The notes below the pieces were generated by a model. The model saw only the letters and a program-made list of their open reading frames with translations. It made no database searches and was not told the origin of the DNA. Positions 1 through 64,000 of a stretch of DNA of 64,000 nt are shown here, piece after piece. The translations under genes and the position numbers were made by a program. The first letter of the stretch is position 1; each line of letters opens with the position of its first letter. Source of the DNA: Tenacibaculum haliotis (GTDB taxonomy: Bacteria > Bacteroidota > Bacteroidia > Flavobacteriales > Flavobacteriaceae); assembly GCF_025215075.1 (NCBI RefSeq), contig NZ_JAOBTH010000026.1:124001-188000 (forward strand), written 5' to 3'.

Positions 1-208
1 AATTTTAGAAACAATGGCTTCTAAATACAAAGACGAAGACGTTAACACGATTGATGGTGTAAAAATTGATTTTGAAAACGAGTGGGTACACTTACGTAAA
101 TCTAATACTGAACCTATTATTAGAATTTACACCGAAAGTACCAGTCAAGAAAATGCAGATACACTTGCAGAACGATTTATAGCAGAAATAGCACAAATTA
201 TAAAATAA
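1..208 (+). CDS. glmM: Phosphoglucosamine/phosphomannose mutase, C-terminal end (partial)
   Basis: Only the last 68 or so codons are inside the window; the reading frame is open to the left edge. The fragment carries the C-terminal phosphate-binding signature of the alpha-D-phosphohexomutase family, here RKSNTEPIIRIYTE (family consensus R-x-S-G-T-E-P), where the G is replaced by N, as is common in Bacteroidota GlmM-type proteins. In this family the loop holds the phosphate of the sugar substrate; GlmM converts glucosamine-6-phosphate to glucosamine-1-phosphate for peptidoglycan and LPS. The choice of GlmM over phosphomannomutase cannot be settled from this end alone. An internal ATG at 14 is not a start. 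Confidence 0.8.
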   Translation, partial: ILETMASKYKDEDVNTIDGVKIDFENEWVHLRKSNTEPIIRIYTESTSQENADTLAERFIAEIAQIIK

Positions 209-423
209 AATTATCTAGTTTTTTACTGATTCGGAAACTATTCATAATAGCAAATTCAGTGAACAATCATTAGATCATTTTTAATATTACAAAAATATTT
301 TTTTTAATAGGAGGAATGTTCATTGTATAATAAACAAAAGTTACAAATAAGTTAAAAGTATCATCTTTTTAGGCTAGCTCTTAAGATACTCTTAATTTTA
401 TATCATAAATACAGTATCAGATT

Positions 424-1890
424 ATGAATTTAGAGCAATATTTTGCTAAGTTTAAAAAGAACATTGTTGGTATCAACCAAACATATCAATCTCCTTACGG
501 AGAACAAAAAATGATATATACTGACTGGACCGCAAGTGGTAGATTATACAGACCTATAGAAGAACAATTATTAAATAAATTTGGGCCATTTGTAGCAAAT
601 ACACATACCGAAACATCAACTTCAGGTGCTGCTATGACTTTAGCCTACCACGAAGCACGAAATATTATTAAACGTCATGTAAATGCATCAAAAGATGATG
701 TACTAATTACAGAAGGTTCTGGAATGACAGGTGTTGTAAATAAGTTTCAACGAATTTTAGGTTTAAAAGTTTCAGAAAACTTAAAAGAGCATACAGATAT
801 TCCAGAAGAAAAGCGTCCTATCGTTTTTGTGAGCCATATGGAGCATCACTCTAATCAAACATCTTGGGTAGAAACGATTGCTGATGTAGCAGTTATTCCT
901 TGTAATAGTGAAGGTAATATATGCTTAGATATATTTGAAGAAATTATAAAAGAGTATATAGATAGACCAATAAAAATTGCCTCGATTATTGCTGGTTCTA
1001 ACGTAACAGGTATTAAAACCGACTATCATAAAGTAGCTTCATTAATTCATAAGTATGGCGGTTTATGTTTTGTAGATTTTGCTTGTTCTGCACCGTATGT
1101 TGATATAAACATGCATCCAGAAAATGAAAATGAATATTTAGATGCAATTTTCTTTTCTCCTCATAAATTCTTAGGAGGGCCAGGAAGTTCTGGAGTATTA
1201 ATTTTTAATAAGAAATTATATAAAAATATGATTCCTGATAACCCAGGTGGAGGTACTGTAAGTTATACAAACCCTTGGGGAGAGCATGATTATTTTGATG
1301 ATATTGAGGCTCGTGAAGATGGCGGAACGCCTGCTTTTTTACAAACAATGAAAATAGCATTGTCTATTCAGCTAAAAAATCAGATGGGAACTGATAAAAT
1401 GAAGCAACGTGAAGATGAAATAAATCCTATTATTTTTAAGTGTTTAGAAAATTTAGAAGGCGTAAAAATATTAGCACCAAACAATAAAGATCGATTGAGT
1501 ATTTTTTCTTTCTATTATGAAAAGTATCACTTTAACTTAGTTGTTAAGCTGTTAAACGATCGTTTCGGAATTCAAACAAGAGGAGGTTGTTCTTGTGCAG
1601 GTACTTACGGACATTTTTTATTAAATGTAGATTTAAATACATCACATAAAATTAAAGATCAAATTTCTGAAGGATGTAATACTGATAAACCAGGTTGGGT
1701 ACGTTTATCTGTACACCCTACAGTAACAGATAAGGAAATAGCGTTTATTTGCAATTCATTAAATACCTTAACTCAGAATATAGCAGAATGGTCGAAAGAT
1801 TATAAATATGATATGGCTAAAAATGATTATGTTCATAAACTTACTGAACCAATAGAAAAAGAAATAATTGCTGACTGGTTTACCTTATAA
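424..1890 (+). CDS. Class-V PLP-dependent aminotransferase / cysteine desulfurase-like protein
   Basis: A 488-residue fold-type I PLP enzyme. The PLP lysine is K248 in the SPHKFLGGPGSSG motif, the cofactor-binding aspartate lies in VDFACSAP (about 218), and a GGCSCAG loop (C389, C391) sits where cysteine desulfurases and selenocysteine lyases place the catalytic cysteine. The protein is longer than SufS (about 405 aa), because of extra sequence around residues 110-135 and 395-425. Substrate is not known; sulfur transfer from cysteine is one possibility, another is a kynureninase-like or epimerase-like lyase. It is followed by the M14 peptidase after one base and then by an Lrp regulator, so a role in amino-acid or peptide catabolism is plausible. 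Confidence 0.85.
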   Translation: MNLEQYFAKFKKNIVGINQTYQSPYGEQKMIYTDWTASGRLYRPIEEQLLNKFGPFVANTHTETSTSGAAMTLAYHEARNIIKRHVNASKDDVLITEGSGMTGVVNKFQRILGLKVSENLKEHTDIPEEKRPIVFVSHMEHHSNQTSWVETIADVAVIPCNSEGNICLDIFEEIIKEYIDRPIKIASIIAGSNVTGIKTDYHKVASLIHKYGGLCFVDFACSAPYVDINMHPENENEYLDAIFFSPHKFLGGPGSSGVLIFNKKLYKNMIPDNPGGGTVSYTNPWGEHDYFDDIEAREDGGTPAFLQTMKIALSIQLKNQMGTDKMKQREDEINPIIFKCLENLEGVKILAPNNKDRLSIFSFYYEKYHFNLVVKLLNDRFGIQTRGGCSCAGTYGHFLLNVDLNTSHKIKDQISEGCNTDKPGWVRLSVHPTVTDKEIAFICNSLNTLTQNIAEWSKDYKYDMAKNDYVHKLTEPIEKEIIADWFTL

Positions 1891-1891
1891 T

Positions 1892-2944
1892 ATGAATTTA
1901 TTAACGCCCTCTTTTTTAGAAGAAACCTACGCTAAAATAAAAGAAGAAAAAATAGGAGGTAGGTATATTACTTTAAAAGATATAAAACCTCTTTATAATG
2001 ATTTACATACAATTATTCAGTCAGCTATAATTGGTCAATCAGAACAAGGAAGAGATATTTATCAACTTAAATTAGGTTCAGGAGCAAAAAAAATACTTGT
2101 TTGGAGCCAAATGCATGGTAATGAAAGTACTGGAACCAAAGCTGTTTTTGATTTTTTAAACTTTATTAAATTATATGCCAATAATAAAATTGTAGCTTCA
2201 ATTTTAAATAATTGTAGCATTACTATTATACCGATGTTAAATCCTGATGGAGCAGAAGTTTATACACGTGTTAATGCAAAAGAAGTAGATTTAAATAGAG
2301 ATGCAGTTGCTTTAGCGGCAAAAGAAAGTAAATTATTACGAAAAATATTAGATGAATTTAAACCTGACTTTTGTTTTAATCTTCACGACCAAAGAACAAT
2401 ATTTGGAGTGGAAGGAAGCAACAAGCCAGCTACAATTTCTTTTTTAGCTCCGTCTGAAGAAAAAAATAGAGAAATTACACAAGGTCGTAAAGAAACCATG
2501 AATGTAATTATTTCGATGAACAACTTGTTACAAAAATTAATACCCAATCATATTGGTCGTTATACTGATGAGTTTTATCCAACGGCAACAGGTGATAATT
2601 TTCAGAAATTAGGACATAATACAATTCTAATTGAAGCAGGCCATTATCCGAATGATTATGAACGAGAAATTGTAAGAAAATATAATTTTTATGCGCTTTT
2701 ACAAGGGATTTATCATATTTCAACAACTGAAAATTTCACAAATTATTTAGATTATTTATCTATCCCTAACAATATCAAGAACTTCTATGATGTTATTTAT
2801 AGGGATAAAAATAATAAAAAAGATGTCGCTTATCAGTATGTAGAGAAATTAGAAAACGGTAAATTTACCAAGATTTTAATTAAAGAGAATGAAGGTGATT
2901 TATCTTCATATATAGCACATGAGGAATTTAACAAAGAATGTTAA
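1892..2944 (+). CDS. M14-family zinc carboxypeptidase-like protein
   Basis: A 350-residue zinc metallopeptidase of the carboxypeptidase A (M14) superfamily. The zinc ligands are visible in order: H75 and E78 in MHGNES, and H165 in NLHDQ; the substrate-binding N-R pair is in LNRD (about 134-135), and the catalytic glutamate is E248 in LIEAGHYP. No signal peptide is seen, so it is probably cytoplasmic and acts on small peptides or amide conjugates rather than on food protein. A longer frame opens at a TTG at 1868 inside the upstream gene, but the ATG at 1892, directly after the aminotransferase stop, is the natural start and implies translational coupling. Confidence 0.85.
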   Translation: MNLLTPSFLEETYAKIKEEKIGGRYITLKDIKPLYNDLHTIIQSAIIGQSEQGRDIYQLKLGSGAKKILVWSQMHGNESTGTKAVFDFLNFIKLYANNKIVASILNNCSITIIPMLNPDGAEVYTRVNAKEVDLNRDAVALAAKESKLLRKILDEFKPDFCFNLHDQRTIFGVEGSNKPATISFLAPSEEKNREITQGRKETMNVIISMNNLLQKLIPNHIGRYTDEFYPTATGDNFQKLGHNTILIEAGHYPNDYEREIVRKYNFYALLQGIYHISTTENFTNYLDYLSIPNNIKNFYDVIYRDKNNKKDVAYQYVEKLENGKFTKILIKENEGDLSSYIAHEEFNKEC

Positions 2945-3027
2945 TAATTAAATATTTCTCAACAAAAGTGTTTTTAAATTAGAAAAAAATTATATTTTAG
3001 CAGTATTACTTGAAGAAAACAGAAATA

Positions 3028-3507
3028 ATGAAAAAGTTTGTATTAGATGAAATTGATCATCAAATTTTAGATATTTTAATTGAAAATGCACGTACTCCTT
3101 TTACTGACATTGCAAAAAAATTATTAGTATCAGCAGGAACAATTCACGTACGTGTTAAAAAAATGGAAGATGAAGGAATCATTCAGGGTTCGACATTAAC
3201 GTTGAATTATGATAAAATGGGTTATACCTTTATTGCCCATGTTGGTGTGTATTTAGAAAAAACATCAATGACACAACACGTTTTAGACAGCTTACGCTTA
3301 ATTCCTAATATAACTGTTGCTTATGTAACAGCAGGGAAATACAATATTTTTTGTAAGGTGAGAGCTAAGAGTACAAACGATGCAAAGGATGTTATTTACA
3401 AAATAGATGATATTAACGGAGTTAATCGTACAGAAACGATGATTTCTTTAGAAGAAAGCATTAATGATAAAAAGCGTTTAATGCACGCTATTTTTCAAGA
3501 AATTTAA
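3028..3507 (+). CDS. Lrp/AsnC-family transcriptional regulator
   Basis: A 159-residue protein with the usual two parts: an N-terminal winged helix (residues about 5-50, with DHQILDILIENARTPFTDIA and the recognition-helix region GTIHVRVKKMEDEGII) and a C-terminal RAM/ACT-like domain (about 65-150) that in this family binds amino acids and drives oligomerisation. The start is taken as the ATG at 3028; an in-frame TTG 18 bases earlier is less likely. It follows the aminotransferase and peptidase on the same strand, 83 bases after the latter, so it may report amino-acid supply to them. A strong hairpin terminator follows. Confidence 0.9.
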   Translation: MKKFVLDEIDHQILDILIENARTPFTDIAKKLLVSAGTIHVRVKKMEDEGIIQGSTLTLNYDKMGYTFIAHVGVYLEKTSMTQHVLDSLRLIPNITVAYVTAGKYNIFCKVRAKSTNDAKDVIYKIDDINGVNRTETMISLEESINDKKRLMHAIFQEI

Positions 3508-3521
3508 GAATAAATCATATA

Positions 3522-3558
3522 AAAAAAGGGTTGTATATTTAAATATACAACCCTTTTT
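3522..3558. terminator. Bidirectional intrinsic terminator
   Basis: A nearly perfect inverted repeat (AGGGTTGTATATTT / AAATATACAACCCT) flanked by an A-run on the left and a T-run on the right. It can end the Lrp gene on the plus strand and the convergent pseudouridine synthase gene on the minus strand. Confidence 0.85.
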
Positions 3559-3608
3559 TATTAACTTTAAATACTAGTTTTTATAATCCACAGATAGCTT
3601 TTATTTAT

Positions 3609-4304
3609 TTAAATATCCCAATTAAAACGTTTAAAAACAATATTCCAGTCATTTGGTAAATCAGCCTTTATTAGTTGTTTTTCGTTAGAAAAAGGATGTA
3701 CAAATTCTAGTGAATATGCGTGTAAAAAAAGGTTTTCACAATTAAAATGATCAATAAACATTACATTGTGATTTTTGTCACCATATTTAGGATCACCAAT
3801 AAGTGGATGACTGATTTTATTCATATGAATACGCAGTTGATGTAATCTTCCTGTAGCAGGTTTCATTTCTACTAAACTATATCGAGAACTATCATAGGGT
3901 TTTACAGGAATATCAACAATAACATTAGCAACTGTTTTTAAATGTGTTTCAGCCTCTTTATAAACATCCGAATCTCTTCCTTTTACAGGAGAATCAATTA
4001 CTTTACTTTCAGGAGAATGCCCTCTTACAATTCCGTAATATGTTTTTTGAATCTCATTATTTGTAAATAATTCCTGAAATTTAGACACATGTTTGGTTTC
4101 TTTTGCTAACAAAATAACTCCAGAAGTTTTTCTGTCTAACCGATGTATCGGATAAAATTTATGTCCGAATTGATTGAACAACAACTGCAATAAAGAATCT
4201 TCATCAGAAACATTTCGTGAATGATACGCATGATGCACAACTACATTATTTGGTTTAGAAACACAAAGTATATAGTCGTCTTCAAAAAGAATAGTAAGGC
4301 TCAT
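3609..4304 (-). CDS. RluA-family RNA pseudouridine synthase (TruC-like)
   Basis: A 231-residue pseudouridine synthase. The catalytic aspartate D57 is in the HRLDRKTSGVILLAK motif, and the conserved C-terminal binding segment GRLHQLRIHMNKISHPLIGDPKYG is intact. It lacks the N-terminal S4 RNA-binding domain of RluC/RluD, and its length fits TruC, which modifies U65 of tRNAs, or a short RluA-type enzyme. The target RNA cannot be read from sequence. Its start lies 4 bases from the stop of the upstream MFS gene on the same strand, so the two are probably co-transcribed. Confidence 0.9.
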   Translation of the reverse strand: MSLTILFEDDYILCVSKPNNVVVHHAYHSRNVSDEDSLLQLLFNQFGHKFYPIHRLDRKTSGVILLAKETKHVSKFQELFTNNEIQKTYYGIVRGHSPESKVIDSPVKGRDSDVYKEAETHLKTVANVIVDIPVKPYDSSRYSLVEMKPATGRLHQLRIHMNKISHPLIGDPKYGDKNHNVMFIDHFNCENLFLHAYSLEFVHPFSNEKQLIKADLPNDWNIVFKRFNWDI

Positions 4305-4308
4305 AAAT

Positions 4309-5508
4309 TTAATTATTTGTGATTTTAAGCTTGGTAAAATTTAATAAAACTAATGAGAATATTCCGCAAATTAAAAAACCTAGAAATAAAGGCAGGGTAG
4401 TGGTTTTAACATAAGTTCCTATAAATGTAGCAATAGGAACTGCCATAATTGTAGAAACAAAACCATTTATAGCTGCACCAACTCCGGCAATATGACCTAC
4501 TGGTTGCATAGCTAATGCTCTGATATTACCAAATAGAAAACCGAGAGAGAAAAACTGCAAAGCAAAAAAGGCTAACAATACGTTTATATCCGGATTTTCT
4601 TTCCCGTAAAACAGTACGATATATAATACAGGAATCAGTGTGAAAATTACTAAGAAAGTAGTAATCAGTTTAAACATCCCGAATTTCATAACAAAAGTTC
4701 CGTTTAAAAAAGTAGCAAATCCCACCGAAATAGCTAATCCTGCAAAAATATAGGGGAATTCTTCTACTAAGTCATACTGTACCTGAAAAATTTGTTGTGA
4801 AGCGCTTAAATATACCATAAATGAACCTGTTATAAAACCAGATATTAAAGTAAATACAACGGCTTGTTTATGTTTTAAAAATTCTTTTGTTCCTTCAATA
4901 AAAAGACTGATAGATAGTTTTGTTCTGTTTTCTTTTTTTAATGTTTCTGGTTGGCGCTTCCATAACCAAATCATAACAATAAACCCATATATTAATTGAC
5001 TGTAAAATATAAATTTCCAACCATAAGCATCTAACATTAATTTACCAATAGCAGGTGCTACAACAGGAACTAGAATAAATATCACTACAATAAATGACAT
5101 TATTTTAGCCATGTAATTGCCTTCAAAACTATCTCTTACCATAGCAATACTAATTGTTCTTGGGGCAGATAAACCAATACCTTGTAAAATTCTTCCAAAA
5201 ACCATCATTTCGATGCTCGTTGCACTGATACAAATAAAACTAGCAATTACAAAAACACTAAATCCGAAATAGATAACGGGTTTTCTTCCTAAACTATCGG
5301 ATATAGGTCCCGAAATTAATTGTCCAAACCCCAATCCTAAAAATATCATTGTTATTAATAGTTGATTATCATTTGAGTTTTGTTGTATGTTTATACTAAT
5401 TCCTATTTGTTCTAAAGCAGGTAATAATCCATCTATAGATAATGCAACTAACGACATTAAGGCTGCCATTAAACCTATAAACTCTAATTTTGACTTGTTT
5501 TTTTGCAT
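4309..5508 (-). CDS. MFS multidrug exporter, Bcr/CflA type
   Basis: A 399-residue integral membrane protein with about 12 hydrophobic segments. The N-terminal half carries the DHA1 (12-TM drug:H+ antiporter) signature: the inter-helix 2-3 loop GPISDSLGRKPVIYFG and, in helix 5, the proline-rich stretch VPVVAPAIGKL typical of Bcr/CflA exporters. Members export bicyclomycin, chloramphenicol, sulfonamides or cysteine; substrate is unknown here. Followed by the pseudouridine synthase 4 bases downstream. The 800 bases upstream hold no gene. Confidence 0.88.
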   Translation of the reverse strand: MQKNKSKLEFIGLMAALMSLVALSIDGLLPALEQIGISINIQQNSNDNQLLITMIFLGLGFGQLISGPISDSLGRKPVIYFGFSVFVIASFICISATSIEMMVFGRILQGIGLSAPRTISIAMVRDSFEGNYMAKIMSFIVVIFILVPVVAPAIGKLMLDAYGWKFIFYSQLIYGFIVMIWLWKRQPETLKKENRTKLSISLFIEGTKEFLKHKQAVVFTLISGFITGSFMVYLSASQQIFQVQYDLVEEFPYIFAGLAISVGFATFLNGTFVMKFGMFKLITTFLVIFTLIPVLYIVLFYGKENPDINVLLAFFALQFFSLGFLFGNIRALAMQPVGHIAGVGAAINGFVSTIMAVPIATFIGTYVKTTTLPLFLGFLICGIFSLVLLNFTKLKITNN

Positions 5509-6321
5509 TCGGCAAAAATAGGTGTTTATTTTGAGTAGGATTGTTTATATACTCTTTATTATAAAATAAACTATTTAACATAATATTAATTATAGTACAG
5601 ATGTATTTCATCCATTAGATAGCTATAATTCTATATTATGTAAAATATCCCACAGTGTTTACGTTTTACAAGAATCTATATTACTTGGGTCATTGAACAT
5701 TAGTATTAAGCTATTCGTTTAATTTGAGTATTCTGTACAATAGTTCAACATTTTTTAAATAAGCGATTCTCAAGAAACATTCTAACTATACATTTGTAGC
5801 TATAATTAGACATTATGTAAAATTGCCTCTTGCCAAAATCGCTCGGATTGCTTTTTAAAACTTAAAGCCGAAAAGGCTTTTATTTTTAAACACAATTAGC
5901 CAACGCTTGCAACCGGGTAAAGCTAACATTTCGTTTCTATTGAAATTCTCGTATTTGAAGATGATTCCGTTTATATTTTTTTCAGAAGATTCTCGTTAGA
6001 TATACGCAACAGTACAAAATTACTCTGACGAGATAATTTCTGTACACTTGCTAACTTTGTAGTTTCAATTTATCCTTTTAATTTCTTGCGTTATCTTTTG
6101 CCTTGATGCAAAAAAAACAAAAAATAAAGGCTTCAGAATCCTTTGGAAACAATCACGGTTCATTCGCTATATTTTAGAATACATTCTAACTTGTTAATTT
6201 TCTTTTAAACTTTGTGAAATCAATGGTGTTTAGTACTAAAAATCTAAAATATTCACTCTCATTTCACCTATTGTTTTAGCCAAAACCTTCTGAGGCCGTT
6301 CTTTATAATTCTAACTTCTAT
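5509..6321. other. Gene-poor AT-rich stretch with repeat remnants
   Basis: No convincing reading frame in about 810 bases. Visible structure: two imperfect copies of TAGCTATAATTnnAnATTATGTAAAAT (about 5621-5647 and 5798-5823), and an imperfect palindrome at 6100-6131. Many in-frame stops in all frames and long homopolymer-rich segments suggest decayed sequence. It borders the NAD cluster on one side; a similar desert (10140-10846) borders the other. Confidence 0.5.
6100..6131. repeat. Imperfect intergenic palindrome, probable dispersed repeat copy
   Basis: GCCTTGAT at the left and ATAAAGGC at the right form an imperfect inverted repeat around an A-rich core. Its shape resembles the short extragenic palindromes (GCCTTGAT...ATCAAGGC) often seen between flavobacterial genes. 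One mismatch in the right arm suggests decay. Only a whole-genome search can show whether it is repeated. Confidence 0.35.
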
Positions 6322-7083
6322 TTAACATAATACATCTAGTTGTGTTACAAATTTATCATCTATATCTTTATAACTATTTGTACAATAAATATGGTCAATT
6401 GTTTCTTTTAATTCATCAAAACCATAATTGAATTGTCCGTGAGTTACATATAAAAACACTTTTGATGCGCCTTGCTCTTTTAAAGCTTTGGCTAAAAACT
6501 TAAATGTTCTACCACCATCAGCTAAATCATCAACAATTAAACATTCTTTGTTTTTTACATCACCTTGAATACTAATTACAGGCGCTCCTTCTACCCTAAC
6601 CTTATTAGAAGGAACTAAATCAGCATTTAATGCTTCTGCAATTTCGTGTGTTGTTTTATAGGCGCCAGCATCAGGACTAACTAATACTGGATTACCTATT
6701 GTTTTATATACTTTTTCAACATATTCAAAATGAGAGATTTTCTCTGAATTATTTATTAACGCTAAAGAAATTGAGCTATGTGGATGTAAAATAAAAACTT
6801 TATCAAATTGCATAGAATTAATAAACTTACTGATGATTTTTAAATCAAAAGATTCTCCTTTATTAAAGCGCCTGTCTGAACGTTGACCTATTAAACAAAA
6901 TATAGTCAGTTTAGCGATAGTAGTTTTGTTTTCAGAATTCTCTGCATCCCAAGCTTCTTTAATAGCACCAGCTCTAAATAAATCTTCATAACTATTACCA
7001 CGAATTTTAATATGAATATCTCCGTCTTTAGTAATCTTTGCAGATACTTGTCCGTCTTTAAATTTCTTTATCTCGTATTTCAT
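6322..7083 (-). CDS. Ribose-phosphate pyrophosphokinase-like protein (short Prs homologue) of the NAD cluster
   Basis: A 253-residue relative of PRPP synthetase, about 60 residues shorter than housekeeping Prs (about 310). The ATP-site motif RSDRR (68-72, matching RQDRR of Prs), the metal-binding histidine region LHPHSS (H100, H102), the flexible-loop Lys/Arg pair (K161, R163 in NKVR, where Prs has DKRR) and the PRPP loop VDDLADGGRT (184-193) are all kept, so it looks active. Prs makes PRPP from ribose-5-phosphate and ATP. Its position after nadV matches bacterial prs-nadV operons and phage NAD-restoring pairs (NARP1), in which the Prs homologue instead pyrophosphorylates ADP-ribose. Which substrate applies here is open. 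It overlaps the preceding HAD-like gene by 26 bases. Confidence 0.8.
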   Translation of the reverse strand: MKYEIKKFKDGQVSAKITKDGDIHIKIRGNSYEDLFRAGAIKEAWDAENSENKTTIAKLTIFCLIGQRSDRRFNKGESFDLKIISKFINSMQFDKVFILHPHSSISLALINNSEKISHFEYVEKVYKTIGNPVLVSPDAGAYKTTHEIAEALNADLVPSNKVRVEGAPVISIQGDVKNKECLIVDDLADGGRTFKFLAKALKEQGASKVFLYVTHGQFNYGFDELKETIDHIYCTNSYKDIDDKFVTQLDVLC

Positions 7084-7417
7084 CTGTCAATCTTTTTAAA
7101 TTATTGTACGATTCTTTTAATCCAGCCCTATCGTCTAATAATATATTACAATAAGGCTTTCTAGTTTTCATTAATGGATTCTCATTAATTAATGAGAAAG
7201 GAATATCACGTTCAATTAAATCTTGCTTTATAACGTCTAATTTTTCTCCTTCATTCCCTGTAAATAATATTAACGTGAATCTATAGGATTTACAGATTCT
7301 TAAAAGCTCTACTATAGGTTCATAATTAATACCTTTTCTATGGTAATCGAAAACTGTATTATCATAATCAAATGCTACAAATAGACTTTTATGAGCTAAA
7401 TAATCTTGCTGTTTAAT
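7058..7417 (-). CDS. Small HAD-like phosphatase, probable ATT start
   Basis: A 119-residue frame that has no ATG, GTG or TTG near its beginning. It opens at an ATT (7417-7415) that shares its first base with the nadV stop codon (TAATT, where TAATG would be the usual stop-start overlap). The translation begins with a short tail and then FVAFDYDNTVFDYH, a HAD motif I (DxDxT, nucleophile and acid Asp); LFTGNEG fits motif II (Thr); a lysine in MKTRKPYC and the pair in ILLDDRAG fit motifs III and IV. So a complete minimal HAD fold without a large cap is present. It sits between nadV and the Prs-like gene and overlaps the latter by 26 bases, a tight operon. Substrate unknown; a nucleotide or sugar phosphate is likely from context. 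If ATT is not used, the gene is silent. Confidence 0.6.
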   Translation of the reverse strand: MKQQDYLAHKSLFVAFDYDNTVFDYHRKGINYEPIVELLRICKSYRFTLILFTGNEGEKLDVIKQDLIERDIPFSLINENPLMKTRKPYCNILLDDRAGLKESYNNLKRLTDEIRDKEI

Positions 7418-8871
7418 TAAATATTAGTATTAATTCTTTCTCTAATCTCTTGTAGAGTAATTGGATTTAAAAATTTACCGTTTTCATAAATTACTTGTAA
7501 CTCACCTTTGTTCTCTTCTTCAGAAGTAACCTGGTCTATTAAAACAAATTCATTATTAACTTTATCTACTTTAATTAAACCTTTTGCAGATTTTTTAATT
7601 CCATCATCTGTAATTGGGTCTTTAAAAATCTCTCTTCGTTCTCCGTTAACTACTACAGAAGTAGCTTTCATTGCAAAACCAAAAGTATCTCTTGTATTAA
7701 ACTGATAAGTGAAAGAACCAATTCCTAAAACTACATTAGTAGAAGCAAAACCTTTATCGTGTAATCGTTGACAAATATTTTCTGCTCTTTCCGTAGTAAT
7801 ACTATCTCCATAAATAGCTCCAATATGGCTATCTAAAATTTTAAAACCTTGTTCGTTTACTGTTCCTCCAAAAATATCCCATAGTAACTCTACTACTCCT
7901 TTATCTTTTGGTGCTTTTCCGCCAAGTGTTTTAGTTTCACCACAAATAATATCTACAGGGTCTCCACTATCTGGACGTATTACTAGCTTACCATCTCTTG
8001 CTAAGACTTCCTCTTTTAATTGTGGTAAATAATCTGTTAATACTTTCCATAAATCCCAAGTATCACTTACTACTGATAAGATCCCACTAGAATAAGTATT
8101 CATTAAAGTTTTAAAAGTACCTATTTCATCATCTTTTGTTCCTGCACACATTACAGAGTGTTCTGTTGCATTCACCGAACCTACTACAAAACCTTCTGCT
8201 TTGTAATATTTTCTCAAACTACTTATTATTGGTAAAGTATCAGAACCTAAAAATACTGCTCCGTGTCCCATTCCTGAAGATATAGCGCTTTGTAAACCTC
8301 CCATACCTCGCATTGAAAAATCGTGCCCTTGAAAATCTATAAAAGCTTCATTTTCTTTATCCGTTTTTAACACCCAATTTTTAAAAATTCTCTTATAACG
8401 TAATGCTATAGAAGCTGATGTCATTGGTTGCCATAACATAGTAGATAAAATAGTTTCTAAAAAGTTAGTTATCCAATAGAATTTTTTATCTGTATTTACT
8501 ACAGTAACCATAGGAACTCTAATTGGTACCTCTACTCCTTCTGGAAGTGACTTCACTTTTATTGGTAAATATTGTAAATCGTGTAACTCTTCATAATGTG
8601 TTACATCATAATCAGTACCTAAATACAAAGACAATTCTTCCTTTAACTCATTACAAACTTTTGCCTTAGGTTTTGAAAAGAAATTATCTTGAAAATAATC
8701 GTGTAACCATTGAAAAACGTATTGTTGTCCAAATGAAACTACTTTATCACAACCCTTTGGAGCATATTTATTACTTCTAGGTGTCCAGTTAGAATAAACT
8801 TCTTCTGTTCCTTTAGGATATTGTTGGTGATGTCCTGTTTTGTAACCGTCAGTTAATAATAATCCGTTCAT
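7417..8871 (-). CDS. nadV: Nicotinamide phosphoribosyltransferase
   Basis: A 484-residue Nampt/NadV. It joins nicotinamide to PRPP to give NMN, a direct salvage route to NAD in the cytoplasm. Residues that match human NAMPT are readable: D184 in QGHDFSMRG (nicotinamide selection, D219 in human), catalytic H238 in ATEHSV (H247), and R299/D301 in VIRPDSGDP (R311/D313). Length matches NadV (about 460-490) rather than nicotinate phosphoribosyltransferase (about 390-440). It lies in a minus-strand cluster with a Prs-like protein that could supply its co-substrate, and downstream of a Nudix/NrtR-type protein that probably controls it. Confidence 0.93.
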   Translation of the reverse strand: MNGLLLTDGYKTGHHQQYPKGTEEVYSNWTPRSNKYAPKGCDKVVSFGQQYVFQWLHDYFQDNFFSKPKAKVCNELKEELSLYLGTDYDVTHYEELHDLQYLPIKVKSLPEGVEVPIRVPMVTVVNTDKKFYWITNFLETILSTMLWQPMTSASIALRYKRIFKNWVLKTDKENEAFIDFQGHDFSMRGMGGLQSAISSGMGHGAVFLGSDTLPIISSLRKYYKAEGFVVGSVNATEHSVMCAGTKDDEIGTFKTLMNTYSSGILSVVSDTWDLWKVLTDYLPQLKEEVLARDGKLVIRPDSGDPVDIICGETKTLGGKAPKDKGVVELLWDIFGGTVNEQGFKILDSHIGAIYGDSITTERAENICQRLHDKGFASTNVVLGIGSFTYQFNTRDTFGFAMKATSVVVNGERREIFKDPITDDGIKKSAKGLIKVDKVNNEFVLIDQVTSEEENKGELQVIYENGKFLNPITLQEIRERINTNI

Positions 8872-8881
8872 AATTTCTTTT

Positions 8882-9303
8882 TTAAAATTTAACTAATGCT
8901 TTATTTATATTATCAAATATTGGTGTGTTATATTTCTCACACAATGTATATACATATTTACTCTTATAAAACTCTTTAGGGCATATAATAATTAATTTAT
9001 TAGAGGCTACGTAAAGACCTAGTTCAACAAGAGATATTGGTGATTTTGAGTCAGAAAGAAAGTTTAATAAAATGATATCTGCTTTTGATAAAGTATCTAA
9101 CTCCCATTGAATATGTAGCTTCATTTCTTTATCACTCAATTTATCGTGATTCCTATTTGTAGGGTCTAAATAATATTACTATCTCCTATTTCTTCAATTA
9201 TTGTTTTTCTTCAGTTACCAAAATATCTTTTATCAATACTTCCTGCTAAGAAAACATAATTTCCTTTCTCTTGTGGTAATTGTTTCTCTGATGTATAAAC
9301 CAA
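8882..9303 (-). pseudogene. Nucleoside 2-deoxyribosyltransferase-like gene, broken by a stop and a frameshift
   Basis: The 3' part is an open frame of 85 codons (ATG at 9139) that reads as the C-terminal half of a nucleoside 2-deoxyribosyltransferase-like (NDT) domain, including SLVELGLYV, where the family keeps its catalytic-type glutamate. The missing N-terminal half lies just upstream in the same strand: VFLAGSIDKRYFGN, then TGA where relatives have Trp (GNW), then RKTIIEEIGDSNII, after which one T appears to be missing from a T-run (ATTATTTAG for ATTATTTTAG) and the frame shifts into DPTNRNHDKLSDKEM. Two independent lesions argue for a real pseudogene. NDT-domain proteins cleave N-glycosidic bonds of nucleosides; a link to nicotinamide nucleosides is inferred only from the neighbours. 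The original start is unclear; TTG at 9303 is a candidate. Confidence 0.75.
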
Positions 9304-9316
9304 AATAATTGTATTT

Positions 9317-9331
9317 GCGTAATTATAACAC
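9317..9331. promoter_or_regulatory. Candidate operator of the NAD cluster
   Basis: GCGTAATTATAACAC resembles, at 11 of 15 positions, the clean palindrome GCGTAATAAATACGC found in front of the Nudix/NrtR gene (10082-10096). It touches the -7 box of the cluster promoter and spans the expected transcription start, a position suited to repression. Confidence 0.4.
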
Positions 9332-9361
9332 AAATATATAATTGATTTAGATTTCGCACAA
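9331..9361 (-). promoter_or_regulatory. Promoter of the NAD-salvage cluster
   Basis: On the minus strand a TTG (9361-9359) and, after 20 bases, TATATTTG (9338-9331) match the Bacteroidota -33/-7 consensus (TTTG, TAnnTTTG). It would start transcription near 9325, ahead of the deoxyribosyltransferase-like pseudogene and nadV. A 10-bp perfect inverted repeat (AACACAAATA 9327-9336, TATTTGTGTT 9365-9374) encloses it. Confidence 0.55.
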
Positions 9362-9401
9362 GTTTATTTGTGTTTTTTTACATAAAACTGATTTTACTTT
9401 A

Positions 9402-10076
9402 CTAAATCTCGAAAAAAATTCCTTCTTTCTTTAATTTGAAATATCTTTGTTTATTGAATTTAAACAAGTTAGCAGGTCTTCCTGAACCTTTATAAACTTT
9501 TTCATCGAGCTCATCTAAAACATTAAGACTTAACATTTTTTTTCTGAAATTGCGTCTATCTATTGATCTTCCTAATAAGGTTGTATATAGTTTTTCTAAA
9601 TCTGAAAAAGGAAACTTAGTGTCTAATAACTCAAAACCAATTGGTTCATATGTTATTTTACCTTGTAATCTGGTAATAGCCATTTTCAAGATTTCTTTGT
9701 GGTCAAACGATAACTTTGGTAGTTCATCAATTTTAAACCATTGTACTGCTTCTGCATCGGTTGATGCAAATATTTTAAAAGCACTAGGTTTAATTAGACC
9801 AAAATAAGCAACAGATACTACTCGACTTCTAGGATCTCTTTTAGGGTTACCAAAAGTATATAGCTGTTCTAAGTAGTTAATTTTAATACCTGTCTCTTCT
9901 TTAAGTTCTCGCTCTACTGCTTCTTCTAAAGATTCATTGTTTAAAACAAAGCCTCCAGGAATTGCCCATTCTCCTTTAAAAGGTTCATATTTTCTTTTAA
10001 TAAGTAGTACAGAAATTGTTTGCTCTTCATAGCCAAAGACTACAGCATCTACAGAAAGTTTAATTGCTTGTTGCAT
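9402..10076 (-). CDS. Nudix hydrolase with C-terminal winged helix, NrtR-type
   Basis: A 224-residue protein: Nudix domain (about 1-145) and a C-terminal winged helix (about 155-224, with RNFRKKMLSLNVLDE...GRPANLFKFN), the layout of NrtR, the Nudix-related regulator of NAD genes. The Nudix box is a full match to Gx5Ex7REUxEExGU (GGFVLNNESLEEAVERELKEETGI, residues 41-64), so unlike many NrtR proteins it may hydrolyse ADP-ribose to AMP and ribose-5-phosphate. NrtR proteins bind ADP-ribose as a signal that releases DNA. The start is the ATG at 10076; the longer frame to 10139 adds a hydrophobic stretch that relatives would not have and contains the promoter. It lies directly upstream of the cluster it could control. 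Confidence 0.85.
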   Translation of the reverse strand: MQQAIKLSVDAVVFGYEEQTISVLLIKRKYEPFKGEWAIPGGFVLNNESLEEAVERELKEETGIKINYLEQLYTFGNPKRDPRSRVVSVAYFGLIKPSAFKIFASTDAEAVQWFKIDELPKLSFDHKEILKMAITRLQGKITYEPIGFELLDTKFPFSDLEKLYTTLLGRSIDRRNFRKKMLSLNVLDELDEKVYKGSGRPANLFKFNKQRYFKLKKEGIFFEI

Positions 10077-10081
10077 TTTAT

Positions 10082-10113
10082 GCGTATTTATTACGCTAAT
10101 ATATGCAAAAATA
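10082..10113 (-). promoter_or_regulatory. Promoter and palindromic operator of the Nudix/NrtR gene
   Basis: TATTTTTG (10113-10106) fits the -7 consensus TAnnTTTG. Between it and the ATG lies GCGTAATAAATACGC (10096-10082), a palindrome with GCGTA / TACGC arms. The place is right for autorepression, and a related sequence lies at the cluster promoter. Confidence 0.45.
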
Positions 10114-10502
10114 ATAATTAGAACTATAATTCCATTCAATACACATTACCACTTCACTCCTATCGTCGCTTCGGACAAAACGTATTCTATTACATTTTTA
10201 AAGAAACATTTGAGAAGAAAAAAATAAAAGTAAGATTGTTTCTGCAAACGGCTTTTACCAAAGCAAAATAAGATAACGCAGAACATTATAGTGCAAATGT
10301 TTTGATTTTTTCAATACACTATTTTCAAGTAAATTCAGATTACATCTCATTGTATTTTCTAGATAATTACCCGTTGGATGATAACCTAGAAATAACTTAT
10401 TATCATTATTATTATTATTAGGCTAGAATTTTATGAGATAAAGTTGTTGTTTTATTTATAGTGAAGCATCAAAAACAGACAATGAAATCATAAATAAGTA
10501 TG

Positions 10503-10658
10503 TCAAAAATCATATATGTAAATAGTAAAGGAAATAGTTTTCGCTTGGTTATTAAATAAATCAACCCAAAAAAGAAAGCTATTAACCACTCCTACAAATC
10601 CTTGATAGCTGTGCATGAAACCAAATATTACTGCCTGTGCATTTAATACTAATACCAA
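10503..10658 (-). pseudogene. CPBP (CAAX-type) membrane protease fragment
   Basis: About 51 codons read LVLVLNAQAVIFGFMHSYQ followed by GFVGVVNSFLFW on the minus strand. The FGFMHSYQG...GVVNSFLF pattern matches motif 3 of the CPBP intramembrane metalloprotease family (F-x3-H followed by a glycine-rich membrane helix). Stops occur directly on both sides (TAG before the TTG, TGA at the end) and the other family motifs (EExxxR) are absent, so this is a relic of a larger gene. Confidence 0.4.
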
Positions 10659-10790
10659 CTAATTTTGCTATTATCAAATACATTTTATAGGTAGAAAAAA
10701 TTAATATAGTTTAAACTATTGCCTATTAATAAGCAGCTGTTAAACTTTAATTATATTTTTAACAAAAATATAATAGCATCCATTTAATTG

Positions 10791-10798
10791 TATATTTG
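10791..10798 (+). promoter_or_regulatory. -7 promoter box of the helicase-like gene
   Basis: TATATTTG matches TAnnTTTG. No convincing TTG is seen at the -33 position, so strength is uncertain. The ATG follows 48 bases later. Confidence 0.4.
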
Positions 10799-10846
10799 CA
10801 TTTCTTACTAAAAATAGTATACTAAACAGTTATCCTTTTTATTTTT

Positions 10847-11458
10847 ATGCCTTTTAAAAAATTACATTCCGATATAAAAGAGAAATTAGAATCTCTTGAA
10901 ATAACAACACCTACTCCTTTTCAGAAAGCGAGTATTCCTGTAATAAAAAGCGGTGCTAATATTTATTGTACTGCTCCAGAAGGTAGCGGAAAAACAACCA
11001 CACTAATACTAACTACTTTACAAAAATTAAAATTTGAAGCTGTTGGTAATGCCCCAAGAGCCATTGTTTTAGTAGGAGATAATAAAAAAGCTACTGAACT
11101 TCATAATGCTTTTTTAAAATACACTAGATATCACCCGTTACGTGTATATTTAGGTGATGAAAAATTGCATATTGATGTGTTAAAATCAGAAATATTTGAA
11201 GGTGTTGATGTTCTAATAGCGACTCCTAAAATTGTAAACAAGTTACTTTTGTTAGAAGGTTTAAGTATTTCTCAGTTAAAGATATTTAGTATACATGATG
11301 CTGATTTTTTAGTTAATAATGCTTCATATACTGCTCTTATGTCAATTACTCAGAGTCTTAATAAATGTCAGTTTGTATTATATTCAAAAAAAATGCACCC
11401 GATTCTAAAGCGTTTAGAATCTTATTTTATGCAATATGCCAAGACAATTACTGTTTAA
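10847..11458 (+). CDS. Single-domain DEAD-box helicase-like protein with degenerate motif II
   Basis: A 203-residue protein made only of the first RecA-like domain of a DEAD-box helicase. Q-motif-like PTPFQKASIP (about 22-31), Walker A APEGSGKTT (about 43-51) and the Ib-type ATPKIV are present. Motif II reads IHDAD instead of DEAD, so the glutamate that activates water is lost, and motif III (SAT) reads YSK. The second RecA domain with motifs IV-VI is absent: the sequence after the stop shows no continuation. It may bind nucleotide and RNA without unwinding, or be a relic that still has an open frame. Its frame is clean over the whole length, which argues for retained function. Confidence 0.75.
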   Translation: MPFKKLHSDIKEKLESLEITTPTPFQKASIPVIKSGANIYCTAPEGSGKTTTLILTTLQKLKFEAVGNAPRAIVLVGDNKKATELHNAFLKYTRYHPLRVYLGDEKLHIDVLKSEIFEGVDVLIATPKIVNKLLLLEGLSISQLKIFSIHDADFLVNNASYTALMSITQSLNKCQFVLYSKKMHPILKRLESYFMQYAKTITV

Positions 11459-11600
11459 CTAGCTAAACAAGATTTGAAATAAATTTTATAAAATTCTTCA
11501 TTCAGGAAGTTAAGCTTACTCAGTACTATTTAATAAGTGTTGTTTGTTATATATAAATTATAGCGCTCTTTAATTTTATTTGAAAACATCAATAAATAAA

Positions 11601-11633
11601 AAAGCCTGTACAATTTATAATTGTACAGGCTTT
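11601..11633 (-). terminator. Intrinsic terminator of the membrane protein gene
   Basis: A perfect 15-bp stem AAAGCCTGTACAATT / AATTGTACAGGCTTT around a 3-base loop. The T-run on the minus strand (TTTTTTATTTATT) points to the gene that ends at 11691. Confidence 0.85.
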
Positions 11634-11690
11634 AAATAATCTAAAAAAACTAATTTTTAGATCCCCCTTCTTGTTCAATGTTTCTTAAGC

Positions 11691-12110
11691 TTATATAAAA
11701 AGTAAAGAAGCTACAATCATCCAACCACCAACGATAAGACCAAAAACACCTAACTTCCCTAATTTTGGCGCTAATTTTTCTCTTAATGCTGCTGCTTTTT
11801 GTAGTGCTGCTTCGTTTTTACTCAGTAATATTTTATTAATCATCCCAAAACCTAACATAAAACCTAGTACTGCCTGAACTAAACTTCCTGCTAAAAGAGT
11901 AATCCACCAAATAGGTAATGATGTAATCCATCCCATATTTAAAAAAGCAGAGATAACTCCCCAAACACCTGCTAAACAAAAAACTAAACCTATCCAACCT
12001 TGGTATGGTTCAATTTTATCTAATAACTCTTGTGCATTTGGTTTTTTTGCTAAAATCAAAGATGGTACTGCGATAATACTTAAAAGGATTAATGTAATTC
12101 CGTAAATCAT
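11691..12110 (-). CDS. Small multi-pass membrane protein of unknown function
   Basis: A 139-residue hydrophobic protein with about four membrane segments (near residues 1-20, 38-60, 66-92 and 118-139). A conserved-looking loop, [20 protein letters not shown], follows the first segment and an Ala/Lys-rich helix ([22 protein letters not shown]) precedes the last. I do not recognise a named family. It stands alone with its own terminator; the next gene on the strand is a response regulator 129 bases upstream. Confidence 0.75.
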
Positions 12111-12238
12111 AATTTTTAGTTTTTAATAGATTAGTGTAATTGTATGTTGCAAAGTTGCATGAATCACTAAATATATTTAAGACCAAATACCGTGAAATTT
12201 ACCTCCCTATTTTCAGGGATACCTTTAAATGTAAGCTA

Positions 12239-12883
12239 CTATAAAATCCCGTGTTCCATTGCATAACGTGTTAATCCAGCAATATTACGTACACTTAATT
12301 TTGAAATTAAATTTTTACGATAACTCTCTATAGTATGTGTACTTAAAAATAATTGAGCAGCAATTTCTTTCGTTGTAAATTCTTTAGCGATAAGTTTTAA
12401 CACTTCTTTTTCTCTTTTAGTTAAAGAAATTTCAGGTTTAGATTTGGCAACAAACATTGCTTCCATCAATATGTTTTTTATTCTTGGTGAAAAATAATTA
12501 TCTCCTTTTAAAATCGTTTTAATAGCTTTTAATAGCTCTGTTTTTTCAGCATTTTTAGATAAATAGCCATTCACATTAGCGGTTATTAATTGCTGTATTT
12601 TTACAGGATCTTCTAACATACTTACTACTAACGTTTTTGTTGTAGGAAACTGCGTTTTAATAGCATCATTTAATGTGATACCATCCATTTCTGGCATGTT
12701 AATATCAGTAATCACTAAATCTATTTTTTTAGTCGTATTAATTTGTAAATATTTAAGCGCCTGCGTTCCTTTAGTAGCGGTTAGTACTATCGTTATGTTT
12801 TTTTCTTCAGAAAGAATGCTACGTAAACCATCTAAAAACATGCTATGATCATCTGCTATAATTATAGAGTATTGTGTTGTCAT
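12239..12883 (-). CDS. NarL/FixJ-type response regulator, orphan
   Basis: A 214-residue response regulator. The receiver domain (1-125) has the acidic pair in ADDH, the phospho-acceptor Asp in VITDINMPEMDG (about 60), the switch Ser in VVSM and the lysine in LSKNA. The C-terminal LuxR-type helix-turn-helix (about 150-210) has SLTKREKEVLKLIAK and the recognition segment LSTHTIESYRKNLISKL. No sensor kinase lies next to it, so its partner must be elsewhere. The motif TTAGGCTAGCT lies 36 bases upstream of its start. Confidence 0.9.
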   Translation of the reverse strand: MTTQYSIIIADDHSMFLDGLRSILSEEKNITIVLTATKGTQALKYLQINTTKKIDLVITDINMPEMDGITLNDAIKTQFPTTKTLVVSMLEDPVKIQQLITANVNGYLSKNAEKTELLKAIKTILKGDNYFSPRIKNILMEAMFVAKSKPEISLTKREKEVLKLIAKEFTTKEIAAQLFLSTHTIESYRKNLISKLSVRNIAGLTRYAMEHGIL

Positions 12884-13207
12884 AATTTTTATTCTTCTAA
12901 GAGAACCACTTATTGTTATTAGGCTAGCTTTATTTAATGTAGCGTTAATTTAAAATTCGTCTTTAAATATCTTTATTCTGTCTTAAAAATAAATAGCGTA
13001 CTAACTTTAAATATGTAATTAATAAATTGATAAAACAAAAGTATACTAAAACTAGCTTAGTAAATAATAATTTTATAGTAGTTTCAATAACTATTTTAAA
13101 GGTTCTTTAAATTTATTATAGGAACCAAAATATTTTAAGAAACAGATAATTATTTTTAAATTTCATAATAGCAGAACTTAAAAAACTAATTACATTTGCT
13201 TTTAATT
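12884..13207. other. Divergent intergenic region
   Basis: About 320 bases between the LuxR-type regulator (minus) and the GbsR-type regulator (plus). No frame is supported. It contains TTAGGCTAGCT (12919-12929, also found at 369-379) and TACATTTG (13191-13198), a -7 box whose expected start point lies only a few bases before the GbsR ATG at 13208. Confidence 0.5.
13191..13198 (+). promoter_or_regulatory. -7 box giving a nearly leaderless transcript
   Basis: TACATTTG fits TAnnTTTG. With a start point about 6-7 bases downstream, the mRNA would begin within about 4 bases of the ATG at 13208. No good -33 TTG is seen. Confidence 0.4.
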
Positions 13208-13669
13208 ATGAAAAATAAGCTTAGCCAAAAACAAAAAGAACTCATTGAGAGTTTTGGAGTCGTTCAAGAAGGAATGGGATTGTCACCTGCCTCTGCTCGT
13301 GTTGATGCACTACTTATTGTAGCTGATACTCCTGAACTAACATTTGATGAGATTCGTAAAAATTTAGAGTTGAGTAAAAGTGCAACTAGCAATGCTATTA
13401 ATAATTTATTAATGCTAAAACGTATTGGTTACAAAACAAAACCAGGAGATCGAAAAAGGTATTTTCATACCAAACTAGGTCAATGGAGAAATTCCTTTAA
13501 AGATAGCATTAATGCACTTACAAGCTATAACGAAGTTGTACTTCAGATACTTAATAACAGAACTAACGAAACACCCGAATTTAATTCACAACTAAAAGAC
13601 TTTACGCAATTTATAGAGTATTATCAAAAAGAGAGTATTAAATTGATTGAAAATTGGAAAAATAAATAA
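13208..13669 (+). CDS. GbsR/MarR-family transcriptional regulator
   Basis: A 153-residue protein with a winged helix at about residues 40-100: SKSATSNAINNLLMLKRIGYKTKPGDRKRYF, the pattern of GbsR-like regulators (choline/glycine betaine genes in Bacillus). The start is the ATG at 13208; a TTG 12 bases earlier lies inside the promoter. It is followed on the same strand by an MscS channel and an outer membrane protein, so the set may answer to osmotic stress; that is inference from the GbsR and MscS families. Confidence 0.85.
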   Translation: MKNKLSQKQKELIESFGVVQEGMGLSPASARVDALLIVADTPELTFDEIRKNLELSKSATSNAINNLLMLKRIGYKTKPGDRKRYFHTKLGQWRNSFKDSINALTSYNEVVLQILNNRTNETPEFNSQLKDFTQFIEYYQKESIKLIENWKNK

Positions 13670-13746
13670 GTTTTTTTTACAAAAAATAGTTCTTTTAATT
13701 CAGAACTAATCAATTAACACAAAACTAAAAAACATCAAAAAGTAAA

Positions 13747-14850
13747 ATGATTAAATTTTGGACTGCAAATAAACAAGCAATCATATATGCACTTATAGTT
13801 ATCTGTGTCGTTTTAGTCTTTCGTTTTTTTACCAAATTATTTCATAATTTATTAGAAAAGCAATCACGAAAGAAACGTCCAAATGAAATACCTAAAACAA
13901 TTCATCTAACACAAAAAATATTAAATTCTTTGTGGATTGTATTAGGTATTATGGCACTTGCTTTTATATTTATTGATAAAGAAAGCTACAAAACTGCTAC
14001 CGAAAATTTTTACCTTGTTTTTTATTTAGGCATCGTAGCTGTACTAACAATAACCACAGCATCATTAACAAAAACATGGTTTACGCGTACTATTGACAAA
14101 AAAACAAAGAACAACGAAGATCCAACGAGCTATAAATTTTTAAGCTATATCACTTTTATTAGTATTTATTTTATTGGCGCCATATTAGCCATACTTGCTT
14201 TCCCTTCTTTACGTGGTATTGCCCAAACCGCTTTAGGTGGTGCTGGTGTACTTGCCGTTATTGCAGGTGTAGCTTCTCAGGAAGCTTTGGCGAATGTAGT
14301 TGGCGGAGTTTTTATCATCTCTTTTAAGCCTTTTAAAATTGGTGATATCATTAAACTAGATGAAACAATGGTAGGTCGTGTTACAGATATTACCTTACGC
14401 CATACAATTATAAGAAATTATGAAAACAAGATGATTGTTATTCCTAACTCAGTAATTAACAAAGAAAAGTTGATTAATTATGATTTAGGTGAACGTATGT
14501 GTTGCCAGTGGATAGAAGTCGGTATTTCATACAATTGTAATATTGATTTAGCTAAACATGTTCTTAGAGAAGAGTGTGAAAATCATCCTAATATACTAGA
14601 TCATCGTAGTGAATTAGATAAATATAACAATGTAAAAAAGGTTGTTATTCGAGTTATAAATCTAGGAGATTCAGCAGTAACATTACGTGCTTGGGCCTGG
14701 GCCGAAAATTTTGACAAAGCCTTTGTTATGAAATGTGATTTATATGAAAGTATTAAAAAACGTTTTGATAAAGAAGGTATTCAAATTCCTTTTCCTCACA
14801 GAACAATGGTTTTTCAAGATCAACAAATAGATAAATTTAATAGAAAATAA
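13747..14850 (+). CDS. MscS-family mechanosensitive ion channel
   Basis: A 367-residue small-conductance mechanosensitive channel. There are about four N-terminal membrane segments, then the pore-lining TM3 with its Gly/Ala pattern (GGAGVLAVIAGVASQEALANVVGGVFI, about 158-184), the beta domain (SFKPFKIGDIIKLDETMVGRVTDITLRHT) and the cytoplasmic alpha/beta C-terminal domain. In the family the channel opens under membrane tension and releases solutes. It lies between a GbsR-like regulator and an outer membrane protein gene (13 bases downstream), probably one operon. Confidence 0.92.
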   Translation: MIKFWTANKQAIIYALIVICVVLVFRFFTKLFHNLLEKQSRKKRPNEIPKTIHLTQKILNSLWIVLGIMALAFIFIDKESYKTATENFYLVFYLGIVAVLTITTASLTKTWFTRTIDKKTKNNEDPTSYKFLSYITFISIYFIGAILAILAFPSLRGIAQTALGGAGVLAVIAGVASQEALANVVGGVFIISFKPFKIGDIIKLDETMVGRVTDITLRHTIIRNYENKMIVIPNSVINKEKLINYDLGERMCCQWIEVGISYNCNIDLAKHVLREECENHPNILDHRSELDKYNNVKKVVIRVINLGDSAVTLRAWAWAENFDKAFVMKCDLYESIKKRFDKEGIQIPFPHRTMVFQDQQIDKFNRK

Positions 14851-14863
14851 GAACTCCCTAAAA

Positions 14864-15871
14864 ATGAATAAGTTTAAAATAATTATAGCGCTTCTTTTTA
14901 TCGTATCAATTGCAAATGCACAAGAAAAATCAGCATCGTTACAAAAAAGAACAGCTATTAGTGTAAAAGAAAAATTTCCGAATGCTCGTTTACTTAATTT
15001 TGAATACGGACAGTCATTAGCGCGTAATTTTGATTCTGAGTTATTAGGAGTTAATTTTAATAACGCTAAAATAAAGACTCAACATACTTTTAAAGCATCT
15101 GCAAATATTCCTTTGCATAGATCAAAAAACAGAAAATGGGCTGTTACTGGTTCTTTAAATTATCTATTAAATTCCTTTGAATTTGAGAATGTAAATGAAA
15201 CTAATCAACCTATATTCGAACAAAACGGAACTGTAAATTTTCATAATTTTTCTACAGCAATAAGTTCAACCTATTTCTCATCACTTTTTAAAAAACCTGT
15301 AATTTATAATGCTTCATTTATTGTTGATGGAAATAATAAAGGCTTAGAACGTGTTAAAGGTTTAGTTGGTTTATCTTTTATTTTAAAAAGAACGCAACGT
15401 ACCATGATGACTTTAGGTGCCATTGTTTTTGTTGATCCAACATCTCAAATACCTTTTTTTCCTACTTTTTCATACAGTCACAAATTTAAAAACTCTAAAT
15501 GGGAATTAGATTTTATACTACCACAACGTCTATTATTTAGAAGATTCGTTGGTGAAAATGGTAGATTTTCAATTGGTAGTAGTTTTGGCGGTAATGGTTT
15601 TTATGTAAATATAAAAGACAACCCTGCTTATACCGAAACATTTGAATACAGTCAATTAGAAATTAAATCGGGTGTTATGTATGAATACCGATTTAATAAT
15701 TTTTTGATAGGTACTTTTCAAGGAGGTTTGCAAAATTTTATCAGCAATCGTTTAACAGAAAAAGGAGCTTCATCAAAAGATTACATCTATCAAAATACTC
15801 AAAAAGCTACCGGATACTTTCAAATAGGTATTTCCATAGATCCTTTTGCAAAGAAAAAAACTAAAAAATAA
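14864..15871 (+). CDS. Putative outer membrane beta-barrel protein
   Basis: A 335-residue protein with a cleavable signal peptide (MNKFKIIIALLFIVSIANA, cut before QEKS). The rest has alternating hydrophobic/polar strands, many aromatic residues and glycine turns, typical of an outer membrane barrel of Bacteroidota; it ends in a basic tail (AKKKTKK) rather than the usual terminal aromatic residue. No specific family is recognised (a DUF6268-like assignment is possible). It is the last gene of the GbsR-MscS operon. Confidence 0.7.
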   Translation: MNKFKIIIALLFIVSIANAQEKSASLQKRTAISVKEKFPNARLLNFEYGQSLARNFDSELLGVNFNNAKIKTQHTFKASANIPLHRSKNRKWAVTGSLNYLLNSFEFENVNETNQPIFEQNGTVNFHNFSTAISSTYFSSLFKKPVIYNASFIVDGNNKGLERVKGLVGLSFILKRTQRTMMTLGAIVFVDPTSQIPFFPTFSYSHKFKNSKWELDFILPQRLLFRRFVGENGRFSIGSSFGGNGFYVNIKDNPAYTETFEYSQLEIKSGVMYEYRFNNFLIGTFQGGLQNFISNRLTEKGASSKDYIYQNTQKATGYFQIGISIDPFAKKKTKK

Positions 15872-15921
15872 TAGTAAGAGTCCCCCGCTCTATTTTATAG
15901 ATATTAATTGCTATAAAAACT

Positions 15922-15960
15922 GCGTTCGTTTAAGTCTATAATCTAGATATTTACGAACGC
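15922..15960 (+). terminator. Terminator after the outer membrane protein gene
   Basis: GCGTTCGT (15922-15929) pairs with ACGAACGC (15953-15960), followed by TTATTTTTTATTT. Confidence 0.6.
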
Positions 15961-15986
15961 TTATTTTTTATTTCAATATAAAAAAG

Positions 15987-16000
15987 AATGAATATTCATT
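15987..16000. promoter_or_regulatory. TetR-type operator palindrome
   Basis: AATGAATATTCATT is a perfect 14-bp palindrome, 33 bases before the DoxX ATG. It is close to operators of fatty-acid type TetR regulators such as Bacillus FadR (TGAATGAnTAnTCATTCA). The second gene of the operon encodes a TetR protein, so autoregulation is likely. Confidence 0.6.
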
Positions 16001-16032
16001 TTTTTCGTATCTTAGTAATCTAAAAGAACTTT

Positions 16033-16407
16033 ATGAAACCATTCTGGAATATTTTACGGATACTATTAGCACTATTTATACTAAATGCTGGAGTTCAACA
16101 TTTTATTAAACCTGATTTTTTTAGTCCATTCGTACCCAACTTCTTGGTATATAAAACTTTTATTGTCTTTGCTTCAGGAATTATTGAGATCGCCTTGGCA
16201 ATAATGTTACTAATTCCTAAATACAAATATATAGCTGCAAGTGGAATCTTAATTTTAATGCTAATTTTTCTACCAATACATATATGGGATGTCTTTTCTG
16301 ATGTTCCCGCAATTGGTAGCCATAAAGCAGCTCTAATACGATTACCAATGCAGTTTGTTTTAATTGCTTTGGCTTACAAACTTAGAAAAAAAACAAATAA
16401 TGGCTAA
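16033..16407 (+). CDS. DoxX-like membrane protein
   Basis: A 124-residue protein with four membrane segments and the DoxX/MauE-like pattern (ILNAGVQHFIKPDFF, then FASGIIEIALAIMLLIPKYKYIA). DoxX-type proteins are linked to quinone or thiol redox functions in the membrane, but most members are uncharacterised. It is the first gene of an operon with a TetR regulator (8-base overlap), an NAD(P)-binding oxidoreductase and a nitroreductase, which supports a redox role. Confidence 0.8.
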   Translation: MKPFWNILRILLALFILNAGVQHFIKPDFFSPFVPNFLVYKTFIVFASGIIEIALAIMLLIPKYKYIAASGILILMLIFLPIHIWDVFSDVPAIGSHKAALIRLPMQFVLIALAYKLRKKTNNG

Positions 16408-16984
16408 ACTTCAAAAAAGTATTGATAAAAGAAATGCACTTGTAAAAGCAACCATCGGGTTGGTTAATAATAATGGTTTTCATGCTACACCAATGAGTAA
16501 AATTGCGAAAATGGCAAACGTTTCGCCTGCGACTATTTATTTATATTTTGAAAACAAACAAGATTTAGTAAACCAAACATATATAGACGTTAAAGCAAAA
16601 TATACTGATTATGCTTTTGCAACTTTTGATGAAAAAATAGCTGTAGAAGAAGGGTTTAAATTAATATGGCATCGTATTGCAGACTTTAAATTAAGAGAAT
16701 GTGAAAATGCCATGTTTTTAGCGCAATGTAATAATACACCAATGATTGATGAACTAAGTAGACAAGAAGGTATTAAGCATTTACAACCCCTACTAGACCT
16801 TTGGACTCGTGGTAAAAAAGAAGGAATTATTAAATCGATGTCTGATTATTTATTATATGCTTACGCTATAAATCCGTTATCTTTTTTAATGACTTCTCAA
16901 AAACGTGGTGCATTTACATTAAATAAAACTCATCTAGAAGAAGCTTATCAATCGGCTTGGAATAGTATAAAAGTTTGTAATTAA
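16400..16984 (+). CDS. TetR/AcrR-family transcriptional regulator
   Basis: A 194-residue regulator: N-terminal helix-turn-helix (about 8-55) with HATPMSKIAKMANVSPATIYLYFENKQDLVNQTY, a textbook TetR signature, and an all-helical ligand domain. The ATG at 16400 overlaps the DoxX stop by 8 bases; a longer frame from 16364 runs inside DoxX and is rejected. It probably represses its own operon through the palindrome at 15987-16000. Confidence 0.92.
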   Translation: MAKLQKSIDKRNALVKATIGLVNNNGFHATPMSKIAKMANVSPATIYLYFENKQDLVNQTYIDVKAKYTDYAFATFDEKIAVEEGFKLIWHRIADFKLRECENAMFLAQCNNTPMIDELSRQEGIKHLQPLLDLWTRGKKEGIIKSMSDYLLYAYAINPLSFLMTSQKRGAFTLNKTHLEEAYQSAWNSIKVCN

Positions 16985-16985
16985 T

Positions 16986-17648
16986 ATGAAAAAAACAGCC
17001 ATTATATTAGGAGCAACAGGGTTAACAGGATCACTTGTACTGCATAAATTAATTGAAGATGATAACTACAATAATATCAAATTATTCTCACGAGCTAAAA
17101 TTAAAGGGTTACCTAATAAAGTAACTCAGTTTATAGGAGACATTTTAAAGTTAGCTGATTTTAAAAATGATTTTACTGCGGATGAAGTGTTTTGTTGTAT
17201 TGGCACAACAGCAAAAAAAACGCCAGACAAAAACACTTATAAACAAATAGATTACGGTATTACAGTAACAGCAGCTAAGTTATCAAAAGAAAATAATATA
17301 GCTACTTTTTTAGTGGTTTCTGCAATGGGAGCAAATAAAAAAAGTAATGTATTTTATAATAAAACAAAAGGAGAAATGGAATACGCTGTCTTATCTCTAA
17401 ACATAAAGAACACGTTTATTTTAAGACCTTCTTTAATTGGTGGTAATCGTAAAGAACATAGATTTTTAGAAAAAATAGGGTTGCTTGTATTTAAAGTTGT
17501 TCAACCATTATTTATCGGAAAATTAAAACAGTACAAAATCATAAATGCTGAAACTATTGCACAAGCAATGCTAAACTTAGCAAATAAAACAAACAATACT
17601 GAAGTCATTATTACTTCAAACGAAATAAAAAAAATAGCATCAATATAA
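16986..17648 (+). CDS. NAD(P)-binding Rossmann protein, TIP30/HTATIP2-like
   Basis: A 220-residue atypical short-chain dehydrogenase. The dinucleotide loop GATGLTG (about 9-15) is N-terminal; LVVSAMGANKKSNVFYNKTKGEMEYA contains the Ser and the YxxxK catalytic pair (Y-N-K-T-K). Length and motifs fit the NmrA/TIP30 group, whose bacterial members are mostly of unknown substrate. It begins 2 bases after the TetR stop and is followed by a nitroreductase, so this is a redox operon under TetR control. Confidence 0.82.
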   Translation: MKKTAIILGATGLTGSLVLHKLIEDDNYNNIKLFSRAKIKGLPNKVTQFIGDILKLADFKNDFTADEVFCCIGTTAKKTPDKNTYKQIDYGITVTAAKLSKENNIATFLVVSAMGANKKSNVFYNKTKGEMEYAVLSLNIKNTFILRPSLIGGNRKEHRFLEKIGLLVFKVVQPLFIGKLKQYKIINAETIAQAMLNLANKTNNTEVIITSNEIKKIASI

Positions 17649-17658
17649 ATTATTAATT

Positions 17659-18291
17659 ATGGAATTATTAGATAAGTTAAACTGGAGATACGCTGCTAAA
17701 GCGATGAATGGCGAAAAAGTAGCTGAGGATAAAATAACACGTATTTTAGAAGCTGCACGATTGGCTGCAACATCAAGCGGATTACAACCTTTTGAAATAT
17801 TTGTAGTTAAAAATCAAGAAATAAAAGAACAGATAAAGCCAATTGCATGGAATCAATCTGTAATTACCGATTGCTCACATTTACTCGTTTTTGCTGCCTG
17901 GGACACGTATACTGTAGAAAGAATTAACTATATGTTCGATTTAACGAATGAAATTCGTGGTTTTAAAAACGAAGGTTGGGAGAATTATCGTCAAATGTTA
18001 TTAGGTATGTACCCTCAAAAAGATGCTGAGGAAAATTTTATTCACGCTGCTAAACAAGCATATATTGCTTTTTCTCATGCCATTATAGCTGCTGCTTATG
18101 AAGGTGTAGATGCAACACCTTTAGAGGGGTTTGAACCAGACGCTGTTGATAAAATTTTAGGATTACGCGAAAAAGGGTTACGTAGCGCTGTTTTATTACC
18201 GTTAGGATATAGAAAAGAAGCTGAAGATTGGTTAGTTAACTTGGTAAAGGTTAGAAAACCTATGAAAGATTTAGTTACTGTAATAGCATAA
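17659..18291 (+). CDS. NAD(P)H-dependent nitroreductase (NfsB-like)
   Basis: A 210-residue FMN-dependent nitroreductase-family protein. The N-terminal RYAAKAMNGEKV...ILEAARLAATSSGLQPFEIFVV holds the FMN phosphate-binding Arg and the SSxxxQP segment; the C-terminal part LREKGLRSAVLLPLGYRKEAEDW fits the second FMN-contacting segment. Enzymes of this family reduce nitro compounds or quinones. It ends the DoxX-TetR-oxidoreductase operon. Confidence 0.9.
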   Translation: MELLDKLNWRYAAKAMNGEKVAEDKITRILEAARLAATSSGLQPFEIFVVKNQEIKEQIKPIAWNQSVITDCSHLLVFAAWDTYTVERINYMFDLTNEIRGFKNEGWENYRQMLLGMYPQKDAEENFIHAAKQAYIAFSHAIIAAAYEGVDATPLEGFEPDAVDKILGLREKGLRSAVLLPLGYRKEAEDWLVNLVKVRKPMKDLVTVIA

Positions 18292-18407
18292 TTTTTGTAA
18301 AAAGTTTATTGAAAAAGGAAAAGGGGTCTTTTTTAAATCTTGCCAAAATTTATTTTCAGGAAAAGAACAACAAATAATTAAAATTGCTCATAAACTTAGA
18401 AAAACAA

Positions 18408-19217
18408 ATGGAATTTAATTTTTATGATAAAAAAGATAGTAGAGGGCTTATAAATAATGTTTTTAGCTTAGCTTTTACGCAAGATGACTTACCATTTGCA
18501 GCAACGATTATACCTACTACTTTACCAGCTTTAGCATATTTTTTTGGAGGAGAACAAATAATCGTTCATAAAAAAAAGACAATCTCTTTTAAAAGTTTAA
18601 CCATCGTTGGTCAGTTTTCATGTAACTATGAATACTTTTTAAATAATGAGAGTTTTAATTTAGGAATAAATTTACATCCTACTGCCTTATATAAAATTTT
18701 AGGAAAAAACGTTTCAATGTTCACAAATAATCATGTTTCTTTAGAGAAAGTCAATGATGAATTATTTAAAAAATTAAACCCTATTTTTTTAAAGCATGAA
18801 AAAAACGTCTCTGATTTTATAAAAGAGATAATAGAGTTTATAGATAATTTAGAATTAATTGTTGATAAAGATGTTGTGTTTATTGATAAAGCTATTACAT
18901 ATATTTCTGAAAATGACGGAATGATTCAGATGGCAGATCTCCTAAAAATCATTCCTTTTTCTCAAAAATCTATAGAAACAAAATTTAAAAAAATTATTGG
19001 TTTAACACCTGGTAAATATATTAGATTGATTCGTTTTACAAGACTAATGCGAAAATATGAAAATAATGAAATAGATTTAAATGATCTTATTTATATGTAT
19101 AATTATCACGATCATTCTCACTTTATAAAAGACTTTAAATTGTTTATGTTAAAAACTCCTAAAGAATATTTTAAAAAAGAATATCCTTTGATAAAAGCAT
19201 ATTCCAAAGATTTATAA
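18408..19217 (+). CDS. AraC-family transcriptional regulator
   Basis: A 269-residue regulator with an N-terminal sensing part (about 1-150, containing NLGINLHPTALYKILG, a pattern of the DUF6597 sensing domain) and a C-terminal AraC DNA-binding domain with two helix-turn-helix units (MIQMADLLKIIPFSQKSIETKFKKIIGLTPGKYIRL and LNDLIYMYNYHDHSHFIKDFK...TPKEYF). The ATG at 18408 is chosen over an upstream TTG at 18384. It follows the nitroreductase by about 115 bases and may act on nearby genes. A strong terminator follows. Confidence 0.88.
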   Translation: MEFNFYDKKDSRGLINNVFSLAFTQDDLPFAATIIPTTLPALAYFFGGEQIIVHKKKTISFKSLTIVGQFSCNYEYFLNNESFNLGINLHPTALYKILGKNVSMFTNNHVSLEKVNDELFKKLNPIFLKHEKNVSDFIKEIIEFIDNLELIVDKDVVFIDKAITYISENDGMIQMADLLKIIPFSQKSIETKFKKIIGLTPGKYIRLIRFTRLMRKYENNEIDLNDLIYMYNYHDHSHFIKDFKLFMLKTPKEYFKKEYPLIKAYSKDL

Positions 19218-19324
19218 TTACGATTATTTACAGTTACTATTTTTAATAGATGATTATATTTGGATAACGTTTAGAATTTAACATCTTTTAAATAAAATGT
19301 ATTAAACAAAAAATAGTTAGTGGT

Positions 19325-19358
19325 AAAAAGTGCGAAAATTATTTTTTTCGCACTTTTT
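19325..19358 (+). terminator. Intrinsic terminator of the AraC-type gene
   Basis: Perfect 14-bp stem AAAAAGTGCGAAAA / TTTTCGCACTTTTT with a 6-base loop, followed by more T. Confidence 0.88.
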
Positions 19359-19565
19359 TTTGTGTTCTAAAGTTTCATTTTTTTCTAGTTTAAAAAAAAG
19401 AATAAGAATTTTTATTTTTATAACAAGTTAAGTAAAATTAATTATTACTTTCACAAACATGTATTTATCTTATTACTTAAGCTCATAAATAATCATAATA
19501 ACAATTAATATGTTAAAAAAATAAACATATACGATTATTTACATTTATAAGCACTATAAAGTTTT

Positions 19566-19661
19566 TACATTTGTATAACACACAAGTATAATATGTTTAT
19601 AAGGGGAAAACATATTAAAAAATTAGGGGATAAAAAAGGGCAATTTAATTTGCCCTTTTTT
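19566..19661 (+). ncRNA. Candidate small transcript between promoter box and terminator
   Basis: A TACATTTG box (19566-19573) is followed after about 60 bases by a GGGCAA / TTGCCC hairpin with A and T flanks (about 19632-19661). Between them AGGGGA occurs twice (19602 and 19625), which stands out in this AT-rich DNA. No neighbouring gene uses this promoter: the next gene is on the other strand. The region could be a small RNA or encode a tiny peptide (ATG at 19593, about 25 codons). The hairpin also serves as terminator for the permease gene on the minus strand. Confidence 0.4.
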
Positions 19662-19683
19662 ATGCATTAAATAATCAAAAATA

Positions 19684-22098
19684 CTATTCGAATTTTAAAT
19701 ATTTAATTAAATCAATTTTCGTAGCTTTATAAGCTTTAAAACCAACAACAGCGAATACTAAAACAATTAAAATAATTGGTGTTAAAACATATGGTAGTAT
19801 TGGCATATCAATTCTATAAACAAAATTCTGCAACCAGGTTTGCATAAAATAATATGCAATAGGAATTAATATTACTGAAGAAATTAAAGTAATTTTTAAA
19901 AAACTTTTTATTAGTTCAACCATAATTTCTTTAATAGAAGCACCTAATGTTTTTCTTATAGCAACTTCTTTTAATCGCTGCTGAATTGTTAATGTTGCTA
20001 AAGCAAATAACCCTAATAAAGAAATAATAATCACAACAGAAGTTAATATTAAAAATAATGTTTTTTGATTTTGATACTTTTTAAACGTTTTAGCAAAGCG
20101 TTTGTTTAAAAACTGTGCATTAAAGGGGTAGCCTTGCTCTACATTCTCTTTCCAATAATTCTCTATGTGCTTTAAAGTCTCTGATACATTATTTGGTTTT
20201 ATCTTAAACTGTATTTGCCAAAAATTTTGTTTAATCCAGTCAAAAGTATTCCAATGAAACATAAAAGTTGGTACTATTTTACGATCTAAACCAAATGAAT
20301 GGTAATCTTTAACCATACCAACAATTTCAAAAACTTTAACTTTATTGGTTTCATCACTAAAACCTGGTTTTATTTTTTTTCCAATTGGGTCATCATAAAT
20401 ATTAAGCTCTTTTGCTAATGTTTCATTTATTAAAATATTATTAATAGTATCTGAAGCTTTATTTTTGTCTAAAAACCTACCTTTTAACAAAGTTACTTCC
20501 ATTGTTTTCAAATAATTAAAATCAAAAGCATTTGCATAAGCTTGTATTGAGAGGGCTTTATAATCTACATTTGTAGACATTGAACTCCCTCCTCCAATTG
20601 TAAAGGAATTACTTGTAACCACATCAATATTTGGATGTTTTATTAATTCCTTTTTAGCGAGTTCATATTTTTTAAATCTATTATCAAAATCATTGAGTGA
20701 TACAATAACAACTTGTTCTCCTTTAAAACCAAGATATTTATTCATCATATAATTTACTTGATTATAAATGACGACTGAACCTGTTAAAAAGAACCCAGAA
20801 ATTAAAAATTGAACACCTAGCATAATATTTCTTGCAAAAACACCTTGTTTGCTTCTTGAAATATTGCCTTTTAAAACTTCAACAGCTTTAAATTTTGATA
20901 AATAAATAGCTGGAATAAAACCAACAGTTAATGAAATAAGTAATGCTAAGATTCCAACTTTTAAAAGTAATTCTATATTTAAAATTGAAATTTCTTTATT
21001 CATAAAGTCATTAAATGATGGCAAAATAAGTTCTACCAAAACTAATGATAAAATGAATGCTATAAATCCTTGTAAAACAATTTCTAAAGCATATTGTTGT
21101 GTTAAAGCAAGTTTAGAAAGTCCTAGCGTTTTTTTAACTCCAACTTCTTTTGCTCTTTGTGTTGCTGAAGCAATTGATAAATTAATGAAATTTACACAAG
21201 AAATAATGATTAATAAAACTGATAAGGATAACATTATTAAAATTAATTGATAATTTCCTTTCCCTTCTGGCCCAGCATCATCTGCAATTGTTTTTAAACG
21301 AATGTCTTTTAACGGTTCAAGAATAACAGTTGTTCCATTTTTTCCGAAAAAATCTTCTATTGATAAACCATCTTTTTTAGCTTCTGGTTCTGTAACATTT
21401 TTAAACCAAACAGCATTTACTTTCTTATTTAATTCTTTTAAGTCTGAACCTATATTTGTTTTAACAAACAAATTATTTGAGAAACTACCCCATTTTCCTT
21501 CTAAATCTTCTTTAAACTGAATGACCATTTTTGGCATAAAATAATGCTTACCAGTTATTTTATAAACAGTTGTAACTATAAAACTTCTATCTTGAAAATC
21601 AATTGTTTTTCCAATTGCAGATGTTTTTCCAAACAAATTTTTAGCTTGTTCTTCTGATATAGCTAAATGGTTTCTACCTTGCTTAAAAGCTTCTGAACTA
21701 CCTTCTTTTATCTGAAAAGGAAAAAACTCAAAGAAACTAGACGTTCCTTTTAACACATTTCTAACATATGATTGTTTCCCATTCACTTTAATTAGCGTGT
21801 TATGAGTCCAGCTATTACTTAAATAAAAGTTATTTATTTCAGGTATTTCATCATTAAATTTTTCTCCTTCTAAATTGTTACTACTTGCCCAAATTTCTCC
21901 ATCAGACATTTTATGAATTACTCTGTAAACTTCATTTGCACTTGGATTCTTAATATTATAACTTTCTTCATCATTTAAGTATAATAACACCAATAATAAC
22001 CCAGCAAAACCTAAAGTTAAACCAAATATGTTAACGACTATATTTAACCAATTCTTTTTACTATTTCTAAAAAATATTTTAAACCATATTTTAAACAT
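19684..22098 (-). CDS. MacB/FtsX-type ABC transporter permease (copy 2)
   Basis: An 804-residue permease: N-terminal transmembrane helix (about 15-38), a large periplasmic MacB-like core domain, three TM helices (about 280-400), then a second TM-periplasm-TM unit ending in the typical EVAIRKTLGAS...KYLKFE tail. Such 8-TM Bacteroidota permeases couple ATP hydrolysis to movement of the periplasmic domains (mechanotransmission) for efflux of peptides, lipids or drugs. It lies 2 bases after a closely related permease; the last 130 or so residues of the two are almost identical, so they arose by tandem duplication with later homogenisation. Confidence 0.92.
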   Translation of the reverse strand: MFKIWFKIFFRNSKKNWLNIVVNIFGLTLGFAGLLLVLLYLNDEESYNIKNPSANEVYRVIHKMSDGEIWASSNNLEGEKFNDEIPEINNFYLSNSWTHNTLIKVNGKQSYVRNVLKGTSSFFEFFPFQIKEGSSEAFKQGRNHLAISEEQAKNLFGKTSAIGKTIDFQDRSFIVTTVYKITGKHYFMPKMVIQFKEDLEGKWGSFSNNLFVKTNIGSDLKELNKKVNAVWFKNVTEPEAKKDGLSIEDFFGKNGTTVILEPLKDIRLKTIADDAGPEGKGNYQLILIMLSLSVLLIIISCVNFINLSIASATQRAKEVGVKKTLGLSKLALTQQYALEIVLQGFIAFILSLVLVELILPSFNDFMNKEISILNIELLLKVGILALLISLTVGFIPAIYLSKFKAVEVLKGNISRSKQGVFARNIMLGVQFLISGFFLTGSVVIYNQVNYMMNKYLGFKGEQVVIVSLNDFDNRFKKYELAKKELIKHPNIDVVTSNSFTIGGGSSMSTNVDYKALSIQAYANAFDFNYLKTMEVTLLKGRFLDKNKASDTINNILINETLAKELNIYDDPIGKKIKPGFSDETNKVKVFEIVGMVKDYHSFGLDRKIVPTFMFHWNTFDWIKQNFWQIQFKIKPNNVSETLKHIENYWKENVEQGYPFNAQFLNKRFAKTFKKYQNQKTLFLILTSVVIIISLLGLFALATLTIQQRLKEVAIRKTLGASIKEIMVELIKSFLKITLISSVILIPIAYYFMQTWLQNFVYRIDMPILPYVLTPIILIVLVFAVVGFKAYKATKIDLIKYLKFE

Positions 22099-22100
22099 AA

Positions 22101-24527
22101 TTATTCGAATTTCAAATATTTAATTAAATCGATTTTTGTTGCTTTATAAGCTTTAAAACCAACGACAGCGAGCACTAAGACAATTAAAATAATTGGCGTT
22201 ATTATGTATGGTAGTATTGGCATGTCTATTCTGTAAACAAAGTTTTGTAACCAGTTTTGCATAAAATAATAAGCAATAGGAACTAGTATTACTGAAGAGA
22301 TTATTACAATCTTTAAAAAATTTTGTAATAACTGAATCATAATTTCATTTACTGATGCGCCTAATGTTTTACGAATTGCTACTTCTTTTAATCGTTGCTG
22401 AATTGTTAAGGTTGCCAAAGCAAATAACCCTAATAAAGAAATTAAAATAACTAATAAAGAAAGCACTAAAAACAATGTTTGTTGCTTCTGATATTTTTTA
22501 TACGTTTTGGCGAATTTCGTATCTAAAAACTCATATGAAAAAGGATACTTTACATCTATATTTTGTCTCCAATATGTTTCTATTTCTGCAATAGAACTAT
22601 CCATATTATTAGGTTTTATTTTAAATTGAATTGCAGGAATCCAACCATGTGTAAACTCTAAACCTTCCCATGGTACTAAAAACATAGGTGCTATTTTAGA
22701 ATCAAAACCATCAAAATGATAATCTTTAATCATACCTATTACTTCAAATGAGTTTGATTCATCTTCGTCTTCAAGCCAACCTAAAGCTAATTTTTCTCCT
22801 AAAGGATTGTTATAAATACCTAATGCTTTAGCAGCTGTTTCATTTATTATAATTTTATTGGTTTTATCTGTTGCTTTTTCATCAGAAAAGTTTCTACCTT
22901 TTAGTATTTCAATTTTAGCAAAATCTATATAATTATAATCTACAACGTTTGATGCTGTATTTAAACTTTTGTCGTTTACTTTATGCCTTAATCCAGTACC
23001 ATTTACATAGCCTTCTCCTGGAACGAACATACTTGCTGTTACAGCAATAATGCTTTCTTTTTTAGATAAAACTTCTTTTGCTAATTTATATTTTTGAAAT
23101 TTATTAGGCATACTATAAACATCTACAGAAAGTACTTGTTCCTTATCAAAACCTAACTCTTTTTCCATCATATAGTTAATTTGATTTCCTACAATTAACA
23201 TACTAATAATAAAAAAACCAGAAATTAAAAACTGTAATCCTAACATTATGTTTCTAGCTAAATTTCCTTTTTTACTTTTAGAAACACTTCCTTTTAATAC
23301 TTCAATAGCTTTAAAATTAGAAAGATATATTGCAGGAATACTACCTACAAAAAGAGATATAAATATTGCCGTAAAAAATAACGTTATTAATGAATTTGAA
23401 TGTAAAATTGAAATTTCAGTTTCAACAAATTCATTAAAAAATGGTAACGATAATTCTACAATTACCAAAGCAAAAAGAAATGATATAAATCCTTGTAAAA
23501 CAATTTCTAATATATATTGAAAAAGTAAATGTTTTTTAGGCAAACCAAGTGTTTTCTTTACTCCTACTTCTTTAGCTCTTTGGCTTCCTGTAGCTACAGA
23601 TAAATTGATGAAATTTACACAAGAAATAACAATTAAAAGAATAGATAAACCTAATAAAACCATTAATAGTTGATAATTTCCTGTTCCGCTCGGTCCTGCT
23701 CTTTTTGCAGTATTATGCAAATACAACGTATCTAGTTTGTCTAAAAGTACTGTTGGAATTCCGTATTTTTTATCAAACTCTGGAATTGTCATTCCATGAC
23801 TTTCAACCTCAGGTCTATATGCTTTTTCAATAATAACTTGATTCATTTTTTGTTGTAAATCTTCCAAATCTGTTCCTTTAGTAATTCTGCAAAAAACTTC
23901 ATTATTATGATTTCCCCAATTAACTTCAAATGCTTCATCAAACTGAATTAAAACTTCAGGTTCGTGATGTGAATTCTTCGGAATTTCATATACACAGCTT
24001 ACAATATAATTTTCCCCATCAATTTTTACCGTACTACCTACCGCTTTATCTCCTTTAAAAATTCTTTCAGCATATGCTTTTGATAATGCAATATTCTTTC
24101 TTGTTTCAGTAAATTTCTGAGAAGATCCTGCTATAATTTCAAAAGGGAAAAAGTCAAAAAATTGAGGTTCTGTAAATATTGTTTTGTCATTAAATTCATA
24201 ACCATCTTTGTACTGAATTACCTTACTCCTATAAAATGGTTTTACCATTATAGATGCTGTTACTTCTGGTAACTCTTTTGGAAATGTTAAATACATTCCG
24301 GCATTTACGGTATACCAAACTTCATCATTTTTAGCCTGTTTTAGGTTTACTCGATAAACATCATCCTTATTAGGATTCCATTGATTATAACTTTTCTCTT
24401 CGTTTAAGTATAATAAAACAATTAATAAACCAGCCAAACCTAAGGTTAAACCACTAATATTAATAATTGTATTTAACCAGTTTTTTTTGCTATTCCTAAA
24501 AAATATTTTTAACCATATTTGATACAT
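22101..24527 (-). CDS. MacB/FtsX-type ABC transporter permease (copy 1)
   Basis: An 808-residue permease with the same layout as its downstream neighbour: MacB-like periplasmic domain after the first helix, FtsX-type transmembrane blocks near residues 285-410 and 680-790, and QQRLKEVAIRKTLGASVNEIM near the end. The N-terminal periplasmic halves of the two copies have diverged much more than the membrane parts, which suggests different partners or substrates, or assembly as a heterodimer with one shared ATPase. Encoded 18 bases after the ATPase gene in the adaptor-ATPase-permease-permease operon. Confidence 0.92.
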   Translation of the reverse strand: MYQIWLKIFFRNSKKNWLNTIINISGLTLGLAGLLIVLLYLNEEKSYNQWNPNKDDVYRVNLKQAKNDEVWYTVNAGMYLTFPKELPEVTASIMVKPFYRSKVIQYKDGYEFNDKTIFTEPQFFDFFPFEIIAGSSQKFTETRKNIALSKAYAERIFKGDKAVGSTVKIDGENYIVSCVYEIPKNSHHEPEVLIQFDEAFEVNWGNHNNEVFCRITKGTDLEDLQQKMNQVIIEKAYRPEVESHGMTIPEFDKKYGIPTVLLDKLDTLYLHNTAKRAGPSGTGNYQLLMVLLGLSILLIVISCVNFINLSVATGSQRAKEVGVKKTLGLPKKHLLFQYILEIVLQGFISFLFALVIVELSLPFFNEFVETEISILHSNSLITLFFTAIFISLFVGSIPAIYLSNFKAIEVLKGSVSKSKKGNLARNIMLGLQFLISGFFIISMLIVGNQINYMMEKELGFDKEQVLSVDVYSMPNKFQKYKLAKEVLSKKESIIAVTASMFVPGEGYVNGTGLRHKVNDKSLNTASNVVDYNYIDFAKIEILKGRNFSDEKATDKTNKIIINETAAKALGIYNNPLGEKLALGWLEDEDESNSFEVIGMIKDYHFDGFDSKIAPMFLVPWEGLEFTHGWIPAIQFKIKPNNMDSSIAEIETYWRQNIDVKYPFSYEFLDTKFAKTYKKYQKQQTLFLVLSLLVILISLLGLFALATLTIQQRLKEVAIRKTLGASVNEIMIQLLQNFLKIVIISSVILVPIAYYFMQNWLQNFVYRIDMPILPYIITPIILIVLVLAVVGFKAYKATKIDLIKYLKFE

Positions 24528-24545
24528 AAATTTTTCTTTTTTAGA

Positions 24546-25247
24546 TTAGTTAATTAAAACATCAACTTTATGCTCATTCTTTTTCTCAGAAATTACTTCC
24601 CCGTCTTTTAAAGTAATAATTCTTGAAGAAAATTTAGCATCGTAAGATGAGTGTGTAACCATAACAATTGTAGCTCCAGAAGCATGCAATTCAGTTAATA
24701 ATTCCATTACATCATTACCACTTTTACTATCTAAATTACCTGTTGGTTCATCGGCTAAAATTAATTTAGGATTCGTTACTAAAGCTCTAGCTACAGCTAC
24801 TCTTTGTTGCTGACCACCAGACAATTGTAACGGAAAATGTTTTGCTCTATGCGCAATACCAATCCGTTCTAAAATTTCTGTAACTCTAACTTTTCTTTCG
24901 GATGCTTTTACCTTATTATAAATTAAAGGAAGTTCTACATTTTCGTATACTGTTAACTCATCAATTAAATTAAAATTCTGAAAAACAAAACCAATATTTG
25001 CTTTACGCAGGCTTGATCTTTCTTTTTCATTAAACTTTGCCACTTCTGTTTCATCAAATAAATAGCTTCCTTCGTTTGGCGCATCTAACAAACCAATAAT
25101 GTTTAATAAAGTTGATTTACCACAACCTGATGCTCCCATAATTGAAACAAACTCTCCTTTTTTAACTTCTAAACTCAACTTATTTAAAGCTGTTGTTTCT
25201 ACTTCTTCTGTTCTGTAAACCTTTACTAAATTTGTTATTTTTATCAT
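24546..25247 (-). CDS. ABC transporter ATP-binding protein, MacB/LolD type
   Basis: A 233-residue nucleotide-binding domain with Walker A GASGCGKST (about 39-47), the Q-loop FVFQNFNLIDELTVYENVELPL, signature LSGGQQQRVAVARAL and Walker B LILADEPTGNLDS. The sequence is of the LolD/MacB group that drives FtsX-like permeases. It is the second gene of the efflux operon, followed by the two permeases it should energise. Confidence 0.94.
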   Translation of the reverse strand: MIKITNLVKVYRTEEVETTALNKLSLEVKKGEFVSIMGASGCGKSTLLNIIGLLDAPNEGSYLFDETEVAKFNEKERSSLRKANIGFVFQNFNLIDELTVYENVELPLIYNKVKASERKVRVTEILERIGIAHRAKHFPLQLSGGQQQRVAVARALVTNPKLILADEPTGNLDSKSGNDVMELLTELHASGATIVMVTHSSYDAKFSSRIITLKDGEVISEKKNEHKVDVLIN

Positions 25248-25276
25248 TTTAATATGTTTTTTAATTTTTTATTTAA

Positions 25277-25300
25277 CAGTTCTCGACTCCGCTCGAACTG
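25277..25300. repeat. Short extragenic palindrome
   Basis: CAGTTCTCGACTCCGCTCGAACTG is an imperfect palindrome (CAGTTC...TCGA-ACTG), much richer in GC than its surroundings. This word is a familiar dispersed repeat of flavobacterial genomes. It lies inside the operon between adaptor and ATPase genes and might form a hairpin in the mRNA. Confidence 0.5.
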
Positions 25301-25333
25301 ACATTAACTTTATTACTTTACAACTTTTAAACT

Positions 25334-26578
25334 CTAATTTATATTTACCTCTTCCATCTTTTCAAAATCATCATAGCTAGAGGTAATTACTTTATCTCCT
25401 TCCTTTAAACCTTCAATAATTTCGTAATAAAAAGGATTTTCTCTACCTATTTTAATGTTTCTTTTTACTGCTTTATTATCCGAATCTAAAACAAAAACCC
25501 ATTTACCATTTGTACTTTGATAAAACAATCCTTTAGGTATTAATAAAGCTTTTGTTTTACCAGATAAAAACACTTTACTATTTAAAGACATACCTCTTTT
25601 TATGTTGTTTGATAAAGTATCCTTCTCAAACAATAATTCTACTTTAAATTGTCCGTTTTGTACTTCAGGATAAATTTTTGATAAGACTATTTTATAATTT
25701 TCATTATTTGCAGAAACGCTTCCTTTAATTCCCTTTTTAAGTTTAGAAATATAGTATTCATCAACATTTGCTACTAATTTATAACCGTCTAAAACATCCA
25801 TTTTTCCGATTGGTTGTCCTTGATTATAATTTTCTCCTAATATTGGGTTAAAAGAAGATAACAAACCATCTACCGGCGCTTTTACAGTAAAATTTTCTTT
25901 GTTTTTACGTAATAACTCTAAGCTTTTTCCCATGTTATTTAACGATGAATTTATACTTATTAATTGTAAATCTCTACTCCTTTTTTCTTCTGAAACACTT
26001 TTTTTAATTACGCCATTTCTCTCTTTTTGATACGAGTGTTCTTGAGCAGATTTTTCATAATCATTTTTTGCTACAACTCCTTTCTCGAATAATTTCTTAT
26101 CTAAATCATATTGACGTTTTGCATTTCTAAAATCATTATTAATACTCAATAATTGCTGATCTAAACTTAATTGCTGATTTTTAATACTTACTCGTAAATT
26201 TCTTAAATTATTAATCTGCTCGATCATTGCTGTTTCTTGCGTTAAGTAATTTAATTCAGCATTGGGGTTGTAAACTTTTAATAAAGGCGTTCCTTTTTTA
26301 ATCATTTGCCCGCTTTCAACAAAAATTTCAGACACTGAACCACCCTGAATAACATTTACTAAAACAGACGTTTTTGGCTCAACTGTACTATTAAATAAAA
26401 TTACATCTTCAAAATCTCCTCGAGTAATTTCTCTAATACTTAAATTATCTTTATTAATGTTAACTTGTTTTTTACGTGTTAAATTCATTAAAATAATACA
26501 TATTAATAAGACGATTGGAATTCCCCATAATAGCATCTTTTTAGTTGATTTATTTTTTGTCTGTATCTGTTTATCCAT
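25334..26578 (-). CDS. Efflux periplasmic adaptor (MacA/HlyD-type membrane fusion protein)
   Basis: A 414-residue adaptor: one N-terminal membrane anchor (about 13-31), a lipoyl-like half (SVLVNVIQGGSVSEIFVESGQMIKKGTPLLKV), a long coiled-coil hairpin (about 105-215), the second lipoyl half (FTVKAPVDGLLSSFNPILGENYNQGQPIG) and beta-barrel/proximal domains to the end. It links the inner-membrane ABC permeases to an outer membrane channel, which is not encoded here. First gene of the operon, divergent from the NtrC-type regulator, with a likely sigma-54 promoter 30-45 bases before its ATG. Confidence 0.92.
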   Translation of the reverse strand: MDKQIQTKNKSTKKMLLWGIPIVLLICIILMNLTRKKQVNINKDNLSIREITRGDFEDVILFNSTVEPKTSVLVNVIQGGSVSEIFVESGQMIKKGTPLLKVYNPNAELNYLTQETAMIEQINNLRNLRVSIKNQQLSLDQQLLSINNDFRNAKRQYDLDKKLFEKGVVAKNDYEKSAQEHSYQKERNGVIKKSVSEEKRSRDLQLISINSSLNNMGKSLELLRKNKENFTVKAPVDGLLSSFNPILGENYNQGQPIGKMDVLDGYKLVANVDEYYISKLKKGIKGSVSANNENYKIVLSKIYPEVQNGQFKVELLFEKDTLSNNIKRGMSLNSKVFLSGKTKALLIPKGLFYQSTNGKWVFVLDSDNKAVKRNIKIGRENPFYYEIIEGLKEGDKVITSSYDDFEKMEEVNIN

Positions 26579-26607
26579 TATAATTTGTCTTCGTTTGGCA
26601 TAGTTAA

Positions 26608-26623
26608 GTCCATAAATGTGCCA
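26608..26623 (-). promoter_or_regulatory. Candidate sigma-54 promoter of the efflux operon
   Basis: On the minus strand TGGCAC-ATTTA-TGGAC (26623-26608). The -24 element TGGCAC is a full match, and the spacing of GG to the -12 pair is the required 10 bases, but -12 reads GA instead of GC. It lies about 30 bases before the adaptor ATG, next to a gene for a sigma-54 activator. Confidence 0.5.
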
Positions 26624-26686
26624 CTAGAAAATATATATGTAAATTACTAATAAACAGGTGTTTAAGTTTTCAACTAAGTTCTCAGG

Positions 26687-26713
26687 TGTTCAAAAACGAA
26701 CATTTTTTTGTTC
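26687..26713. promoter_or_regulatory. Candidate NtrC-type enhancer sites
   Basis: TGTTC-N6-GAACA (26687-26702) is a dyad, and a third half-site TGTTC lies at 26709-26713. The dyad sits about 90-105 bases upstream of the expected efflux-operon start, the normal place for a sigma-54 enhancer, and 41 bases before the regulator ATG. Confidence 0.5.
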
Positions 26714-26742
26714 ATATTCAAACAATTGACTAACTATGTAGT

Positions 26743-28116
26743 ATGAGAAAAAAAGAAGCAACCATATTGATAGTAGATGATGATGATGATATCTTATTTT
26801 CTGCCAGAATAAGTTTAAAGAAATATTTCACCGAAATTATCACGGCTAATAATCCGAAGAAAATAAGTAATCATTTAACTTCTTCAACCCATATAGATGT
26901 TGTTTTGTTAGATATGAATTACCGTATTGGTTATGAAGATGGTAAAGAAGGTTTGTATTGGTTAAAGCATATTAAAGAAGTTAGTCCGGAAACTACCGTG
27001 CTTTTAATGACAGCTTTTGGTAGTGTAAATTTAGCTGTTGATGCTATTAAAAAAGGAGCTACTGATTTTATATTAAAACCTTGGAATACTGAGAGGTTAT
27101 ACGGAATTGTAAATTCGGGAATAGAATTATCACGTTCTAAACGAAAAACAACACAATTACAAACCGTTCAAAAATTAAACGATAAAGATTTTCATCAACA
27201 AACAGAACATATTATTGGTACTTCTCCAGCAATGAAATCGGCGGTTGGCTTGGCGCAAAAAGTTGCACCTACAGATGCTACTATTTTAATTTTAGGTGAA
27301 AACGGAACAGGTAAATACGTATTTGCAAAAGAAATACATTTAAAATCCGAAAGAAAAAACCATCCTTTTATTCATGTCGATTTAGGTTCTTTAAATGAAA
27401 ATTTATTTGAAAGTGAATTATTTGGTTATACAAAAGGAGCTTTTACGGATGCTCATAAAGATACTATTGGTAGATTTGAATTAGCAAAAGGCGGTACTAT
27501 TTTTTTAGATGAAATAGGTAACCTTCCACTCCATTTACAATCTAAATTATTAACTGTTGTTCAGAACAGAAAAATAACACGTTTAGGTGAAGGTAAAGAA
27601 CGAGCTATTGATGTGCGCATTATTTGTGCTACAAATGCAAATGTTCATAAAATGGTAGCAGAGCAATTGTTTCGTCAAGATTTGTTGTTTAGAATAAATA
27701 CCATCGAATTAAACTTACCGCCGCTTCGAGATCGTATTGGTGATATTGAGTTACTAGCTAATCATTTTTTGAAGAAACTAAACCAGAAATACAGAAAGAA
27801 AATAAACGGATTTAGTACACAAGCTATTAGTGGATTAAAAAAATATCATTGGCCTGGAAATATTAGAGAAATAGAACATATTGTAGAGCGTGCAGTAATT
27901 ATAACAGATAATACTGAAATTCAGTTAGAAGATTTACATTTTTCAACTAAAAAACTAGAAGCTACATTGGCTAATAGTTTAAACTTAGAAGAAACTGAAA
28001 AGTTGTTAATAGAACAAGCGTTGCAAAAGCATCAAGGTAATATTTCTCGTGCCGCAAAAGATTTAGGTTTAACCCGAGCTGCACTATATAGACGCTTAGA
28101 AAAACATCAATTATAA
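26743..28116 (+). CDS. NtrC-family sigma-54-dependent response regulator
   Basis: A 457-residue activator: receiver domain (acidic run VDDDDD, phospho-acceptor D57 in VLLDMNY), AAA+ domain (about 155-380; Walker A GENGTGK, Walker B GGTIFLDEIGN, R-finger region) and a Fis-type helix-turn-helix (NISRAAKDLGLTRAALYRRLEKH). The loop that touches sigma-54 reads GAFTDA instead of GAFTGA, a change seen in many Bacteroidota activators, so it need not mean loss of function. The kinase gene follows after 1 base. The divergent efflux operon with a sigma-54-like promoter is the evident target. Confidence 0.93.
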   Translation: MRKKEATILIVDDDDDILFSARISLKKYFTEIITANNPKKISNHLTSSTHIDVVLLDMNYRIGYEDGKEGLYWLKHIKEVSPETTVLLMTAFGSVNLAVDAIKKGATDFILKPWNTERLYGIVNSGIELSRSKRKTTQLQTVQKLNDKDFHQQTEHIIGTSPAMKSAVGLAQKVAPTDATILILGENGTGKYVFAKEIHLKSERKNHPFIHVDLGSLNENLFESELFGYTKGAFTDAHKDTIGRFELAKGGTIFLDEIGNLPLHLQSKLLTVVQNRKITRLGEGKERAIDVRIICATNANVHKMVAEQLFRQDLLFRINTIELNLPPLRDRIGDIELLANHFLKKLNQKYRKKINGFSTQAISGLKKYHWPGNIREIEHIVERAVIITDNTEIQLEDLHFSTKKLEATLANSLNLEETEKLLIEQALQKHQGNISRAAKDLGLTRAALYRRLEKHQL

Positions 28117-28117
28117 A

Positions 28118-29446
28118 ATGGGAAAACCTCAATTTATTCAGATACTTATTAGAGTTTTGCTATTGATAATAAACGGAATTCTAGTTTTTTTCACCTATTT
28201 AAACGGATACTCAATTAACACTATTGGGTTTTCTTTTTTGTTTATTTTTCAACTATTCTTATTTTTTGATTATCTAAAAAAACTGTTTGCTGATATCGAA
28301 AAATCGATAGATTGTTTATTGCATGATGATTATTCGAATACTTTTTCATCTAAAAAAAGAGAAAACCCGTTACACAACAAAACTGCTTTATTATTAGAAA
28401 AAAACCGAAAGAAAAGTCTTTTAAAAACTTCTGAAGCGTTAATTCTTACCAATATTATAGAAAGTTTAAGTACAGGTATTCTTATTTTAAGAAAAGATAC
28501 GAATCTACAAATTGAAGTATTTCAAATTAATAAAGCGTTTACCGAATTTTTAAAAATACCAAAATTTTATAATTGGAATTTATTAAAAGGTAAACTAGGT
28601 AACCTAGCTAACTTCATATCTAAATGGGAAGAAGTTAAGCATACTATTAGTATTGATGTAAATGATATAAAAGAAAGTTTTTTCTTAAAAACCTCGGTAA
28701 CACAAACCAATCAATATGAATATTTAATTATTTCTTTAGAAACGATTCAGCAATTAATTGATAAGAAAGAAAAAGAAGCTTGGTATAAATTAATGAATGT
28801 AATGTCGCACGAAATAATTAATACCATTACTCCTATTAGTAGTTTAGCCGAAAATTTAGATTCTCTTTTACAAGAAGATCAAACTGATGAAGAAACAATA
28901 CAAGAGTTATCGCAAGGGTTGCAAATAATTAAACGTCGTTCATACCATTTAACATCTTTTGTAGATACTTATAGAAAGTTAGCTGAATTACCTTTGCCAC
29001 AAAAAGTAGAAGTAGATCTTACTATAATTATTAAAAATACTTTAACACTTTTTCAACAAGAATTTTTATCTAAAAAAATACATATAGAATTCGATGTTTC
29101 TAAAGAGATAATTATTAATGCTGATAAACAACAAATAGAACAAGTACTTATAAATTTATTATCTAATTGTTTGTATGCTTTAGTTGCTATAGAAAATCCA
29201 AAAATCACAATTAAATTACATCAAGAGAATAACCGAATAAACTTATCTGTTATAGATAACGGTATTGGAATTTCTAATGATATTAAAGACAACATCTTTA
29301 TTCCATATTTTACAACTCGAAAAGACGGTTCTGGAATTGGTTTAACTTTAAGTAAAAGTATTATGGAAGCTCACAACGGAACGATTCGGTTTGTATCACA
29401 TACAAATGAGACCTGTTTTAAGTTAACTTTTATAAATATTAAGTAA
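28118..29446 (+). CDS. Sensor histidine kinase paired with the NtrC-type regulator
   Basis: A 442-residue kinase with two N-terminal membrane helices (about 8-28 and 32-52) joined by a very short loop, so there is almost no periplasmic sensor; a PAS-like cytoplasmic part (about 105-215) follows. H-box phospho-acceptor H231 in NVMSHEIINTITPI, N-box VLINLLSNCLYAL, and ATP-lid boxes DNGIGI and GSGIGLTLSKSIMEAH are intact. It probably senses a membrane or cytoplasmic state rather than an external ligand, and controls the MacAB-like efflux operon through its partner. Confidence 0.92.
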   Translation: MGKPQFIQILIRVLLLIINGILVFFTYLNGYSINTIGFSFLFIFQLFLFFDYLKKLFADIEKSIDCLLHDDYSNTFSSKKRENPLHNKTALLLEKNRKKSLLKTSEALILTNIIESLSTGILILRKDTNLQIEVFQINKAFTEFLKIPKFYNWNLLKGKLGNLANFISKWEEVKHTISIDVNDIKESFFLKTSVTQTNQYEYLIISLETIQQLIDKKEKEAWYKLMNVMSHEIINTITPISSLAENLDSLLQEDQTDEETIQELSQGLQIIKRRSYHLTSFVDTYRKLAELPLPQKVEVDLTIIIKNTLTLFQQEFLSKKIHIEFDVSKEIIINADKQQIEQVLINLLSNCLYALVAIENPKITIKLHQENNRINLSVIDNGIGISNDIKDNIFIPYFTTRKDGSGIGLTLSKSIMEAHNGTIRFVSHTNETCFKLTFINIK

Positions 29447-30039
29447 TTCACAATTGTAAACTATGTATTTATAAGTGTTTTTGCTTTTTAAAACAGTAAT
29501 AGGATTTATTCTAAAAATGCTCTGAATTATTGATATTTACAATTGTAAATATGATTAAATACTTCATTATCACCTTATTTTAAGTTTATATATCTTAAAT
29601 GAAGTGGTTTATCTGTTAATTAATATATATGCTTATATATATACTTATATATATTAATTAAGTATTCTTTAAAGCCCTTAAATACTATACACTTATTGAT
29701 TTTTAATCGCTATAGTTCTATTTATGCGTTATTAAATATACCTCTTTTGCATTAATAAACAAGCTGTTTACATATGTAACCTAACATCTAAGTAAAGTTA
29801 TATATTTACAAATGTATCTAGTTGATTCCTTTAATAACAGCGACCTAATCCGTATAAACTATTGAAAATCTCTATAACAAAACCATAAGTATCTGTTTTT
29901 TAGCAATTTATAACCGATTACCTATAGCTTTAATAGACTACAATAGAGGTTATTAAGTTGTATTGTTGAATTACCTACCTTAATTTACAATTGTGTATCT
30001 TTACAATTCATATATGTAATTCACAATTGTAACTTATCT
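29447..30039. promoter_or_regulatory. Long leader with multiple ACAATTGT palindromes
   Basis: No gene in 593 bases, but the palindrome TTTACAATTGTAAA recurs: near 29447-29460, 29533-29552 (20-bp perfect palindrome ATATTTACAATTGTAAATAT), 29983-29998 and 30018-30033, with variants at 29766-29780 (TTACATATGTAA), about 29804-29816 and 29999-30019. The last copies end within 10 bases of the ATG of the HTH gene. This is the layout of a cooperative, autoregulated operator array. Confidence 0.6.
29616..29661. repeat. Large AT-rich inverted repeat
   Basis: TTAATTAATATATAT (29616-29630) and its exact reverse complement (29647-29661) flank a 16-base spacer of the form GCTTATATATATACTT. It could extrude as a cruciform or act as a protein site; it has no T-run of a terminator. 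Confidence 0.65.
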
Positions 30040-30453
30040 ATGGATTTACTTACTCGATTAAAAGAAATAATTGCTCATTACGATTTAACATCGTCAACTT
30101 TTGCGGATAGTATAGAAGTGCCACGCTCTAGCATATCTCACCTATTGTCGGGCAGAAACAAACCAAGTTTAGATTTTGTTATGAAAGTGGTTGATAAATT
30201 TCCAGAAGTAGATTTGTACTGGTTATTATATAATGAAGGATCTTTTCCTAAAAAAGAAAAAGAAATCGCTATTGAAAAATCAACAGTAAACATTAAAAAA
30301 GAAAAAGAAGCTCCTTCTCTATTTTCTGAAAATTCGATATCCGAAGAAGAACCTGTAATTAATTCAAATATGCAATTGTCAGGAAACACAAAAAAACTAC
30401 GAAAAGTTGTTCTTTTATATACTGACGGAAGTTTTGAAGAGTTTAACCAATAA
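30040..30453 (+). CDS. Small HTH (Xre-like) transcriptional regulator
   Basis: A 137-residue protein with an N-terminal Xre/Cro-type helix-turn-helix (about 5-60: TSSTFADSIEVPRSSISHLLSGRNKPSLDFVMKVVDKFP), a charged low-complexity linker (Lys/Glu-rich, about 68-105) and a short conserved C-terminal strand motif KLRKVVLLYTDGSFEEF. Proteins of this build are common single-copy regulators in Flavobacteriaceae with no known target. The dense palindromes in its leader suggest that it represses itself. A strong terminator follows. Confidence 0.8.
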   Translation: MDLLTRLKEIIAHYDLTSSTFADSIEVPRSSISHLLSGRNKPSLDFVMKVVDKFPEVDLYWLLYNEGSFPKKEKEIAIEKSTVNIKKEKEAPSLFSENSISEEEPVINSNMQLSGNTKKLRKVVLLYTDGSFEEFNQ

Positions 30454-30524
30454 ATCAGTCCTTTTATTAAATACCACTTTAAAAGAAAATAATTTAGATT
30501 TTAAATGAGCTTTTATATCTAATA

Positions 30525-30568
30525 AAAAATGTCCCGTAGTAATTTTAAAATTACTACGGGACATTTTT
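30525..30568. terminator. Bidirectional terminator, 22-bp perfect palindrome
   Basis: AAAAATGTCCCGTAGTAATTTT and its exact reverse complement abut without a loop; A and T runs at the ends serve both the HTH gene (plus) and the convergent SDR gene (minus). Confidence 0.85.
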
Positions 30569-30601
30569 AAATGGTATTATTTTATTAGCTCAGGTTAGAT
30601 A

Positions 30602-32137
30602 TTACCAATCAATAGGAAAATAATCTTTTAAAAATTTTCCACACCAATGTTTACCTGTATTAATTCCATCAATTAAAGGATCCATAACTCTTGCAGCACC
30701 ATCAACAATATCTAACGGTGGTTGAAAATCATGAACTTCAACTTTCTTTTTAGATAATTCAGCAGGGTCTTCATCTGTAACCCAACCTGTATCTACCGCA
30801 TTCATATAAATACCTGATTTTGCAAATGTAGAAGCAGAAGTATGTGTTAACATATTTAAAGCAGCTTTTGCCATATTAGTATGTGGATGCCTATCTACTT
30901 TTTTAAAGCGATGGAATTTTCCTTCCATAGCAGTTACGTTAATAATATGCTTCTTACCAGTGTTTTCTTTCATCATTAGGTTAGACAAGCGATTACATAA
31001 AACAAAAGGGGCAACAGCATTTACCAATTGCACTTCTACCATTTCTGTAGTTTCTATTTCACCTAATCGTAAACGCCAACTATTGGTTTTTCTTAAATCT
31101 ACTTGTTGTAAATCAGCATCTAATTGTCCTTCAGGAAATACTTCTGATGTTTGTAAAGAGTTATCAAAACTATACGGAATTTGAGATAACTCTGCTGAAT
31201 TACGTAACCCTATTCCTGGTTCTGGTCCATGCCAAGTAACAGGCAACACGTTATTTTTATCTGTTTTAGAAGGACCTATACTTAAACTCGATAATTCTTC
31301 TAAACAACTTTCATGATCTTTTAGTAATCTTTGCGCTAACTTCGGAAGCTTATCAACAGGTAATTTTTCATTTTCCATTAAGTGGAAATAAAATCCTGAT
31401 GGTCTCCTTACTGTTTGAGCAGCATTATTAATTAAAATATCTAATCGATCGTATTTTTGCTCTATATAATTACAAAAAATTTCTACACTAGGTATGTGTC
31501 TTAAATCAAGACCATGAATATGCAAGCGGTCGCTCCAATCTTTATAATCTTCTTCTTTAGAAAAACGGATAGCAGAATCTGCCGGAAAACGTGTAGTAGC
31601 TACAACTGTTGCACCTGAACGCAATAACATTAAGGTAATATGATAACCAATTTTTAAACGCGAACCTGTAATTACAGCTACTTGATCTTTTAAATCAGTA
31701 GTTTGAAAACGTTTAGCATAATTTAAATCACCACAATCTTTACACATCGTATCGTAAAAATGATGGAGTTTTGTAAACATGGTTTTACAAACGTAACAGT
31801 TTCTGGCAGATTCTAACTCTAAAGTATCTTCATCAATGGCAGCTGCTGCTAATAATTTAGGTGCCACAAATAATGCTGCTTCACGAGCAGAACGAATTCC
31901 TGTAGTTTTTCTTGCGTGTGTATCTTTCGCAATCATTTTACGCTTCGCTGCCTTTTTAGCATCTTTTCTTCGGCGTTCAAACTCAGTACGATTTGGCCTA
32001 GTTAATTCACCTGCAGCCTTAAATAATGCTACTCTTTGGGCTTCTGGTAATTCAAAAAGTTGGTTTGTATCTTCCAATAATTGTTGTAAAGTCGTAATAC
32101 AAGATGCAATGTCTATATTCGATTTTTCTTCACTCAT
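30602..32137 (-). CDS. SDR-fold protein with N-terminal zinc-ribbon extension and altered active site
   Basis: A 511-residue protein. Residues 1-110 are helical and rich in Arg/Lys/Ala; CYVC...CKDCG (about 113-135) is a CxxC-x15-CxxC zinc-ribbon-like element; from about 148 it is a short-chain dehydrogenase. The cofactor loop reads [12 protein letters not shown] (one Gly of TGxxxGxG is Lys), NNAAQ fits NNAG, but the catalytic Ser site reads NVTAMEG and the YxxxK site reads TNMAK, so the tyrosine is missing while the lysine is kept. A 60-residue insertion follows NNAAQ. It may bind NAD(P) without ordinary dehydrogenase activity. Start is the ATG at 32137; a TTG two codons earlier is possible. 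Stands alone between two terminators. Confidence 0.8.
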
Positions 32138-32365
32138 AAACAAATTATTTATTTTTATTTTAGAAGTTTTAATATCCTTTTACTATACAAATTATTCTGA
32201 AATAGCTTCAGAATACTCCTTCGATATCTAGGTCATAGCTTTAAAATAAAAATCTCTGCTATACTCTTTATATCTAGGCGCGAAATTACCTATTTTTAAT
32301 GAATTTATTTTATCTATTAAAGAATAAAAAATACTTTATAATAGCTATTTTTTAATGCTAAAATC

Positions 32366-32407
32366 AAAAAAAAGAGATTTACCAATATTGGTAAATCTCT
32401 TTTTTTA
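32366..32407 (-). terminator. Terminator of the long cold-shock gene
   Basis: AGAGATTTACCAAT / ATTGGTAAATCTCT is a perfect 14-bp palindrome with A8 and T7 flanks. Confidence 0.85.
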
Positions 32408-32453
32408 TTTATAGTTGCTCTTAAAAAAGCAATAATCATTAAAGTAAGATTAA

Positions 32454-32918
32454 TTATTTAACCAATGTTACTTTTACAGCATTCATACCTTTCATCCCTT
32501 TTTCAAGTTCGAAACTTACTTTATCGTTTTCTGAAATCTGATCAATAATACCACTAACGTGTGTAAAGTATTTTTCTTGATCTGCAGAATCGATGATAAA
32601 TCCAAATCCTTTAGATGAATCGAAAAAAGAAACAGTTCCTTTTCTAACAGGATCAAATGCTTCTTTATCTCCTTCTAAAGTTTTAGGTACACTTACTTGA
32701 ATATCCTCTAAACTGATTTCTTCTATTACTTGATCTGGATCAGGAGGAGTAGCACTTAAATTTCCATAAGCATCTGTATATGCAAATTCAATTCCAGTTG
32801 GTCCATTTTCCCTTATATCAGCCTTTCGAGCTTCCATTTTCTTTCTTTTATCTTCACGTTTTTTTAAACGCTTTTTCTCTTTTTCATTCTTATTAAATGA
32901 TTGCTGAGATTTTGCCAT
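32454..32918 (-). CDS. Cold-shock domain protein with basic N-terminal extension
   Basis: A 154-residue protein. The C-terminal 65 residues are a cold-shock domain with RNP1-like KGFGFI and RNP2-like FTHVSG. The first 35 or so residues are almost all Lys/Arg/Glu (KNEKEKKRLKKREDKRKKMEARK), a disordered or helical RNA-binding tail; an acidic linker follows. This architecture is typical of Bacteroidota. It probably acts as an RNA chaperone. A second, minimal cold-shock protein and a DEAD-box helicase follow upstream on the strand, so an RNA-remodelling neighbourhood. Confidence 0.9.
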   Translation of the reverse strand: MAKSQQSFNKNEKEKKRLKKREDKRKKMEARKADIRENGPTGIEFAYTDAYGNLSATPPDPDQVIEEISLEDIQVSVPKTLEGDKEAFDPVRKGTVSFFDSSKGFGFIIDSADQEKYFTHVSGIIDQISENDKVSFELEKGMKGMNAVKVTLVK

Positions 32919-33120
32919 AAGATTAATTAATATATAATTTTAATACTAGTTATAATTTAGAGTATTGATAAATACCTTTCATTGGAGATTATCATAATCG
33001 CCCCAATATAATCCTAAATTACGTATTTTTTTTGATTTTTTTTGATTTTTTCACTTAAAAATTCTTTTAAACCTAAATTTAAAAGAAAAAGTATTACTTC
33101 TAATTACATTCTATGAAAAT

Positions 33121-33150
33121 AAAAAGTCCATCAAAGAATGATGGACTTTT
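33121..33150 (-). terminator. Terminator of the short cold-shock gene
   Basis: AAAAGTCCATCA / TGATGGACTTTT around a 5-base loop; the minus strand continues with TATTTTC. Confidence 0.75.
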
Positions 33151-33169
33151 AAAACTTAAAGTATATTTT

Positions 33170-33361
33170 TTAGATAACTTTTACGTTAACCGCATTTGGT
33201 CCTTTCTTTCCTTCTTCTAAATCAAATTCTACTTCGTCTCCTTCGCGAATTTCATCGATTAAACCTGAAACGTGTACGAAATGATCTTTTGTTACTCCTT
33301 CTTCAGTGATGAAACCAAATCCTTTAGTGTCATTGAAAAACTTTACTATTCCTTTACTCAT
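33170..33361 (-). CDS. Cold-shock protein, CspA type
   Basis: A 63-residue single cold-shock domain with KGFGFI (RNP1) and HFVHVSG (RNP2), and the usual acidic C-terminal strands. It binds single-stranded RNA/DNA and melts mRNA secondary structure. The leader to the upstream helicase gene is about 135 bases and lacks other genes, enough for a structured cold-shock 5' leader, though none is proven here. Confidence 0.93.
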   Translation of the reverse strand: MSKGIVKFFNDTKGFGFITEEGVTKDHFVHVSGLIDEIREGDEVEFDLEEGKKGPNAVNVKVI

Positions 33362-33497
33362 TGTAATGTAATTAAATTTATAATACTTATTCAGTTTGCA
33401 AAGATGGTGCCATATTTTTGATAAAATACATATTAATTGATTTATTTTTAATAAATCTTGTATGTCATATTAGTTATGGCTCATTTAAACCAACTTA

Positions 33498-34826
33498 TTA
33501 TTTTCTTTTTTTGTCTTTTTCCACTTTCGTAGTATTAGATTGTGCTAAATAATTAGCTAATACTTTATCTACCAATTCGTCTTTTGTTAAATGATGAAAG
33601 ATTGTTTTTATTTTTGCTTTAAAATCTTCTGAAACGTTACGGTTAGGTTTGGTTTTAAATATTTTATTAGCCCATATTAAGCCATTATTTTCTTCAATAC
33701 TTTTAGCATCTGCCTTTTTAAATGGCTTGAAACTAATCCCTAGTTCCTTTTCAAAATCTGCAATATCTTTTACTTCTTCCTCTTGCAATATAGTTAACGA
33801 AAGTCCGGTTGCTCCTGCCCTAGCCGTTCTACCACTTCTATGTACGTAAGCATCATAAGTATCTGGTAAATGATAGTTTACTACATAAGAAACTTCTTTT
33901 ACATCAATACCACGAGCTGCTAAATCGGTAGCAACTAATATATCTATATGTCCTTCTCTAAATTGCCCCATAATTCGATCACGAATTCCTTGTGTTAAAC
34001 TACCATGAATGGCTCCTGAAGAGAATTTGTTTATCGCTAAATTCTTAGCCAATTTGTTAACTGCAGCTTTCGTTTTACAAAAAATAATACCTCGCTGACC
34101 AATTTTTGAATTTAAAAAATGAAGTAATACTTCTAATTTTTCTATTGGTGCTACTACAACATATTGATGATTGATACCTTGGTGACCAACTGTTGTCATG
34201 TCTGCTTCAACATTAATTACATGTTTTGACATATAATTTTGCACCAATTGTTTTATCGTTCCAGGCATTGTTGCCGTAAACAATAATGTTCTTCTCGATT
34301 TCGGAATTTCTTTAATAATACTATCTAATCCTTCTTTTAAAGCACTTACCATTTCATCAGCTTCATCTAAAATAAAATGCGTTATATGCTTAACATCTAT
34401 CGCATTTCTTTTTATTAAATCAGCCAAACGACCTGGTGTTGCCACAACAATATGTGTATCAGACTGTAAACGTTCTATTTGTGGTTTAATAGGTATTCCT
34501 CCACAAACTGCTGCGATTGATATTTTTGGACTATTAGCTGAAAATGATATAAGATTATTATATATCTGTTGCCCTAATTCTCTCGTAGGAGCTAATACAA
34601 TTGCTTGTACTTTAGGTGAAGTTACATCAATTAATTGTAATAAAGGTAAACCAAAAGAAGCTGTTTTACCTGTTCCGGTTTTTGCCAATACAACTACATC
34701 TTCTTTTTGATTTAGTATCACAGGAATTGCCTTTTCCTGTACATCTGTTGGTACAGAAATTTGTAAATCGGCTAAACTCTGTTGTAATTCTGTATTAATT
34801 CCTAAATCTGAAAACTGTTTTGGCAT
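33498..34826 (-). CDS. DEAD-box ATP-dependent RNA helicase
   Basis: A 442-residue helicase with all motifs: Q motif (SVPTDVQEKAIP), I AKTGTGKT, Ia PTRELGQQ, Ib TPGRLADL, II DEAD, III FTAT (SAT equivalent), IV-V (IIFCKTK, ATDLAARGID) and VI HRSGRTARAG. A 60-residue basic C-terminal tail follows. RhlE/CsdA-type role in ribosome assembly or mRNA decay, especially in the cold, is inferred from the two cold-shock neighbours. Start is the ATG at 34826; a TTG at 34844 is less likely. Confidence 0.93.
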   Translation of the reverse strand: MPKQFSDLGINTELQQSLADLQISVPTDVQEKAIPVILNQKEDVVVLAKTGTGKTASFGLPLLQLIDVTSPKVQAIVLAPTRELGQQIYNNLISFSANSPKISIAAVCGGIPIKPQIERLQSDTHIVVATPGRLADLIKRNAIDVKHITHFILDEADEMVSALKEGLDSIIKEIPKSRRTLLFTATMPGTIKQLVQNYMSKHVINVEADMTTVGHQGINHQYVVVAPIEKLEVLLHFLNSKIGQRGIIFCKTKAAVNKLAKNLAINKFSSGAIHGSLTQGIRDRIMGQFREGHIDILVATDLAARGIDVKEVSYVVNYHLPDTYDAYVHRSGRTARAGATGLSLTILQEEEVKDIADFEKELGISFKPFKKADAKSIEENNGLIWANKIFKTKPNRNVSEDFKAKIKTIFHHLTKDELVDKVLANYLAQSNTTKVEKDKKRK

Positions 34827-34930
34827 AAAATATTTTTTATGCAAAGATAATCACACTTATAAGAAATACTATCAATTCATATTCCTTTTATTCAAATAAC
34901 GACTTATAAATAATGTTATTATTAAAAATA

Positions 34931-34956
34931 AAAACCTGCTTTTAAAGCAGGTTTTT
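34931..34956 (-). terminator. Terminator overlapping the acyltransferase stop codon
   Basis: AAAACCTGCTTT abuts its reverse complement AAAGCAGGTTTT; the TAA stop of the gene ending at 34942 lies in the middle of the palindrome. The minus strand continues with TTTTTATTTTTAAT. Confidence 0.75.
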
Positions 34957-35493
34957 GTTATTAAATAATTCGGGTTTTGCACCTTTAATGTCTTTATAAA
35001 ATTCATAAAAATGAGCAAAATCAGCTTTTATATCATCCGTTACATAAAACGGCTTTGATAACTTTACTTGCTTATTTTCAAAATCGAAACCAAGCATTAC
35101 AATTGGTATATTAGCACCTTTAGCAATGTAATAAAATCCTGTTTTCCATTTATCTACATATTGCCTTGTACCTTCAGGAGAAATTGCTAATTTAAATTCT
35201 TCTTTTGAATTAAAAATATCAATAATTGCATCAACAACATTTGTACTTTTAGTTCTGTCTATCGGTGCTCCACCTAAAGCTTTAAAAAAAACGCCAAAAG
35301 GAGGTTTAAATAATGATTTTTTCCCTACAAAATTAAGTTTGGTTTTTGTGATGTTTCTAGAGAATAAACCCACATAAAAGTCTTCCCAACTAGTGTGTGG
35401 TGCTCCTATTAATACGTATTTTTTAAGTTCTTTCGGAAACTCTCCATCAAACTTCCATCCTAAAATTTTTGTAAATATAAATTTAGATATCAT
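34942..35493 (-). CDS. PlsC-like 1-acylglycerol-3-phosphate acyltransferase family protein
   Basis: A 183-residue acyltransferase of the LPLAT family. The HX4D catalytic pair is H33/D38 in APHTSWEDF, and the phosphate-binding block EGTR is at 107-110 (SPEGTRQ); GKKSLFKPPFG fits motif II. It is shorter than PlsC (about 240) and lacks a clear membrane helix, close to the short acyltransferases of Bacteroidota of uncertain acceptor (phospholipid or ornithine/glycine lipids). Single gene. Confidence 0.88.
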   Translation of the reverse strand: MISKFIFTKILGWKFDGEFPKELKKYVLIGAPHTSWEDFYVGLFSRNITKTKLNFVGKKSLFKPPFGVFFKALGGAPIDRTKSTNVVDAIIDIFNSKEEFKLAISPEGTRQYVDKWKTGFYYIAKGANIPIVMLGFDFENKQVKLSKPFYVTDDIKADFAHFYEFYKDIKGAKPELFNNKNLL

Positions 35494-35596
35494 CTATTAA
35501 TTATAAAATTCAAAATTACGCTTTTCTATATAAAATTCAAACAAAATTAACCAATCTTACGTTATATTTGTTAGCATATAAACTTACGAAATTCTA

Positions 35597-36940
35597 ATGA
35601 ATACTTCTCTTTTAATTGGCATTGTTGCCTTGTGCACCTTAATTTTTGGTTTTGTTATCGGTTATCTTTTATCAAAATTAAAAGTTAAACAACAGTTTGC
35701 AGATTTAGAAAAAAAAATAACAACTCAACAAATAAATTCTTCTAATTTAGAAATTCAAAAAACTGAAATTCAAGGTCGTTTCACTGATAAAGCAAAAGAA
35801 ACGGAAGAAATCCGCAGAGAAAAAGAATTCTTAAATGTTGAATTAGCTAGAAAAAATGAGGAATTAAAAAACCTTCAAATAAAGCTTAACGAAAACAAAA
35901 TTGAAGTAGAAAAACTACAAGATAAATTTACCAAAGAGTTTGAAAACTTGGCTAATAAAATTTTAGAGGAGAAGTCAAGTAAATTCACAGAACAGAATAA
36001 AGAAAATATTAAAAACATCTTACATCCGCTTCAAGAAAAAATTAAAACTTTTGAAGATAAAGTTGATAAAACACATAAAGAAAGTATCGATTATCATTCA
36101 GCTTTACGTCAACAAATTGTAGGTTTAAAAGAGATGAACCTACAAATGAGTAAAGAAACTATCAATTTAACAAAAGCCTTGAAAGGTGATAATAAAATTC
36201 AAGGAAATTGGGGGGAGTTAGTACTAGAACGTGTTTTAGAAAAATCTGGATTAGAGAAAGATAGAGAATATTTTGTGCAACAGTCTTTTACAAATGATGA
36301 TGGCAAACGTGTTTTACCAGATGTGGTGATTCATTTACCTGATAATAAAAAAATGATTGTCGATTCGAAAGTTTCACTAACCGCTTATGAACAATATGTA
36401 AATACAGATGATGATTTAGAGAAAGAACGTTTTTTAACAGCACATATTAATTCTTTAAAAAGACATGTAACCCAACTATCTGAAAAAAAATATGAAGATC
36501 TTTATAAGATAGAATCTCCTGATTTTGTACTACTTTTTATACCTATCGAACCGGCATTTGCCATTGCTTTAAATCAGGATAATTCATTGTATAATAAAGC
36601 ATTTGAAAAAAATATTGTTATTGTTACGCCAACTACGTTATTAGCTACTTTGCGTACTATTGATACCATGTGGAATAATGAAAAACAACAGCGAAACGCG
36701 TTAGAAATTGCCAGACAAGCAGGTGCTTTATATGATAAATTTGATGGATTACTACAAGATTTAATAGGCATAGGAAAAAAAATAGATGCCTCTAAAGATG
36801 ATTACAATGCTGCAATGAATAAGTTAGTAGATGGTCGAGGTAATCTTATAACGAGTGTCGAAAAACTGAAGAAAATGGGTGCGAAAGCTAAAAAAACATT
36901 GCCCGAAAATATTGTTGAAAGAGCTCGAGAAAATGAATAA
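35597..36940 (+). CDS. rmuC: DNA recombination protein RmuC
   Basis: A 447-residue protein: N-terminal membrane helix (about 4-25), a long coiled coil (about 30-190), and the RmuC domain (about 195-400) with QGNWGELVLERVLEKSGL, the conserved LPDVVIHLPDNKKMIVDSKVSL, and VLLFIPIEPAFA. The domain is related to PD-(D/E)XK nucleases; RmuC limits inversions at short repeats. A -7 box TATATTTG (35563-35570) lies 27 bases before the ATG. Confidence 0.93.
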   Translation: MNTSLLIGIVALCTLIFGFVIGYLLSKLKVKQQFADLEKKITTQQINSSNLEIQKTEIQGRFTDKAKETEEIRREKEFLNVELARKNEELKNLQIKLNENKIEVEKLQDKFTKEFENLANKILEEKSSKFTEQNKENIKNILHPLQEKIKTFEDKVDKTHKESIDYHSALRQQIVGLKEMNLQMSKETINLTKALKGDNKIQGNWGELVLERVLEKSGLEKDREYFVQQSFTNDDGKRVLPDVVIHLPDNKKMIVDSKVSLTAYEQYVNTDDDLEKERFLTAHINSLKRHVTQLSEKKYEDLYKIESPDFVLLFIPIEPAFAIALNQDNSLYNKAFEKNIVIVTPTTLLATLRTIDTMWNNEKQQRNALEIARQAGALYDKFDGLLQDLIGIGKKIDASKDDYNAAMNKLVDGRGNLITSVEKLKKMGAKAKKTLPENIVERARENE

Positions 36941-36973
36941 AAAGCAACATTCTTTTTTATAAATATTAAACAC

Positions 36974-37006
36974 AAAAAAGTCCACCTAAATCAGGTGGAC
37001 TTTTTT
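36974..37006. terminator. Bidirectional terminator
   Basis: AAAAAAGTCCACCT / AGGTGGACTTTTTT with a 5-base loop, between the convergent rmuC and glyA genes. Confidence 0.88.
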
Positions 37007-37029
37007 ATATCTAATAACCACTTAGTGGT

Positions 37030-38304
37030 TTACATTACGAATAATCTTTTGTCATGCATTAAATCGTATACCTTCTCTCCTACTTGCTTTAAAACATCGT
37101 CGTTTCCAACATTCATTAACGCTTCGTCAATTAAATCTACAATAGTTTGCATATCTTCTTCAACCAAACCACGAGTAGTTACAGCAGCAGTACCTACACG
37201 AATACCAGAAGTTACAAACGGACTTTGAGTATCGAAAGGAACCATGTTTTTATTAACTGTAATATCTGCTTTCCCTAAAGTATCTTCCCCTTCTTTACCT
37301 GTAAGATTTTTATTACGTAAGTCAATTAGCATACAGTGATTGTCTGTTCCTCCAGAAATAATATCGTATCCTTTAGCAACAAAAGCTTTCGCCATAGCTG
37401 TTGCGTTTTCTTTTACCTGTAATTGATATTCTAAAAATTCATCAGTTAATGCCTCTCCAAAAGCAATTGCTTTTGCTGCAATAACATGTTCTAATGGTCC
37501 ACCTTGATTTCCTGGGAAAACCGCAGAGTTTATCAAAGTTGACATTTTCTTTAATTTTCCTGATTTTAATTTTAATCCAAACGGATTTTCAAAATCTTTC
37601 CCAATCATAATCATTCCACCACGTGGTCCACGTAACGTTTTGTGCGTTGTTGTAGTAACAATATGACAATGTGGTAAAGGATCAGATAAAATTCCTTTTG
37701 CAATTAAACCTGCCGGATGCGAAATATCTGCCATTAAAATAGCACCAACACTATCAGCAATTTCTCTGAATTTTTCAAAATCCATATCACGAGAATATGC
37801 CGAAGCTCCTGCAATAATTAATTTTGGTTTATGTTCTTTTGCTTGCTGCTCTAAATGATTATAATCAATTTTTCCGGTTGCTTTATCTACACCATAAAAA
37901 ACTGGATTGTATAATTTACCCGAAAAATTTACAGGAGATCCATGAGTTAAATGCCCTCCATGAGATAAATCAAAACCTAAAATAGTATCTCCAGGATTTA
38001 AACACGCTGCAAATACAGCGGTATTTGCTTGTGAACCAGAGTGTGGTTGCACATTTACATATTCAGCGCCAAATAATTCTTTAGCTCTATCAATTGCAAT
38101 TTGCTCTACAATATCTACCACTTCACATCCACCGTAATAACGTTTACCGGGATATCCTTCAGCATATTTATTAGTTAAAATAGAACCTTGCGCTTGCATT
38201 ACTTGTTCGCTCACAAAGTTTTCAGAAGCAATCAACTCTAAACCATTTAGCTGACGTTCTTTCTCTTCTTGAATTAAATCGAATATTTGATGATCTTTTT
38301 GCAT
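37030..38304 (-). CDS. glyA: Serine hydroxymethyltransferase
   Basis: A 424-residue PLP enzyme that converts serine and tetrahydrofolate to glycine and methylene-THF. The PLP lysine is in [22 protein letters not shown] near the N-terminus, YYGGCEVVD and the folate-site segments match GlyA. The ATG at 38304 ([10 protein letters not shown]) fits family length; an earlier frame start at 38331 is not needed. Divergent from fumarylacetoacetase. Confidence 0.96.
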
Positions 38305-38437
38305 CTTATGTGTTGTTAAATAAGTAACCAAAAGTACTAATTTTATTAATTAATTTTTATGCAATTCTTATCTTATTTTAAACAGAAATTAACTTCTTAA
38401 TTATTTCTATAAAATTTATAAATTCTTATGCTGATAT

Positions 38438-38468
38438 TGGTTTTAATTGAAAAAAATATGTAGGTTTG
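38438..38468 (+). promoter_or_regulatory. Promoter of the fumarylacetoacetase gene
   Basis: TTG (38438-38440), 20 bases, TAGGTTTG (38461-38468): a good match to the Bacteroidota consensus and the same spacing as the NAD-cluster promoter. ATG 27 bases later. Confidence 0.6.
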
Positions 38469-38495
38469 ATTCTAAAATTAAACACAACTACTTCG

Positions 38496-39779
38496 ATGAA
38501 AATAACTGCAAATAATCCTAATAGAAAATCTTGGTTAAATGTTGAAAAAAACTCTGATTTTCCTATTCAAAATATTCCTTTCGGAGTATTCATTACGAAA
38601 GATGATATTATAACAATTGGTACAAGAATTGGTGATTTTGCTATTGATTTAGGTGCTTTACATCAACTAGGTTACTTTGAAGGTATCCCTTTAACAGATG
38701 ATATTTTTTTACAAGATACCTTAAATGATTTTATTGCTGACGGACGTAAAACTTGGCGTTTAGTTCGTAATAGAATTGCGGATATTTTTGATGTTACTAA
38801 TGGTAAATTACGTGACAATGCCGAACATAAAGCCGAAGTAATCTTTAGAATGGATGAAGTTGAAATGCAGCTTCCTGTTTCTGTTGGTGATTATACCGAT
38901 TTTTATGCAAGTAAAGAACATGCAACCAATGTTGGTTCTTTATTTAGAGATCCTGAAAATGCATTGTTACCAAACTGGTTGCACATTCCTATTGGGTACC
39001 ATGGTAGAAGTTCTTCTATCATTCCATCAGGAACACCAGTACGTCGTCCTGTTGGACAACAACGTCCTAGTGAAGGAAGTACAACGCCTAACTTTGGACC
39101 TTCAAAATTATTAGATTTTGAATTAGAAATGGCTTTTATTACAACTGTAGCTAATGATTTAGGAGATAGAATTCCGATTGAAGATGCAGATGAATATATT
39201 TTTGGATTAGTTTTATTTAATGATTGGTCTGCTCGTGATATTCAAGCTTGGGAATATGTGCCTTTAGGACCTTTCTTAGGTAAAAACTTTGCCTCTACAA
39301 TTTCACCATGGATTGTTACTTTAGATGCTTTAGAGCCTTTTAGAGTTGATAACCCAAAGCAAGTACATGAACCTTTACCTTATCTTAAGAAAGAAGGTAA
39401 AGATAGTTTAGATATTAATTTACAAATGGCTATTCAACCAGAAGGTAAAGAAGAAACTGTAGTTTGTAATTCGAACTTTAAGTACATGTATTGGACTATG
39501 GCGCAACAATTAGCGCATCATACCGTAAACGGATGTCCTATTAATGCTGGAGATATGATGGGTTCTGGTACTATTTCTGGACCTACAAAAGATAGTTTTG
39601 GTTCGATGTTAGAATTAACTTGGAGAGGTCAAAACCCAATAAAAATGAATGATGGTTCTGAGCGTAAATTCATCAACGACCACGATACTGTTATTATGAG
39701 AGGATATTCTCAAAATGATGATGTTCGTATCGGATTTGGAGAATGTACTGGTAAAATTTTACCTGCCACTGAATTATAA
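38496..39779 (+). CDS. fahA: Fumarylacetoacetase
   Basis: A 427-residue enzyme of tyrosine catabolism, cleaving fumarylacetoacetate to fumarate and acetoacetate. It has the FAH N-terminal domain and the catalytic domain (SVGDYTDFYASKEHATN with the catalytic His and metal Asp, FELEMAFI, LFNDWSARDIQAWEYVPLGPFLGKNFAST). The ATG at 38496 fits the promoter; a TTG at 38466 lies inside the -7 box. Other genes of the homogentisate route are not in this window. Confidence 0.95.
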   Translation: MKITANNPNRKSWLNVEKNSDFPIQNIPFGVFITKDDIITIGTRIGDFAIDLGALHQLGYFEGIPLTDDIFLQDTLNDFIADGRKTWRLVRNRIADIFDVTNGKLRDNAEHKAEVIFRMDEVEMQLPVSVGDYTDFYASKEHATNVGSLFRDPENALLPNWLHIPIGYHGRSSSIIPSGTPVRRPVGQQRPSEGSTTPNFGPSKLLDFELEMAFITTVANDLGDRIPIEDADEYIFGLVLFNDWSARDIQAWEYVPLGPFLGKNFASTISPWIVTLDALEPFRVDNPKQVHEPLPYLKKEGKDSLDINLQMAIQPEGKEETVVCNSNFKYMYWTMAQQLAHHTVNGCPINAGDMMGSGTISGPTKDSFGSMLELTWRGQNPIKMNDGSERKFINDHDTVIMRGYSQNDDVRIGFGECTGKILPATEL

Positions 39780-39807
39780 AATCTATTTTTGATCTTAAAT
39801 AAATTAG

Positions 39808-39840
39808 GCCTGAATAATTATTTTATTATTCAGGCTTTTT
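39808..39840 (+). terminator. Terminator of fahA
   Basis: GCCTGAATAAT / ATTATTCAGGC (39808-39818, 39825-39835) and a T-run. Confidence 0.85.
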
Positions 39841-39918
39841 TATATAGCTACCAAAAAACATTTTGGCTTTTTAATAAATCCTGCCTTCTGAAATAAAGCT
39901 CATAAAAACGCTAAAAAC

Positions 39919-39951
39919 AAAAAAGCAGCAATTTAAAATTGCTGCTTTTTT
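39919..39951 (-). terminator. Terminator of fabG
   Basis: AAAAAGCAGCAATTT / AAATTGCTGCTTTTT with a 1-base centre, directly below the end of the fabG gene; could act in both directions. Confidence 0.82.
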
Positions 39952-39968
39952 GTTTTTATATGTATATC

Positions 39969-40715
39969 TTAAGTTAACATTCCACCATCTACAGATAATG
40001 TTTGTCCTGTAATATATGCACTCATATCAGAAGCTAAAAACACACAAGCATTTGCAATATCTCCTGGAGTTCCTCCTCTTTTTAAAGGAATTTCATTACG
40101 CCATCCTTCCACTACTTTTTCATCTAATTTTGCGGTCATTTCTGTTTCAATAAATCCAGGAGCAACTACGTTACTTCTAATATTTCTTGAACCTAACTCT
40201 AATGCTACTGATTTAGAAAACCCTAAAATACCAGCTTTTGATGCTGCGTAATTAGCCTGACCTGCATTTCCTTTTAATCCAACAACAGAACTCATGTTTA
40301 TAATAGATCCTTTACGTTGTTTCATCATTGGGCGAATAACAGCTTTTGTTAAGTTGAAAACCGATTTTAAATTCACTTCAATTACTTTATCAAAATCATC
40401 TTCAGAAATACGCATTAACAAATTATCTTTTGTAATACCAGCATTGTTTATCAATACATCAATACTTCCAAATTCTGTATGTACTTCTTTCGCTAATTCC
40501 TGAGCTGCATCAAAATCTGCTGCGTTTGACTGATATCCTTTCGCTTTTACACCTAAATCTGTCAATTCTTTTTCTAATGCATTTGCCGCATCAACTGAAG
40601 AACTGTATGTAAAAGCAATATTTGCACCTTGTTTTGCAAATTCTAAAGCTATTCCTCTACCGATTCCTCTAGAAGCTCCGGTTATAATAGCTGTTTTATT
40701 TTCTAATAATTTCAT
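39969..40715 (-). CDS. fabG: 3-oxoacyl-ACP reductase
   Basis: A 248-residue classical SDR: TGASRGIGRG cofactor loop, NNAG, catalytic Ser in NMSSVVG, YAASK (Y-x3-K) and the C-terminal AYITGQTLSVDGGM. Motifs and length are those of FabG, which reduces 3-oxoacyl-ACP with NADPH in fatty-acid elongation. Because SDR paralogues are common, a specialised role is possible, but the family match is strong. Confidence 0.9.
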   Translation of the reverse strand: MKLLENKTAIITGASRGIGRGIALEFAKQGANIAFTYSSSVDAANALEKELTDLGVKAKGYQSNAADFDAAQELAKEVHTEFGSIDVLINNAGITKDNLLMRISEDDFDKVIEVNLKSVFNLTKAVIRPMMKQRKGSIINMSSVVGLKGNAGQANYAASKAGILGFSKSVALELGSRNIRSNVVAPGFIETEMTAKLDEKVVEGWRNEIPLKRGGTPGDIANACVFLASDMSAYITGQTLSVDGGMLT

Positions 40716-40750
40716 TATCTAGTTGTTTTGATAGATCAAATATAAAAATA

Positions 40751-40786
40751 AAAATCCTGCTAAAGAATACTCTTTAGCAGGATTTT
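40751..40786 (-). terminator. Terminator of the M16 peptidase gene
   Basis: AAAATCCTGCTAAAGA / TCTTTAGCAGGATTTT around a 4-base loop, between the end of the M16 gene and the start of fabG. Confidence 0.83.
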
Positions 40787-40807
40787 AAATAGTTATAAAT
40801 TATTTTA

Positions 40808-43777
40808 TTAAGATTTTATCTTTTTCTCATTTACATAATTAAATAAATAGTCGATATCTAGCTCTTTAATTTTACCTAATTTCTGCAAAGACTCAACATT
40901 TAAGTCTTTTTTATTACCAATTACCATTACGTTATAAGATTCACCTTTTACATTTTTATCAAAAAATGCTTTTAAATCTTCCATTTTCATGTTCTTAATG
41001 GTATTGTACATTGCTTCTCTATGGTCATTGTCAATTCCACGTTTTTTTAAACCTTCATAAGTCCAAAAAATGTTTGATTTAGTAATACGTTGCGCTGCTA
41101 ACTTTTTTAATGTAGATTCTTTTGCTGCATTAAATTGCTTTTCAGCCTCTGGCATGTTGTTCATTAAATCCATCATAGCATCTACAGCTTGCTCTAATTT
41201 ATTAGCTTGTGTACCAACATATGCCATAACATAATTAGAATCTCCTTTTTTAGAAGCGTTACTATACGATGCAAATGCAGAGTATGCTAAAGATTTAGAT
41301 TCTCTAATTTCTTGAAAAACGATTGATGATAATCCGCTACCAAAATAGGTATTAAACAATGTTGATGCTGCTAAATTCTCAGCTTTAAAAGGTGCTCCTT
41401 TTGCTAAAAACATTAACTCAGTTTGCACCATATCATAATCTGTAAAGAAAACATTTCCACCAGTTTCAGTTTCTTTGTATTCTTTTGCTACTGGATACTC
41501 TTTTAATTCACCATATAATTTATGGTTTTTATTTAAAGAAGCTACCGCTGCATTTACATCTTTACCATAATAGAAAATACGTTGCTTATAGTTTTTCATA
41601 TCTTTAACTATTGCAACTAATTCCTCAGGGTTTATAGCTTTTAACTCATCAACTTGCATGATGTCTCTTAATCTAGAGTTTTCACCATACTTACCATAGT
41701 TCATTAAACCTGTAAATAAAATATTCCCTTTTTGAGTTTTTCCATTTTCACGACCTTTCTGAATTTTTGCTACATATTTATCATATGCTTCAGGATCTGC
41801 TTTTGCATTGTCCCATAAATGTTCTAATAACTCTAACCCTTTAGATAAGTTTTCTTTTAAACCATTTAAACCTACATATGTTTTATCGTTACCTGCACTT
41901 ACGTAATAAGAAATACCTAATTTATAAAACTCTTTTTTAATTTCTTCATTCGTATATTTATCAGTACCAACATATTCTAAATATCCTGCAGCTAAAGATA
42001 ATTTCTTATCATTATCACTACCCATATCAAAAATAATATTCATGTCAAATAAATCATTATTTTCATTTTCTACATAAGAAACTTTAATTCCGTTTTCAGT
42101 TGTAGTTTCTTTAATTGCAGTCTTATAATCTACAAATTTAGGTTGTAATGGTGCTGATTTAATTTTATTAAATTCGGTGATAAATTCAGAACTCTTCCCT
42201 CTATTTAAATTTACTGGTGTAATTCCTGGATTAGAAACTTTTACAATATTTTCATCTTCTCCTTTACGCTTATAAGTTACCACGTAATTATTTTGATAAA
42301 ATTTATTTGCAAAATCAACCAATTCTTGTTTAGATATTTTTTTTAAATCATCTAAAAAGCGCACTTTATTATCCCAATTTTCATGGTGAATAAATGCATT
42401 AAAATAAGCAGAAGCTAAAGCAGTGTTGTTTTCATACTGACGTGTTTGACTTAATTTTAAATCATTTACAACAGCATCAATCATCCATTCATCAAATTCT
42501 CCCTTCTTTAATTTTTTAATTTGCGCTAATAATAAGTCTTTAACTTCATCTAAAGTTTGACCAGATTTAGGTGCACCTGAAAAAGAGTGATATCCGTAAT
42601 CATTTAAAAATGTTGGAGAACAACCAGCATATTGTACAGCTTGTTTTTGATTTAAATTTAAATCGATTAAACCAGCATTACCGTTTGCCATAATCATATC
42701 ACAAAGTGTTACAAACTTCTCATCTTCAGTATTTACACCACCAGAACGGTATGCTATAGAAATACTTTCTGATGTTGGTCCGAAAACTTCGCTCATAATA
42801 GGAGTTGTAATCGCTTCTTCTTTTGGTAATGTTGGGTGTGTTAATTCTTTCTTTTCGAATTTACCAAAAGTAGCGTCAATTTGTTTCATGGTTGCATCAA
42901 AATCTAAATCACCTACTAAAACAATTGCCATATTATTTGGCACATAGTATTTGTTAAAATAGTTATGAATATCAACCATTGATGGATTTTTTAAATGTGC
43001 AGCTGTACCAATAGTAGATTGTTGCCCATATGGATGTTTAGGAAATAAATCTTTTAACATCATTGCATAACGCTTTCTTCCATCGTTATCCTGCCCTCTA
43101 TTAAACTCTTCAAAAACAGCTTCTAATTCTGTATGAAATAAACGTAATACTAACGTACTAAAACGCTCAGATTCTAAGTTTAACCATTTGTTTAATTCGT
43201 TTGCAGGTATTTTATTTTTGTATACCGTTTCTTCAAACCAAGTGTGTGCATTGGTACCTGTAGCACCTAAAGAATTTACAATTTTTTTATATTCACCCGA
43301 AGAACCATGTTTAGAAGCTTCTAAAGAAACTCTATCAATTTCTTTATATATAATTAACTTTTTATCTGCATCTTTTTCTGCTCTGTGTTTTTCATATAAA
43401 TTAGAAATAGTATCTAAATAGTTTTTTTCTTTCTCCCAATCAAGAGCTCCTATTTTATCAGTCCCTTTAAAAACCATGTGCTCCAAATAATGTGCTAATC
43501 CTGTTGATTCTTTAGGATCGTAATTAGAACCTGCACGAACAGCAATATAGGTTTGAATTTTAGGCTCATCCGTATTTTTACTTAAATATACTTTTAAACC
43601 ATTGTTTAAAGTATATAAACGTAATCCTGTTGGATCATTTGTAACCGTTTCGTAATTGTAACCGCTAGCATCTGACTGTTGCTCGGTTTTAACTTCTTTT
43701 TCTGAAGTTTTTGTTTGCTTACATCCTATTGCGATAGTAAGTAACATACTAATGAATAGCAATTTAATTGTTTTCAT
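40808..43777 (-). CDS. M16-family zinc metallopeptidase, lipoprotein
   Basis: A 989-residue protein made of two tandem M16 units. The signal peptide ends in a lipobox (LLTIAIGCK), so it is a lipoprotein of the periplasmic face or cell surface. The inverted zinc motif HxxEH is HYLEH (about 83-87) in the first unit, with the third ligand in the EAVFEEF segment; the second unit (about 560-980) lacks the motif, as in pitrilysin-type enzymes where it forms the closing half of the chamber. Members degrade peptides. Single gene between two terminators. Confidence 0.92.
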   Translation of the reverse strand: MKTIKLLFISMLLTIAIGCKQTKTSEKEVKTEQQSDASGYNYETVTNDPTGLRLYTLNNGLKVYLSKNTDEPKIQTYIAVRAGSNYDPKESTGLAHYLEHMVFKGTDKIGALDWEKEKNYLDTISNLYEKHRAEKDADKKLIIYKEIDRVSLEASKHGSSGEYKKIVNSLGATGTNAHTWFEETVYKNKIPANELNKWLNLESERFSTLVLRLFHTELEAVFEEFNRGQDNDGRKRYAMMLKDLFPKHPYGQQSTIGTAAHLKNPSMVDIHNYFNKYYVPNNMAIVLVGDLDFDATMKQIDATFGKFEKKELTHPTLPKEEAITTPIMSEVFGPTSESISIAYRSGGVNTEDEKFVTLCDMIMANGNAGLIDLNLNQKQAVQYAGCSPTFLNDYGYHSFSGAPKSGQTLDEVKDLLLAQIKKLKKGEFDEWMIDAVVNDLKLSQTRQYENNTALASAYFNAFIHHENWDNKVRFLDDLKKISKQELVDFANKFYQNNYVVTYKRKGEDENIVKVSNPGITPVNLNRGKSSEFITEFNKIKSAPLQPKFVDYKTAIKETTTENGIKVSYVENENNDLFDMNIIFDMGSDNDKKLSLAAGYLEYVGTDKYTNEEIKKEFYKLGISYYVSAGNDKTYVGLNGLKENLSKGLELLEHLWDNAKADPEAYDKYVAKIQKGRENGKTQKGNILFTGLMNYGKYGENSRLRDIMQVDELKAINPEELVAIVKDMKNYKQRIFYYGKDVNAAVASLNKNHKLYGELKEYPVAKEYKETETGGNVFFTDYDMVQTELMFLAKGAPFKAENLAASTLFNTYFGSGLSSIVFQEIRESKSLAYSAFASYSNASKKGDSNYVMAYVGTQANKLEQAVDAMMDLMNNMPEAEKQFNAAKESTLKKLAAQRITKSNIFWTYEGLKKRGIDNDHREAMYNTIKNMKMEDLKAFFDKNVKGESYNVMVIGNKKDLNVESLQKLGKIKELDIDYLFNYVNEKKIKS

Positions 43778-43805
43778 GAAGGTTTATTTTTTTATTAAAT
43801 GTAAA

Positions 43806-43835
43806 AATCCGTTGAATTTACAAATTCAACGGATT
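43806..43835 (-). terminator. Terminator of sucD
   Basis: AATCCGTTGAATTT / AAATTCAACGGATT with a 2-base loop; T-run on the minus strand. Confidence 0.75.
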
Positions 43836-43881
43836 AAAAAATAATATATTATGAAAATTTAACAGTTTTTATACTGATAAA

Positions 43882-44760
43882 TTATTTAGATAACACTTTT
43901 GCTACCATTTCACCAATCTTAGCTGGAGATTCAACAACGTGAACTCCGTTTTCTGCTAAAATTTTCATTTTTGCTTGAGCAGTATCATCATCACCACCTA
44001 CAATTGCACCTGCATGCCCCATTGTTCTACCAGCTGGTGCAGTTTGTCCTGCGATAAAACCAATAACTGGCTTACGGTTACCGTCAGCTTTAATCCAACG
44101 AGCAGCTTCTGCTTCTAAGTTTCCACCGATTTCACCAATCATAACGATTGCTTCAGTTTCTTCATCGTTCATTAATAACTCAACAGCTTCTTTTGTTGTA
44201 GTTCCAATAATTGGATCTCCACCAATACCAATTGCTGTAGTAATACCAAATCCTTGTTTTACAACCTGATCAGCAGCTTCATATGTTAACGTTCCTGATT
44301 TAGAAACGATACCTACTTTACCTTTTTTGAAGATAAAACCTGGCATAATACCAACTTTAGCTTCATCTGGAGTAATAACTCCTGGACAGTTAGGACCAAC
44401 TAAAGTACAACCTTCTAATTGATCGATATAAGATTTAACTTTTACCATATCAGCAGTAGGAATTCCTTCAGTAATACAAATAATTACTTTAATTCCTGCT
44501 TCAGCAGACTCCATAATAGCATCAGCAGCAAATGCTGGTGGTACAAAAATAATAGAGGTATCTGCTCCTACTTTTTGCACAGCTTCATCAACTGTATTAA
44601 AAACTGGTTTACCGATATGCTCTTGACCTCCTTTACCTGGTGTTACACCTCCTACGACATTTGTACCGTAATCGATCATTTGACCAGCGTGAAAAGTACC
44701 TTCACTACCTGTAAATCCTTGAACTATAATTTTTGAATCTTTATTTACTAAAACACTCAT
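43882..44760 (-). CDS. sucD: Succinyl-CoA synthetase alpha subunit
   Basis: A 292-residue subunit with the CoA-binding Rossmann domain ([20 protein letters not shown]) and the phosphohistidine loop [13 protein letters not shown], which is phosphorylated during the TCA-cycle step succinyl-CoA + NDP + Pi to succinate + NTP. The beta subunit gene is not adjacent, as usual in this family. It ends the lpx-efp block, 65 bases after the second lpxD-like gene. Confidence 0.96.
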
Positions 44761-44825
44761 TGGTATATTTTTATTTAATTTTAAGCTTCACAAAAATAGT
44801 TTTTTGTAATCGATTTGTAAAGCTT

Positions 44826-45752
44826 TTATTTCTTTTTTTGTTCTCTAAGCAGATGTTTAATTCCTGCTAACTCTTTTAACTTTTCTCTTGATTCTGAAAT
44901 TGGTGTACCAAAATACGATTTTCCTCCTGCTACAGATTTTGTTACGCCTGTTTGTCCGAGTATTACAGCGCCTTTTCCTATTGTAATTCCGCTATTGGTT
45001 CCTACTTGTCCCCAAATTGTTACTTCATCTTCAATAATAACACAACCTGCAATACCTGTTTGAGATGCGATTAAACATTTTTTACCAATAACCGTATCAT
45101 GACCAACATGTACTTGATTATCTATTTTTGTTCCTGCACCAATTGTCGTATCACCTGTTACACCTTTATCAATAGTACAAGAAGCACCTAAATCTACATT
45201 ATCTTTTAGCACAACCCTTCCTCCTGAAATTAATTTATCAAATCCTTCGGGTCTGTTTTTATAATAAAAAGCATCAGCTCCTAAAACAGTATTGGCATGA
45301 ATAGTTACATTATTACCAATAACCGAATTGGTATAAATAGTAACATTTGGATGAATAACACAGTTTTTTCCGATAGTAACATTATCTCCAACAAAAACAT
45401 TTGGTTGAATGATTGTTCCTTCTCCTATAATGGCTGTGTTAGAAATACTTGCTTTTGATGCTATAAACGGATTAAAATGTTTGGTAATTTCATTGAAATC
45501 ACGAAAAGGATCATCTGAAATCAATAAAGATTTTCCTTCAGGACAAGCTACTTCTTTGTTGATTAAAATAGTGGTTGCCGCCGAGTTTAATGCTTTATCA
45601 TAATATTTTGGATGATCTACAAAAACAATATCACCATGTTCTACAACATGAATTTCATTAATTCCTTTTACAGGAAAATTTTTATCACCTACAAACTCAA
45701 CCTTTAATAAGGTTGCTATTTGTTCTAAGGTTTGTGTTTGTTTAAATTTCAT
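44826..45752 (-). CDS. LpxD-like UDP-3-O-acylglucosamine N-acyltransferase (second copy)
   Basis: A 308-residue left-handed beta-helix protein with a short N-terminal uridine-binding-type domain (about 1-95) and hexapeptide repeats (about 100-280). The catalytic-type His region NQVHVGHDTVIG and the GIAG segment are kept, and the C-terminal helix is short. It is a paralogue of the lpxD at 48594-49634 (346 aa) in the same gene block. Which of the two acts in lipid A synthesis is not certain; the longer one is adjacent to lpxC and the better candidate. A hairpin separates this gene from efp. Confidence 0.85.
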   Translation of the reverse strand: MKFKQTQTLEQIATLLKVEFVGDKNFPVKGINEIHVVEHGDIVFVDHPKYYDKALNSAATTILINKEVACPEGKSLLISDDPFRDFNEITKHFNPFIASKASISNTAIIGEGTIIQPNVFVGDNVTIGKNCVIHPNVTIYTNSVIGNNVTIHANTVLGADAFYYKNRPEGFDKLISGGRVVLKDNVDLGASCTIDKGVTGDTTIGAGTKIDNQVHVGHDTVIGKKCLIASQTGIAGCVIIEDEVTIWGQVGTNSGITIGKGAVILGQTGVTKSVAGGKSYFGTPISESREKLKELAGIKHLLREQKKK

Positions 45753-45763
45753 TATAAAAAAGA

Positions 45764-45785
45764 AATTCCCGCTAAAGCGGGAATT
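45764..45785 (-). terminator. Terminator after efp
   Basis: AATTCCCGC-TAAA-GCGGGAATT, followed on the minus strand by TTCTTTTTT. It may also be a dispersed palindrome used as terminator. It lies only 12 bases from the next start, so the lpxD-like gene may depend on read-through. Confidence 0.65.
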
Positions 45786-45788
45786 GTT

Positions 45789-46355
45789 TTATTCTTTAAC
45801 TCTTTCCTGATAAGTTCCTTTGGTAGTTTCTACCTTAATTTTATCTCCTTCATTAATAAACAAAGGTACATTTACAATTGCTCCAGATTCCATCGTTGCA
45901 GGTTTTGTAGCATTTGTTGCTGTGTTTCCTTTCACTCCAGGTTCTGTATGTGTAACCTCTAAAATTACACTTGCTGGCATATCTACAGATAAAGGCATAT
46001 CATCTTCAGAATTAATGATAATAGTTACCACTTCACCTTCTTTCATTAAATCAGGTGAATCTAAAGCACTTTTCTCTAATGTAATTTGAGAATAATCAAC
46101 TTGATTCATAAAATGAAACGTTTCACCTTCTCTGTATAAATATTGAAACTTATGCGTTTCAACTCTAACATCATCAATTTTTCTTCCTGAAGGAAATGTA
46201 TTATCAACTACTTTACCGTTAGTTACACTTTTTAATTTTGTTCTCACAAAAGCAGGTCCTTTTCCTGGTTTTACATGTAAAAATTCAACAACTTTATAAA
46301 TATCGTTGTTGTATCTCATGCATAATCCGTTTTTAATATCTGATGTTGTAGCCAT
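45789..46355 (-). CDS. efp: Translation elongation factor P
   Basis: A 188-residue three-domain EF-P. The domain I loop that enters the peptidyl-transferase centre is VKPGKGPAF with Lys32 at the tip, the residue that is modified in many bacteria; no epmA/epmB-type modification gene is adjacent. The C-terminal signature GNTATNATKPATMESGAIVNVPLFI is typical. EF-P relieves stalling at polyproline. Embedded in the lpx operon, as in other Flavobacteriaceae. Confidence 0.96.
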   Translation of the reverse strand: MATTSDIKNGLCMRYNNDIYKVVEFLHVKPGKGPAFVRTKLKSVTNGKVVDNTFPSGRKIDDVRVETHKFQYLYREGETFHFMNQVDYSQITLEKSALDSPDLMKEGEVVTIIINSEDDMPLSVDMPASVILEVTHTEPGVKGNTATNATKPATMESGAIVNVPLFINEGDKIKVETTKGTYQERVKE

Positions 46356-46419
46356 TCTTTAATTTATTTTTATGTTGAAATAATTATTTATCAATTTTTC
46401 AACTATTTAATTTTTATGC

Positions 46420-47205
46420 TTAATTTGATTTAAAATATCCTTTCATAATACCACGATGCGAATCTTTTATAAACTGTATAATTTCATCACGTTCAGAAGT
46501 TGCTCCCATTTCTGCTTCTATAATATCAATCGCTTGTGAATAATTATAGTTTTGTTGGAATAATATTCTGTATATATCCTGAATCTCTCTTATTTTCTCA
46601 ATTGCATAGCCTCTTCTTCGTAAACCTACCGAATTAATACCTACGTATGATAATGGTTCACGAGCTGCTTTTACATATGGCGGAACATCTTTACGAACCA
46701 AAGATCCTCCTGTTACAAATGCATGACTACCTACTGAAGCAAATTGATGAACAGCAACCATACCTGCTAATACTACATTATCGCCAATAGTAACATGACC
46801 TGCTAAAGTAGTATTATTAGAAAAAATACAATTCTTACCAACAAAACAATCGTGTGCAATATGACAATATGCCATTATTAAACAATTGTCTCCAATAACA
46901 GTTTTCATTCTGTCAGAAGTACCTCTATTTATAGTAACACATTCTCTTATAGTAACATTATCACCAATTACAACAGTTGTTTCCTCATCATCAAATTTTA
47001 AATCTTGAGGAATTGCTGAAATTACTGCTCCTGGAAAAATTCTACAATTTTTACCGATACGAGCTCCTTCCATAATTGTTACGTTAGAACCTATCCAAGT
47101 TCCTGAACCAATTTCAACATTAGAATGTATGGTTGTAAAAGGCTCTATTACTACATTTCTAGCAATTTTAGCTTGTGGATGTACGTATGCAAGTGGTTGA
47201 TTCAT
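46420..47205 (-). CDS. lpxA: Acyl-ACP--UDP-N-acetylglucosamine O-acyltransferase
   Basis: A 261-residue hexapeptide-repeat acyltransferase for the first step of lipid A synthesis. The catalytic His is in YCHIAHDCFVG, GAVISAIPQDLKF and GGSLVRKDVPPYVKAAR match LpxA, and the C-terminal helices (NSVGLRRRGYAIEKIREIQDIYRILF) are complete. It starts 4 bases after lpxC/fabZ. Confidence 0.96.
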   Translation of the reverse strand: MNQPLAYVHPQAKIARNVVIEPFTTIHSNVEIGSGTWIGSNVTIMEGARIGKNCRIFPGAVISAIPQDLKFDDEETTVVIGDNVTIRECVTINRGTSDRMKTVIGDNCLIMAYCHIAHDCFVGKNCIFSNNTTLAGHVTIGDNVVLAGMVAVHQFASVGSHAFVTGGSLVRKDVPPYVKAAREPLSYVGINSVGLRRRGYAIEKIREIQDIYRILFQQNYNYSQAIDIIEAEMGATSERDEIIQFIKDSHRGIMKGYFKSN

Positions 47206-47209
47206 AAAA

Positions 47210-48601
47210 CTATTGTTTTTTTGCTATTTGTGCCATTAATTCTGCTTCTGCCACTACCTTTCCGTTTGCATAAGCATAAGCCTGCATATGACAAATACCT
47301 CTTCTAATAGGTGTTATCAACTCACATTTAAAAGTTAATGTATCACCTGGTAATACTTTTTGCTTAAATTTAACTTTATCCATTTTCATGAAATAAGTTA
47401 AGTAATTTTCAGGATCTGGTACCGTATTTAAGACCAAAACCCCACCACATTGCGCCATTGCCTCTACTTGTAAAACCCCTGGCATTACTGGTGCTCCAGG
47501 AAAGTGACCTGTAAAAAAAGGCTCATTCATAGTAACATTTTTCATACCAACAACATGCGTGTCTGACAATTCTAAAATGCGATCTATCAATAAAAATGGA
47601 GGCCTGTGAGGTAGTATGTCCATTATTTGGTGAATATCCATTAATGGCGGAAGATCTAAATCATATTTAGGAACGTTATTACGTTTCTCTAATTTAATAA
47701 TTTTAGCCAGTTTTTTAGCAAATAATGTATTCACTAAATGTCCTGGTTTATTAGCTATAACTTTACCTCTTATACGAGTACCAACTAATGCCAAATCACC
47801 AATTACATCTAATAATTTATGACGTGCAGCTTCGTTTGCCCAATGTAATTCTAGGTTATCTAAAATTCCGTTAGACTGTATTTTAATATCTTCTTTATTA
47901 AAAGCTTTCTTTAATTTTTCAGTTGTGCTTGCTGATAATTCTTTATCAACATATACAATTGCATTATTTAAATCACCTCCTTTAATAAGATTATGCTCTA
48001 ATAACATTTCTATTTCATGTAAAAAACTAAAAGTTCTTGCTGCTGAAATATGCTCTTTAAAGTCAGAAATTTTATCTAATGTTGCATTTTGAGTTCCTAA
48101 AATTTTAGTTCCAAAATCAACCATTGTAGTAACTTGATATTCATCCGAAGGCATTAAGATAATTTCACTCCCCGTAACTTCATCTTTATATGTTATAATT
48201 TCTTTTACAACATATTCTACAATGTCAGCATCTTGCTCTACAATTCCTGCTTCTTCTAACGCTTTAATAAAAAACTTTGAAGAACCGTCCATAATAGGTG
48301 GTTCAGATGCATTAATTTCTATAATTAAATTATCAATATCTAAACCTACAGCAGCTGCTAAAACGTGCTCTGATGTTTGAATTTGTACACCTTTGTTCTC
48401 AATATTTGTTCCTCTTTGAGTATTGGTTACAAATTCTGCCTTTGCCTGTATTATAGGTGAACCTTCTAAATCAACTCTTACAAATGCAAATCCGTGATTT
48501 ATTGGAGCTGGTTTAAATACCATTGTTACTTCATTACCTGTATGCAATCCTACACCAGATAATGTAATTTCGTTTTGTATTGTTCTTTGTTGCTTACTCA
48601 T
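47210..48601 (-). CDS. lpxC/fabZ: LpxC-FabZ bifunctional fusion protein
   Basis: A 463-residue fusion, standard in Bacteroidota. Residues 1-310: LpxC, the zinc UDP-3-O-acyl-GlcNAc deacetylase (zinc His in [15 protein letters not shown] and [13 protein letters not shown]). Residues about 320-463: FabZ, the 3-hydroxyacyl-ACP dehydratase with catalytic His and Glu in [22 protein letters not shown]. The fusion joins lipid A and fatty-acid synthesis, which compete for 3-hydroxyacyl-ACP. It overlaps lpxD by 8 bases. Confidence 0.97.
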
Positions 48602-49634
48602 TTTCTATTTTTTGAGCATTTAACTCTTTTTCAATTTTATATACTGTTGATGCTAGCTTTGGTAAGTTTTTAAAATTAACGTATGATTTACTATAATCTG
48701 AATATCCAAAAGCTGGTGTTCCTTGAACTACATCATTATCTTTTATACTTTTACCTATTCCTGATTGTGCTTGTATTCGTACATTATTACCTATTGTAAT
48801 ATGCCCAACAATACCTACTTGGCCACCAATCATACAACTCTCACCAACTCTTGTTGAACCTGCAATACCTGTTTGTGATGCTATTACGGTATTTTTCCCT
48901 ATTTCTACATTATGAGCAACCTGTATCTGATTGTCTAACTTCACTCCTTTTCTAATAATTGTTGATCCTAATGTAGCTCTATCTATTGTTGAATTTGCTC
49001 CGATATCAACATTATCTTCAATAATAACATTTCCAATTTGAGGTATCGTTGTATATTCTCCGCTTTCTGTAGGTGCAAATCCAAATCCGTCAGAACCAAT
49101 AACACTTCCTGAATGAATTTTACAATTCGATCCTATTATTGTTTCTGAATAAATTTTTACTCCTGCAAAAATAGTCGTGTTATCTCCTATTTTAGTATTG
49201 TCTCCAATATACGAATTCGGGTAAATTTTCACATTCTCTCCTAAAACAACATTTTCTCCAATATAAGCAAAGGCTCCAATGTATTCATTTTCTCCTACAG
49301 ATGCAGAATCAGCTATGAAATGCGGATTTTCTCTACCTTGTTTGTTGTTTTTTACTTCATTGTAAAACTCTAATAATTTAGAAAATGAAGCATAAGCATC
49401 ATCAACCTTAATTAAGGTTGTAGTTATTTCGCTTTCTAATTCAAAGTTTTTGTTTACTATTGCAATACTTGCATTAGTAGTATATATGTATGAATTATAT
49501 TTAGGATTAGATAAAAAAGTAAGAGAACCTTCTGTACCTTCTTCTATCTTTGAAAGTTTAGATACTTCTGCATTAGAATCACCTACAATTTCTCCTTCTA
49601 AAATATCTGCTATTTGTTCTGCTGTAAATTTCAT
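48594..49634 (-). CDS. lpxD: UDP-3-O-(3-hydroxyacyl)glucosamine N-acyltransferase
   Basis: A 346-residue LpxD: N-terminal uridine-binding domain (about 1-100), left-handed beta-helix (about 105-310), catalytic His in [12 protein letters not shown], and C-terminal helix ([18 protein letters not shown]). The ATG at 49634 ([12 protein letters not shown]) is chosen over a TTG three codons earlier. It leads the lpxD-lpxC/fabZ-lpxA-efp operon. Confidence 0.95.
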
Positions 49635-49695
49635 TGAATGCAAAAGTAATTATTTTTGTTTAATTACCTCTTGTTAGAATTACTTAACAATTAAA

Positions 49696-50946
49696 TTAAA
49701 CTATTTTTTTAGGGTAACACAAATAATATTTTATAACTGGTTTAGATAATGCTTTCAAATTTAATTGATCTGAAGCCTTTGCTATATCTTCTAACTCTCC
49801 CTTTTTTGTATAAATTTTAATTGGTTTATTTGTGTTATATGCCTGATGTTTAATGCTGTTTGATAAAACAAAATAATTTAACTCCTCTTTTTTTATAGTA
49901 TTCTCTACTGAAGTTTTTTTATAAATTTCATTTTTATAAAACTCCGTAAAAGGTTCATCCTGAATTTCAATCTTTAAAAGGTTTCTATGGATAATCATTT
50001 TTGCCAAAGAAGAAAGTACAAAATCTTCATGATGTATCCATTCTTTTATTGCTGACATTACATCATAATCATCTAGTTCAGAAAATGTTTTTAAGGTATC
50101 GTCTGTAAAATTATTTTCAGTAATGGGGTTGTATAGAAAATATTTTAATGCCTTTCCTGCTGGTAAAGCAACGCCTTTTTGCGCTAGTTCTTTTGCTCTT
50201 TTTAATACATTAACCAACGTGTTTTCGGCAACCAAACCTGTTTTATGCAAGTAAACTTGCCAATACATTAAACGACGCGCAATAATAAATTTTTCGACAG
50301 AATAAATTCCTTTTTGTTCAATTACTAATTCATCATTTACAACATTCATCATCGCTATTAAACGATCTGACGAAATATTACCTTCGGTAACACCTGTGTA
50401 AAAACTATCTCTTTTTAAGTAATCTAACCGATCAATATCCAATTGACTTGATATTAATTGATATAAAAATTCTCTGTGATATTTTCCTTCAAAAATTTGG
50501 ATAGCTAAACTTAATTGCCCGCCAAATTCATCATTTAAAGCACGCATAAATTTTAATGAAATCTCCTCATGTGAAACTCCATTTACAATACTATGTTCTA
50601 ATGCATGAGAAAAAGCTCCATGCCCAATATCATGCAATAAAATTGCAACATACAATGCATTTGCTTCTTCATCAGAAATAACCACATTTTTATTTCTTAA
50701 AACATAAACCGCTTTTTGCATTAAATGCATACAACCAATTGCATGATGAAAACGGGTGTGATTAGCACCAGGATACACCATATTAGACAATCCCATTTGT
50801 GCAACCCTTCTTAATCTTTGAAAATATGGATGCTCTATAATATCAAATATTAAAGAATTCGGGATGGTTATAAATCCGTAAATAGGATCATTTATAATCT
50901 TTAATTTATTCGTTTTTTGATTGTTCAAAATGTATAAATACTTCAA
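49696..50946 (-). CDS. HD-domain phosphohydrolase
   Basis: A 416-residue HD-superfamily protein. The metal ligands are visible: H in FHHAIGCMHLM, the HD pair in ILLHDIGHGAFSHALEH, and the later Asp in SQLDIDRLDYLKRDSFYTG. The pattern is that of dGTPase-like/SAMHD1-type hydrolases, but the nucleotide acted on is not known. The start is uncertain: no ATG is near, and TTG codons at 50946 and 50928 both fit; the family core begins at KIINDPIYGFI. It lies directly upstream of lpxD and divergent from porX, a conserved flavobacterial order. Confidence 0.88.
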   Translation of the reverse strand: MKYLYILNNQKTNKLKIINDPIYGFITIPNSLIFDIIEHPYFQRLRRVAQMGLSNMVYPGANHTRFHHAIGCMHLMQKAVYVLRNKNVVISDEEANALYVAILLHDIGHGAFSHALEHSIVNGVSHEEISLKFMRALNDEFGGQLSLAIQIFEGKYHREFLYQLISSQLDIDRLDYLKRDSFYTGVTEGNISSDRLIAMMNVVNDELVIEQKGIYSVEKFIIARRLMYWQVYLHKTGLVAENTLVNVLKRAKELAQKGVALPAGKALKYFLYNPITENNFTDDTLKTFSELDDYDVMSAIKEWIHHEDFVLSSLAKMIIHRNLLKIEIQDEPFTEFYKNEIYKKTSVENTIKKEELNYFVLSNSIKHQAYNTNKPIKIYTKKGELEDIAKASDQLNLKALSKPVIKYYLCYPKKIV

Positions 50947-51078
50947 TTCTAAACAAAATAATCATAATTTATCTACAAAACCAAATTAACAAAAGCTTTA
51001 TTAACGTATTTTTAGCTTTTAGAGATACAACAAATACATTTTTGAACGTTATTTTTAGTGTAAACACGTGAAATTAAT

Positions 51079-52626
51079 ATGAGAAATATAGATATACTTT
51101 GGGTTGATGATGAAATAGATTTATTAAAACCACACATTTTATTTTTAGAAAAGAAAAATTATGTCGTAACTACCTCTACAAATGGTGCTGATGCAATAGA
51201 TTTAGTTACTGAACAAAATTTCGATATTGTCTTTTTAGATGAAAACATGCCCGGAATTACTGGTTTAGAAACCCTGGCTGCTATCAAACAAAAAAATGCA
51301 AATCTTCCTGTGGTAATGATTACCAAAAGTGAAGAAGAATATATAATGGAAGAAGCTATTGGATCTAAAATAGCCGATTATTTAATAAAACCTGTAAACC
51401 CAAATCAAATATTATTAAGTTTAAAGAAAAACTTAGATCATTCTCGTTTAATTTCTGAAAAAACCACGGCTAATTATCAACAAGAATTTAGGAAAATAGC
51501 AATGGATTTAGCCATGGTAAATTCGTATGAAGAATGGGCTGACTTATATAAAAAACTTGTGCATTGGGAATTAGAGTTAGAAAATATTAATGATACGGGA
51601 ATGTTAGAGATTTTAGAATCTCAAAAATCCGAAGCAAATTCTCAGTTTTATAAATTCATCAAAAAAAACTATCAAAAATGGCTTACTAGTGATGATAAAC
51701 CTACTTTTTCGCACACTCTATTTAAAGATTATGTAGTTCCTACGCTATCAAAAGAGCAAGGAGTTTTATTGGTGGTTATTGATAACCTTCGTTACGATCA
51801 ATATCGTGTTTTAGAGCCTTTTATCAATAATTATTATAAAAAAGAAGAGGAACATTCTTATTATAGTATTTTACCTACTGCAACACAATATGCTCGAAAT
51901 GCTATTTTTTCTGGATTAATGCCTTTAGAAATGGAAAAAAAACATCCTGATTTTTGGAGAAATGATACAGATGAAGGTGGAAAAAATTTATTTGAAACCG
52001 ATTTTTTAGATGCTCAAATAAAAAGATTAAAATTAAACATTAAACACGAATATTATAAAATAGTTTCACTTAAAAGTGGTAAAGAATTAGCCGATAATTA
52101 TAACGGTACAAAGCAAAACGATTTAACAGTAGTGGTTTATAATTTTGTTGATATGTTATCGCATGCTAAAACCGAAATGGAAGTTATTAAAGAGCTTGCT
52201 GGTGATGACAAGGCATATAGATCATTATCTGTTAGTTGGTTTAAAAATTCGCCTTTATATGATATTATTAAGAAAGCACAAAAACTGGGACAAAAATTGA
52301 TTATTACTACCGATCATGGTACTATTAATGCTAAAAACCCAACAAAAGTAGTTGGCGACAAAAATATCAGTTCTAATTTACGTTACAAAACTGGTAGAAG
52401 TTTAAGTTATGAAGATAAAGATGTGTTTGCTGTTAAAAATCCAAAGGATATATTTCTACCTAGTATTGCTATAAATAGTCCATTTATTTTTGCAAAAGAA
52501 GATTTGTTTTTTGCGTATCCTAACAACTATAATCATTTTGTAAAATATTATAAAAACACGTATCAACATGGCGGTGTATCGCTAGAAGAAGTTATTATTC
52601 CATGCGCTGTTTATAGTCCGAAATAA
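51079..52626 (+). CDS. porX: PorX-type response regulator / alkaline phosphatase-fold protein
   Basis: A 515-residue protein: receiver domain (1-120; WVDDE, phospho-acceptor D54 in VFLDENMPG, K in YLIKPV), a helical linker, and a PglZ/alkaline-phosphatase-superfamily domain (about 225-515) with metal ligands in VVIDNLRYDQ, the nucleophile Thr in ILPTATQYARNAIFSG (about 267-269) and TTDHGT. PorX controls the type IX secretion system with the kinase PorY, and its phosphatase domain hydrolyses oligonucleotides in Porphyromonas. Gliding/T9SS genes themselves are not in this window. Confidence 0.94.
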   Translation: MRNIDILWVDDEIDLLKPHILFLEKKNYVVTTSTNGADAIDLVTEQNFDIVFLDENMPGITGLETLAAIKQKNANLPVVMITKSEEEYIMEEAIGSKIADYLIKPVNPNQILLSLKKNLDHSRLISEKTTANYQQEFRKIAMDLAMVNSYEEWADLYKKLVHWELELENINDTGMLEILESQKSEANSQFYKFIKKNYQKWLTSDDKPTFSHTLFKDYVVPTLSKEQGVLLVVIDNLRYDQYRVLEPFINNYYKKEEEHSYYSILPTATQYARNAIFSGLMPLEMEKKHPDFWRNDTDEGGKNLFETDFLDAQIKRLKLNIKHEYYKIVSLKSGKELADNYNGTKQNDLTVVVYNFVDMLSHAKTEMEVIKELAGDDKAYRSLSVSWFKNSPLYDIIKKAQKLGQKLIITTDHGTINAKNPTKVVGDKNISSNLRYKTGRSLSYEDKDVFAVKNPKDIFLPSIAINSPFIFAKEDLFFAYPNNYNHFVKYYKNTYQHGGVSLEEVIIPCAVYSPK

Positions 52627-52650
52627 TTTCATAAACATATTATAGTTTTC

Positions 52651-52658
52651 TATTTTTG
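52651..52658 (+). promoter_or_regulatory. -7 box next to the tsaE start
   Basis: TATTTTTG fits TAnnTTTG; the expected start point is at or next to the ATG at 52665, so the transcript would be leaderless. Confidence 0.4.
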
Positions 52659-52664
52659 CTTTCT

Positions 52665-53078
52665 ATGAACAAAAATTATTCTTTAGACGAATTAACACAA
52701 ATAGCTGAAGACATTGTTAAAAATGCTCAGAATAAAGTATTGCTTTTTTATGGCGATATGGGTGTTGGAAAAACAACTTTAATCAAAGAAATTTGCAAAG
52801 TTTTGGGTGTTGAAGATGTAGCGCACTCACCTACTTTTTCTTTGGTAAATGAGTATCAAACAACCAATAGTGATATTGTTTATCATTTTGATTTTTATCG
52901 AATCGAACATGAAGAAGAAGCTTACGATATGGGCGTTGAAGATTATTTATATAGCAATAATTGGTGCTTAATTGAATGGCCCGAAAATGTTAAAAATTTA
53001 CTACCTTTAGATGCTGTTGCTGTAAAAATTAATCTTTTAGAGAACGGTCAACGTAATATTCAACTAACAAACAACTAG
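52665..53078 (+). CDS. tsaE: tRNA threonylcarbamoyladenosine biosynthesis ATPase TsaE
   Basis: A 137-residue P-loop ATPase: Walker A GDMGVGKTTLIK (about 30-41), the HSPTFSLVNEY switch segment and HFDFYRIE, all typical of TsaE. It works with TsaB, TsaC and TsaD to put t6A on tRNAs that read ANN codons. Start is the ATG at 52665; an upstream TTG at 52656 overlaps the promoter box. Followed 6 bases later by ald. Confidence 0.95.
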   Translation: MNKNYSLDELTQIAEDIVKNAQNKVLLFYGDMGVGKTTLIKEICKVLGVEDVAHSPTFSLVNEYQTTNSDIVYHFDFYRIEHEEEAYDMGVEDYLYSNNWCLIEWPENVKNLLPLDAVAVKINLLENGQRNIQLTNN

Positions 53079-53083
53079 TTATA

Positions 53084-54280
53084 ATGAGTTCTATTTCGCC
53101 TTTTACCAAAGAGCAATTAATGCCACAACCTGAAATGCTTGAAATAAAAAGACAAAAAGGCGAATTATTTATCGGTTTACCTAAAGAAACTCATTTTGAA
53201 GAAAAACGTATTAGTTTATCTCCCGATGCTGTTTCTGCCTTGGTTGAAAATGGCCATAGAGTGGTTGTTGAAACAGGTGCAGGTGATGGTGCTAATTATA
53301 GTGATAAAGAATATTCTGATGCAGGTGCAAAAATAGCCTACAATACCAAAGAAGCTTTTGGGTGTACCATTGTTTTAAAAGTTGCACCACCTTCTTTAGA
53401 TGAAATTAAAATGTTAAATCCGCAAACAGTTTTAATATCAGCATTACAACTAAAAACTCAGGATAAAAAGTATTTCGAAGCATTGGCAAGAAAACGAATT
53501 ACTGCCGTTGCTTTTGATTATATAAAAGATGAACACGGAGTATACCCAATTGTAAAATCATTAAGTGAAATTGCAGGAATTGCTTCTATGCATATCGCAG
53601 CCGAATTAATGACAACATCTAACGGCGGTAATGGATTATTACTTGGTAATATTGGTGGTGTGCCCCCAAGTGATGTGGTAATATTAGGCGCGGGTACTGT
53701 TGGTGAGTTCGCTGCACGTTCTGCCATCGGATTAGGAGCTCGTGTAAAGGTTTTTGACAATTCGATTACCAAACTAAGAAAACTACAACACTGCGTGCAA
53801 TCGCCTATATACACCTCTACTGTTCAGCCCAAAACATTAACAAAAGCCTTAATGCGCTGTGATGTTGTTATCGGGGCTATTAGAGGTAAAGATCGTTCTC
53901 CTGTAATTGTTACAGAAGGCATGATTGAACAAATGAAAGATGGTGCTGTTATTGTTGATGTGAGTATTGATCGTGGTGGATGTTTCGAAACTTCTAAAGT
54001 TACCACACATAGCAAACCTACTTTTACAGAACACGGTGTAATTCATTATTGTGTACCAAACATTCCTTCGCGATATGCACGTACTGCTTCCGTTTCTATT
54101 AGTAATATATTTACTCCATACCTATTGAATATTGCAGAAGAAGGCGGATTTGAAAATGCGGCGCGTTTTGATAGAAGCCTGCGTAACGGAATGTATTTTT
54201 ACCACGGAATTCTAACAAACAAAACGGTGGCTGATTGGTTTGACTTACCTTATAGAGATATAAATTTATTGATTTTATAA
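53084..54280 (+). CDS. ald: Alanine dehydrogenase
   Basis: A 398-residue NAD-dependent dehydrogenase. The N-terminal GLPKETHFEEKRISLSPDAV holds the pyruvate-binding Arg, LKVAPPS and the His of the substrate site follow, and VVILGAGTVGEFAARSAIGLGARV is the NAD-binding loop. It is about 25 residues longer at the N-terminus than Bacillus Ald. It interconverts alanine and pyruvate plus ammonia; an NNT-like role is excluded by the absence of membrane helices. Confidence 0.92.
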   Translation: MSSISPFTKEQLMPQPEMLEIKRQKGELFIGLPKETHFEEKRISLSPDAVSALVENGHRVVVETGAGDGANYSDKEYSDAGAKIAYNTKEAFGCTIVLKVAPPSLDEIKMLNPQTVLISALQLKTQDKKYFEALARKRITAVAFDYIKDEHGVYPIVKSLSEIAGIASMHIAAELMTTSNGGNGLLLGNIGGVPPSDVVILGAGTVGEFAARSAIGLGARVKVFDNSITKLRKLQHCVQSPIYTSTVQPKTLTKALMRCDVVIGAIRGKDRSPVIVTEGMIEQMKDGAVIVDVSIDRGGCFETSKVTTHSKPTFTEHGVIHYCVPNIPSRYARTASVSISNIFTPYLLNIAEEGGFENAARFDRSLRNGMYFYHGILTNKTVADWFDLPYRDINLLIL

Positions 54281-54301
54281 GCTGTTTTTTACTTACTTTT
54301 G
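54269..54301 (+). promoter_or_regulatory. Possible promoter of the DUF4258 gene
   Basis: TTG (54269-54271) and TACTTTTG (54294-54301) with 22-base spacing, located at the end of ald; ATG at 54320. Confidence 0.4.
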
Positions 54302-54319
54302 CCATCACAAAATTTCACT

Positions 54320-54691
54320 ATGCAGTTTTTAAAACGTTTTGGGTATTATGCAATCGGATTAGGTTTCGGTTCTTTAATTGTATTATTTATATGGAAAGGT
54401 AAAGATGTTTCTTTTGATTACGGAATGGATGCGCGTACCTTAAAAACAATTAGAGTTAGAGAAAGGTTATTTTCTGATACTGCTAAACAAGTTTTAACAA
54501 ATTCGGCTATTGATACTGCAACGGTATCTGCAATTTTAAATAATGGCGATGTTGATTTCGGAAAAAGTAAACCCCGTATAAAACCTTGTCCTGAATATTT
54601 TATTACAGGAAAAGACAGTTTAAAACATATCGATTTATATGTTGTTAGATGTGATTCTACCACAACTATTGATAAAATTATTATTAACTAG
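54320..54691 (+). CDS. DUF4258-family membrane-anchored protein
   Basis: A 123-residue protein with one N-terminal membrane helix (about 8-25) and a small domain (about 30-120) of the DUF4258 type: DARTLKTIRVRERLFSDTA, GDVDFGKSKPRIKPCPEYFITG and the closing YVVRCDSTTTIDKI. Two cysteines in the domain could form a disulfide on the periplasmic side. Function unknown. The ATG at 54320 is used; a TTG at 54299 is inside the promoter box. Its TAG stop overlaps the TAG stop of the convergent gene. Confidence 0.8.
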   Translation: MQFLKRFGYYAIGLGFGSLIVLFIWKGKDVSFDYGMDARTLKTIRVRERLFSDTAKQVLTNSAIDTATVSAILNNGDVDFGKSKPRIKPCPEYFITGKDSLKHIDLYVVRCDSTTTIDKIIIN

Positions 54692-55281
54692 CAATTTTTA
54701 TACTTATCGTAAAGTCCTATTCCTTTTGTAATCATCGGGATAATTTTTTGCACTCTTTTATACTTGGTTGCTTCTCTTTTTGCTTCAGAAATATAATTAG
54801 CGTATTCTCTTTTTTTACTGAGTGAAAACTGAGTAAAACTTTCTCTTAAAGCTTCATTACTATCTAATTCAGATTGTAGTTCCGTTGGAGTTATTAAAGG
54901 TTCTATGTTTTTAACAGGTTTTAATTCTTTTCCGTTTTCAGAATTCTGAATAGCTTCTAAAATATATTCTCTAACTAAAACGATATCAATATCATTTAAT
55001 GCATAAAATCGCCATTGGCGCATTGCATGTGTTTTTTCTTCTTGAGCATTTTGCAACTTTTTTTTATCATCATTTAAAAATATTCCTTGAAAAAACCAAA
55101 GTCCGCAGTAATTTTTAAATGCAGATAACCCCACGATGTTTTTATTATTGTAAACATAAACTGGCGCTCCCCATTTTATAGTTTCTTCTAAAGGAAGTTC
55201 TAATAAAACAGAACGCAAGAGCTTTAACTCTTGCGTCCATTTATTCTTTGTAGTAATATAATCTAATACTTTTGCGTTCAT
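54688..55281 (-). CDS. YdeI/OmdA-like protein with DUF1801 domain
   Basis: A 197-residue cytoplasmic protein. The N-terminal DUF1801 domain (about 10-120) has LPLEETIKWGAPVYVYNNKNIVGLSAFKNYCGLWFF; the C-terminal half has the YdeI/OmpD-associated helix block (LRESFTQFSLSKKREYANYISEAKREATKYKRVQKI). Members are small soluble proteins of unknown function, some induced by cell-envelope stress. It lies 12 bases downstream of recQ on the same strand and shares the 4-base stop CTAG with the convergent DUF4258 gene. Confidence 0.85.
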   Translation of the reverse strand: MNAKVLDYITTKNKWTQELKLLRSVLLELPLEETIKWGAPVYVYNNKNIVGLSAFKNYCGLWFFQGIFLNDDKKKLQNAQEEKTHAMRQWRFYALNDIDIVLVREYILEAIQNSENGKELKPVKNIEPLITPTELQSELDSNEALRESFTQFSLSKKREYANYISEAKREATKYKRVQKIIPMITKGIGLYDKYKNC

Positions 55282-55293
55282 TAACGAATTATC

Positions 55294-57492
55294 TTAATTT
55301 GCTATTTCGCTCGTAAATTTAATACGCATTAAACGCAGTTCATCTTCGTCATAATCACCATCAAATTCATCTAATGCTTCTTGAATTTTATCTGTTTCAG
55401 ATTCCATAAAATAATCATGTATTTCTTCCTGTTGATCTTCATCTAACAAGTCTTCAACCGCATAATCAATATTTAATTTTGTACCAGAAAATACAATTGC
55501 CTCCATCTCTTTAATTAATTCAGAAATGTTTAATCCTTTTGATTTTGATATATCTTCTAACGGTAATTTTCTATCTGTATTTTGAATAATAAATAACTTT
55601 AATCCTGAATTTACACCTGTACTTTTAACAATTAAATCATCTGGTCGTGTAATATCATTTTCAGTTACGTAACTACTTATCAGTTTAACAAAATCTTTAC
55701 CAAATTTTTTAGATTTCCCTTCTCCAACACCATGAACTTTAGATAATTCTTCTAAATTTACAGGGTATTTTAACGCCATATCATCTAAAGAAGGATCTTG
55801 AAATACGGCAAAAGGAGGTACACCTAAACGCTTACCAACACTTTTACGTAAATCTTTTAACATGGCAACCAACTTCGTATCTACTCCACCACCTGTTGAC
55901 TTCGTGTTTGCTATAATTATTCCGTCATCATCTGTAGCATACACATGGTTTTCAGTCATCATAAAAGATACAGGTTTTTTTATAAATTCTTTACCTTTTT
56001 CTGTTAGTTTTAAAACACCATATTGTTCAATCTCTTTCTTAATTAAATCGACTACTAATATTTGACGAATTAACGCCATCCAATAATGGTTTATTTTATC
56101 TTTTCCTATTCCGAAAAAAGGTTGTGCTGTGGTTTTATGAGATTTTAATAAGGCATTTTCAGCTCCTATTATAGTATTTACAACTTCTTTAGGCTTATAC
56201 ATTTCATTAGTATCTTTAATAACAGATAGTAATGTTTTTACTTCGTCTTTTGCTTCGTGTTGTTTTTTAGGGTTTTGCATGTTATCATCTAACATTGCGC
56301 CTTCTCCTGTTTTTGCATCAAACTCTTCACCAAAATAGTGTAGAATATACTTTCGTCTATTCATTGACGTTTCGGCATAACCAACAACTTCTTGTAATAA
56401 TGCATGTCCCACTTCCTGTTCAGCTACAGGTTTGTTTGCCATGAATTTCTCTAACTTCTCAATATCTTTATATGAATAAAAAGTTAAGCAATATCCTTCT
56501 CCTCCATCACGTCCTGCTCTACCTGTTTCTTGATAATAACTTTCTAAACTTTTTGGAATATCATGGTGAATAACATAACGAACATCTGGTTTATCAATCC
56601 CCATCCCGAAAGCTATTGTTGCAACAATAACATCGCAATCTTCCATCAAAAACATGTCTTGATGTTTTGCGCGTTTTTTTGCATCTAATCCTGCATGATA
56701 AGGAAGTGCATTAATGCCGTTAACTTGTAAAACTTGTGCTATTTCTTCTACTTTTTTACGACTTAAACAGTAGATAATTCCTGTTTTTTCCATTCGTTGT
56801 TTTATAAAACGAATGATATCTTTTTCTATCTCTTTTGTTTTCGGTCGTACTTCATAAAATAAATTAGGTCTATTAAAGGATGCTTTAAAAACATTTGCAT
56901 CACTCATACCTAAAGTTTTAAGAATATCTTCCTGTACTTTTTCTGTGGCTGTAGCTGTTAAACCAATAATAGGTACATTATCAATTTGTTTGATAATAGT
57001 ACGTAAATTTCTATATTCTGGTCTAAAATCGTGTCCCCATTCAGAAATACAATGCGCTTCATCAATAGCTACAAAAGAAATTGTTTGTTCTCTTAAAAAC
57101 GAGGCATATTCTTCTTTCACTAATGACTCTGGGGCTACGTATAATAACTTTGTTATACCGTTTTCGATATCTGATTTCACTTGCGCTACTTCAGATTTGT
57201 TTAACGAAGAGTTTAATACATGGGCTATTCCATGTTCCTCAGAGATACCTCTAATTGCATCTACCTGATTTTTCATCAATGCAATTAATGGCGACACTAC
57301 AATCGCTGTACCTTCTTTCATTAAAGCTGGTAACTGATAACAAAGAGATTTTCCTCCACCCGTAGGCATTATAACAAAAGTATTCTCGTTGTTTAAAATA
57401 CTTTTTACAACTTCTTCTTGTAGGCCTTTAAATTGGTTAAAACCAAATATTTTTTTTAATGCCTCATACAATTCTGACTGCTCCATATTCAT
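55294..57492 (-). CDS. recQ: ATP-dependent DNA helicase RecQ
   Basis: A 732-residue RecQ: helicase core (about 1-345; Walker A PTGGGKSLCYQLP, DEAH box, GRAGRDGGEG motif VI), RecQ-C-terminal zinc/winged-helix part (about 345-520, the zinc cysteines are not evident, YILHYFGEEFD takes their place), HRDC (about 535-620) and a Bacteroidota-type acidic tail (about 625-732). It unwinds DNA in repair and recombination. The first two ATGs (57492, 57486) are both possible. Divergent from the kdsD remnant. Confidence 0.95.
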   Translation of the reverse strand: MNMEQSELYEALKKIFGFNQFKGLQEEVVKSILNNENTFVIMPTGGGKSLCYQLPALMKEGTAIVVSPLIALMKNQVDAIRGISEEHGIAHVLNSSLNKSEVAQVKSDIENGITKLLYVAPESLVKEEYASFLREQTISFVAIDEAHCISEWGHDFRPEYRNLRTIIKQIDNVPIIGLTATATEKVQEDILKTLGMSDANVFKASFNRPNLFYEVRPKTKEIEKDIIRFIKQRMEKTGIIYCLSRKKVEEIAQVLQVNGINALPYHAGLDAKKRAKHQDMFLMEDCDVIVATIAFGMGIDKPDVRYVIHHDIPKSLESYYQETGRAGRDGGEGYCLTFYSYKDIEKLEKFMANKPVAEQEVGHALLQEVVGYAETSMNRRKYILHYFGEEFDAKTGEGAMLDDNMQNPKKQHEAKDEVKTLLSVIKDTNEMYKPKEVVNTIIGAENALLKSHKTTAQPFFGIGKDKINHYWMALIRQILVVDLIKKEIEQYGVLKLTEKGKEFIKKPVSFMMTENHVYATDDDGIIIANTKSTGGGVDTKLVAMLKDLRKSVGKRLGVPPFAVFQDPSLDDMALKYPVNLEELSKVHGVGEGKSKKFGKDFVKLISSYVTENDITRPDDLIVKSTGVNSGLKLFIIQNTDRKLPLEDISKSKGLNISELIKEMEAIVFSGTKLNIDYAVEDLLDEDQQEEIHDYFMESETDKIQEALDEFDGDYDEDELRLMRIKFTSEIAN

Positions 57493-57635
57493 CTTCTAAT
57501 ATCAAAAATTAAAAATGTAAACTAATTTACTAAAAAACTTTACACAAACTGACGTAAACTTTATTTTTATTAAAAAGTTTTTCTTCTTAAATATTCTTAT
57601 TTTTACACTTTAAATTTACTTAAAACTTTTTTAAC

Positions 57636-57821
57636 TTGAAAGACGCAAGCGCAATTCTCTCAACAGCAAAAGAAACTATACTTTTAGAAAGTAATGCTAT
57701 TGCTAATTTAACAAAATTATTAGATAGTTTGTTTGTTGATGCTGTAAATTTTATACTCAATTCGAATAATTATATTGGAATTGCTCATTTTCATGGTTTA
57801 ACTAAACAAAAAGTATTTTAA
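57636..57821 (+). pseudogene. kdsD: kdsD (arabinose-5-phosphate isomerase) remnant with a large internal deletion
   Basis: An open frame of 61 codons whose first 44 or so residues (MKDASAILSTAKETILLESNAIANL...VNFILNSN) read as the N-terminus of the KpsF/GutQ-family isomerase and whose last 17 (NYIGIAHFHGLTKQKVF) read as the end of its second CBS domain. The family protein is about 320 residues, so the SIS domain active site and most of both CBS domains are gone, apparently in one in-frame deletion of about 260 codons. Place between recQ and tatC is the normal flavobacterial site of this gene. It starts with TTG at 57636. KdsD makes arabinose-5-phosphate, the precursor of KDO for LPS; the product here cannot do so. 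Confidence 0.75.
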
Positions 57822-57822
57822 G

Positions 57823-58647
57823 ATGGCTGTAAAAGAAATGTCTTTTTTAGACCATCTTGAAGAATTAAGGTGGCATTTAGTGAGAAGTTTTGCTGCTATT
57901 TTTTTAGTAGCTATAATCGTTTTCGCTAATATAAATTTTGTTTTTGATGAGTTTTTATTAGCGCATTTAAAACCAAATTTTAGTACTTATCAATTTTTTT
58001 GTAACGTCTTTACAGCAATCGGTATAGATAGCAGTTTTTGTAATATTGAGTTTGCAAGAGAATTACAAGTACTAAACCCTACAGAAGAATTAATGACAGG
58101 AATTTGGTCTTCATTGATTTTAGGATTTATTATTTCTTTTCCTTATATATTATGGGAATTTTGGAGATTTATAGCTCCCGGATTACATAGTAGTGAAAGA
58201 AAAAAATCAAGAGGATTTATTTTTACCTCTTCTTTCTTATTCTTTTTAGGAATAGTTTTTAGTTATTACGTTATTTTACCAATGTCAGTATTTTTCTTTT
58301 ACAACTTTTCGATTGGTGATGCTATTGTAAAAAACTTTAAATTAGGTGCTTATATCAGTTTAATAACAAATACGTTGTTAGGGGTTGCTATATTTTTCGA
58401 ACTACCTGTAGTTATCTTTTTTCTTACTAAAATAGGATTGATAACTCCAGAGTTTTTACGTAAATATCGTAAACACGCGTTAGTTGTTGTTTTAGTTTTA
58501 TCTGCAATTATAACTCCCCCAGACGTTGCTAGTCAAGTAATCGTTTCGGTACCAATTATGATACTTTATGAAATAAGTATTTATGTTTCTCAATATGTCT
58601 TAAAAAAACAAAATAAAAAGAATGTCTCAAAAAGTCCAAGAGTTTAA
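57823..58647 (+). CDS. tatC: Sec-independent protein translocase TatC
   Basis: A 274-residue membrane protein with six helices and the TatC hallmarks: SFLDHLEELRWHLVRS at the N-terminus (twin-arginine signal contact) and PYILWEFWRFIAPGLHSSERK in the first cytoplasmic loop. Residues about 45-75 form an unusually long first periplasmic loop with cysteines, frequent in Bacteroidota. TatA is not adjacent. It starts 1 base after the kdsD remnant. Confidence 0.96.
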   Translation: MAVKEMSFLDHLEELRWHLVRSFAAIFLVAIIVFANINFVFDEFLLAHLKPNFSTYQFFCNVFTAIGIDSSFCNIEFARELQVLNPTEELMTGIWSSLILGFIISFPYILWEFWRFIAPGLHSSERKKSRGFIFTSSFLFFLGIVFSYYVILPMSVFFFYNFSIGDAIVKNFKLGAYISLITNTLLGVAIFFELPVVIFFLTKIGLITPEFLRKYRKHALVVVLVLSAIITPPDVASQVIVSVPIMILYEISIYVSQYVLKKQNKKNVSKSPRV

Positions 58648-58969
58648 CGACTACCGTGCTAAAATGAATGATAAAATTTTAGCCGGTGATAATAAAATTA
58701 TCAAGCGTATTTTTAATTTAGATACCAATGCATTTAACGAAGGTCATTTGCCTAAAAAAACAAAAGAACTATTAGGTTTAGTTGCCTCTGCTGTTTTACG
58801 TTGTGATGACTGTATTGCATATCATTTAGAAACGGCACATAAAAATGGTGTAACCAAAGAAGAAATGATGGAAACGATGAGTATTGCTACGTTAGTTGGC
58901 GGAACCATTTTAATTCCGCATTTACGTCGTGCTGTTGAATTCTGGGAATCATTAGAAGAAAATAGTTAA
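58622..58969 (+). CDS. AhpD-like carboxymuconolactone decarboxylase-family protein
   Basis: A 115-residue all-helical protein of the CMD/AhpD family. The redox motif CDDCIAYHLETA (CxxC followed by the proton-relay His) points to an alkylhydroperoxidase-type thiol activity rather than decarboxylation. It begins inside tatC (26-base overlap) and is followed by lptB, so the three are co-transcribed. Confidence 0.9.
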   Translation: MSQKVQEFNDYRAKMNDKILAGDNKIIKRIFNLDTNAFNEGHLPKKTKELLGLVASAVLRCDDCIAYHLETAHKNGVTKEEMMETMSIATLVGGTILIPHLRRAVEFWESLEENS

Positions 58970-59045
58970 CAAACTATTAAGGAATCGGTTTGTAGTTTTC
59001 CTGTATTTTAGTGGAATCATTTATCAAAAAAAGTAATAATCATCA

Positions 59046-59780
59046 ATGAAATTAAGAGCAGATAACATACAAAAGCTTTACGGTAGTAGAAAAGTTGTAA
59101 AAGGTATTTCGTTAGAGGTAGAACAAGGAGAAATCATTGGTTTACTTGGGCCAAATGGCGCTGGAAAAACAACTTCTTTTTACATGATTGTTGGAATGGT
59201 AAAACCAAATTTTGGGAATATTTATTTAGATGATGAAGAAATTACTGACGATGCAATGTACAAACGTGCTCAAAAAGGAATTGGGTATTTAGCGCAAGAA
59301 GCCTCAGTTTTTAGAAAACTATCTGTAGAAGACAATATCATGTCGGTTTTAGAATTTACTGATAGATCTAAAACAGAAAGAAAAAAACGCTTAGAAGAAT
59401 TAATTGATGAATTTAGTTTAGATCACGTTCGTAAAAACCGTGGAGATTTACTTTCTGGAGGAGAACGTCGTAGAACTGAAATTGCGCGTTGTTTAGCTTC
59501 TGACCCTAAATTCATTTTATTAGATGAACCTTTTGCAGGTGTAGATCCTATTGCTGTTGAAGATATTCAGGGAATTGTAGCCAAACTTAAAACGAAAAAT
59601 ATTGGTATTTTAATTACCGATCATGATGTACAAGCTACACTTGCCATTACCGATAGAACTTATTTAATGTACAACGGAAGTATTTTAAAAGAAGGTACTC
59701 CCGAAGAATTAGCAGAAGATGAAACTGTACGTAGGGTATATTTGGGGAAAGATTTTGAGTTAAAAAAGAAGAAGTTTTAA
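59046..59780 (+). CDS. lptB: LPS export ABC transporter ATPase
   Basis: A 244-residue ATPase: Walker [11 protein letters not shown] (about 36-45), Q-loop [12 protein letters not shown], signature [16 protein letters not shown], Walker [14 protein letters not shown] and H-loop ITDHDV. These are the exact signatures of LptB, which drives LPS extraction by LptFG. It closes the tatC-CMD-lptB run. Confidence 0.96.
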
Positions 59781-59786
59781 AATAAA

Positions 59787-59880
59787 TTCATCAACCTGAA
59801 CTCGTTTCAGGTTCTCATTATAATTAACAACTTTTATCGTTAGATGTAATTCCTAAATAAATTCGGAATGACACTAAAAA
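59787..59880. repeat. Dispersed-repeat-like intergenic sequence
   Basis: CCTGAACTCGTTTCAGG is an imperfect palindrome, followed by ATTCCTAAATAAATTCGGAATGACA, another one. Such words recur between flavobacterial genes. No gene is supported here. Confidence 0.4.
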
Positions 59881-59909
59881 ATAATTCTACACAAGAATAA
59901 TCTATACAG

Positions 59910-59935
59910 AAAAAGGAGCTTAATAGCTCCTTTTT
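59910..59935. terminator. Bidirectional terminator
   Basis: AAAAAGGAGCT-TAAT-AGCTCCTTTTT between the convergent lptB and pssA genes. Confidence 0.88.
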
Positions 59936-59957
59936 ATTGTTCTTTATTTTAAATAAA

Positions 59958-60692
59958 TTACACTTTCTTTAAATTATTAAATACTGATAATCCCACATAT
60001 AATATTATAACTAAAGGAACTGCCACAAATTTTAATACAACTAATAATATAACAGCTAGTAGTAAGAAAATATATTTTAATGCATTTTCTTTTAATCCGA
60101 AGGTTTTAAATTTTAAGGCAAATAACGGAATTTCAGCATTCATTAAATAAGTTAATAATAACGTAATTACGATTAAAAAGTACTGATTATTTATAAGCTC
60201 AACAAAAAATAATTGATTCGAATATTCTGCTATTATTGGTAAAGAAATTACAAATAATGTCATTGCAGGTGTTGGTAATCCAATAAACGAGTCTGACTGA
60301 CGTGTATCTATATTAAATTTTGCCAACCTATAACACGCACCTAAAGTTAAAAACAAACCGATATATGGTAAATTACTCCCTGTAGCTCCGTACGTATCTA
60401 TTCCAAAATAACTTGCAGCATCTACATTTAAAGCACTTATTAAAAGTTGTAACATCACAATACCAGGTACTACACCACTTGTTACCATATCTGCTAAACT
60501 ATCTAACTGCTTCCCTAATTCACCCTGAACATTTAACATTCGAGCTGCAAAGCCATCAAAAAAATCAAAAATAATTCCTGTAACCACTAAAATTGCCGCT
60601 CCTACAAAATCGCCTTTAACTGCAAAAATAGTTGCTATGCTACCACATAATAAATTTCCTAAAGTTAATAAATTCGGAATATGTCTTTTCAT
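59958..60692 (-). CDS. pssA: CDP-diacylglycerol--serine O-phosphatidyltransferase
   Basis: A 244-residue membrane enzyme with about 7-8 helices and the CDP-alcohol phosphatidyltransferase motif DG-x2-AR-x8-G-x3-D-x3-D (DGFAARMLNVQGELGKQLDSLAD, about 47-69). It makes phosphatidylserine, the precursor of phosphatidylethanolamine. The ATG at 60692 (MKRHIPNLLTLGN) is chosen; a TTG three codons earlier is possible. Confidence 0.94.
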   Translation of the reverse strand: MKRHIPNLLTLGNLLCGSIATIFAVKGDFVGAAILVVTGIIFDFFDGFAARMLNVQGELGKQLDSLADMVTSGVVPGIVMLQLLISALNVDAASYFGIDTYGATGSNLPYIGLFLTLGACYRLAKFNIDTRQSDSFIGLPTPAMTLFVISLPIIAEYSNQLFFVELINNQYFLIVITLLLTYLMNAEIPLFALKFKTFGLKENALKYIFLLLAVILLVVLKFVAVPLVIILYVGLSVFNNLKKV

Positions 60693-60793
60693 TCTTATCA
60701 ATATTTATAACAAAAATAAGAAATCCTTTTATCAGTTTTATGTTTTACTTTTTTTTTATCATATTTGTTAGTACTCGTTATAAACTAAAAAAC

Positions 60794-61771
60794 ATGCCTA
60801 TTCTTACTTCGGATTTCAATCCTAGTTTACCTTTTAAAAGTGCACATTTTAATACGATGTATCGCCCTTTATTTATGAAGGATACTATTAAATACAAACG
60901 AAAAAGAATTACAACTTGGGATGCCGACTTTATAGATTTAGATTTTTCTTGTATCGGTTCAAAAACATTGGTTTTATTAATTCATGGCTTAGAAGGAAGT
61001 GCTCAGTCTAATTATATGATTACAACTTCTAACCACTTAAACAAAACTGGTTTCGATACGGTTTGTATGAATTTACGTAGCTGTAGTGGTGAAGATAATT
61101 TGATATTAGAAACCTATCATAGCGGAAAAACAGATGATGTAGCTTTTATTATTAAACATCTTACAACCCATTACGAGTACGAAAATATAATTATTGTAGG
61201 TTTTAGTCTTGGCGGAAATTTAACGTTAAAATATTTAGGGGAATATGATACTATTCCTAGTAAAGTTAAAGGCGGAATTGCAGTTTCTGTTCCTATTGAT
61301 TTAACAAGTTCACAGGCAGAATTATTAAAATTAAAGAACAAAATTTATTTAAATGAGTTCCTGAAAACTTTAAAACTCAAAATATTGGAGAAAGCAGAAA
61401 AGTTCCCTGATTTTGAGTTAAAAAAAGAATTACTATTCAAAGCGACAAAGTTTCGTCATTTAGAAAAACAATACACAGTGCCTGTCTTCGGATTTGAAAG
61501 TTCGGAAGATTATTGGATAAAAGCCAGCGCAAAACCTTATATACCCAAAATAAAAGTACCTTCTTTATTGATAAACTCATTAGATGATAGTTTTTTATCA
61601 AAAGAATGTTACCCTTTTGCTGAAGCTAAAAATTCCACTAATTTTCATTTATTAACACCAAATTACGGTGGTCATGTTGGTTTTATAAGTTCATTTAATG
61701 ATAAAGAAGGTAAATGGCTAGAGAAAAATATTACTCGTTTTATTGAAGAAAATCTCGGAATTAGTTCTTAA
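60794..61771 (+). CDS. Alpha/beta-hydrolase, YheT-like
   Basis: A 325-residue hydrolase. The oxyanion region LLIHGLEGSAQSNY, nucleophile elbow GFSLGGN (Ser about 139), acid Asp in NSLDDSF and the His in GGHVGF form a complete catalytic triad, with the order and spacing of the YheT/ABHD1-3 group of esterases or lipases. The ATG at 60794 (MPILTSDFNP) is used; a frame that begins at 60632 runs through the divergent pssA promoter region and is rejected. Confidence 0.88.
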   Translation: MPILTSDFNPSLPFKSAHFNTMYRPLFMKDTIKYKRKRITTWDADFIDLDFSCIGSKTLVLLIHGLEGSAQSNYMITTSNHLNKTGFDTVCMNLRSCSGEDNLILETYHSGKTDDVAFIIKHLTTHYEYENIIIVGFSLGGNLTLKYLGEYDTIPSKVKGGIAVSVPIDLTSSQAELLKLKNKIYLNEFLKTLKLKILEKAEKFPDFELKKELLFKATKFRHLEKQYTVPVFGFESSEDYWIKASAKPYIPKIKVPSLLINSLDDSFLSKECYPFAEAKNSTNFHLLTPNYGGHVGFISSFNDKEGKWLEKNITRFIEENLGISS

Positions 61772-61854
61772 AACAGTACTTTTATAATTAGCAATTATTT
61801 TAATCATAATTAAGATATTTGTAAAACTTAATGATCTCTTTTTTGATACTAGTT

Positions 61855-63039
61855 ATGATAAAAAAATACGCTACTACTTTCCTCCTTTTATGTTGCTTGA
61901 ATACTGTTTTATCGCAAGTATCTAAGCCAACAACTTTATCTGAATTATCACATATAAGTATTATTACCTCAGGACCTGGAGAGGTTTTATATGAAAAATT
62001 TGGGCACACCGCAATACGCGTTAAAGATCCTGCTACGCAACTAGATTTAATATATAATTATGGAATTTTTGATTTTGACAATCCCACTTTTTATGTAGAT
62101 TTTACCAAAGGATATATGAAATACAAATTAGCTAAATACCCGTTTTATTTAGCTTTAAAAAGCAGTCAACAAGATAAACGTTGGGTAAAAGAGCAAATTT
62201 TAAATTTAACCCAAAATCAGAAGAATCAATTTTTTACTATTTTAGAAACAAATGCACTTCCAAAAAATGCAGGTTATTTATACGATCCTTATTTTGATAA
62301 TTGCGCTACCAAACCTCGTGATATTATAAAAAAAGTGTTAGGAGATCATTTAATTTTTAAAGATAGTTTTGTTGCTGAAAATTTATCATTAAGACAATTA
62401 ATGAATAAAGAAATTCATCAAAATACTTGGGGAAGTTTAGGTATTAATGTTGCTTTAGGTAGCAGATTAGATAAAATTGCTACTGCAAGCGAATATTTAT
62501 ATTTGCCTGATTATGTTTTTGAAGCTTTAAATTATTCCAAAGTTTTAAAAGAAGGAAAAGAAGAGAATTTAGTATCAAAAACAACTATTTTATTAGATTT
62601 TGATGAGAAAAAATCAGAAAGTGATGTTGTTAGTCCGTTTTTAATAATTTTACTACTTTCTTTAATTGGCTTATTTATTACTTATAACGATTATAAAAAG
62701 AAAAAAAGAACTAAGTGGTTAGATTTTTCTTTGTTTTTTACAACAGGAATCATAGGATTATTAATTGTATACTTATGGTTTTTCACCAACCACTCTACCG
62801 CGCCTAATAATTTTAATTTTCTATGGGCGTTTTTTCCAAACTTAATTATTGCTTTCTTTTTGATAAAAAAAACCACACCACAATGGATTGCAAAGTATTG
62901 TTTAGTGCTACTCATTTTTTTAGTAATCGCAACTATTATTTGGATTACTAAAACTCAGTTGTTCTCTATTACTATAATTCCGTTATTAATTTTATTGGGA
63001 GTTAGATATTGGTTTTTACAAAAAACTCTGAATCGCTAA
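61855..63039 (+). CDS. DUF4105-family membrane protein
   Basis: A 394-residue envelope protein: signal peptide (MIKKYATTFLLLCCLNTVLSQ), a periplasmic DUF4105 domain (about 25-240) with ISIITSGPGEVLYEKFGHTAIRV, IYNYGIFDFDNPTFYVDF, LYDPYFDNCATKPRDII (a Cys, Asp and His that recur in this NlpC-like domain), and four or five C-terminal membrane helices (about 260-390). A peptidase-type role in the envelope is suspected from the domain, not shown. Its end overlaps aroQ on the other strand by 24 bases. Confidence 0.85.
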   Translation: MIKKYATTFLLLCCLNTVLSQVSKPTTLSELSHISIITSGPGEVLYEKFGHTAIRVKDPATQLDLIYNYGIFDFDNPTFYVDFTKGYMKYKLAKYPFYLALKSSQQDKRWVKEQILNLTQNQKNQFFTILETNALPKNAGYLYDPYFDNCATKPRDIIKKVLGDHLIFKDSFVAENLSLRQLMNKEIHQNTWGSLGINVALGSRLDKIATASEYLYLPDYVFEALNYSKVLKEGKEENLVSKTTILLDFDEKKSESDVVSPFLIILLLSLIGLFITYNDYKKKKRTKWLDFSLFFTTGIIGLLIVYLWFFTNHSTAPNNFNFLWAFFPNLIIAFFLIKKTTPQWIAKYCLVLLIFLVIATIIWITKTQLFSITIIPLLILLGVRYWFLQKTLNR

Positions 63040-63432
63040 CTTATAACTCTGTAAACCAAAACCAGTAATTACTCCTTTTGCATTGGGCGCAATATAGCTT
63101 ACATGACGAAAATTTTCGCGAGAATGCACGTTTGAAATGTGTACTTCTACAACCGGAGTTTCAATACCTTTTACAGCATCTGCAATACCAATTGAGGTAT
63201 GTGTATAAGCGGCTGCATTTAAAATAACACCATCATATTCAAAACCAACTTCGTGAAGTTTATCTATTATTTCGCCTTCTATGTTAGATTGATAATAACT
63301 TAACGCTACTACTTTATATTCTTTTTTTAAGGTTTTAAAAAAATCTTCAAAAGAATTAGCTCCATATATTTCTGGCTCACGTTTTCCTAATAAATTTAAG
63401 TTTGGTCCGTTGATTATAATTAGTTTTTTCAT
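63016..63432 (-). CDS. aroQ: 3-dehydroquinate dehydratase, type II
   Basis: A 138-residue enzyme of the shikimate pathway. The N-terminal INGPNLNLLGKREPEIYG has the catalytic Arg and Tyr loop, NAAAYTHTSIGIADAV and VEVHISNVHSRENFRH (catalytic His) follow, all as in AroQ. Convergent with and overlapping the DUF4105 gene. Confidence 0.96.
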   Translation of the reverse strand: MKKLIIINGPNLNLLGKREPEIYGANSFEDFFKTLKKEYKVVALSYYQSNIEGEIIDKLHEVGFEYDGVILNAAAYTHTSIGIADAVKGIETPVVEVHISNVHSRENFRHVSYIAPNAKGVITGFGLQSYKLAIQSFL

Positions 63433-63480
63433 TGCATCTTTTTTCAGAAAAGTAAAAGTAAGTTTTTAATTTTTAAGCAT

Positions 63481-63512
63481 AAAAAAGGAAGCAATTTCTT
63501 GCTTCCTTTTTT
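63481..63512 (-). terminator. Terminator of the outer membrane protein gene
   Basis: AAAAAAGGAAGCAA-TTTC-TTGCTTCCTTTTTT, a 14-bp perfect stem. Confidence 0.88.
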
Positions 63513-63532
63513 AACATTAAAGAATGTTATAA

Positions 63533-64000
63533 TTAAAACTTGTAAGTTAATCCGAATTGGATAGCAGAGAAATCTAAGTTTAAACCAAAAGAATTAACAG
63601 ATTCAGCTCCATCAACATCAACTTTAGAACTAGCATAAGATAAAGCTCCAACTGAAGCTCTTAATGCGATAGATTCAGAAACGAAGTAGTTAATTCCTGG
63701 TGCAATAGCAATACCAAAAGTATTTACATCATTTCCTTTAACACCACCAACTTCATATCCAGTATTAACATAAGAAAACCCAGCTCCTACAACAAAAGAA
63801 AAATCGCTTTCAGGTGTAAAAAAGTAGTTAGCTCCTAAAGTAGCCCCAAAAGAGTTTGTATCACCGATAATTCCACCAGGTAAAGCAACATTATTACCAC
63901 CACCAATAACTAAACCTAATTCTAAAGCAATATTTTCAGATACGAAATACCCTACAGATGGAGAAACAGTATAATTACTTACATCTCCTGTAGCACTATT
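63533..64000 (-). CDS. Outer membrane beta-barrel protein, C-terminal part (partial)
   Basis: The frame is open to the right edge and stops at 63533-63535. About 155 residues are visible. They form regular amphipathic strands with glycine/asparagine turns (VSPSVGYFVSENIALELGL..., GATLGANYFFTPESDFSF, GIAIAPGINYFVSESIALRASV) and end in FGLTYKF, the terminal aromatic residue recognised by the BAM complex. It is an OmpW/OMP_b-brl-type small porin. The N-terminus and signal peptide are outside. Confidence 0.85.
   Translation of the reverse strand, partial: NSATGDVSNYTVSPSVGYFVSENIALELGLVIGGGNNVALPGGIIGDTNSFGATLGANYFFTPESDFSFVVGAGFSYVNTGYEVGGVKGNDVNTFGIAIAPGINYFVSESIALRASVGALSYASSKVDVDGAESVNSFGLNLDFSAIQFGLTYKF

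Follow-up and report, generated by a model that had tools for sequence, protein, structure and literature searches.

An NrtR-associated NARP1-type operon on the Tenacibaculum haliotis chromosome, predicted to rebuild NAD from ADP-ribose

We posit that a gene cluster in the 64-kb stretch of DNA analyzed here (the window), from the marine flavobacterium Tenacibaculum haliotis, is probably a chromosomal operon of the NARP1 type, in which homologs of Namat and Adps rebuild NAD from ADP-ribose and nicotinamide behind NrtR and a pair of palindromes, likely with ADP-ribose as the inducer. Five features, all on the minus strand, lie between positions 6322 and 10113: a Prs-like gene, a HAD frame, a NadV-like gene, pieces of an NDT-like gene, and nrtR. 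The five-gene cluster of the original prediction is therefore present, but only the NrtR, NadV-like, and Prs-like genes are intact, since no start codon opens the HAD frame, and a stop codon and a frameshift interrupt the NDT-like gene. The cluster is real; however, it is not a Prs plus NadV salvage set.

The NadV-like protein of 484 amino acids (7417..8871, minus strand) is a predicted nicotinamide ADP-ribose transferase (Namat-like). It contains a clamp loop, SNKY, a histidine motif, TEHS, and an SCH clamp, GSFTYQFNTRD, which conforms to the clamp helix motif GSX-phi-X-phi-X-phi-TRD defined for Namat (PMC12774641). Its adenine clamp is GIGSFTYQFNTRD, whereas Xcc Nampt reads GMGGALLQKVDRD at the corresponding position. 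Compared with proteins of known structure, it scores 531 bits against the Namat of phage SPbetaL1, to which it is 51.5% identical, 462 bits against 9ke8, and 222 bits against Xcc Nampt. We rejected NadV as the identity of this protein based on the adenine clamp and the scores of 531 versus 222 bits. The SCH motif is found in all 80 named relatives (the best 80 of 438), and a draw of 395 sampled Bacteroidota genomes, with the window's own locus left out, separates 19 Namat-type proteins, all with SCH, from 10 NadV-type proteins, all with GMGG[AG]LLQK. Given that Namat also accepts PRPP in vitro (PMC12774641), the Namat-like protein may support some NMN synthesis.

The Prs-like protein (6322..7083, minus strand) is, as claimed for it, a short one of 253 amino acids with NKVR in its sequence; we assign it as Adps-like, a NARP1-type homolog of Prs, based on a tree and a motif alignment (PHS, SPDAGAYK, and DDLADGGRT; phrog_619, 2.7e-55). 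In the tree, 17 housekeeping Prs sequences split off with 100/100 support and the window's protein groups with SPbetaL1 Adps on the opposite side; among the rows sampled, bacterial Adps sequences form two clades of their own. A search of the genome for a second full-length prs, proposed together with the suggestion of an accessory enzyme akin to that of phage NARP1, found a separate Prs of 313 amino acids, and with the tree this upholds the suggestion. Identity to SPbetaL1 Adps is only 35% over 222 positions, and the best solved relatives are Prs. The Adps-like and Namat-like genes share a strand and their frames are chained via the HAD frame, so that, as in NARP1, one operon holds the clamp-bearing protein and an Adps homolog distinct from housekeeping Prs.

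The frame that joins these genes encodes a small HAD-fold phosphatase (7058..7423, minus strand; phrog_1238, 3e-13) truncated at its 5′ end: the frame has no ATG, GTG, or TTG start, and ~10–13 N-terminal residues are missing relative to nine bacterial relatives. Its motifs DYDNT, FTG, K, and DDR are those of C0-type HAD phosphatases (DxDxT, T/S, K, DD), and the predicted structure of the T. aquimarinum relative has a pLDDT of 94. Of 58 non-redundant viral HAD loci, 42 have NARP1 beside the HAD gene, and the gene is also present in 9 of the best 80 of 438 bacterial Namat loci. In phages as in bacteria it recurs as a third gene alongside Adps and Namat, a link that is new: the open-access literature yielded no paper linking a HAD protein or a phosphatase to NARP1, and none treating NARP1 and NrtR together, most subscription papers, including the original NARP1 paper, lying beyond the scope of this search. 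The roles of the HAD and NDT-like proteins are predicted from genomic context: the former would be a small phosphatase acting on a by-product that the PRPP and ADPR-PP routes share, either a pentose-1-phosphate or PPi. The NDT-like gene (Nuc_deoxyri_tr2; two frames, 8882..9310, minus strand) was correctly called a relic, its frame being interrupted by a single TGA and a single frameshift. Its larger piece matches PF15891 (5e-13) and retains the motif SPISLVELG, the glutamate of which is catalytic in the NDT family; the glutamate is kept but the frame is not. It is the sole PF15891 match in the genome. Intact copies stand at the corresponding place in relatives (locus L137 and others), and NDT-like genes are present in 34 bacterial Namat loci (best 80 of 438). 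Judged by their sequences, neither the HAD nor the NDT-like gene looks functional in T. haliotis, where both would be decaying.

The nrtR gene (9402..10076, minus strand) encodes a predicted ADP-ribose-responsive repressor with a Nudix domain fused to an NrtR winged helix, both above Pfam cut-offs (NUDIX, 9e-23; NrtR_WHD, 5e-23); the NF050029 equivalog model gives 161 bits, under its cut-off of 400. The Nudix box is complete (GFVLNNESLEEAVERELKEETG). A palindrome scan predicts an operator, O2 (9313..9335), that agrees with ATTTGYGT-N7-ACRCAAAT at 19 of 20 positions, a weaker one, O1 (9366..9388, 13/20), 53 bp from O2, and a candidate weak site at the nrtR start (10078..10100, 14/20) suggestive of autoregulation; no strand is assigned to any of them. 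A promoter-like box, TATATTTG (9331..9338, minus strand), overlaps O2 and starts 3 bp upstream of it, placing a predicted palindromic operator at the promoter that NrtR would control; the box fits TAnnTTTG, the −7 box consensus of Bacteroidota. The offset between box and O2 is identical in 21 of 21 aligned rows. NrtR is encoded in 70 named Namat loci (from the best 80 of 438), and the 23-bp palindrome pair is conserved with it: at least two candidate operators are found in 56 of these 70 loci, one in 11, and none in 3, against a background of 6 sites of at least 16/20 in 788 kb of Markov-1 sequence, and 55 pairs among the 70 have the O1–O2 type of spacing (52–54 bp). Sites of at least 16/20 also occur at the nrtR start in L148, L155, L165, and L181. 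In the first set of relatives examined, NrtR adjoins Adps or sits one gene off in 13 of 13, and given this proximity and the presence of NrtR in 70 of the best 80 of 438 Namat loci, the gene order is well beyond chance expectation.

Based on what is known of these families, we propose that ADP-ribose would bind NrtR, which would leave the palindromes and turn the operon on; that Adps would pyrophosphorylate ADP-ribose to ADPR-PP; and that Namat would join ADPR-PP and nicotinamide into NAD and PPi, a two-step route to NAD that needs neither PRPP nor an adenylyltransferase. Since its Nudix box is complete, NrtR may also hydrolyze its own inducer and so reset the switch. We predict that this protein acts primarily as a repressor. 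The chain originally proposed, in which the Nudix protein converts ADP-ribose to ribose-5-phosphate for Prs and NadV, is a PRPP route and does not fit, since the NadV-like protein carries the ADPR-PP clamp of Namat and both ribose-5-phosphate and PRPP would be bypassed. What survives of that interpretation is the accessory Prs, the non-random neighborhoods, and, as the best reading, a loop that would restore NAD lost in the form of ADP-ribose. The PRPP chemistry is given up, and the link to phage defense finds no support: TIR_2 and SIR2_2, the two defense families searched, have no match in the genome.

The neighborhoods of homologs are not random, with recurrent NrtR and ADP-ribose-handling families. 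At least one of eight such families is present in 52 of the best 80 of 438 Namat loci and none in 28. In the phylum draw, ADP-ribose-handling enzymes accompany 18 of 19 other Namat loci versus 2 of 10 canonical NadV loci (Fisher, 8.6e-5), and Adps 16 of 19 versus 0 of 10 (1.4e-5), a contrast that may be inflated given that the family profiles were built from Namat-island proteins and several NadV loci ended at contig ends. The enzymes joined to NARP1 operons in relatives are KptA with a metallophosphatase, macro, ARG, PARG, NADAR, and NDT-like proteins, and their role in freeing or processing ADP-ribose is predicted. Given this accretion, the sequences point to NARP1-type operons serving general ADP-ribose recycling rather than virus–host conflict only. 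In the host genome, the family search found no match for KptA, macro, or ARG either, and the analysis turned up a single candidate source of ADP-ribose, a SIR2 protein.

Operons of prs, nadV, and nrtR under NrtR control are known, and a canonical nicotinamide salvage, with a short Prs making PRPP, NadV making NMN, and NrtR as regulator, would agree with database names: the Namat-like protein scores 544 bits with the NF006629 equivalog (cut-off 405), named nicotinate phosphoribosyltransferase, and the Adps-like protein 101 bits with TIGR01251 (ribP_PPkin), below the cut-off of 113. Of 10 canonical NadV loci in Bacteroidota, 7 have NrtR nearby, so NrtR by itself is no argument for the ADPR-PP route. 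Nevertheless, we consider canonical salvage unlikely given the Namat clamp motif and structure matches, the tree, and the lack of a match to PF13793, the Prs N-terminal domain, in the window's Prs-like protein; the pair of PF13793 and the Nampt motif GMGG(A/G)LLQ that marks canonical Prs plus NadV is not present. The sole canonical operon seen, NrtR-NadM-NadV-Prs-HAD in the L278 genome, has both the Nampt motif and a PF13793-bearing Prs.

The operon could also be a counter-defense module of a prophage or satellite, undoing immune NADases for the element and not for the cell. Each of the four longer proteins, like the HAD protein, matches a phage family (PHROGs 448, 619, 1238, 1198, and 30579), with 1198 covering much of NrtR, and crAss-like phages encode Namat-HAD-Adps in the window's order with overlapping frames. 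A stretch of 94–95% DNA identity to the nearest relative, T. aquimarinum, is confined within the 64 kb to 6340..10103 (blastn, E 1e-10; no strand assigned), its end points agreeing with the limits of the cluster, and since the same DNA stands in different surroundings in another species, the operon appears to have moved as a unit. The flanking genes, however, appear ordinary and chromosomal when their translations are judged by eye, a tRNA search of the window was negative, and NrtR finds a single, weak match (26 bits) among 80 viral HAD loci, whereas it is retained with predicted operators in 70 bacterial loci (best 80 of 438); with the separate clades of bacterial Adps, this makes a phage module improbable. 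That the operon is decaying without present function, its core to follow the HAD and NDT-like genes, seems very unlikely to us. The two broken genes, a broken Namat at a same-genus locus (L033), and the five unmatched ADP-ribose and NADase families would be expected of decay, but the Namat, Adps, and NrtR proteins remain full-length and keep their motifs, O2 is nearly perfect, and the core is kept in the 71 relatives (best 80 of 438) that lack HAD.

The NARP1-type reading invites comparison with described systems. NARP1 of phage SPbetaL1 and of Paenibacillus foliorum consists of Adps and Namat, and the latter, a bacterial copy, is active in vitro and in E. coli (PMC12774641). The window shares with it the two homologs in one operon and the Namat clamp, and chromosomal copies are thus known to be active; it differs in NrtR, not mentioned in the main text of that paper, with its predicted operators, in the HAD frame between the genes, and in the NDT-like relic, and differs from SPbetaL1 NARP1 further in its divergent Adps and the ADP-ribose-handling enzymes joined to its relatives. 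RyDEP, a glycosidase inserted in a phage NARP1 operon, feeds ADPR to Adps and Namat (PMC13232231); the recurrent NDT-like gene may parallel this addition, although RyDEP is a RyR-domain protein. In M. smegmatis, ADPR frees NrtR from DNA (PMC6800001), and the window's protein resembles MsNrtR as described there in its Nudix plus winged-helix architecture, 23-bp palindrome (8-N7-8), and predicted ADP-ribose ligand, unlike MsNrtR, whose Nudix box is altered and inactive, in its complete box. Unlike in NrtR-regulated NAD operons, ADP-ribose here would be both substrate and inducer. ARG-centered host systems (PMC9503650) combine ARG with macro, NADAR, and phosphatases, including calcineurin-like and HAD 5′-nucleotidase proteins, under Nudix (NrtR-like) or WYL regulators. 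A Nudix repressor proposed as an ADPr sensor is thus common to those systems and the window, and ARG, macro, NADAR, and phosphatases to those systems and the NARP1 operons of relatives. However, section 3.8 of that source describes no NAD resynthesis and proposes that they undo viral ADP-ribosylation, whereas the window's core is Adps plus Namat with NAD as the predicted product.

We hypothesize, tentatively and at somewhat under an even chance, that NARP1 is fundamentally a bacterial circuit for recycling ADP-ribose, with ADP-ribose as inducer and substrate and with ADP-ribose-releasing enzymes and HAD included, the core of which phages took for use against NADase immunity. The physiological role of bacterial NARP1 was described as needing further investigation (PMC12774641). 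Here NARP1 is paired with a regulator whose known ligand is the substrate of the pathway and with predicted operators on a promoter-like box, and relatives add enzymes predicted to make that substrate. The recurrent HAD protein is a new enzyme candidate for assay in phages and bacteria, and the bacterial role of NARP1 becomes testable, both as induction by ADP-ribose and as the return to NAD of the ADP-ribose that RNA repair, de-ADP-ribosylation, and sirtuins release.

Five features lie on the minus strand between 6322 and 10076, in the transcription order nrtR (9402–10076), a relic of an NDT-like gene (8882–9310), a NadV-like gene (7417–8871), a HAD frame (7058–7423), and a Prs-like gene (6322–7083); the NadV-like and HAD frames overlap, as do the HAD and Prs-like frames. 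The NDT-like gene is interrupted by one TGA and one frameshift, and the HAD frame lacks a standard start codon and has a shorter N-terminus than in nine bacterial relatives, where an ATG is present; the cluster therefore holds three intact genes, and the HAD and NDT-like genes are decaying in T. haliotis. A 203-aa frame at 10847–11458 on the plus strand resembles, by eye, the front part only of a DEAD-box helicase.

Namat prefers ADP-ribose pyrophosphate and Nampt uses PRPP, and a clamp helix motif, GSX-phi-X-phi-X-phi-TRD, tells Namat from Nampt; in the Bas63 Namat, the clamp loop has Lys third and Tyr fourth (PMC12774641). The NadV-like protein carries this motif as GSFTYQFNTRD, has the same Lys and Tyr arrangement in its clamp loop (SNKY), retains the histidine motif TEHS, and shares 51.5% identity with the SPbetaL1 protein (tblastn). 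Among solved structures it matches 9w5x/9w5w at 531 bits and 9ke8 at 462 bits, all labelled nicotinamide phosphoribosyltransferase; from the sequence letters we take 9w5x/9w5w to be the SPbetaL1 Namat of PMC12774641, and 9ke8 is presumably a further phage Namat. The best Nampt, 7yqo (which we take to be the Xcc enzyme), scores 222 bits and reads GMGGALLQKVDRD at the place of the clamp motif. The clamp motif and 531 versus 222 bits make an identity as Nampt/NadV unlikely, and the protein is predicted from its sequence to be a Namat. In a same-genus genome, the Namat gene (L033, 8512–10112, minus strand) is broken, with only residues 1–22 and 333–484 aligning, and NrtR and Adps are adjacent.

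The original prediction placed the Prs-like protein close, in size and context, to accessory enzymes such as those of phages. A separate prs is found on a different contig, encoding a 313-aa Prs that is the single PF13793 match in the T. haliotis genome. The phage kinship is borne out by a 45-row tree (SPbetaL1 Adps taken from OQ921341), in which 17 housekeeping Prs separate at 100/100 support on a branch of 4.1. The window protein and the T. aquimarinum Adps, which is 95% identical to it, fall together in a bacterial clade of 12 rows, and this clade lies on the same side as the phage proteins, SPbetaL1 Adps among these; branching order on that side is unsure because the phage branches are long. 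At the position of LHA in E. coli Prs, all Adps rows aligned have PHS, AHS, or CHS. We thus assign the Prs-like protein as a putative Adps.

As a control we sampled 395 Bacteroidota genomes evenly, with a match limit of E 1e-60, below which weaker NadV relatives would fall. Thirty genomes had a match, 20 of Namat type (T. haliotis included) and 10 of NadV type; the clamp motif is present in all 19 other Namat-type proteins and GMGG[AG]LLQK in 10/10 NadV-type proteins. ADP-ribose-handling families occur at 18/19 Namat versus 2/10 NadV loci (Fisher one-sided, 8.6e-5) and Adps at 16/19 versus 0/10 (1.4e-5), p-values that overstate the contrast given related genomes, profiles built from Namat islands, and some short NadV loci. 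NrtR lies near 14/19 Namat and 7/10 NadV loci, so that NrtR is common to canonical salvage, whereas the ADP-ribose enzymes accompany Namat. Another Bacteroidota genome has a canonical counterpart (L278, 7447–11900). Its NadV carries the Nampt motif and its Prs has PF13793; NrtR, a NadM-like adenylyltransferase-Nudix protein (named by eye and Pfam NUDIX), and a HAD relative with DxHxT as its first motif make up the rest.

A Namat-alignment search of genome contigs returned 438 relatives. The 80 best, Bacteroidota to the extent that their titles tell, were retained with flanks of up to 10 kb, some shortened by contig ends. Among these 80 loci, Adps is found at 74, NrtR at 70, NDT-like at 34, KptA at 32, metallophosphatase at 32 (30 also with KptA), NADAR at 25, macro at 23, ARG at 23, DUF4291 at 22, a second macro type at 12, and HAD at nine. 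Domain names were checked with Pfam on representatives, the second macro type scoring below cut-off. At least one of eight ADP-ribose-handling families, of which DUF4291 and the NDT-like family are so classed on context only, occurs at 52 loci and none at 28. KptA and metallophosphatase occur together in 30 of the 34 loci with either, frequently adjacent (Aquimarina-type L188–L212 and others), as if the product of one were processed by the other. A 137–138-aa family is present in ADP-ribose islands at seven of the 80 loci (among them L037, 9878–10294; L040, 7575–7988; L044, 8072–8488), its L040 member having no Pfam match; nor does a 329-aa protein encoded between Namat and Adps in L034 (8894–9883, minus strand).

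The window NrtR scores above the Pfam cut-offs of both NUDIX and NrtR_WHD and has a complete Nudix box. The strict box pattern occurs in 49 of 71 NrtR matches at the best 80 loci; of nine further loci inspected, eight have N replacing the last G with RExxEE retained, and the ninth, L139, has a full box along with an unlike protein. After nrtR lies a 23-bp palindrome, ATTTGYGT-N7-ACRCAAAT, in two copies, the predicted operators O2 (9313–9335, 19/20 positions) and O1 (9366–9388, 13/20). In the 70 NrtR loci, at least two sites of at least 14/20 occur in 56, one in 11, and none in three, and 55 pairs are spaced by 52, 53, or 54 bp. With a threshold of 16/20, 130 sites are found in 87 loci, 102 of them near NrtR, against a background of six in 788 kb of Markov-1 sequence. 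A TAnnTTTG box, the -7 element of Bacteroidota promoters, begins 3 bp before O2 in 21/21 rows chosen for alignment, as would suit a repressor sitting on the promoter it controls. The M. smegmatis NrtR is released by ADP-ribose from its palindrome (PMC6800001), an 8-N7-8 site like the putative operator here.

Operon DNA is 94–95% identical to that of T. aquimarinum and 91% and 84% to that of a Polaribacter isolate, with matches to both ending at 6340–6341 and 10103–10114. Elsewhere in the 64 kb, the T. aquimarinum locus has no match at E 1e-10 and the Polaribacter locus one of 148 bp. The operon appears to have moved as one unit; no mobile-element end was found at it.

An NDT-like copy stands directly before Namat, the relic's place, in 12 of the best 80 loci (L137, L140, L141, L144, L145, L146, L149, L161, L162, L164, L185, L208), with further copies within Aquimarina islands, and [SA]PI[ST][LF]xE is retained in 37/38 rows, L146 being the exception. 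In two possibly related viral loci (L115, L120), an NDT-like gene lies between Adps and Namat. A precedent for an ADPR-supplying gene so placed is RyDEP, a glycosidase acting on cADPR whose gene is inserted in the NARP1 operon of a phage (PMC13232231). The T. haliotis genome has no match to KptA, macro, ARG, TIR_2, or SIR2_2, and one SIR2 protein.

In the open-access literature searched, most subscription papers lying outside it, we found no paper combining NARP1 and NrtR and none, passages from PMC13064858 included, linking NARP1 to HAD or a phosphatase. ARG-centred systems have been described with Nudix repressors and without NAD resynthesis (PMC9503650, section 3.8). Bacterial NARP1 is active, and PMC12774641, whose main text does not mention NrtR, poses its role as a question and suggests NAD/ADPR homeostasis. 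We consider it quite probable that the cluster is a chromosomal NARP1-type operon with NrtR, predicted to rebuild NAD from ADP-ribose and likely to be induced by ADP-ribose.
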